Of a stretch of DNA of 22,602 bases, positions 1-22,602 are shown piece after piece. The position numbers were made by a program, and so were the translations under genes. Below the pieces are notes generated by a model that saw nothing but the letters and a program-made list of their open reading frames with translations, was not told the origin of the DNA and did no database searches. Within the stretch, counting starts at the first letter, position 1. Each line of letters starts with the position of its first letter. Origin of the DNA: a virus; the IMG/VR virus record IMGVR_UViG_3300042508_000004, positions 1 through 22,602 of that record. One strand, 5' to 3'.

Positions 1-986
1 TTTGTGTCTTCTGCCGCACTAAGGTTCGGAGAAAGAAATGGCCAAGATGTTGTGTTTCCGACGCCAAAGCCACGCATCTGGTCTAAAGTGAACCAGTTTT
101 GGGTGTTGCTTGACGATTTTAGAGTCAACCACTGCGGTTCCCAACCCAGCGTCACGGTGGCATTACCGCTCCCGTCAGTCGTAAACGACCCGCACTGAAT
201 GAACCCGTCCGACGCGGTGACGTGGGCGAAGAGGTAGGCGACGTAGGTGCCGCCAGAGGCGTTGACGGTCGCGTCAGTGCCGACACTAAACTCAGTCGCG
301 GTCGGTGTTGTGCTGTTCCAGCGTGTCGCGCCAGTGGCTACCGCAGCCGTGCTGTTCAGCACCATATACTGCGTGTTGGCGTTGCTGCGGTGATAGACCT
401 GCCAGTCAGCAGAAGCGTCAGTGCGTTTGACGAGGATCATGCCCGGAGCCACGCCAAGATTGTGCGCGATGGTGCGGTTAGCACCCGTCCCCGTATACGT
501 CACCACGTCGAAGAAATTGGGCGCTTCGCGGAATGTCCATGAGGCGTAGGTAACGTTGTTTGTATTTGCGCTAAAACCAGCACCAAGAGTGAACCCGCTA
601 GAAGTGAAAGATGTTAAGGCGGTCGTGTAGTCAGCCTGAGCATTAGTATTGGCTGTACTTAGGTTCTTCGTGGCCCCACGAACTGTGTCGTATACCTGAC
701 TGCTGTCAACAACTGACCGTGTTTTTAGCCAAACCATCCCGCCCTGACCGGACAGGTTGATGCCGTTGGTGATGGTCTGTGTGCTGCCGTTGCCCGTGTA
801 AAGCCACGTTGAAAACACGTCCTCGACTACGGGCTGGATGTTCCCCGCAATCGGCCACAGCCCCTGCTTCGTCCAGAAGCTGGCCTCGGCAAGCGTCCAC
901 ATGCCGGGAGCCGCGCCGCTCTGGAACGGGCCAGCGGGCGTGACGGGTGTTTTTCTGATGAGGCCACCGGGGAAGTTATTGCTCAC
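1..986 (-). CDS. Partial tail fibre/structural protein, C-terminus off the left edge
   Basis: An open frame without stops runs from a GTG at 986 to the left edge, giving about 328 residues with the end missing. The start overlaps the stop of the upstream gene in a GTGA, the usual coupling in this operon; an AGAGG lies about 10 nt upstream. The protein begins SNNFPGGLIRKTPVTPAG. A central block (FFDVVTYTGTGANRTIAHNL, then PGMILVKRTDASADWQVYH, then NASGGTYVAYLFAH) is a beta-rich module I know as a recurrent domain of large tail/fibre proteins in uncultured aquatic phages (I believe DUF7483). A copy-like stretch (STWLYTGNGSTQTITNGINL, GQGGMVWLKTRS) precedes it, so the protein seems built from repeats of one fold. 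Position after the fibre genes suggests a host-contact or distal tail role. The exact function is inference. Confidence 0.85.
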   Translation of the reverse strand, partial: MSNNFPGGLIRKTPVTPAGPFQSGAAPGMWTLAEASFWTKQGLWPIAGNIQPVVEDVFSTWLYTGNGSTQTITNGINLSGQGGMVWLKTRSVVDSSQVYDTVRGATKNLSTANTNAQADYTTALTSFTSSGFTLGAGFSANTNNVTYASWTFREAPNFFDVVTYTGTGANRTIAHNLGVAPGMILVKRTDASADWQVYHRSNANTQYMVLNSTAAVATGATRWNSTTPTATEFSVGTDATVNASGGTYVAYLFAHVTASDGFIQCGSFTTDGSGNATVTLGWEPQWLTLKSSSNTQNWFTLDQMRGFGVGNTTSWPFLSPNLSAAEDT

Positions 987-1279
987 TGCGCGTCTGCCTC
1001 TTCAAGAGGAGCATCCCAATTACACGTTACCTCGTTAAACGCATAGCCCTTTCCGGGGCTGGGCGGAATAAAGGCATCGCGCTCTGCGTCGTATGTGTAG
1101 CCAATCCCAGCGTAGTTCACGCGCAGCGGACGGCCTTCAGGATGCTCGCCGTTGTGGGTATTGTAGGAAGTCTGGACCCAAGAAGCTGGGTCGCCAAACA
1201 AGCCGCTGTCAATTACGTCCTGTTCAGCCACAATGACCTGAGTGACAATGCCATCTTCAACTTTTGCAAAGTGCGCCAT
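983..1279 (-). CDS. Small conserved phage structural protein (98 aa)
   Basis: The 98-residue product starts MAHFAKVEDGIVTQVIVAEQ and contains WVQTSYNTHNGEHP and NYAGIGYTYDAERDAFIPP, a pattern I recognise from a very common small protein of aquatic phages that sits beside tail fibre genes. Its biochemical role is not established to my knowledge; neighbours suggest a tail or fibre-associated part. A GAGG lies 7 nt before the ATG. Its TGA stop is shared with the GTG start of the large partial gene downstream. No signal peptide or membrane segment is visible. Confidence 0.85.
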   Translation of the reverse strand: MAHFAKVEDGIVTQVIVAEQDVIDSGLFGDPASWVQTSYNTHNGEHPEGRPLRVNYAGIGYTYDAERDAFIPPSPGKGYAFNEVTCNWDAPLEEADAQ

Positions 1280-1287
1280 ACCCTACC

Positions 1288-2196
1288 TCAGAATGTAATC
1301 GAGCCACTGCTCGTAAAGGTGTAGATTGTACGCCCGCCAATTGTGGTAACCGTTGGTGAGCCAGTTGTTGAAGCCGCTACTAGGGCTGAAGAAATAATGA
1401 CAACTCCTGAACCGCCATTGCCGCCAAAGCTGTTATTGTAGTTACCGCCACCACCACCACCGCCGCCACGGTTTGCAGTGCCATCAACACCGTTAACCCC
1501 ACTAGCGCCCGTGCCTCCGACGCCATTGCCACCCCCACCTTGGCCGCCGGGGTTATACTGGTAAACCGTGCTAGCTACGCCAAACGCCCATCCTCCACCG
1601 CCACCGCCCGCATAAAAGACTGCTGAGCCAGTAACTGAGCTTTGGACACCATCGCCGCCAGTACCGTTGTCAAGGCGGTTGGTAGTTGGAACACCCCCCG
1701 CAGAACCCGCGCCACCGCCGCCGCCGCCGGAATAATTTGGCCCTCCGGTGCCATCCCCCCCATTAGTACCCTGAGCGGGAGATGTAGAAGGGGTGTTGCC
1801 AATGCCGGCTACACCGGGTGGTGGCGTACCAGTCCCGCCGCCGCCTGAGCCTCCGTTAGCGCCCGCAGGAGTGCTGCCTGCTCCACCGCCGCCGCCGCCC
1901 GCAGCGGTTATCGCGTTAAATACGCTATTAGACCCCGAATTGCCTGCCGCCGCCGCCGTTGCAACGCGAGCGCCGCCTGCTCCTACGGTAACAGTATAAG
2001 CTAATCCGCGAGTGAGAGGGAAATTAGCTTCGCTGCGTAAACCACCAGCGCCACCACCACCACCATCAGCACCCGTGCTACCAGAGCCGCCAGCGCCGCC
2101 GCCAGCTACAACTAAACACTCAAATATAGGCCAATTCCCAGCCGCGACGGCCTGAAGCTGTTGGACGAGGTTCCATCTCCCGCTGTAATTTGGCAT
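1288..2196 (-). CDS. Glycine-rich tail adhesin-like protein
   Basis: This 302-residue protein has a short non-repetitive start (MPNYSGRWNLVQQLQAVAAG), then from about residue 30 to 275 long runs of Gly broken by Ala, Ser, Asn and Thr. Runs of five to eight glycines recur. The region is punctuated by short beta-like segments such as FECLVVAGGG, LAYTVTVGAGG and GGSGVVIISS. The last 30 residues form a hydrophobic beta tail (TTIGGRTIYTFTSSGSITF). The LVVAGGGGGG / YTVTVGAGG / GGSGVVIIRY pattern is that of the glycine-rich domain of many phage tail proteins. In T4-type gp38 adhesins, polyglycine-II helices form a sandwich that displays receptor-binding loops. I infer a distal adhesin. The coding strand is strongly GGN-rich, which creates false open frames on the other strand. 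Confidence 0.82.
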   Translation of the reverse strand: MPNYSGRWNLVQQLQAVAAGNWPIFECLVVAGGGAGGSGSTGADGGGGGAGGLRSEANFPLTRGLAYTVTVGAGGARVATAAAAGNSGSNSVFNAITAAGGGGGGAGSTPAGANGGSGGGGTGTPPPGVAGIGNTPSTSPAQGTNGGDGTGGPNYSGGGGGGAGSAGGVPTTNRLDNGTGGDGVQSSVTGSAVFYAGGGGGGWAFGVASTVYQYNPGGQGGGGNGVGGTGASGVNGVDGTANRGGGGGGGGNYNNSFGGNGGSGVVIISSALVAASTTGSPTVTTIGGRTIYTFTSSGSITF

Positions 2197-2227
2197 TAGA
2201 GGTTACCTGTGTGGAAGGAGCGCATGG

Positions 2228-2479
2228 TCATGCCAGTTGCTTTGCCATCACGTCGCGCATGATGATCTCCTTCGCCTGCTCGATGATTGAGCTTGCAAGG
2301 AGGTCGCGCAGGCGGTTAGCGAACTCCGCCATGGCCTCGTCTTCGGGGTGCTTCTCGGCGATCTCCGCCAGCGCCAACTGATAGTTGTTGATGTTGATCT
2401 GGTGATGCATGACCTCACGCTGACGGTGCTCGTAGGCGTCAGTGAGGATTTTGATGCGTTCTTCGTTGAGGTCGATCAT
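2228..2479 (-). CDS. Small helical protein, function unknown
   Basis: The 83-residue product is almost wholly helix-forming (MIDLNEERIKILTDAYEHRQ, then HHQININNYQLALAEIAEKH, then AEFANRLRDLLASSIIEQAK). It has heptad-like spacing of hydrophobic residues and no cysteines or membrane segment. A GGAG lies 10 nt upstream of the ATG. Lying between the propeller gene and the polyglycine gene, it could be a fibre-assembly chaperone or a small coiled-coil bridge, but I do not recognise a named family. The 31 nt after it hold only the leader of the next gene. Confidence 0.75.
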   Translation of the reverse strand: MIDLNEERIKILTDAYEHRQREVMHHQININNYQLALAEIAEKHPEDEAMAEFANRLRDLLASSIIEQAKEIIMRDVMAKQLA

Positions 2480-2492
2480 GCGTTGTGCTCCA

Positions 2493-3477
2493 TTAGATGA
2501 ACGCTACGCCGTTGCCAGTGCTAGCTGGCAGAGTAGCTGGATTGGTGAACTTAGTACCGAAGCCAGAGCCAGACCACGGGTAGGCGGTAACAAAAGGTGT
2601 TGTGCTGTGCGCCACGGCTATGGCATCCCCAGCGGGTGTGAAGGCTACGTCTTGGCCATTGCCCGTAGGCAGTGTAGCGGGGTTAGTAAACTTAGTGCCA
2701 AAGCCAGAGCCAGACCAAGGGTAGGTTGAGATGAAGGGCGTTGTGTTGTGCGCCACTGCGATAGCGTTACCTGCTGGGCTGAATGCTACGCCCGTGCCAA
2801 CGCCAGTCGGCAACGTAGCCGGATCAGCAAACTTTGTACCAAAACCGGAGCCGCTCCAAGGGTATGCCGTGACAAAAGGTGTCACGTTGTGCGCTACGGC
2901 GATGGCATCTCCTGCTGGACTGAACGCTACTGAAAAACTCTGCCCTGAGGGCAGCGTACCGGGGTCTGTAAACTTTGTCCCAAAGCCTGAGCCGCTCCAA
3001 GAATAAACTGTAACTCGCGGCGATGTTGATCCTTGGGCTACTGCAAGCGCGTTCCCCGATGGGCTAAAAGCAACGCCTTCACCATCGTTCGTAGGTAACG
3101 TAGCCGGATTAGTAAACTTTGTGCCGAACCCGGAACCGGACCACGGATACGCAGAAATAAAAGGCGACGTTTGATGGCCAACAGCAATGGCGTTACCAGA
3201 CGGGCTGAACGCAACCGCGACGCTAGTCCCAGCAGGCAGTGTGGCGGGATCGGCAAACTTCGCGCCGAAGCCACTGCCACTCCAAGGGTAGGCGGTGATA
3301 AACGGAGAGGTAACGTGCGCCACCGCAACAGCATTGCCAGAAGAAGTAAAAGCTACGTCTTGGCCGTTTCCCGTAGGTAGTGTAGCAGGGTCAGCAAACT
3401 TAGTGCCAAAGCCGGAGCCGCTCCAAGGGTAGGCGGTAACAAAGGGTGTTGTGGTGTGCGCCACGGCGATGTACTGC
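2493..3477 (-). repeat. Seven tandem 141-bp coding repeats (propeller blades)
   Basis: The DNA coding for the beta-propeller is a tandem array. The anchor aactt of each copy (in the codons for TKF) begins at 2548, 2689, 2830, 2971, 3115, 3256 and 3397, so the period is 141 bp with a single 144-bp step. Copies are highly similar but not identical, with many synonymous differences, so the array is not a fresh duplication. Confidence 0.93.
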
Positions 3478-3806
3478 GGCACGACAGGCGTAACACTATT
3501 ACTCGCCCCGCTCACAGGCGAGGGGCCGTAGCTGTTCAAGGCAAAGACGTTAAACGTGTAGCTGGTGCCATTGGTCAGGCCGGAGAACGTCAGGGGTGAC
3601 GCGGATGCAGTCGCGGCGACGTTGTCTGGGGTGCTGCGCCCGGTGTAGCCGGTGATCGCCGATCCGCCGACGTTCGCAGGCGCAGTAAACGTCACGGTCG
3701 CGGAGGCGTTACCGCCCGTAGCCGTGCCAATCGTCGGCGCGTTCGGAGCCTGAAGCGGGTTGAACCCTACGCCGAGGATGCCGCCCTGAAATTTGCTGAG
3801 TGGCAT
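2493..3806 (-). CDS. FN3 plus seven-bladed beta-propeller tail protein
   Basis: The 437-residue protein has a short N-terminal segment (MPLSKFQGGILGVGFNPLQ). A fibronectin type III domain follows at about residues 20-108 (APTIGTATGGNASATVTFTA, GLTNGTSYTFNVFALNSYGP). Then come seven near-identical blades of about 47 residues at 111-437. Each blade has the plan IAVAHxTxPFxTAYPWSGSG, then FGTKFxxPATLPxG, then VAFSPxGNA, as in WD40/NHL-like propellers. The chain enters at strand IAVAH and ends on strand GVAFI, so the last blade completes the first (velcro closure), which supports a closed seven-blade ring. Blade four is the most divergent and one residue longer. The setting among fibre genes points to host-surface binding, which is inference. 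No catalytic residues are evident. Confidence 0.88.
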   Translation of the reverse strand: MPLSKFQGGILGVGFNPLQAPNAPTIGTATGGNASATVTFTAPANVGGSAITGYTGRSTPDNVAATASASPLTFSGLTNGTSYTFNVFALNSYGPSPVSGASNSVTPVVPQYIAVAHTTTPFVTAYPWSGSGFGTKFADPATLPTGNGQDVAFTSSGNAVAVAHVTSPFITAYPWSGSGFGAKFADPATLPAGTSVAVAFSPSGNAIAVGHQTSPFISAYPWSGSGFGTKFTNPATLPTNDGEGVAFSPSGNALAVAQGSTSPRVTVYSWSGSGFGTKFTDPGTLPSGQSFSVAFSPAGDAIAVAHNVTPFVTAYPWSGSGFGTKFADPATLPTGVGTGVAFSPAGNAIAVAHNTTPFISTYPWSGSGFGTKFTNPATLPTGNGQDVAFTPAGDAIAVAHSTTPFVTAYPWSGSGFGTKFTNPATLPASTGNGVAFI

Positions 3807-3817
3807 CTACGCCGTCC

Positions 3818-4213
3818 TTAGCTAAGTTCTTCGTAGCTAACCACAAATGTAATGTCGCTGGCTGTGCCCACGGTCACCGCGAGGGAGGTGTTTTCCTCAA
3901 GGTAAATCTGCGTGGTCTTGTCGATGATGATAAGCGAGGCGTCAGCCGGGACTGAGATGGTCGAAGCAATCGGGAAGGCCGTGCCGCCAGAGGGGGCTGA
4001 CCCCTGAGCAACACCGCCGTTGGTGTAATAAGACACCGTGCAGTCTGCCGCGTTCGTGCCGTCCACGTTAGCCGCGACAAGCGAATTGACCTTGAGGACC
4101 TTACCACTTGACGCAGCGTTCTGGAGGAGGACCACAGCCGTAGTGCCTGACGGCGTAAAGTACGTCGTTTTGCCTGTAGCAGTCGTAAGACTGAGGATAT
4201 TCGGAGCCGCCAT
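3818..4213 (-). CDS. Small beta-rich virion structural protein (131 aa)
   Basis: The 131-residue product starts MAAPNILSLTTATGKTTYFT and has the segments NAASSGKVLKVNSLVAANVD and GTAFPIASTISVPADASLII, ending VVSYEELS. This is a recognisable and widespread small protein of aquatic phages, always in the tail/fibre region. It looks like an all-beta domain with a jelly-roll or Ig-like pattern and no catalytic motif. An AAGGAC lies 7 nt before the ATG. Its likely role is a fibre-associated or decoration subunit, but I know of no experimental assignment. Confidence 0.82.
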   Translation of the reverse strand: MAAPNILSLTTATGKTTYFTPSGTTAVVLLQNAASSGKVLKVNSLVAANVDGTNAADCTVSYYTNGGVAQGSAPSGGTAFPIASTISVPADASLIIIDKTTQIYLEENTSLAVTVGTASDITFVVSYEELS

Positions 4214-4223
4214 AGTCCAGTCC

Positions 4224-6101
4224 TTATAGCCCGTAGATGAAGTTAATACCGGTGGCTCGTGCTTGAGTTACACCAGCAGCAGGTGGCGCTTGCGACACCC
4301 ACGCCGATCCGTTCGACGTTAGCACATTACTGGCCGTACCGGGAGATACAGATGACACCGCAGAGGTGCCATTACCCACCAAAACAGCGCCAGTGCTAAA
4401 CGTTGTAGCGCCCGTGCCGCCGTTGGCGACCGGAAGAGTGCCCGTAACCGTTGCAGAAGCAAGGTCAACGCTCAGCGTACCGCCAAGGGTAAGGTTGCCC
4501 GTAGAAGTGACCGTGCCTGTAAGGGTGATCCCACTAACCGTGCCAGTACCACCGACGCTGGTTACCGTGCCAACAAACTGGTCGTTGGAGGTAATGTTGA
4601 AGTTAGGGTAGCTACCCGTGATAACGGTAGTGCCGCCGCCAGTGAGGCTGACGACCTGATCTGGTGCGGTGTTGGTAACCGTGATGGACCCTGCGCCGTT
4701 GGAGACGCTGATGCTCGTACCGGCAGTCAGGGTGGCCTTGACCAACTCACCATCTGAGGTGCGCCCAACCAGTAACTGGCCGTCCGTGTAGGACGTCTGC
4801 CCCGTACCACCAGCAGCAACGGGGAGCGTACCAGTCGTCAGTGTCGTGGTACCAGACGAGAAGAGCGCGCGGTTAGCCGCTGTAAACGTCGTCAGACCTG
4901 TACCGCCTAGCGTCGTAGCTACAGGTGAGGTGAGGCTGAACTGCGTGCCAGTGAGCGTCAGGCCGGTGCCAGCCGAGTAAATCTGCGCGTCAGAGATTTG
5001 AACAAACGTGATGTTTGTCGTGCCAAACGTAATCGTACCCGGAGTGTTGCAGGTGTAGGTCCCACCTGCGCCGGTCGTGCCTTGTTGGACAAACACGGTC
5101 GAGCCTTCGCTCAAACCGGCTGGGCTAGCGCTGACAAAAGTGTCCGCGTCACTGGAGCGCGTCAGTACCCAGTTGGTCGAGACAGAACCTACGCTTGTCA
5201 CAACGTAGATGCCGTTCTGCGTCTGTGTCGTCTGCTGGTAAATTAAAACGCGGTCAGCGACACTGAGCGTCACACCATCAATAACCAGCGCAGCTTGAGT
5301 GCCAGCATTGGTTAGGGTAGCGCCAACTCCGGCAGTGCCGTTGCTGTACGTCGCGTTCAGGTTGGCCGGTGACTCGACCCGTACCGGCTGGTGGAAGTGA
5401 ATACCGGTTGAGGCTACTGTATCTACATACTGCTTGGTTGCCGCTTGCAGCGCCAGCGTCGGGTCTTGAGTCAGCGTAACCGAGGTCAGACCAGCAAGAG
5501 TTGTAGATGTAGCGCCGAGGGCCACGGCTGTGCTGCCGATGGTAACCGAACTATTGCTCAGCGCAGCGTTAGGGATTGCAGTGAAGTTCGTACCTGTAAG
5601 CGTCGGGGTCGTGGAGAACGTCGGTGGGTTACCGCCAACAAGGACACCAGAAGCCGATGCAAGGAACGCCGTGGTGTTAGCCGCCGTCTGGTAAGGGACA
5701 GAGCCCGCAGCGCCAGCAGCTAGGTTAGTAGCCCGCGTAGCCGTCGTTGCGTTGCCGGTGATGTCGATGTTGACGTTACCAGTCGCGTCCTCATTGACTG
5801 ACTTTTCAGCCGGGTAGGTGACGAAGACGTCTTTAGTGCCCGCCGAGAAGTTGACGAGGCTGCCGCTGTTGCTCGAAGAGAGCACCGTATCGCGGTTGAG
5901 CGTAGGACCGGCGCTGTTATATGTGCCGATACCGACTTCAAACTGACTGCCACCTGAGATGGTGTAGTAGGTGGTATTGCCGTTACCGATAGCCGCGCCG
6001 AACGACTGAAAGCCAGCGGGAGGCGAGCCACTAAGCGTGACTGACCCAGTGCCGGTCGTAGTGGTCGTATCTTTTACGCGATCTGCGAGAACGAGAGCCA
6101 T
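4224..6101 (-). CDS. Tail fibre protein with GGTG repeats
   Basis: The 625-residue protein has an N-terminal domain at about 1-100 (MALVLADRVKDTTTTTGTGS, LNRDTVLSSSNSGSLVNFSA, GTKDVFVTYPAEKS) that in related phages is the virion-attachment end. A linker contains NIDITGNATTATRATNL. A tail-fibre signature ATKQYVDT lies at 221-228. The C-terminal half has repeats of the LPVANGGTGATT / LLVGNGTSAVS type (TTLGGTGLTT, LPVAAGGTGQTS, LPVANGGTGATT), the classic phage fibre stalk repeat. Composition is dominated by Thr, Ser, Gly and Val, typical of trimeric beta-helical shafts. The product is probably a trimeric receptor-binding fibre. No auto-cleaving chaperone domain is visible at the C-terminus, which ends in a short INFIYGL tail. 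Confidence 0.9.
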   Translation of the reverse strand: MALVLADRVKDTTTTTGTGSVTLSGSPPAGFQSFGAAIGNGNTTYYTISGGSQFEVGIGTYNSAGPTLNRDTVLSSSNSGSLVNFSAGTKDVFVTYPAEKSVNEDATGNVNIDITGNATTATRATNLAAGAAGSVPYQTAANTTAFLASASGVLVGGNPPTFSTTPTLTGTNFTAIPNAALSNSSVTIGSTAVALGATSTTLAGLTSVTLTQDPTLALQAATKQYVDTVASTGIHFHQPVRVESPANLNATYSNGTAGVGATLTNAGTQAALVIDGVTLSVADRVLIYQQTTQTQNGIYVVTSVGSVSTNWVLTRSSDADTFVSASPAGLSEGSTVFVQQGTTGAGGTYTCNTPGTITFGTTNITFVQISDAQIYSAGTGLTLTGTQFSLTSPVATTLGGTGLTTFTAANRALFSSGTTTLTTGTLPVAAGGTGQTSYTDGQLLVGRTSDGELVKATLTAGTSISVSNGAGSITVTNTAPDQVVSLTGGGTTVITGSYPNFNITSNDQFVGTVTSVGGTGTVSGITLTGTVTSTGNLTLGGTLSVDLASATVTGTLPVANGGTGATTFSTGAVLVGNGTSAVSSVSPGTASNVLTSNGSAWVSQAPPAAGVTQARATGINFIYGL

Positions 6102-6109
6102 CTACTACC

Positions 6110-6472
6110 TCACATCAGGTTGCGAAGCTTGTAGATCGTAGTGAGATAAACTTCCGTCACCCCGTCAACGAGGTTGGCTACCGCCCGGTTGCCCTTGCAG
6201 ATAACCTCATGGTTTTTCTCGATCCACGCAGCGTCTTCGATCAAAATAAGCAGGATGTCATCCGCCTTGGTCTTGGGGGCTTTGATGCCCCCCACCAGTT
6301 CAAATGCACCCTGATACGCCTCGACGAGCTTGTCGATGGCGTCGATCACCTCATCGTAGAACTTGCCGAGTGCTTCATGCCGCGCAAACGCACCGACCCC
6401 ATTGGCAGTCCAATGTTCGAAATGCGCCACGTTGCGAGCATAAAACACTCGGCTGATAAGTTCTTCGATCAT
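6110..6472 (-). CDS. Dps/ferritin-like four-helix phage protein
   Basis: The 120-residue product is all-helical. Residues 17-54 (AHFEHWTANGVGAFARHEAL, then GKFYDEVIDAIDKLVEAY) align without gaps to helix A-B of E. coli Dps as I remember it. H20, H32, D47 and E51 fall on the Dps ferroxidase ligands H51, H63, D78 and E82. The position of Dps D67 is G36, so one ligand is lost. HW at 20-21 also matches. A second helix pair follows (KADDILLILIEDAAWIEKNH). I believe this is the phage family named DUF5856. Whether it binds iron, DNA or neither is unknown. It overlaps the upstream structural gene by one base (TAATG), so it is made together with virion proteins. Confidence 0.8.
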   Translation of the reverse strand: MIEELISRVFYARNVAHFEHWTANGVGAFARHEALGKFYDEVIDAIDKLVEAYQGAFELVGGIKAPKTKADDILLILIEDAAWIEKNHEVICKGNRAVANLVDGVTEVYLTTIYKLRNLM

Positions 6473-6960
6473 TAAGCGATCCGAATGATGGCCGTGGTGT
6501 TAGTGGCGGTCGGGAAGATGATGGTGAAGTCACCGTTCGTCGCCGTCTTGTCCGAACCAAAATCCAGCACCGCAACCGAGGCGTTCGTCAGCGCCGTGTT
6601 GGCGTTCGAGTTAGCCGAAGGCGTGGTGTTATAGATCAGCGCGCCGCGAGCCGTGATGGTCGCGTTAGCGAAGGTAAGGTCACCGAAGTCAACAAAGCCC
6701 GTACCCGTTTCCGAGTTCGTATTGACTGCCGTCACACCGAGGTTGGTCAGCGAGCCGCCGCCAGCGGTGTAGTTGGTGCCCGACGACGAAACTTCGTTCG
6801 ATGAGGTGTACGTCGTGGTGTTCGCATCAAGCGAAGCAGTGGACGAGTACAGCGCCAACTTAAAGACGTCCGCACCTGTGTCGCCCGAGGGGCGGAAGTC
6901 GTGCACAGCCAGCATAAGCTGAGCCTTGAAGCTGGTGCACATTGCCTGCGTAATAGCCAA
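6472..6960 (-). CDS. Virion/tail structural protein (162 aa)
   Basis: The 162-residue product starts MAITQAMCTSFKAQLMLAVH and contains KLALYSSTASLDANTTTYT, SNEVSSSGTNYTAGGGSLTN and AVLDFGSDKTATNGDFTIIF, ending NTTAIIRIA. I recognise this as a frequent small structural protein of aquatic podoviruses and siphoviruses, beta-rich and found in tail modules. Here it sits between the 95-aa protein and the Dps-like protein. No enzymatic motif is seen. Its assignment as a tail part rests on context and composition. Confidence 0.83.
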   Translation of the reverse strand: MAITQAMCTSFKAQLMLAVHDFRPSGDTGADVFKLALYSSTASLDANTTTYTSSNEVSSSGTNYTAGGGSLTNLGVTAVNTNSETGTGFVDFGDLTFANATITARGALIYNTTPSANSNANTALTNASVAVLDFGSDKTATNGDFTIIFPTATNTTAIIRIA

Positions 6961-6971
6961 TGTAGGTCTCC

Positions 6972-7259
6972 TTAACTGTCTAAGATGGGGATGAACTCTG
7001 AGTGCCCGGCCTTGTGAAATTTGTTCACCAGAGTCACGTTATGGGACCGGACAGCCTCGTGCATGTAATAGACGAGCACTTGGCGGATGGAGTCCTTGAA
7101 CGCCTCCGCTTGGTCCCTGATAGCCGGATGGGAGTTGCCCCCAACATAGATGATCTTGTCGAGAGCACGTTCAGCAATCTCTTCGGGCGTGAAGCCACGG
7201 CCTTGCGTGGTCATCACCATCACGTCGCCGCCCAGCATTGTTCCTACGGAGTCAATCAT
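6972..7259 (-). CDS. Conserved helical tail/neck-region protein (95 aa)
   Basis: The 95-residue product contains GRGFTPEEIAERALDKIIYV, SHPAIRDQAEAFKDSIRQVL and RSHNVTLVNKFHKAGHSEFI. It is mostly helical and of a type I know next to adaptor genes in aquatic phages, with no named function. Its ATG follows the stop of the upstream adaptor by one base (TGATATG), which implies coupled translation. It may be a head-tail joining or tail-completion factor; that is inference from position only. Confidence 0.8.
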   Translation of the reverse strand: MIDSVGTMLGGDVMVMTTQGRGFTPEEIAERALDKIIYVGGNSHPAIRDQAEAFKDSIRQVLVYYMHEAVRSHNVTLVNKFHKAGHSEFIPILDS

Positions 7260-7260
7260 A

Positions 7261-7923
7261 TCACCTCACCGGGTAGCGCACTTGGGGCGTGCGATACATA
7301 TCCTGACGATTCTTCCCTTCGCCAAGCTGCTTGAGCATAGCCAATGCTTCGTCGTACCGCTTCTGGTATCCGGCGATTACATCAGCTTCACCCTTCATGA
7401 ACGTATACGCTTCTAGCAGCGCGCCGTAAAGAAGCACGGACTCGAAGTTGTCGCCAAGCCACGACGTACCCGCCTCTGTGATGGACTGCGGGTAGTAGAA
7501 ATAATGCAGCTCAAACTGGTAGTTCAGGTCTGGCGTGGGTCCGAGGATGTAGGAATCCACATCAAAGAACGCGTAATAGAGCGGCTTATCGGTATCGGTA
7601 GGCGACGGATAGGCAGCCCGGATATAGCTAACGTCCTTGTTCAGCAGATACTCGTAATCACCCGTGACCGGGTCAATCACCGCCAGAGAGAAGTTGGACA
7701 GCCAGTCCGAGGGGACCGAGAGATACTTGTTGCTCGCCGTGCAGTTGCCCGTCACGTTCTTGCGTAGGTCCAGAAGCTGGACCGTGTTGAAGATACGCTC
7801 TTCGGCGTTGACAATGAACGTATTAATTTGCTCAGTCGAAGTGAGTCCGCCCGACCCCACCGTGTCCGGGAAGTCGTTTTCGGTGTAACCCTTAATGGTT
7901 TCGACAAGCTGAGCGTAGTTCAT
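7261..7923 (-). CDS. Head-to-tail adaptor protein (SU10-like)
   Basis: The 220-residue product has an N-terminal helical region (MNYAQLVETIKGYTENDFPD, INTFIVNAEERIFNTVQLLD). A beta segment follows with the hallmark NKYLSVPSDWLSNFSLAVID, then YYAFFDVDSYILGPTP, ELHYFYYP and a C-terminal helical region (LLYGALLEAYTFMKGEADVI, AGYQKRYDEALAMLKQLGEG). This plan is that of the adaptor proteins that form a ring under the portal of short-tailed phages such as SU10 (compare T7 gp11). It binds the portal and builds the nozzle. The ATG overlaps the stop of the 48-aa gene by one base (TAATG). The adaptor call is family knowledge plus pattern recognition. Confidence 0.8.
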   Translation of the reverse strand: MNYAQLVETIKGYTENDFPDTVGSGGLTSTEQINTFIVNAEERIFNTVQLLDLRKNVTGNCTASNKYLSVPSDWLSNFSLAVIDPVTGDYEYLLNKDVSYIRAAYPSPTDTDKPLYYAFFDVDSYILGPTPDLNYQFELHYFYYPQSITEAGTSWLGDNFESVLLYGALLEAYTFMKGEADVIAGYQKRYDEALAMLKQLGEGKNRQDMYRTPQVRYPVR

Positions 7924-8069
7924 TAGCCAAGCTTCTTGCTGCTATGCGTACCTTTGGTAGCCGCACCGGTCCCGCGCGTCTTCACGGTCTGGGTGTTAGG
8001 TACGTTGTTCGGGTAGCCGCTGTTGCCCAGCGGGTTATGCGCTGGCTTGGGCTGATTGACGTTATCCAT
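7923..8069 (-). CDS. Tiny basic tagged protein (48 aa)
   Basis: The 48-residue product starts MDNVNQPKPAHNPLGNSGYP and ends with a basic Gly/Thr tail (TRGTGAATKGTHSSKKLG). I chose the ATG at 8069, which lies inside the end of the preceding 41-aa gene, over the longer frame from 8135. The upstream extension is Arg-rich, overlaps that gene and lacks its own ribosome site, while AAAGG lies upstream of 8069. The RGTGAATKG segment at residues 32-40 resembles the ATKGKTKG tag of the basic proteins encoded at 10402-12210. It is probably disordered. Function is unknown. Confidence 0.7.
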   Translation of the reverse strand: MDNVNQPKPAHNPLGNSGYPNNVPNTQTVKTRGTGAATKGTHSSKKLG

Positions 8070-8187
8070 TTTTATCGACCTTTCCCATATCCTTGATCGG
8101 CTTCTTGCCGCTCTTCTGGTTCGCAACCTTAGCAAGGTTACGTCCGAGCTTCAGCATCTGGTCGTTAGTCTTACCACCCTTAGCCAT
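8062..8187 (-). CDS. Tiny basic MAKGG protein (41 aa)
   Basis: A 41-residue frame starts MAKGGKTNDQMLKLGRNLAK, continues VANQKSGKKPIK and ends VDKNG. It is supported by a clean GGAG seven bases before its ATG, a one-base gap after the stop of the zinc-ribbon gene, and an 8-base overlap with the next gene. Its N-terminus repeats the AKGG element shared by the basic cluster at 10122-12210. Nearly a quarter of the residues are lysine. It could bind nucleic acid or an acidic virion surface; I cannot assign a function. Confidence 0.72.
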   Translation of the reverse strand: MAKGGKTNDQMLKLGRNLAKVANQKSGKKPIKDMGKVDKNG

Positions 8188-8188
8188 A

Positions 8189-8629
8189 TCAATTCTCCGT
8201 CGTCTGAATAGTCACGGTACCGACCTGACCACTGCCTGCCAATGTATCAGGAAGACCCCACAAACCCAAGGGATTTTGAAAACCCACAGGGTTCCACCCC
8301 CAGTGAATGATTCGGCTACCTTGCGAAGGGGTACCGAACGCGTCAGTATCCTCGGTCGGTTGTGTAACTGGCTGAGTGCGTAACCCCGTCAAACCGGCTT
8401 GCCGGTAGGTCGTATCGGGGCGCGGGTTGCGCAGCGCCTGTGGGTCATCCACCGGGTACATACCCAGTTGAAGCTGCGGCTGATCGGGTTCCCAGCAGGT
8501 GGGGCACACAAGGATGTTGACGTTCTTCGTCTTGATGACGAGCGACCTCAGTTCCTTCAGCTTGTAGCGAAAGCCGCAGCGGTCACACTGCGAAATCGCG
8601 TACTTACCAGAGGCGAACCGGTTAGGCAC
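8189..8629 (-). CDS. Zinc-ribbon protein of the neck/tail module (146 aa)
   Basis: The 146-residue product has an N-terminal CxxC pair (CDRC, C15 and C18) and a second pair (CPTC, C42 and C45) separated by 23 residues, a typical zinc-ribbon knuckle. A Pro/Gln/Thr-rich linker follows, then a hydrophobic C-terminal part (IIHWGWNPVGFQNPLGLWGL). It starts with GTG, preceded by AGAGG at a spacing of 6. Its start lies inside the end of the homing endonuclease gene. I know similar zinc-ribbon proteins beside adaptor genes in aquatic phages, but not a proven role. A structural zinc site in a neck or tail protein is the likely reading. Confidence 0.8.
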   Translation of the reverse strand: MPNRFASGKYAISQCDRCGFRYKLKELRSLVIKTKNVNILVCPTCWEPDQPQLQLGMYPVDDPQALRNPRPDTTYRQAGLTGLRTQPVTQPTEDTDAFGTPSQGSRIIHWGWNPVGFQNPLGLWGLPDTLAGSGQVGTVTIQTTEN

Positions 8630-9113
8630 TTATATCCTCTCTCACTACCGAAGCCGTCTTCATCGACGCCCGGATGTCTCTGAGTTTTTGCCCAATCTCC
8701 ATACGCCGGTTATGGACCTCGTCAGGCAGGGGGTTATAGGGACCCGCATATTTCCTACCGTCCGCTGACGTAAGTGGGTACTGGAGCGCTAACTCTACTT
8801 GCTCCTTCTTCACTACCACATAAGGAGCTATGACTTCAAGGAACGCTATCGCATCTTTACTGCGTACGCGCCACACGTAGCATACAGAGTTATTCATGTG
8901 GTGCCGCCGACTCTTGGTTATCGGTGTTATATTACCGCCAAAATGCTCCTTGAACAGATTCAGGCACGGTGTAGACGTCTGAGTAACGGACGCGGTTAGC
9001 AAGTTACGTACTCTACGCCGGGTGTTTTTGTTCTTGGATATCTCAACAAAAACAGAGCCTTCGCCGTCGAAAAACCCCGCAGCCCACACGATAAAAAGCA
9101 GGCCGGTGAGCAC
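8622..9113 (-). CDS. LAGLIDADG-type homing endonuclease
   Basis: The 163-residue frame carries one LAGLIDADG-like motif, WAAGFFDGEGS at residues 10-20, with the acidic metal-binding residue at E18 (D16 also acidic). It continues with the typical fold: a beta strand (SVFVEIS), LLTASVTQTSTPCLNLFKEH, FGGNI, the YVWRVRSKDAIAFLEVIAPY block and a KKEQVELALQYP helix. A single motif implies a homodimer. Such enzymes cut long DNA sites in relatives lacking the gene and spread by repair. It is free-standing, between an adaptor gene and the zinc-ribbon gene, overlapping the latter by 8 bases. The GTG at 9113 gives the longest protein; the GTG at 9089, just before the motif, is an alternative start. Confidence 0.85.
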   Translation of the reverse strand: MLTGLLFIVWAAGFFDGEGSVFVEISKNKNTRRRVRNLLTASVTQTSTPCLNLFKEHFGGNITPITKSRRHHMNNSVCYVWRVRSKDAIAFLEVIAPYVVVKKEQVELALQYPLTSADGRKYAGPYNPLPDEVHNRRMEIGQKLRDIRASMKTASVVREDISA

Positions 9114-9122
9114 GACGCCTAC

Positions 9123-9863
9123 TTAGTAGAACATCTGACGCGGCGCTAGGCGCAGCGGTGCTTTTTCGCGGTCCTCGTCTGCGGCCTGCTGCCACAACTC
9201 ATCATACATGGCCTTGAGGCCGATGGACCGCTCCAGCGCACCGGGCAGTTTTAGCGACAGATGGTATGCCAAGCCAGCCACGAGGGGCGGCAGCATACGG
9301 AACGGGATGTCCTGCGTCGTTGTACCCGAACCTCCGTCCTGAAGACGGCGCAGTCGGAAGTACACAAAGGTATAGAAGTTGTTCTGGTCCGGGGCAGGCC
9401 ACACGTTGATCGACGGATGATCGACACCCGTGGAGGGGTTGGTCCCTGCGGGTTGTCCACCCGCCGGATAGGTTGCGCCTGACTGGCGGTTGATCCACAC
9501 CTGAATAGGCCGACCCTGCGCGTTCTTGTTAGGGATCGTGAGGTACGTATCGGCGCTGATACGGTTAATGTTGATGTCCGTCTGCGCCTGCCCAGTCTGC
9601 GTACGGATGACGTGGTCGAACAGGTCGATGGTATCCACGGGGAGCGGATATGTAATCTGCCCCTGCACCATCGGGATGGAGCCTTGCTCCAGCGTCCAGA
9701 GGTTGATGCCCTTGTTCGCCCACTCAATGGTCAGCAGGTTCAGGCTGCGCCGTGCCGTGCGAAAGTCATAGCCGGTCCGCATTTCCACGCCACAACGCTC
9801 GAACGCCTCTTCGAAGAGCTCGTTAAGGTTGAGGTTAAAGGATGTCGTACCGCTGGTGGTCAT
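9123..9863 (-). CDS. Head-tail connector/adaptor protein (246 aa)
   Basis: The 246-residue product has an N-terminal helical pair (FNLNLNELFEEAFERCGVEM, RTARRSLNLLTIEWANKGIN). A beta region follows (GQITYPLPVDTIDLFDHVIR, YLTIPNKNAQGRPIQVWINR, VYFRLRRLQDGG), then a C-terminal helical part (MLPPLVAGLAYHLSLKLPGA). The helix-then-ITYPLPVDTIDL plan parallels the SU10-like adaptor at 7261-7923, so I call it a neck or tail-accessory protein analogous to P22 gp4 or T7 gp11. GGAG lies 7 nt upstream and the start overlaps the previous stop (ATGA). It could equally be a tail completion protein; the exact ring it forms is not decided by sequence. Confidence 0.75.
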   Translation of the reverse strand: MTTSGTTSFNLNLNELFEEAFERCGVEMRTGYDFRTARRSLNLLTIEWANKGINLWTLEQGSIPMVQGQITYPLPVDTIDLFDHVIRTQTGQAQTDININRISADTYLTIPNKNAQGRPIQVWINRQSGATYPAGGQPAGTNPSTGVDHPSINVWPAPDQNNFYTFVYFRLRRLQDGGSGTTTQDIPFRMLPPLVAGLAYHLSLKLPGALERSIGLKAMYDELWQQAADEDREKAPLRLAPRQMFY

Positions 9864-10135
9864 TTCTGTCTCCGCGCTGCCTGTACGCGCTTAGGCGCAC
9901 CGGGAGGCTGCCCCAACCGTTTCTTCTGCGCGATACGCGTCTTCTTTTCCGCCGGAGTCATCTCCGACGACGTCTTGGGGGTCTTATCAGAAATACGCTT
10001 ACTAGGTCTACAGTAAGGTGTGCCGCGCTTCTCACCGGGCTGACGCCCGCAGGCTTTACCCGTGCGGACGTCCTTCCAATCTTCTTGGAACCAGCGCTTA
10101 AGCGAAGCGCCTTTCTCGGTCTTACGAACTGCCAC
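9860..10135 (-). CDS. Basic KRWFQEDWKDV protein (91 aa)
   Basis: I place the start at a GTG at 10135, with GGGG about 8 nt upstream, giving 91 residues that begin AVRKTEKGASLKRWFQEDWK and continue DVRTGKACGRQPGEKRGTPY, CRPSKRISDKTPKTSSEM. The frame is open up to 10303, but that extension is Arg/Pro-rich and lies wholly inside the neighbouring gene. The LKRWFxEDWKDVxTGxxCGR...YCRP pattern belongs to a small basic protein that I know from phages and large DNA viruses, function unknown. Two cysteines (C29, C42) could pair or bind metal. The C-terminus (TPAEKKTRIAQKKRLGQPPG, then a basic tail) is very basic, suggesting nucleic-acid contact. Confidence 0.75.
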   Translation of the reverse strand: MAVRKTEKGASLKRWFQEDWKDVRTGKACGRQPGEKRGTPYCRPSKRISDKTPKTSSEMTPAEKKTRIAQKKRLGQPPGAPKRVQAARRQK

Positions 10136-10400
10136 CTTTGTTACCCCAGTTCTTGGCACCGACCTTGCGGCACTTGGAGATAGCCCCGGAGGCGTAGGCG
10201 GAAGGAAAGACTTTGTAGCGCGCCTTAACCTTGGAATAGCACGCGTCCTTGGCGCTGCCACCTTCGGCCATGCGCTTCGCCTTAACCTTGCCGCCCTTGG
10301 CATAGACGGTGACCGAGTCGGGGTTATCCTTCCGACGAATAGTCTTCGCCTTTGGCATCTTGGACGCCATCATAGCGCCCATACCCCGACTCGGTCGCAT
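10122..10400 (-). CDS. Basic AKGG protein with CYSKVK domain (92 aa)
   Basis: The 92-residue product has a basic N-terminus, an AKGG element at 34-37 followed by KVKAKRMAEGG, and a compact C-terminal domain (ACYSKVKARYKVFPSAYASG, ISKCRKVGAKNWG) with C54 and C77. That domain is recognisable in marine phages and large DNA viruses (I believe the DUF5872 type), with unknown function. The start follows the upstream stop by one base (TAACATG). Several internal ATGs near the start (M7, M10, M11, M15) leave the exact N-terminus open. Lysine and arginine dominate. Association with packaged DNA or the virion interior is inference. Confidence 0.78.
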   Translation of the reverse strand: MRPSRGMGAMMASKMPKAKTIRRKDNPDSVTVYAKGGKVKAKRMAEGGSAKDACYSKVKARYKVFPSAYASGAISKCRKVGAKNWGNKGGSS

Positions 10401-10401
10401 G

Positions 10402-10716
10402 TTAGCAGCCCTTCATCTTTCCGCCCATGGCCATCTTGACCATCTTGGTGTGGGTCTTGCCCTTGGTAGCGCAGCCGTCGGCCTTACCGACAGTGCCACC
10501 CTTAGCCATCTTCGGCATTGCACGACCCATCGTGTCAGCCGACTTTTTGGTCATGGCACGACCGGCCTTATCGGCCATCTTCTTCATGCCCATCTTCTTG
10601 TCCTTCATCTCGAACTCCTTACCGACCTTAGAGGGAACGCCCACCTTCTTGGCGAACTTGGGGTTGTTGGCCACGGCGGCCATGAAGCTCTTCTGCTTGG
10701 GTGTCTTGCTAGGCAT
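10402..10716 (-). CDS. Basic tagged protein, FAKKVGVP domain plus ADGCATKGKT tail (104 aa)
   Basis: Residues 1-40 (KQKSFMAAVANNPKFAKKVG, VPSKVGKEFEMKDKK) match a short helical domain found alone in many phages. The middle has GRAM repeats (GRAMTKKSADTMGRAMPKM). The C-terminus carries the cluster tag: MAKGGTVGKADGCATKGKT at 70-88, then AMGGKMKGC. It therefore looks like a phage helical domain fused to the Lys/Gly tag. The last residue is Cys. An AAGGAC precedes the ATG, and the stop of the holin-like gene is one base upstream. Function is unknown. Confidence 0.8.
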   Translation of the reverse strand: MPSKTPKQKSFMAAVANNPKFAKKVGVPSKVGKEFEMKDKKMGMKKMADKAGRAMTKKSADTMGRAMPKMAKGGTVGKADGCATKGKTHTKMVKMAMGGKMKGC

Positions 10717-10717
10717 G

Positions 10718-10882
10718 TTAGTCCTTCCCGAGAAATTTTTGCACCGTATCTGTCTCGTAGATACGGATGCCAGTCCAGATGATGGTGAAGATAGCTGCGA
10801 CGGCAGGTAGCATGTCCATTATAGTCCCAACAACGGTAACCATAGAGACTGCGTCCAGTAGAGTCTTTGATTCGTCAGTCAT
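10718..10882 (-). CDS. Small holin-like membrane protein (54 aa)
   Basis: A 54-residue frame starts MTDESKTLLDAVSMVTVVGT, continues IMDMLPAVAAIFTIIWTGIR and ends IYETDTVQKFLGKD. It has one clear membrane segment at about residues 24-41, preceded by another moderately hydrophobic helix (12-21), a polar N-terminus and a charged C-terminus. Both boundaries have one-base gaps to neighbours (TGACATG and TAACATG), the operon's usual junction, which supports it as a real gene. The LPAVAAIFTIIWTxIRIYET pattern is one I know from tiny phage membrane proteins suspected to be holins. It would form lesions in the inner membrane at lysis. No endolysin is next to it, so the lysis role is not proven. Confidence 0.78.
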   Translation of the reverse strand: MTDESKTLLDAVSMVTVVGTIMDMLPAVAAIFTIIWTGIRIYETDTVQKFLGKD

Positions 10883-10883
10883 G

Positions 10884-11138
10884 TCAGCACTTCCACGCGC
10901 GAAGAGACTTGTTGATACGGCTGTTCGGGTCGTTAGCGGTCTTAGAGCTCGTCAGCTTCTTCTTCATCCCAGACATCCGGGCGCAGAATGACTTCTTGCG
11001 CGAACCGCCTTCAGGCTGCGGGGCCTTGAGCCCCGGCTTCCCCGGATTGGCTTTGTTGTAAGATGCACGCCCCTTGGCGTTCAGCCCGCCCTTTTCGGAC
11101 TTGCCTTCCTTACGTTGCCAAGCCGGGGTCTTAGCCAT
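10884..11138 (-). CDS. Basic PAWQRKEGK protein (84 aa)
   Basis: The 84-residue product starts MAKTPAWQRKEGKSEKGGLN and continues AKGRASYNKANPGKPGLKAP, KKSFCARMSGMKKKL and NKSLRAWKC. This N-terminus (PAWxRKEGKxxxGGLNxKGR) is a widespread basic small protein of phages and large DNA viruses (I believe DUF6321), with unknown function. It is rich in Lys, Gly and Ser and probably largely disordered. Its ATG overlaps the previous stop by one base (TAATG). It ends in Cys, as do the products at 10402-10716 and 11138-11875. Confidence 0.82.
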   Translation of the reverse strand: MAKTPAWQRKEGKSEKGGLNAKGRASYNKANPGKPGLKAPQPEGGSRKKSFCARMSGMKKKLTSSKTANDPNSRINKSLRAWKC

Positions 11139-11875
11139 TAGCAGATTTTCCCTTTGGTGTGGCCCTTCTTGGCAATGCCGTCGCCACGGGTGACGGAGCC
11201 GCCCTTGGCGTAGTCGCGGCCCGGATTAGCTGCCGCCCGGAAAGGAGACTTGATAAAGTCCCCCAAGGCATTTGCACCCCGACGCAGACCTTCTCTCATG
11301 CCAGTTTTTGCAGCGCGGGCCGACTCTGAACCAACGCGCATACCCGAAGCGGGCTTTTTAGTTGGAGTTTCGGCCTTCTTGACCGGGGCTTCAGCCTTCT
11401 TGACCGGGGCTTCAGCCTTCTTGACCGGGGCTTCAGCCTTTTTGGTCGGAGCAGCGGCGCGGGGCTTCGGTTTGGGCTTCGCCGTGCTAGCGGCTTCGCG
11501 GGCGCGGACAGCAGCAAGGTTGGCGTCCATCAGCTCTTTGTCGGTCAGGGCACGACGCAGGTCAGTATCAATGCTCGGCATACCAAGGCTCAGCCCGCTG
11601 GTGTCAGCGCCGCCCACAACGAGGTCACCATCAGCGTAGCGCTTGACCTTGCCGCCCTTGGCGTACTTCTTCACGGCCTTCAGGTCTTCGGCATTTTTCT
11701 TGGACATGCGGTTACCTGAAGCGATGGCATCGCCAACTGACGGGCGGGTGCTCCGCGTAGCGGGCATGAGCTTTTTGGTTTCTTTACCAACCTGACGCGA
11801 GACACGGTTGCCCGACTCCATCGACTCCTTCATCGACGGCATACCGCCCGAGCCGAACTTGCGCTTCTTCATCAT
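11138..11875 (-). CDS. Long basic tagged protein with KKAEAPV repeats (245 aa)
   Basis: The 245-residue product is basic and low in complexity. Two related segments (SGNRVSRQVGKETK at 21-34 and SGNRMSKKNAEDLK at 53-66) suggest an internal duplication. An AKGG element (YAKGGKVKRYADGDL) lies at 71-85, and a short ordered-looking part (SIDTDLRRALTDKELMDANL) at 101-120. A disordered Pro/Lys linker carries KKAEAPV three times, plus a variant, from about 145. A helical segment (RRGANALGDFIKSPFRAAAN) follows. The C-terminal tag YAKGGSVTRGDGIAKKGHT plus KGKIC is a variant of the cluster's tag. It overlaps both neighbours by 1-4 bases. The plan resembles an internal DNA-binding virion protein with linkers; that is inference. 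Confidence 0.78.
   Translation of the reverse strand: MMKKRKFGSGGMPSMKESMESGNRVSRQVGKETKKLMPATRSTRPSVGDAIASGNRMSKKNAEDLKAVKKYAKGGKVKRYADGDLVVGGADTSGLSLGMPSIDTDLRRALTDKELMDANLAAVRAREAASTAKPKPKPRAAAPTKKAEAPVKKAEAPVKKAEAPVKKAETPTKKPASGMRVGSESARAAKTGMREGLRRGANALGDFIKSPFRAAANPGRDYAKGGSVTRGDGIAKKGHTKGKIC
11373..11435 (-). repeat. Three perfect 21-bp coding repeats
   Basis: Three identical copies of a 21-bp unit (plus strand gccttcttgaccggggcttc plus a) stand in tandem, followed by a degenerate fourth copy to about 11456. They encode the KKAEAPV repeats of the linker. Perfect identity at all codon positions indicates recent expansion by slippage or unequal recombination. Confidence 0.95.
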
Positions 11876-12210
11876 ACAAACCGTCCCTTCGTCTTACCCT
11901 TGGTGGCACAACCGTCGGCGCGCTTGGAAGCGGTACCGCCCTTGGCCATCTTCTTGACCGCGCCGCCTTTCTTCATCATCATCGCCTTACTTGGGTCAAC
12001 CGGAGCCATCCCTGCCGGGGGCGGCCCCTCGGGAACATTCATCCTTGGCATGCGATCAATAAAGCCCCGATCAACCGGAGCCATACCCGGTCGCTGTCCG
12101 ATGCGGCCAAGTGCTGCGCCAATCCCTCCGCTCATTGGCATCTGCGGCTGCGCCCGTTGCTGTGCCGCTATCTGGCGACCCATACTGGCAAACTTACGGC
12201 GGTTCATCAT
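11872..12210 (-). CDS. Basic tagged protein (112 aa)
   Basis: The 112-residue product starts MMNRRKFASMGRQIAAQQRA. The middle is Pro/Met/Gly-rich, with GMAPVD repeated at 42-47 and 67-72. The C-terminal half is the most complete version of the cluster tag: MKKGGAVKKMAKGG at 79-92, then ADGCATKGKTKG at 98-109. An AGGAG lies about 8 nt upstream. The start overlaps the glycosyltransferase stop and its own stop overlaps the next start (ATGA both times). It is likely disordered with a defined C-terminal tag. Function is unknown. Confidence 0.78.
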   Translation of the reverse strand: MMNRRKFASMGRQIAAQQRAQPQMPMSGGIGAALGRIGQRPGMAPVDRGFIDRMPRMNVPEGPPPAGMAPVDPSKAMMMKKGGAVKKMAKGGTASKRADGCATKGKTKGRFV

Positions 12211-12941
12211 GCTACACTCCTATTCGGAACAACCATCGGGTAGAGTACGTCGCGCCCGTAATCGCCAACATACTCCTGCACACCCATGTGACCCAGCGCG
12301 ATGCTAGGGTCGACCCACACCTCGAAGCCCAGCTCGCGGGTGCGGTCGCAGAAGAGGTAATCCTCTCCCATGTAACCTTCTTCGGTCAGCTGGAAGTCAA
12401 ACAAGCACGGGATCATGCGGTCCGTCTTCTTGTCGTAGTAGGTCCACTCAGGGTGGGCCTTGGTCATCTCGACAAACACCTCACGGCGCACCAGCATAAA
12501 CGCCGTGGCGACACGCTCAGCACGAACCAGACCCATACCGTTCATGGTCAGGTCACCGTTTTCGTCGTACTCAAGGTTGGCAATGTAGGTCTTGGTCTCG
12601 CTGCGGGTGCGCGGGACACCAGCGACGATGCCTTTTTTGGGGTCGGAACCCCACGCCATCAGGCGGAAGATGTCGTCAGGCTCGAAGTTGATATCCGAGT
12701 CGATAAACATCAGGTAGTCGCAGTTGGACTCCAGCATGTCCTGCGACAGCAGGTTGCGCGCCCGAGAGACCACTGAGCAGCCGCAGATGGAGCCAATCTG
12801 AATCTCGATGCCGTGTTGCGGGGCCGCCTGCGCGAAGCGCGCAAGGGAGATGGCCAACTTCAAGGACACCTTGAAGTCGTAGGCCGGCAGAGCAATGAAG
12901 ATGCTCTTCCCGGCTAGATCATAACTGCGCTGTGCCTGCAT
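12207..12941 (-). CDS. GT-A glycosyltransferase (family 2-like)
   Basis: The 244-residue product has the start of a Rossmann-like GT-A fold (KSIFIALPAYDFKVSLKLAI) and a nucleotide-sugar metal site, MFIDSDINFEPDDI, with DSD at 81-83. GIVAGVPRTR follows at about 104-113. The C-terminal acceptor part is GYMGEDYLFCDRTRELGFEV, then WVDPSIALGHMG. E193/D194 could act as the catalytic base and H218 as a metal or phosphate ligand, as in related enzymes. It would transfer a sugar from a nucleotide sugar to an unknown acceptor in the cytoplasm. Its position between a structural protein and the basic cluster suggests modification of a virion protein rather than of host envelope, but that is inference. 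The start has only a weak GGTGA ribosome site. Confidence 0.85.
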   Translation of the reverse strand: MQAQRSYDLAGKSIFIALPAYDFKVSLKLAISLARFAQAAPQHGIEIQIGSICGCSVVSRARNLLSQDMLESNCDYLMFIDSDINFEPDDIFRLMAWGSDPKKGIVAGVPRTRSETKTYIANLEYDENGDLTMNGMGLVRAERVATAFMLVRREVFVEMTKAHPEWTYYDKKTDRMIPCLFDFQLTEEGYMGEDYLFCDRTRELGFEVWVDPSIALGHMGVQEYVGDYGRDVLYPMVVPNRSVA

Positions 12942-12944
12942 AGG

Positions 12945-13421
12945 TCACCCGTAGAAAACAGTGGCAGTTAGGTTAGCATCCAACCCTACATAAATCCCAT
13001 TTTCAGCTAGAATGCCTTCGCCGGGAACAAGTATAGAGTAAGCAACAGCGTTATAGCTGTCGGCTTCCAACAATACAGTTAGGTAGGCCGTTACGTTACC
13101 TGTACCAGACGCCGCCGTAGTAACCGTAAAGGTGGTGGCATTAGCAGTAAGTACCGTATACGCGCCGTCCACAGCGGTACCACTAGTAAAATTCAAAACT
13201 ACTCGATCACCCGCAGCCAAGGTATTTGCTACCGTAACTGTTAGTGTGGTTGAGGTAATGCTGTACGTACCCGCTTGCGGGTCGTTGTCCATAAAAAGGA
13301 CGTGCCTTGCTGCCGCAGTCGCGTTTGCGGAAACAATAGCCCCCTTCAGACGGGTGCGGGAACCGTACGCAACACCTGAGCTAGTTAGGTGTTTGGATTT
13401 GACATCATATTGCATACCCAT
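12945..13421 (-). CDS. Small structural protein with an inserted beta domain (158 aa)
   Basis: The 158-residue product has ends typical of a roughly 95-residue phage structural family: MGMQYDVKSKHLTSSGVAYG SRTRLKGAIVSAN at the start and SILVPGEGILAENGIYVGLD then LTATVFYG at the end. Between about residues 50 and 111 lies an extra Thr/Val-rich block (TLTVTVANTLAAGDRVVLNF, GTAVDGAYTV, TFTVTTAASGTGNV). This resembles the small beta module that recurs in phage proteins and is often labelled FCCH-like. It has a strong AAGGAG ribosome site. A virion surface or decoration role is inferred from its place after the capsid genes. Confidence 0.8.
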   Translation of the reverse strand: MGMQYDVKSKHLTSSGVAYGSRTRLKGAIVSANATAAARHVLFMDNDPQAGTYSITSTTLTVTVANTLAAGDRVVLNFTSGTAVDGAYTVLTANATTFTVTTAASGTGNVTAYLTVLLEADSYNAVAYSILVPGEGILAENGIYVGLDANLTATVFYG

Positions 13422-13449
13422 CGGATTTCTCCTTCTTAGAGGTTACCGA

Positions 13450-13866
13450 TTAAGCGTTAACAGTTGCGCCGTTGTTCGACAGAACCATCCAGCCCAGCGT
13501 GGTGAAGTACTGGAGGATAACCGAGTCACCCACGTCACCGAACACAATGGTCGAGAAACCGGTCTTGGTGGTCGGGGTCAGAGTCGCATCGCCGCCGCCA
13601 TCAACGGTCATGACTAGATTCAGAATCTGACCAGCAGTGCCGTTGGCAAGCGTCAGCGCGGCAGCGCCAGCGCCCGTCGAAATCTGAACCGAAGCTGCGG
13701 TGACCGGGACAGCACCAGCGCCCGAGCGGGTCGTAACGGTGCCAAAGACGATGCCAGTGAGGTTGCCAGTGACGTTGCCAGTGACGTTGCCAGTGATGTT
13801 GCCGGTGAAATCGCCAACGAAACCGTTCTGCGAGATTACTGGACCCGAAAATGTCGTATTCGCCAT
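13450..13866 (-). CDS. Head fibre/decoration-like protein with TGN repeats (138 aa)
   Basis: The 138-residue product begins MANTTFSGPVISQNGFVGDF, then TGNITGNVTGNVTGNLTG, a four-residue repeat (T/D-G-N-x) that in phage and bacterial proteins builds a narrow triple-stranded beta fibre. A globular beta domain follows (ASVQISTGAGAAALTLANGT, AGQILNLVMTVDGGGDATL), ending in WMVLSNNGATVNA. A trimer with a short stalk and a C-terminal head is the likely form. It is the first gene after the capsid terminator, with GGAG 8 nt upstream of the ATG and a hairpin just before that. A head decoration or short fibre is the best reading; a tail part is possible. Confidence 0.8.
   Translation of the reverse strand: MANTTFSGPVISQNGFVGDFTGNITGNVTGNVTGNLTGIVFGTVTTRSGAGAVPVTAASVQISTGAGAAALTLANGTAGQILNLVMTVDGGGDATLTPTTKTGFSTIVFGDVGDSVILQYFTTLGWMVLSNNGATVNA
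13762..13809 (-). repeat. Four 12-bp tandem coding repeats
   Basis: The units gttgccagtgac, gttgccagtgac, gttgccagtgat and gttgccggtgaa are adjacent on the plus strand. They encode the TGNV-type stalk repeats of the 138-aa protein. The first two are identical. Confidence 0.9.
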
Positions 13867-13979
13867 GATTTATCTCCGTGTAGTAGCACATACCCATGTC
13901 GTCGCTACTACGTCTGCTAGGACAGTCGACACGGGTTAAATACCTAGTGACGTACTTGTATCACGCTATTAGCACAAAG
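13867..13979 (-). other. Leader region after the terminator, no gene
   Basis: With the terminator and adjacent hairpin, this makes up the only long internal gap (13867-14039). Apart from the leader hairpin and the ribosome site I find no open frame. A GTGATA-16-TATTTA pair on the minus strand around 13938-13965 is too weak to call a promoter, although a promoter here would make sense after a terminator. Confidence 0.5.
13880..13911 (-). promoter_or_regulatory. Leader hairpin just upstream of a ribosome site
   Basis: gtagtagc at 13880-13887 pairs with gctactac at 13904-13911. Inside it, acat at 13888-13891 pairs with atgt at 13896-13899 around a four-base loop, leaving a four-base bulge at 13900-13903. 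The stem ends 2 nt from the GGAG (ctcc on the plus strand, 13874-13877) of the 138-aa gene. It could control initiation or protect the new 5' end of the transcript. No known riboswitch class is recognised. Confidence 0.6.
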
Positions 13980-14010
13980 AAAAGACCCCCCGACTCTCGC
14001 CGGGGGGTCT
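13976..14010 (-). terminator. Intrinsic terminator after the major capsid gene
   Basis: agaccccccg at 13983-13992 is perfectly complementary to cggggggtct at 14001-14010, a 10-bp GC-rich stem with an 8-nt loop. On the minus strand it is followed by TTTCTTT, giving a weak but clear U-rich tract. The plus-strand side has no such tract, so it works leftward. It begins about 30 nt after the capsid stop and lies upstream of all remaining genes, so it would lower, but probably not abolish, their transcription. Confidence 0.88.
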
Positions 14011-14012
14011 CA

Positions 14013-14036
14013 AAGTCCTAAACTTCCCTAGGACTT
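14013..14036 (-). other. Second hairpin between capsid stop and terminator
   Basis: aagtccta at 14013-14020 and taggactt at 14029-14036 form a perfect 8-bp inverted repeat with an 8-nt loop. It lies directly between the capsid TAA and the GC-rich terminator. It may act as a 3'-end stabiliser of the capsid mRNA or assist termination. No U tract follows it, so it is not a terminator alone. Confidence 0.7.
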
Positions 14037-14039
14037 AGC

Positions 14040-14951
14040 TTAGGCAGCGCCTACCGAACCATACATGCCCAGCGGGTCAGACCAGCCGAACGAGTAACGC
14101 TCACGGCTCTTGTAACGGACGTTGCCGGTGTCGAAGTCGCCGTCCATGCTCTGAGCGAGCGGGGTACGGACGAAGTGCTTCAGACCATTCGGAACATCGG
14201 TCGTCAGGAACCAAGCATCGGTGTCGGTCAGGAAGTGGTTAACAGTGTAACCCTCCGGGATCGAGCCGTTGCTCTTGATGGCGTTGATGTCGTTGTCGGC
14301 GGTCGACACGCGGAGTTCAGTCTCCAGCAGTCGGGTCGCAACGAACATCAGGCTCGGCGGAACCACCAGCTTACGCGGCTTAGCCGCGATGAGCAGGCCA
14401 CGTTCATCCGTCCACGCAGCGATCTGAATGACAGCCGCTTCAAGCGACGTTTCGTTCAGGTCAGCTGGCGTGCTGGGGATGTTCGAGTTGGTACCACCGG
14501 AGACCAGCGGGTGAGCGCTCGAAAACAGCGGCTGACCGTCACCACCGGGGTAGTCCGAGTCAAAACCGTTGTTCAAGACCGCAGCAGCCTTGGTCTGCTT
14601 GGTGTACGCCATGGCACGGGCCAACGCTTTGGTATAACGAGCCGAGAGGCTGTCATACAGGTTGTCTTCGATGGCTTCTTCCGTGAGCGAGAACCCGAGG
14701 GCAATCGTCTCATGGTTGTAGCGAGCCGTGAAGACTTCCTGAGCGTTGTCATAAGCAATGGCAGAACCTTCGTTCTTAACCGGAGCAGCCGAGAAGCCCG
14801 ACAGCTTGGTTTCTTCTTCGAACGAACGCTCAGAGCTTTCAGTCTCGAAGATTTGCTTATGCTCTTCGCCATAGCGGGCGTATTCCAGACCGAACAGGGC
14901 GTTCAGGCCGGGCAGGAGCTCCTTGAGGAGCTGTGCGCGTGAAATAGCCAT
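14040..14951 (-). CDS. Major capsid protein (Mu gpT-like, HK97 fold)
   Basis: The 303-residue product starts MAISRAQLLKELLPGLNALF and shows the gpT-like plan of HK97-fold capsid proteins. An N-terminal helical arm leads to YARYGEEHKQIFETESSERS FEEETKLSGF and a central helix-rich part (IALGFSLTEEAIEDNLYDSL, YTKALARAMAYTKQTKAAAV). The marker PGGDGQPLFSSAHPLVSGGT is followed by the A-domain segment KPRKLVVPPSLMFVATRLLE and a C-terminal beta part (FVRTPLAQSMDGDFDTGNVR, RERYSFGWSDPLGMYGS). It forms the shell hexamers and pentamers. AAGGAG lies 9 nt before the ATG. The gene follows scaffold and two small structural genes, and a strong terminator stands right after it, fitting high expression. No maturation protease is present in the window. 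Confidence 0.88.
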   Translation of the reverse strand: MAISRAQLLKELLPGLNALFGLEYARYGEEHKQIFETESSERSFEEETKLSGFSAAPVKNEGSAIAYDNAQEVFTARYNHETIALGFSLTEEAIEDNLYDSLSARYTKALARAMAYTKQTKAAAVLNNGFDSDYPGGDGQPLFSSAHPLVSGGTNSNIPSTPADLNETSLEAAVIQIAAWTDERGLLIAAKPRKLVVPPSLMFVATRLLETELRVSTADNDINAIKSNGSIPEGYTVNHFLTDTDAWFLTTDVPNGLKHFVRTPLAQSMDGDFDTGNVRYKSRERYSFGWSDPLGMYGSVGAA

Positions 14952-14963
14952 TGTTCAGTCTCC

Positions 14964-15581
14964 TTATGCGAGGCCAGTGGGGTTCAGGTACTGATGCATA
15001 CCCTGATTCCACTTGACGATAACTTCGGTGTAAGAACCGGGGTTACCCGCCAGAGCGGTTTCGGGGACAACATCAATCACGCGGATCGGCCATGCCGAGC
15101 TCGTACCTTCGGTCGAGTCAACGCCGACCTTGGAGTTGCCCGTGATGGTTGAACCCACGTTGTTAGCACCGTTAGCCAGCTTCACGTTCGAGCCGACAGC
15201 AGCCTGAGTCAGGAAGCTGACGGTGTTCGAGTTGGTGCCGGCGCACACGGCAACCTTGAACAGAGCGTCCGGATCATCAAGGACGTATGCCTGAATGTCG
15301 GAGATGTTCGTGGTGCCGGGGTAGTACTGACGGAAGGTCTTACCAAACACCGGATCGGTGTAGGTGCAACCGAGGAAAACACCAACCGGCGTAGCAGCGT
15401 CAGTACCGGTGTCCTTGCCAACCGTACCACCAGCCAGCAACTTCACGACGTCACCATAGAAGATGGCCGTCGAAGAGTTAGTGGCGATGGGCAGCAAGCG
15501 AGTCGAACCGGCAAAAACCTGCCCGCCGATCAGATTGATCGGGATCAGCCCGTAGGGGCTGGTAACAGACGGATATGCCAT
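14964..15581 (-). CDS. Putative capsid decoration/structural protein (205 aa)
   Basis: The 205-residue product starts MAYPSVTSPYGLIPINLIGG and contains GSTRLLPIATNSSTAIFYGD, VGVFLGCTYTDPVFGKTFRQ, DDPDALFKVAVCA and WPIRVIDVVPETALAGNPGS, ending VKWNQGMHQYLNPTGLA. It is beta-rich with no enzymatic motif. A protein of this type usually sits directly before or after the capsid gene in aquatic phages, and I take it to be a head decoration or minor capsid protein. A strong GGAG precedes the ATG and the gap to the capsid gene is 12 nt. It was not matched to a named decoration family. Confidence 0.8.
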   Translation of the reverse strand: MAYPSVTSPYGLIPINLIGGQVFAGSTRLLPIATNSSTAIFYGDVVKLLAGGTVGKDTGTDAATPVGVFLGCTYTDPVFGKTFRQYYPGTTNISDIQAYVLDDPDALFKVAVCAGTNSNTVSFLTQAAVGSNVKLANGANNVGSTITGNSKVGVDSTEGTSSAWPIRVIDVVPETALAGNPGSYTEVIVKWNQGMHQYLNPTGLA

Positions 15582-15592
15582 CTCTAGCTCCT

Positions 15593-16078
15593 TTATTTGC
15601 CTTTACCAAATGATGTCGATGACCTCTTCTCACGGAAGAGCGGCATACGAGCATCGTTCTCTCGCATAAAGTTGTTGTCCACTGAGTCCATCTGGGCCTG
15701 ATTTTTCTGCGCAAAATAATTTTTGCGCTGCCTCATCAGTTCCTTCGGGGCCTTGCAAAGCAGCAACCCTGCGACTTCGATGTTGTCTTTGAAGCGGCTA
15801 TCTGGGTCAATCATCAGGCGAAACTGGGGCTGCTCTTCAATACGAACAGGTTCCCAACCTTCGCGCAACTTAGCCGAGATGTTCCGGGGGTCCTTCTCGT
15901 TCATCGTGGAAACACGAATCCAGCGATAGTCATATCCCGGCTGCTTATCAGGTTCAGGCAACGTCGAAGCCGGTGCCCAAGTCTGAAAGCGCTTTTCCTC
16001 TTCACGCGTCTGGCGGGGTGCACGCACTTCCTCCAGCTCACCAACGACGTCGTCAAACGTACGAGTACCACGAGTCAT
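15593..16078 (-). CDS. Conserved head-module protein of unknown function (161 aa)
   Basis: The 161-residue product contains TREEEKRFQTWAPASTLPEP, GYDYRWIRVSTMNEKDPRNI, SAKLREGWEPVRIEEQPQFR and an Arg/Gln-rich C-terminal helix (KAPKELMRQRKNYFAQKNQA). The middle WIRVSTMNExDPRNISxKLR EGWEPV block looks like a well-conserved core. It lies between scaffold and decoration/capsid genes, so it is probably a head assembly factor or minor virion protein. No known motif decides which. GGAG lies 7 nt upstream; the scaffold stop is one base away (TAATATG). Confidence 0.78.
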   Translation of the reverse strand: MTRGTRTFDDVVGELEEVRAPRQTREEEKRFQTWAPASTLPEPDKQPGYDYRWIRVSTMNEKDPRNISAKLREGWEPVRIEEQPQFRLMIDPDSRFKDNIEVAGLLLCKAPKELMRQRKNYFAQKNQAQMDSVDNNFMRENDARMPLFREKRSSTSFGKGK

Positions 16079-16079
16079 A

Positions 16080-17009
16080 TTAGTTCTCCGTCTTCAAAAG
16101 TTCACGAGCATATTGCTCGGGAGTAAGACCCAGACGTTTAGCGATAGACAACTGGGACTGTTTCAGCACAATCTTCTTGGGGGACCGGCTGCGTGAAGCG
16201 GGAGCTACGACCTGCGAACTCTTGGTTTCGCGTTGAGAGGTTCTTGGAGCCTCTTCCTCCCCGAAGTAATCGGGGAACCTACGACGGATTGTTTTGTCAA
16301 CCGCCGTCCAATATTCGTCGGTACCCACGTACTGCGGGCCACGTTCATTAACGAGCTTCTGGTGAAGCCCGAGAGCCGACGCAGTCATCTCCGGATCGGT
16401 TCCATACCACGTATTACGCTCTTGCCACGTAATCGTTCTCTGGTCGAGCCGGGGCTGTTGTGCCTGCTGCGGTACTATGTCTACCTCAGTACCCGAGTCC
16501 TGTAAAGTGGGTCTGTAATTTTCTACCTGCTGAAGCCGCAAAGTAGCCCGCGAGAGCTTTTCTTGAGCGTCAACGACCTTGTCAGCGTCCCCAGACTCGT
16601 ACGCATCGCGGTAAGCCCGACGGGCTGCGTCGATTTCATACTCGGCGGTCTGCTTATAGCTACCAACGAGTGACTGCTCGCCTTCCGACAAGGTTTTCCG
16701 CAGTCGACGGTTCTCTTCCAACAGTCGTTGAGCGGCGCTAAGGGCCTCCTGCTGCTCGCGGAGCACGCGTTCTTTCTCGCGGCGCTCGTCGTGCCAGACC
16801 TTTTTCATCTGCTTGAGGCGCGTTTTGACCTTATCGGAGTAGTCTTCAAGCTCATCGCTCTCCAACTCCTCGACGATGTCCTTGGGCATAGGCTCTCGGC
16901 CCCGGTCAGCCTCCGGAGTGTCGTCAACAACCTCAATTTCGGATTTTCCGTCGACCTCGTCCTCAATTTCGAACGAAAAATCGTCGTCTTCAGCAGGTTT
17001 ACTTGCCAT
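16080..17009 (-). CDS. Capsid scaffolding protein
   Basis: The 309-residue product has an acidic N-terminus (residues 1-60, EIEDEVDGKSEIEVVDDTPE). A long charged coiled coil follows at about 60-170 (DKVKTRLKQMKKVWHDERRE, EALSAAQRLLEENRRLRKTL, VVDAQEKLSRATLRLQQVEN). After a Gln-rich linker and a helical middle part (EYWTAVDKTIRRRFPDYFGE) comes a basic C-terminus (SRSRSPKKIVLKQSQLSIAK). Scaffolds typically bind capsid protein through such a basic C-terminal helix. Its place between portal and capsid genes, composition and length all fit. A strong AGGAGG lies 5 nt before the ATG. No protease signature is present, so it is a plain scaffold rather than a protease fusion. Confidence 0.83.
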   Translation of the reverse strand: MASKPAEDDDFSFEIEDEVDGKSEIEVVDDTPEADRGREPMPKDIVEELESDELEDYSDKVKTRLKQMKKVWHDERREKERVLREQQEALSAAQRLLEENRRLRKTLSEGEQSLVGSYKQTAEYEIDAARRAYRDAYESGDADKVVDAQEKLSRATLRLQQVENYRPTLQDSGTEVDIVPQQAQQPRLDQRTITWQERNTWYGTDPEMTASALGLHQKLVNERGPQYVGTDEYWTAVDKTIRRRFPDYFGEEEAPRTSQRETKSSQVVAPASRSRSPKKIVLKQSQLSIAKRLGLTPEQYARELLKTEN

Positions 17010-17041
17010 TTCGGCCTCCTTTGTACGGAAAAACGCCTCCG

Positions 17042-17470
17042 TTAGGCGCGCGAGATGCCTCGCGGGTCTTCCACAACAGCTTCAATGCTGTCATCGTTCA
17101 AGATGCGGAACTCCCTACCGTGGATTTTCACACGGCTACCGGCCATCGGGCGCGTCAGGACGAAATCGCCCGGCTTGCACCATGGACCGTTGGGGAATTT
17201 GCGCTCATCTTTGTAGGCGTCAGGGCCCAGCTTCAGCACAAAAAGCACCGGAGTCGTTAGCTCCTCGTACTGCTTAGTGATGTCGGCCTTAAAAAGCCCG
17301 CTGCTGTACTTCTCTTCGATATCCGGAACCGCACACAGGATGCGATAGCCTGACGGCTCGGGCAGCTGCTTGGGTTTGTCTTCGGCGGGCTGGTTGGTCG
17401 CCTCAACATTGGTCATCTTACGAAGGGTAGGTAGTTCGTCAAACAGAGTTTTGTCCTCTGTATCAGTCAT
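17042..17470 (-). CDS. GroES-like co-chaperonin
   Basis: The core is a GroES/Cpn10 fold: GYRILCAVPDIEEKYSSGLF at the start, a mobile-loop-like stretch (SSGLFKADITKQYEELTTPV), VLFVLKLGPDAY, the WCKPGDFVLTRPMAGSRVKI turn and REFRILNDDSIEAVVEDP at the end. It caps a chaperonin barrel and lets it fold phage proteins, as T4 gp31 does for its capsid protein. About 36 disordered residues precede the fold. In place of the GroES loop tripeptide IVL it has GLF. I chose the second ATG (17470), seven bases after GGAG; the first ATG (17476) is only one base from it. The gene overlaps the 64-aa gene and lies with the head genes, so capsid folding is the likely task. Confidence 0.85.
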   Translation of the reverse strand: MTDTEDKTLFDELPTLRKMTNVEATNQPAEDKPKQLPEPSGYRILCAVPDIEEKYSSGLFKADITKQYEELTTPVLFVLKLGPDAYKDERKFPNGPWCKPGDFVLTRPMAGSRVKIHGREFRILNDDSIEAVVEDPRGISRA

Positions 17471-17657
17471 CGTCATTCTCCAGTCGTTGGGCAGTCTCGG
17501 CCAGAAAACTGTTGGCCATCATTAACCCACGGATAATGCCACAAGCGTACTTGTACTCTCCGTGGTCTTTGGCGTGCCCACGCGCCAAATCGTCTGCGAG
17601 GACTTTGATTTCCTCGTTGTTCTTGTCCGCCAGATAGCGGAGGATGTCGTTGTTCAT
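17463..17657 (-). CDS. Small helical protein after the portal gene (64 aa)
   Basis: The 64-residue product is MNNDILRYLADKNNEEIKVL, then ADDLARGHAKDHGEYKYACG, then IIRGLMMANSFLAETAQRLE and an acidic end. It reads as two or three helices with no membrane segment. I know similar tiny proteins beside portal genes in aquatic phages without a named function. It overlaps the portal stop by four bases (ATGA) and the co-chaperonin start by eight, so all three are translationally coupled. Confidence 0.8.
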   Translation of the reverse strand: MNNDILRYLADKNNEEIKVLADDLARGHAKDHGEYKYACGIIRGLMMANSFLAETAQRLENDDD

Positions 17658-20176
17658 TCACTTTCCCCCTGCGCCGGGGTTTGCGCCGACGCTTGTCCAC
17701 CCATCATGCTCTCACGAGCAACTTGTACCCCAACGCGCAGCCCTTCGAGCTGCTCGTCCGATGCCAGCCGCGCTTTGTCCGTGGCTATCTTGGCACCGAC
17801 GTTGAGACCTGCGATCTCCTTCTGTGCGGCGATGCGCTCGCGCTCGATGTCCAGCCTGTCCGCCTTGTCTGCGGCGTCGATCTGGAGCTTCTGCGCCTTC
17901 TGCTTGAGCTCCTCGGCCTTGAGTTGCAGCTCGGCTTGTTGAAGCTGCATGACTGGGTCCTGAGCCATCTGCTGGGCCTGCTGCTGTGCAGCCTCCGCCT
18001 GATTCTTGCGGAGCAGCTGCTGAGCGGCAGCAGCAGCCAGACGGGAGACCTCGACCTCGGTGCGCTCATCCATCTCGGCGTTAGGCGGCGGCAGCGGGAC
18101 GCCAGCCTGCTCTTCCACCTGCTTGCGGTACTCATAAGCCAAGTGTTCTTGGATGTGAGCGTTTGCGGCTGCCATGATGACCTGCGCGTTGGGGCTCTGC
18201 CCCACCATCTGCTGGATTTTCGGGTCCTGCATAGCGGACATGTGAACGACGAGGTGTGCCTCGTGGTCCTGATACATAAACGCCTTCACGGGCTTGCCAT
18301 TCAGGATGTCCATATTCTCGCTGACCGGGTCGCGCGGCTTCATCTCGTCGCTATCTTGTAGCGGCACCAGCTTCTGGGCGTTCTTGATGCCCAGCACCTC
18401 CAGCATCTGCCGGTGCAGATATGGCATGTCGTAGATACCCGGAGCCGTCTGCGCGAGCTGAATAACCGCCTGATACTGGACGATCTTCTGCGCCATAGTG
18501 GCAGCGTTGGGGTCCGACACGGGGATGACGTCCACCGCGTCATAGTCGCTCTTCTTAGCGAAGCGACTGCCTTCCTCGGGCTGGTAGGGGTACTTGCTGG
18601 GGGTATAGTCAGCGATGATGGTCTTAAGCAGGCGAAACTCCTGCTTCATCGCGTAGTGGATGCGCGCCTGCACCGCCGACATCATCTTGAGGCTGCGCTC
18701 AAGGATAGCCAGTGTGGTCCCAACCGGGGCCTGACCCGACATGTCGCTGATCTTGAGGTCTGCCGTAGCGGCGAACCGCCGGCCTTCATCCACGATATTC
18801 TGGAGCAGCGCGAACAGGACTTGGCTTGGCTCCTTATACGGCAGCGGCATGATGTTGTCGCGCATCGTACCACTGGCGACGTCCACGTCGCGCCACTCAG
18901 CCGGAGCGATGGGGGTATCGTCCCCCTTGACCCGCAGGCCCTTGGTCTTGAAGCCACCGGGCAGGTTGCTCAGCGTACCCGCGTCAACCAGCTGGCGAAT
19001 GATGCTCGTGCCTGACTTGGCAAACGCACCGATGAGGTGGATGAGGCCGAAGGCATAGAAGCCGAACCCCGGCACGTAGCCGTAGTGTACGAAGTGGTTG
19101 CGCTTCTGCTTGAGGTCGTCCTCCGGGTCCCAGTTGCGCCGGATAGCCAGAATGGTCGACGAGGCTTTGTCGATGGTCACTACATAAGGCACGGCAATGC
19201 CGGCCTTGGCCTCATCCTTGGCAAACTTGTCGTCCTCAATAACAAGGTCGACGTGCATTTCGAGCAGCTTGTAGCGGTCGTCACTGGACGCGCGGAAGCC
19301 CATCTTCTCTGCGATAGCCTTCTCCACCTCGTCCAGCACGTCGCTGGGCTCTGGCAGGTCCGCCTCGCGGTAAAAGCCCGACGCTTGCAGCTTCTTCAGC
19401 TCGTTAGGCGTCTTGCGCATCACATGGGTAACGCGCTCCGCCGTCTCGATGTTAGACGCCCCATAGGGCACCACCACGTCCTCGGCAGGGATATACATAG
19501 CCGTCTGGCGGCCAAGGCTCGGGTCGAAGTACACCTTCTTGAACGCATTACCTGACAGGCCCAGACCCCACAGCATCCGCTCGTGCTCGGGCCGATACTC
19601 CACCATGATGTCGGTAAGCTGGTGGTTCATGTCCTGCTGCACACGCTGGGCAGCATCGCGCCTCTCAGGCGTCTCGTTACCAATGACCTTAGTCCGCACC
19701 GGCCCCTGCGCCGGGAACGTCTCCATCATGGTCTCGGCTTGGAACTTGACCAGAGCCTCTGACAGGAGCGGGTGGTACACACCGCAGGCACCGGGCCACG
19801 GCTCGGTGCGGTCCTCGACCTTCATCCCCAGCAGCTCAAGCCCATCTACGTAAGTCTGTATCCAGTCCTTACGGCTGCTGATATCCTCGTCAAACTCACC
19901 TAGCAGGTCACCCGCCAGCTCGGTCAGCTGCCCGTCGTCCATGTCCTCGGCAAGGTTACTTACAAACTCCGAATCTTCCTCGTCCTCATCATCGGGGTCG
20001 ATGATGATTTCCATGTCGCCGGTACCGATGGTAACCCGCTCCGGGTCTTCAATCTCAATCTCCAAGGCACCTTCATCCGGCGGCGTCGGCTCGGCATATT
20101 GCTTGTCGAGGTCCAACGTCGGTTTCATAGCAGTCAAACCGGTAGGGGCGGGGTTAAGCGCCTTGTCGATAGCCAT
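17654..20176 (-). CDS. Portal protein
   Basis: The 840-residue product follows the large terminase directly (TGATG overlap), the canonical portal position. After an acidic N-terminus (residues 1-75) come RKDWIQTYVDGLELLGMKVE, WPGACGVYHPLLSEALVKFQ, ERMLWGLGLSGNAFKKVYFD, YIPAEDVVVPYGASNIETAE (clip/stem parts) and HLIGAFAKSGTSIIRQLVDA. The long C-terminal region from about 700 is a Gln/Ala-rich coiled coil (QAEAAQQQAQQMAQDPVMQL, ERERIAAQKEIAGLNVGAKI). Size and helical end recall the P22-type portal with its long barrel, rather than the smaller HK97/SPP1 types. Twelve copies form the DNA channel at one vertex and bind terminase, then the neck adaptors. The family call is by pattern recognition. 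Confidence 0.9.
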   Translation of the reverse strand: MAIDKALNPAPTGLTAMKPTLDLDKQYAEPTPPDEGALEIEIEDPERVTIGTGDMEIIIDPDDEDEEDSEFVSNLAEDMDDGQLTELAGDLLGEFDEDISSRKDWIQTYVDGLELLGMKVEDRTEPWPGACGVYHPLLSEALVKFQAETMMETFPAQGPVRTKVIGNETPERRDAAQRVQQDMNHQLTDIMVEYRPEHERMLWGLGLSGNAFKKVYFDPSLGRQTAMYIPAEDVVVPYGASNIETAERVTHVMRKTPNELKKLQASGFYREADLPEPSDVLDEVEKAIAEKMGFRASSDDRYKLLEMHVDLVIEDDKFAKDEAKAGIAVPYVVTIDKASSTILAIRRNWDPEDDLKQKRNHFVHYGYVPGFGFYAFGLIHLIGAFAKSGTSIIRQLVDAGTLSNLPGGFKTKGLRVKGDDTPIAPAEWRDVDVASGTMRDNIMPLPYKEPSQVLFALLQNIVDEGRRFAATADLKISDMSGQAPVGTTLAILERSLKMMSAVQARIHYAMKQEFRLLKTIIADYTPSKYPYQPEEGSRFAKKSDYDAVDVIPVSDPNAATMAQKIVQYQAVIQLAQTAPGIYDMPYLHRQMLEVLGIKNAQKLVPLQDSDEMKPRDPVSENMDILNGKPVKAFMYQDHEAHLVVHMSAMQDPKIQQMVGQSPNAQVIMAAANAHIQEHLAYEYRKQVEEQAGVPLPPPNAEMDERTEVEVSRLAAAAAQQLLRKNQAEAAQQQAQQMAQDPVMQLQQAELQLKAEELKQKAQKLQIDAADKADRLDIERERIAAQKEIAGLNVGAKIATDKARLASDEQLEGLRVGVQVARESMMGGQASAQTPAQGESE

Positions 20177-21699
20177 CAGTAGTACCCTTGTTGCTTGCGA
20201 CTTCTAAAGTACAGCGGTTCGTCTTCTGCGTCTAGCGTAGTAGATATATAGCCTCCGCGCCGGAACCTGTGCATCGCCATGGATACGGTATCAACAAAGT
20301 CATCGTGGCTGCCGGCAGGAAACTCAGCCACCTCGTCAATAACCTCCTCGGCCCAGCGGGTCGCCGGGGCCCAGACACGCCCAGAGGCAAATATGTCCGC
20401 AACCGCGTTCAGACGGCTGATCTTGTCGTTGCCCCTTGTCGGGGTGAACTCCTGCACGGGTATCCCCATGGCGCGCATCTCGTAGATGAGCGGTGCCCCT
20501 GACGCCTTCTTTTCAATGATGACGCTGTCCGGGTCCCACTCTTTATACTCGTCGATGGCCCACTGCTTGAGCGTGGGGAACTCCACACGGTCGCGCGACG
20601 CGTTAAGGAGGACAATATTGGCCTGAGATATGCCATTGTCGTCTGAGTGGTAAAACACACCCCACGTGGTCTGGGCGGAATAGTCCGCTCGCTGCGTCTT
20701 CTCGAAGGCCGTATCCCAGCTTTGCAGGATGAAGTCGCACTGGGGCGGTGTGTCAGACTCCCACGTCTTCCACCACTCACGCTTAATAATAGCCGCAGAC
20801 TCCGACACCGGGTTCTGCTGGTACTGCGCCATCCACTTGGAGTTAGGGACGTCGCGCTTAACCTTGAGAAGCTCGTCCAGCTCCCAGAACTCAGGCCACA
20901 GCGGCTTGCTGCTGGGCAAAATGGCAGGAAACTCAATGACTTCCCACTCGCCAATGCTCTCGTTAGCCGACGCATCTTTGAGTATCTGCCCGGTCAGGTC
21001 GCGCTTTGACCACCGGGTCATGACGATAATGATGGAGCCGCCCGGTTGCAGACGCTGACGAGGACCAGAAGTATACCACTCGTAAGTCTTGTCGTAGATA
21101 TCTGGGTTCACTTCCGCGAGAGCGGCTTCCTGCTCCGAGTGCGGGTCATCCACGATGAGCAAGTCTGCACCCTTACCGGTCACAGCACCGTTCACACCGA
21201 TGGCGAAGTAGTCACCCATCTTGCTGGTGTTCCAGCGACCAGCCGCCTTGCTGTCCGCCGACAGTTGCAGGTCAGGAAAAATGTCGTGGTACGCCTCAGT
21301 ATCCACAAGGTTACGCACCTTACGGCCAAAGCCTACCGCCAGCTCAGCTGTGTGGGAGCACTGGATGACCTTCTTATGGGGGTACTTACCTAGGAACCAT
21401 GCGGGTAGCAGGTAGCTGGCAAACTCGGACTTGGTGTGCCGGGGTGGCATATTAATGATGAGGCGCTTGCACTCGCCCCTAGCCACGCGCTCGAACGCAT
21501 TTGCCATCTTGGCATGGTGCCGGCCAGCAATAAAGGTCGGCCATACTTCTCTTACAAAGGCGAGGAAGTTGTTTTGACACAGCTTGCGGCTCTTCAGCTC
21601 GGACAGCTTCTCCAGCTCGGCTAGCAGCCGCTCCTGCTCGTGCACCGGGAGCAAGGGAAGAATCTTTGGTAGATCAGCTAGGCTGATGTTGGACGCCAT
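20176..21699 (-). CDS. terL: Terminase large subunit
   Basis: The 507-residue protein has a complete motor and nuclease. The ATPase has a Walker A-like PPRHTKS at 85-91, an adjacent CSHTAEL at 114-120, Walker B LLIVDDP at 180-186 and a coupling motif IIIVMTRW at 223-230. The RNase H-like nuclease has SWDTAF with D329, VIIEKKASG with E396, and GSHDDFVD with D467/D470, supplying the metal-binding acidic residues. The phage group reads PPRHGKS or PPRHTKS at Walker A, so the Lys/Ser are normal. It cuts concatemeric DNA and pumps it through the portal. The ATG overlaps the terS stop (TAATG). Its start codon context is coupled, with no strong separate ribosome site. Confidence 0.96.
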   Translation of the reverse strand: MASNISLADLPKILPLLPVHEQERLLAELEKLSELKSRKLCQNNFLAFVREVWPTFIAGRHHAKMANAFERVARGECKRLIINMPPRHTKSEFASYLLPAWFLGKYPHKKVIQCSHTAELAVGFGRKVRNLVDTEAYHDIFPDLQLSADSKAAGRWNTSKMGDYFAIGVNGAVTGKGADLLIVDDPHSEQEAALAEVNPDIYDKTYEWYTSGPRQRLQPGGSIIIVMTRWSKRDLTGQILKDASANESIGEWEVIEFPAILPSSKPLWPEFWELDELLKVKRDVPNSKWMAQYQQNPVSESAAIIKREWWKTWESDTPPQCDFILQSWDTAFEKTQRADYSAQTTWGVFYHSDDNGISQANIVLLNASRDRVEFPTLKQWAIDEYKEWDPDSVIIEKKASGAPLIYEMRAMGIPVQEFTPTRGNDKISRLNAVADIFASGRVWAPATRWAEEVIDEVAEFPAGSHDDFVDTVSMAMHRFRRGGYISTTLDAEDEPLYFRSRKQQGYY

Positions 21700-22316
21700 T
21701 ACTCATCGTTCCCTTCGGGGGTCTCGTCCTCTTCCTCTTCCTCTTCCTCTTCCTCGGAGGCAAACACACCAAACTCTTCATCGAGTGAGACGTTGATCGG
21801 GGTCACATCCACCACTTCAGCGTCCAGCAGGCGCTTGACCCGCTCCTTGATGGCGCTTTCGAGTGCCTCGGGGCTGTTGTAGTTGATGTTGATCTCGCTG
21901 CGCTGGGTGAACAGGCTGATATCGCTGTGCTTACCAAGGAGCTCCAGTGCCTTAAGCTCAAACTTGGTCTCGCCACAGTTGGCTATCTCTAACAGCTTAT
22001 TGGTAAGCGCAGCGCGCACCTGACCCGCATCGAACGCCAAGTTCTGGCCGTACTGCTGAAGAAACGCCTTAGCACCCAGTGCTGTCGCATAATTGGTTAG
22101 GGGGGCCACATGCTGGCCCTTGATGGCTCCTTCGAGGAGCGCCTTCTCCCTCTCGAACGTCGAGGGGTCCACTTCCAGCGGTACGCCCATCTCTTCCAAG
22201 AAGTCAGCCGTATTGGCTGACGCCGTTAGCTCATCCATAAAGCTGGGGGCCCCTACATCTTCCGGACTATACGGAAGAGGGACATCGCCCGTCGGGTTCA
22301 ACTTTACTTTTGACAT
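21699..22316 (-). CDS. terS: Terminase small subunit
   Basis: The 205-residue product is the first gene of the operon, directly before terL. A conserved helical middle (ALLEGAIKGQHVAPLTNYAT, AALTNKLLEIANCGETKFEL, KALELLGKHSDISLFTQRSE) resembles the DNA-recognition and oligomerisation region of small terminases. It is followed by INYNSPEALESAIKERVKRL, and it ends in a long acidic tail with nine glutamates in a row. Small terminases bind the packaging start site and regulate the large subunit. The name rests on position and pattern, as this family is diverse. Only a weak GGA precedes the ATG. The acidic tail DNA is a ttcctc hexamer run on the plus strand. Confidence 0.85.
   Translation of the reverse strand: MSKVKLNPTGDVPLPYSPEDVGAPSFMDELTASANTADFLEEMGVPLEVDPSTFEREKALLEGAIKGQHVAPLTNYATALGAKAFLQQYGQNLAFDAGQVRAALTNKLLEIANCGETKFELKALELLGKHSDISLFTQRSEININYNSPEALESAIKERVKRLLDAEVVDVTPINVSLDEEFGVFASEEEEEEEEEDETPEGNDE
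21728..21756 (-). repeat. cctctt microsatellite coding the TerS acidic tail
   Basis: The plus strand has about four and a half adjacent copies of cctctt, encoding the run of glutamates near the TerS C-terminus. Such runs can change length by slippage in steps of two codons. Confidence 0.85.
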
Positions 22317-22350
22317 TAGTGCAGCGTCCGGTTTGGGGGAGCAGACCTTG

Positions 22351-22379
22351 TCTATAGTGTCGTAGGGGGTGCGTGTAAA
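22351..22379 (-). promoter_or_regulatory. Candidate sigma70 promoter of the packaging operon
   Basis: On the minus strand TTTACA (22374-22379) is followed after exactly 17 bases by TATAGA (22351-22356), matching 5/6 and 4/6 of the TTGACA/TATAAT consensus. The start would fall near 22344, leaving a leader of about 28 nt before the terS ATG. The spacer contains ACCCCCTAC. Confidence 0.6.
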
Positions 22380-22568
22380 GCGGGTCCGGCCCCCCAGCAG
22401 CGGGCGATGCTGCTGATTATCCGGGTTACCCCGTTAGGGGAGGGAGCGGGGGCTATAGCGAAATACCGCCAAGAAGCAAGTCGGAGCGCCCGTCGCTGGG
22501 TTAGACGACGTTTATTCCTGTTATCCGCAACACACCACGGGGAGAGAACGGGGGCGAGGCGCAGTACG

Positions 22569-22597
22569 ATTATATAATATACCCCCTACGGGGGCAA
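22569..22597 (-). promoter_or_regulatory. Candidate distal sigma70 promoter
   Basis: On the minus strand TTGCCC (22592-22597), a 17-base spacer and a perfect TATAAT (22569-22574). The spacer contains GTAGGGGGT, the reverse complement of the motif in the spacer of the proximal promoter. It reads towards terS, leaving a leader of about 245 nt. The nearby CCCCC/GGGGG palindrome at 22582-22594 overlaps the promoter. Confidence 0.55.
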
Positions 22598-22602
22598 GGG
22601 GA

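What the first reader, a model, noticed from the sequence alone, without database searches (positions are those of the whole stretch)
7923..12210. Cluster of Lys/Gly-rich proteins sharing an AKGG / ADGxATKGKTKG tag
At least five proteins carry versions of one short tag. It is C-terminal as MAKGGTASKRADGCATKGKT in the 112-aa product, MAKGGTVGKADGCATKGKT in the 104-aa product and YAKGGSVTRGDGIAKKGHT in the 245-aa product. It is internal as YAKGGKVKRYADG and YAKGGKVKAKRMAEGG, and N-terminal as MAKGG in the 41-aa product; the 48-aa product has RGTGAATKG. The bodies attached to the tag are otherwise unrelated, so the tag looks like a shared signal (targeting to the procapsid, DNA binding or a processing site) rather than simple paralogy. 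I recognise such tags in aquatic phages but know no function for them. Together with two untagged basic proteins they make up most of a 2.4-kb block.
Basis: partly seen in the sequence, partly recalled or inferred. Interest (0 to 1): 0.82.

Follow-up and report, generated by a model that had tools for sequence, protein, structure and literature searches.

The report
C-terminal tag on variable phage proteins
A group of freshwater phages puts the same 20-odd-residue C-terminal tag on many otherwise unrelated small basic proteins encoded beside the capsid genes; the tag is conserved while the bodies change rapidly, so it looks like an address label, probably for loading proteins into the virus head, though that destination is not shown.

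Summary
The tag is real. A profile of it finds 576 matches at E<=1e-4 in relatives of the window and none at E<=0.01 in reversed ORFs. It usually ends exactly at the stop codon (350 hits). In the window it is carried by three proteins (112, 245 and 104 aa), not five or more: the AKGG of the 41- and 92-aa proteins and the RGTGAATKG of the 48-aa protein are other motifs.

Across relatives the tag sits on 143 body clusters. Residues D, G, A, G, T are (nearly) invariant while their third codon positions are free, so selection acts on protein. At one syntenic position the bodies are 30% identical, the last 17 residues 85%, the upstream gene 79%. 251 of 262 tagged ORFs lie between major capsid protein and head-tail adaptor. 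Three untagged neighbours (DUF5872, DUF6321, YPSAYA) occur together in one cyanophage protein annotated as a virion protein, and all three were in proteins detected by MS in S-CREM2 virions.

Best reading: a C-terminal capsid-targeting tag on hypervariable cargo, working like the T4 internal-protein signal. That step is inferred. The phage's own ejection and DarB-like proteins lack the tag, which limits it.

The parts
11875..11946 (-). tag, C-terminal 24 residues of the 112-aa protein (AKGGTASKRADGCATKGKTKGRFV)
   Evidence: profile E 1.8e-11, ends at the stop
11872..12210 (-). 112-aa tagged protein, body of no known family
11141..11209 (-). tag of the 245-aa protein (AKGGSVTRGDGIAKKGHTKGKIC)
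   Evidence: profile E 3.4e-7, ends at the stop
11138..11875 (-). 245-aa tagged protein with Lys/Ala/Pro repeats
   Evidence: weak low-complexity match to phrog_25538
10438..10506 (-). tag of the 104-aa protein, sub-terminal, followed by 11 residues ending in Cys (type II)
   Evidence: profile E 6e-5; alignment of relatives
10594..10716 (-). N-terminal helical module (MPSKTPKQKSFMAAVANNPKFAKKVGVPSKVGKEF) of the 104-aa protein; also in phiKZ PHIKZ165.1 and other jumbo phages
   Evidence: phrog_16759 E 7e-17; 109 phage records; AF2 helices between residues 6 and 50, block pLDDT 77-87 to residue 40
10402..10716 (-). 104-aa tagged protein
10884..11138 (-). DUF6321 protein, untagged here; relatives carry the tag
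   Evidence: PF19846 E 2e-19; tagged body cluster of 12
10122..10400 (-). 92-aa basic protein with the KDACYSKVKARYKVFPSAYASG module (called YPSAYA here)
   Evidence: phrog_727 E 4e-19
9860..10303 (-). DUF5872 protein (the 5' end of this ORF overlaps the 92-aa gene; true start probably further downstream)
   Evidence: PF19197 E 8.7e-15, residues 56-129
10718..10882 (-). 54-aa probable single-pass membrane protein inside the block
   Evidence: sequence; conserved at this place in several relatives
12207..12941 (-). glycosyltransferase-like gene directly upstream of the first tagged gene
   Evidence: phrog_1574 E 8e-36, phrog_12406 glycosyltransferase E 3e-4
14040..14951 (-). major capsid protein, HTVC023P type; upstream border of the tag interval
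   Evidence: phrog_371; phage relatives
9123..9863 (-). head-tail adaptor; downstream border of the tag interval
   Evidence: synteny with genes annotated adaptor / portal-adaptor / tail adaptor in DSL-LC04, Pag-Yong1, CRP-901; SU10_adaptor appears in the Pfam scan of the set
8062..8187 (-). 41-aa basic protein (MAKGGKTN...LGRNLAKVANQ), separate module, not the tag
   Evidence: the module is fused to the tag in other genomes
7923..8069 (-). 48-aa protein with its own conserved RGTGAATKG motif

Best explanation
The motif is a selected C-terminal sorting tag: a flexible, basic (about +5) peptide ending R[AG]DG[CI]Ax[KR]GKT[KR]G[KR][MFI][VC], usually preceded by a KGG linker, that a virus lineage attaches to a fast-changing set of small, mostly disordered basic proteins. 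Most likely it binds an inner or assembly-stage component of the HTVC023P-type head and so loads these proteins into the particle, as the N-terminal capsid-targeting sequence does for the variable internal proteins of T4. Shown: motif, C-terminal placement, protein-level selection, many unrelated bodies, confinement to the head-gene block. Supported indirectly: virion location, through untagged neighbour modules found in cyanophage virions. Inferred: the tag itself as targeting signal, its partner, and the roles of the bodies (DNA condensation and/or injected counter-defence).
For: Profile statistics and C-terminal anchoring. 143 body clusters under one tag; no Pfam family in 134 tagged proteins beyond DUF6321, two linker-histone-like low-complexity matches, two marginal single matches and one assembly chimera. 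Near-invariant D, G, A, G, T with free third codon positions; within-genome tag pairs 71% identical in protein but synonymous codons 51% identical (39% expected by chance). Same syntenic place: body 30%, tag 85%, flanking gene 79% identical; even with the flanking gene at 95% or more, 20 of 32 body pairs are under 35%. Tags only near the capsid gene in 26 long records plus 4 phages; 251 of 262 tagged ORFs between MCP and adaptor, 261 of 262 on the MCP strand; 107 of 108 loci from the IMG/VR pattern scan carry head genes of the clade. Tag variants agree within a genome across different bodies (z 3-5 at seven positions). Neighbour modules: DUF5872, YPSAYA and DUF6321 in one chain in cyanophages S-P4 and S-SCSM1, S-SCSM1 gp29 annotated 'virion protein', S-CREM2 gp137 and gp160 detected by MS in CsCl-purified virions (PMC10665884 Table 3). 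Precedent: T-even internal proteins are a highly diverse set with only the CTS conserved (PMC3012670).
Against: No tagged protein has been seen in a virion; the MS evidence is for untagged modules in other phages, with few peptides (4 and 7). The genome's own probable ejection protein and DarB-like giant protein carry no tag, so it is not a general ejection signal. HTVC023P, DSL-LC04 and CRP-901 have related heads, and the first two some of the neighbour modules, but no tag. A basic disordered tail could equally be a DNA- or RNA-binding element. Within-genome agreement of tags could also come from gene conversion.
Confidence: 0.5

Rival explanations
1. The tag is a generic nucleic-acid-binding tail: the proteins are small histone-H1-like condensers of packaged or replicating DNA, and the tag is simply their most conserved DNA contact.
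For: Tag net charge +0.23 per residue, bodies +0.07, neighbours DUF6321 and DUF5872 +0.2, against negative values for TerL, portal and MCP; two tagged proteins match PF00538 linker histone at up to 2.7e-5; the helical N-terminal module resembles HTH DNA-binding folds, but not significantly (E>3).
Against: Electrostatic binding would not need invariant Asp, Ala and Thr, nor fixation relative to the stop codon. The linker-histone match is probably a composition effect.
Confidence: 0.2
2. A single fast-evolving gene family: tagged genes are paralogues whose disordered bodies drifted beyond recognition, and the tag is the last conserved functional site, acting outside the virion, for instance on a host target.
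For: Tandem tagged genes, disordered repetitive bodies, recurring KGG linkers and short shared modules.
Against: The tag also sits on recognisable independent proteins (DUF6321, and the N-terminal jumbo-phage module), so it is transferable; strict location between MCP and adaptor argues for a head role.
Confidence: 0.15
3. The tag anchors proteins to the outer surface of the capsid (decoration or cement-like), possibly modified by the glycosyltransferase encoded next door; Ser/Thr before the core could be the acceptor.
For: Cement and glycosyltransferase-like genes lie directly upstream; Ser is common at positions -21 to -18.
Against: Some tag-bearing loci lack the glycosyltransferase (L039, L077, L096, L141) and still have the tag.
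Confidence: 0.08
4. A processing site for a head protease.
For: T4 and jumbo phages cleave internal proteins; the N-terminal module of the 104-aa protein ends in G-K-E, which resembles (from memory) the S/A/G-X-E consensus of the phiKZ protease.
Against: The tag ends at the stop codon in most cases, so cleavage would release almost nothing; no head protease family seen in the part of the Pfam list shown for the sibling genome; the E of G-K-E varies.
Confidence: 0.04

Closest known systems
T4 internal proteins (IPI, IPII, IPIII) with the capsid-targeting sequence (CTS)
   Same: One short conserved terminal signal on a set of small, highly diverse proteins (PMC3012670).
   Different: CTS is N-terminal, loads the scaffold core and is removed by the head protease (own knowledge); here the tag is C-terminal, apparently not cleaved, encoded between MCP and adaptor, with no sequence similarity known to me.
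Phage P1 Dar proteins (DarB N-terminal packaging signal)
   Same: A terminal stretch of at most 30 residues is sufficient to send a foreign reporter into the capsid (PMC9024508).
   Different: No consensus is shared among the Dar proteins, whereas here one consensus is shared by all; the DarB-like protein of the sibling genome lacks the tag.
DUF6321 / DUF5872 / YPSAYA virion-associated proteins of T4-like cyanophages (phrog_727, phrog_3477)
   Same: The three modules are encoded together in the block; in S-P4 and S-SCSM1 they are one chain annotated as structural/virion protein.
   Different: Split into three genes here; the C-terminal tag was not found in those phages.
phiKZ PHIKZ165.1 family (phrog_16759)
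   Same: The N-terminal module of the 104-aa protein is about 44-70% identical to proteins of jumbo and some other phages; in Stenotrophomonas phage BUCT555 it lies between the terminase and MCP genes.
   Different: There a free-standing protein of about 45-60 aa or the head of larger proteins, without tag.
HTVC023P-type pelagiphages and Planktothrix phage Pag-Yong1
   Same: Similar head gene order, and MCP 65-71% identical.
   Different: HTVC023P has no tag; Pag-Yong1 has one.

Membership tests
T4-type internal protein with CTS | conserved short terminal signal on several unrelated bodies in one genome | tested here: met
T4-type internal protein with CTS | signal at the N terminus and homologous to CTS | tested here: not met
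   tag is C-terminal; so not filed as a member, only as working like one
T4-type internal protein with CTS | removed by the prohead protease | tested here: inconclusive
   no protease family among the 25 of 35 Pfam families shown for the sibling genome
T4-type internal protein with CTS | protein located inside the virion | not testable with these tools
   only indirect: untagged neighbour modules in cyanophage virions
DUF6321 (PF19846) | profile match above gathering score | tested here: met
   70.5 bits against 28.5, window 10884-11138
DUF5872 (PF19197) | profile match above gathering score | tested here: met
   55.8 bits against 27.5, window 9860-10303
P-loop (Walker A) protein; the core G[CI]Ax[KR]GKT fits GxxxxGK[ST] | Lys of GKT invariant, and a fold around the loop | tested here: not met
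   GHT in 12 of 227 distinct tags; the tag ends about five residues later and is predicted disordered in the one protein modelled
Linker histone H1 (PF00538) | profile match by the tagged proteins in general | tested here: not met
   only two of 134 tagged proteins match, 2.7e-5 at best
HTVC023P-type podovirus head module | MCP and gene order TerL, portal, GroES, scaffold, MCP, adaptor | tested here: met

The most novel reading that the evidence does not exclude
A universal C-terminal address tag by which one widespread freshwater phage lineage loads an open-ended, rapidly exchanged repertoire of proteins into its head: any body that acquires the roughly 25-residue tag by recombination becomes virion cargo, possibly delivered into the host with the genome.
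Probability: 0.35. Interest if true: 0.88.

Novelty: new variant of a known kind. Interest (0 to 1): 0.72.

Why it matters
If the tag loads proteins into heads, it gives a sequence handle that picks out the virion cargo of an abundant uncultivated phage group straight from metagenomes, and a compact peptide for packaging chosen proteins into a phage capsid. The bodies would be an unexplored store of proteins, possibly counter-defence factors as in T4. Even without that, it is a clear case of a protein tag kept constant on a hypervariable set of genes; the six tag variants I searched for occurred in no paper of the held library.

Tried and rejected
Chance low complexity: rejected by the reversed control. 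DNA-level repeat or recombination site: rejected by free synonymous positions. Walker A P-loop: the pattern fits but GHT variants and predicted disorder argue against it. Similarity of the N-terminal module of the 104-aa protein to the scaffold C terminus (AKKLGlTPEQYA against AKKvGvPQSVGKE): hhalign probability 18%, 10 columns; kept only as a lead. Acyltransferase-tag fusion in a Patulibacter MAG (L365): the tag lies at a contig end in DNA of lower GC, judged an assembly chimera and not used as evidence. PDB sequence searches of four block proteins and the MCP: nothing. Fold searches: DUF6321 clearly matches only viral proteins that are mostly named DUF6321, no PDB match; 104-aa model nothing significant. 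tblastn of the tag in phage records finds only Pag-Yong1 and two other 65,014-bp records with the same match values; a second variant finds nothing. PHIKZ165.1 in the literature: nothing found.
Full report
Setting. The window is a 22,602-bp virus record, all plausible genes on the minus strand: terminase, portal, GroES-like, scaffold-like protein, two head proteins, major capsid protein (MCP), cement, a glycosyltransferase-like gene, the block in question, adaptor, then tail genes. The MCP is 65-71% identical to those of Pelagibacter phage HTVC023P, DSL-LC04 and Planktothrix phage Pag-Yong1. A 62-kb record (G012, locus L159) carries an MCP 100% identical to it and the same genes at 100% identity across the compared region.

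The observation. A profile built from C-terminal 24-mers finds three proteins in the window: 112 aa (E 1.8e-11), 245 aa (3.4e-7) and 104 aa (6e-5). In 39,194 ORFs of the fetched loci it gives 576 hits at E<=1e-4 and 653 at E<=0.01; reversed ORFs give none at E<=0.01. 350 of the hits at E<=1e-3 end exactly at the C terminus, and 211 of 277 tag-bearing loci have two or more tagged ORFs. Some loci overlap, so these are counts of places, not of independent genomes; the distinct tagged proteins number about 500. The seeds were chosen with a regular expression, so invariance was re-measured on profile hits, 20 of 227 of which do not fit that expression: D 225/227, G 227, A 215, G 227, T 226.

Selection is on protein. 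Codons of the invariant residues vary freely in the third position. Within a locus two tags share 71% of residues, but synonymous codons agree in only 51% (39% expected from codon usage; 45% between loci). This argues against a DNA repeat and against very recent duplication as the cause.

One tag, many bodies. After removal of the tag, 471 bodies fall into 143 clusters at blastp 1e-6; the largest (226) seems to be held together by shared modules. 134 representatives match almost nothing in Pfam. Immediately behind the glycosyltransferase gene, pairs of loci show 79% identity in that gene, 30% in the body and 85% in the last 17 residues; where the flanking gene is at least 95% identical, 20 of 32 body pairs are still below 35%. 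Body identities were measured on forced global alignments, so 25-30% is about what unrelated sequences give. Short modules are combined with the tag in several orders (N-terminal helical module, KKE..FMKKKGAPK, KSADTxGRAM, HEK..., LGRxLAKV, DUF6321), usually through KGG linkers. Two tag forms exist: type I ends at the stop (311 of 499 distinct proteins), type II is followed by up to 20 residues and ends in or next to Cys (114) and includes most proteins with the N-terminal helical module.

Place in the genome. In 26 long virus records and 4 phages the tags found lie near the capsid gene and not elsewhere. Of 262 tagged ORFs in loci that show both genes, 251 lie between MCP and adaptor and 261 are on the MCP strand; 106 of 112 such loci have a tag. 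Three of 11 hits in the bacterial genome collection (L358, L360, L364, all metagenome bins) carry genes of this phage clade; another, L365, is judged a chimera; the rest show no tag. HTVC023P, DSL-LC04 and CRP-901 have related heads but no tag.

Neighbours point to the virion. Three untagged block proteins are DUF5872, DUF6321 and the YPSAYA module. In cyanophage S-P4 and S-SCSM1 gp29 all three are one chain, annotated 'structural protein' and 'virion protein'; S-SCSM1 virions were analysed by MS (PMC9602691), but that gp29 was detected is read from its annotation, not from a table. In S-CREM2, gp137 (DUF6321-type C terminus, 4 unique peptides) and gp160 (DUF5872 plus YPSAYA, 7 unique peptides) were detected by MS in CsCl-purified virions (PMC10665884 Table 3). 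DUF6321 and YPSAYA in these proteins are supported by blastp to the window modules where tested; the DUF5872 assignments are by eye. Peptide counts are low and contamination cannot be excluded. The N-terminal module of the 104-aa protein occurs in jumbo phages including phiKZ.

Structure. AlphaFold2 of the 104-aa protein: helical N-terminal module (block pLDDT 77-87 over residues 1-40), tag region around 50, i.e. probably disordered. DUF6321: helical, mean pLDDT 82.5, no PDB match.

How it most likely works. Conserved terminus, variable body, head-gene location and virion-associated neighbours are the same combination as the T-even internal proteins, described as a highly diverse set with only the capsid-targeting sequence conserved (PMC3012670); in P1 the first 30 residues of DarB suffice to package a reporter (PMC9024508). 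I therefore read the tag as a C-terminal capsid-targeting signal. Shown: the tag, its selection, the body turnover, the location. Supported indirectly: virion association of the block. Inferred: partner, loading step, function of the bodies. Against a general ejection signal, the sibling genome's ejection protein (phrog_4287) and DarB-like giant protein have no tag.

Limits. No tagged protein has experimental data. The sample is drawn by relatedness to this clade or by one exact DNA pattern, so rarer carriers elsewhere may be missed. Within-genome agreement of tag variants fits a common partner but also gene conversion.

Noticed in passing
window 9860-10303, 10122-10400, 10884-11138: DUF5872, YPSAYA and DUF6321 are three genes here but one chain in T4-like cyanophages (S-P4, S-SCSM1), a Rosetta-stone link between three families of unknown function.
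   Followed up: partly
window 10594-10716: The N-terminal module of the 104-aa protein occurs in over 100 phage records, mostly jumbo phages (phiKZ PHIKZ165.1, PhiPA3, PBECO4); it also faintly resembles the C terminus of this phage's scaffold (hhalign probability 18%).
   Followed up: partly
window 7923-8069: The 48-aa protein carries its own conserved RGTGAATKG motif; similar-looking RGxGAA strings occur near the ends of two HTVC023P proteins.
   Followed up: no
window 8622-9113: 163-aa product looks like a LAGLIDADG-type homing endonuclease (LAGLIDADG_1 appears in the Pfam scan) next to the adaptor gene; absent from most relatives shown.
   Followed up: no
L371 (sibling genome G012), 13976-14356: The sibling genome's Pfam scan includes an RNA polymerase alpha C-terminal domain, probably this 127-aa gene (by its sequence).
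   Followed up: no
L370 12061-17001: DarB-like antirestriction giant protein (at least 1647 aa) in the sibling genome, without the tag.
   Followed up: partly
L365 1-300: Patulibacter MAG contig ends in a short piece of tag-bearing phage DNA fused to an acyltransferase ORF; probably an assembly chimera.
   Followed up: yes
L360 4606-5217: A tagged 203-aa protein with a Trp-containing, apparently globular stretch matching no Pfam or PHROG family; a candidate folded cargo protein.
   Followed up: partly
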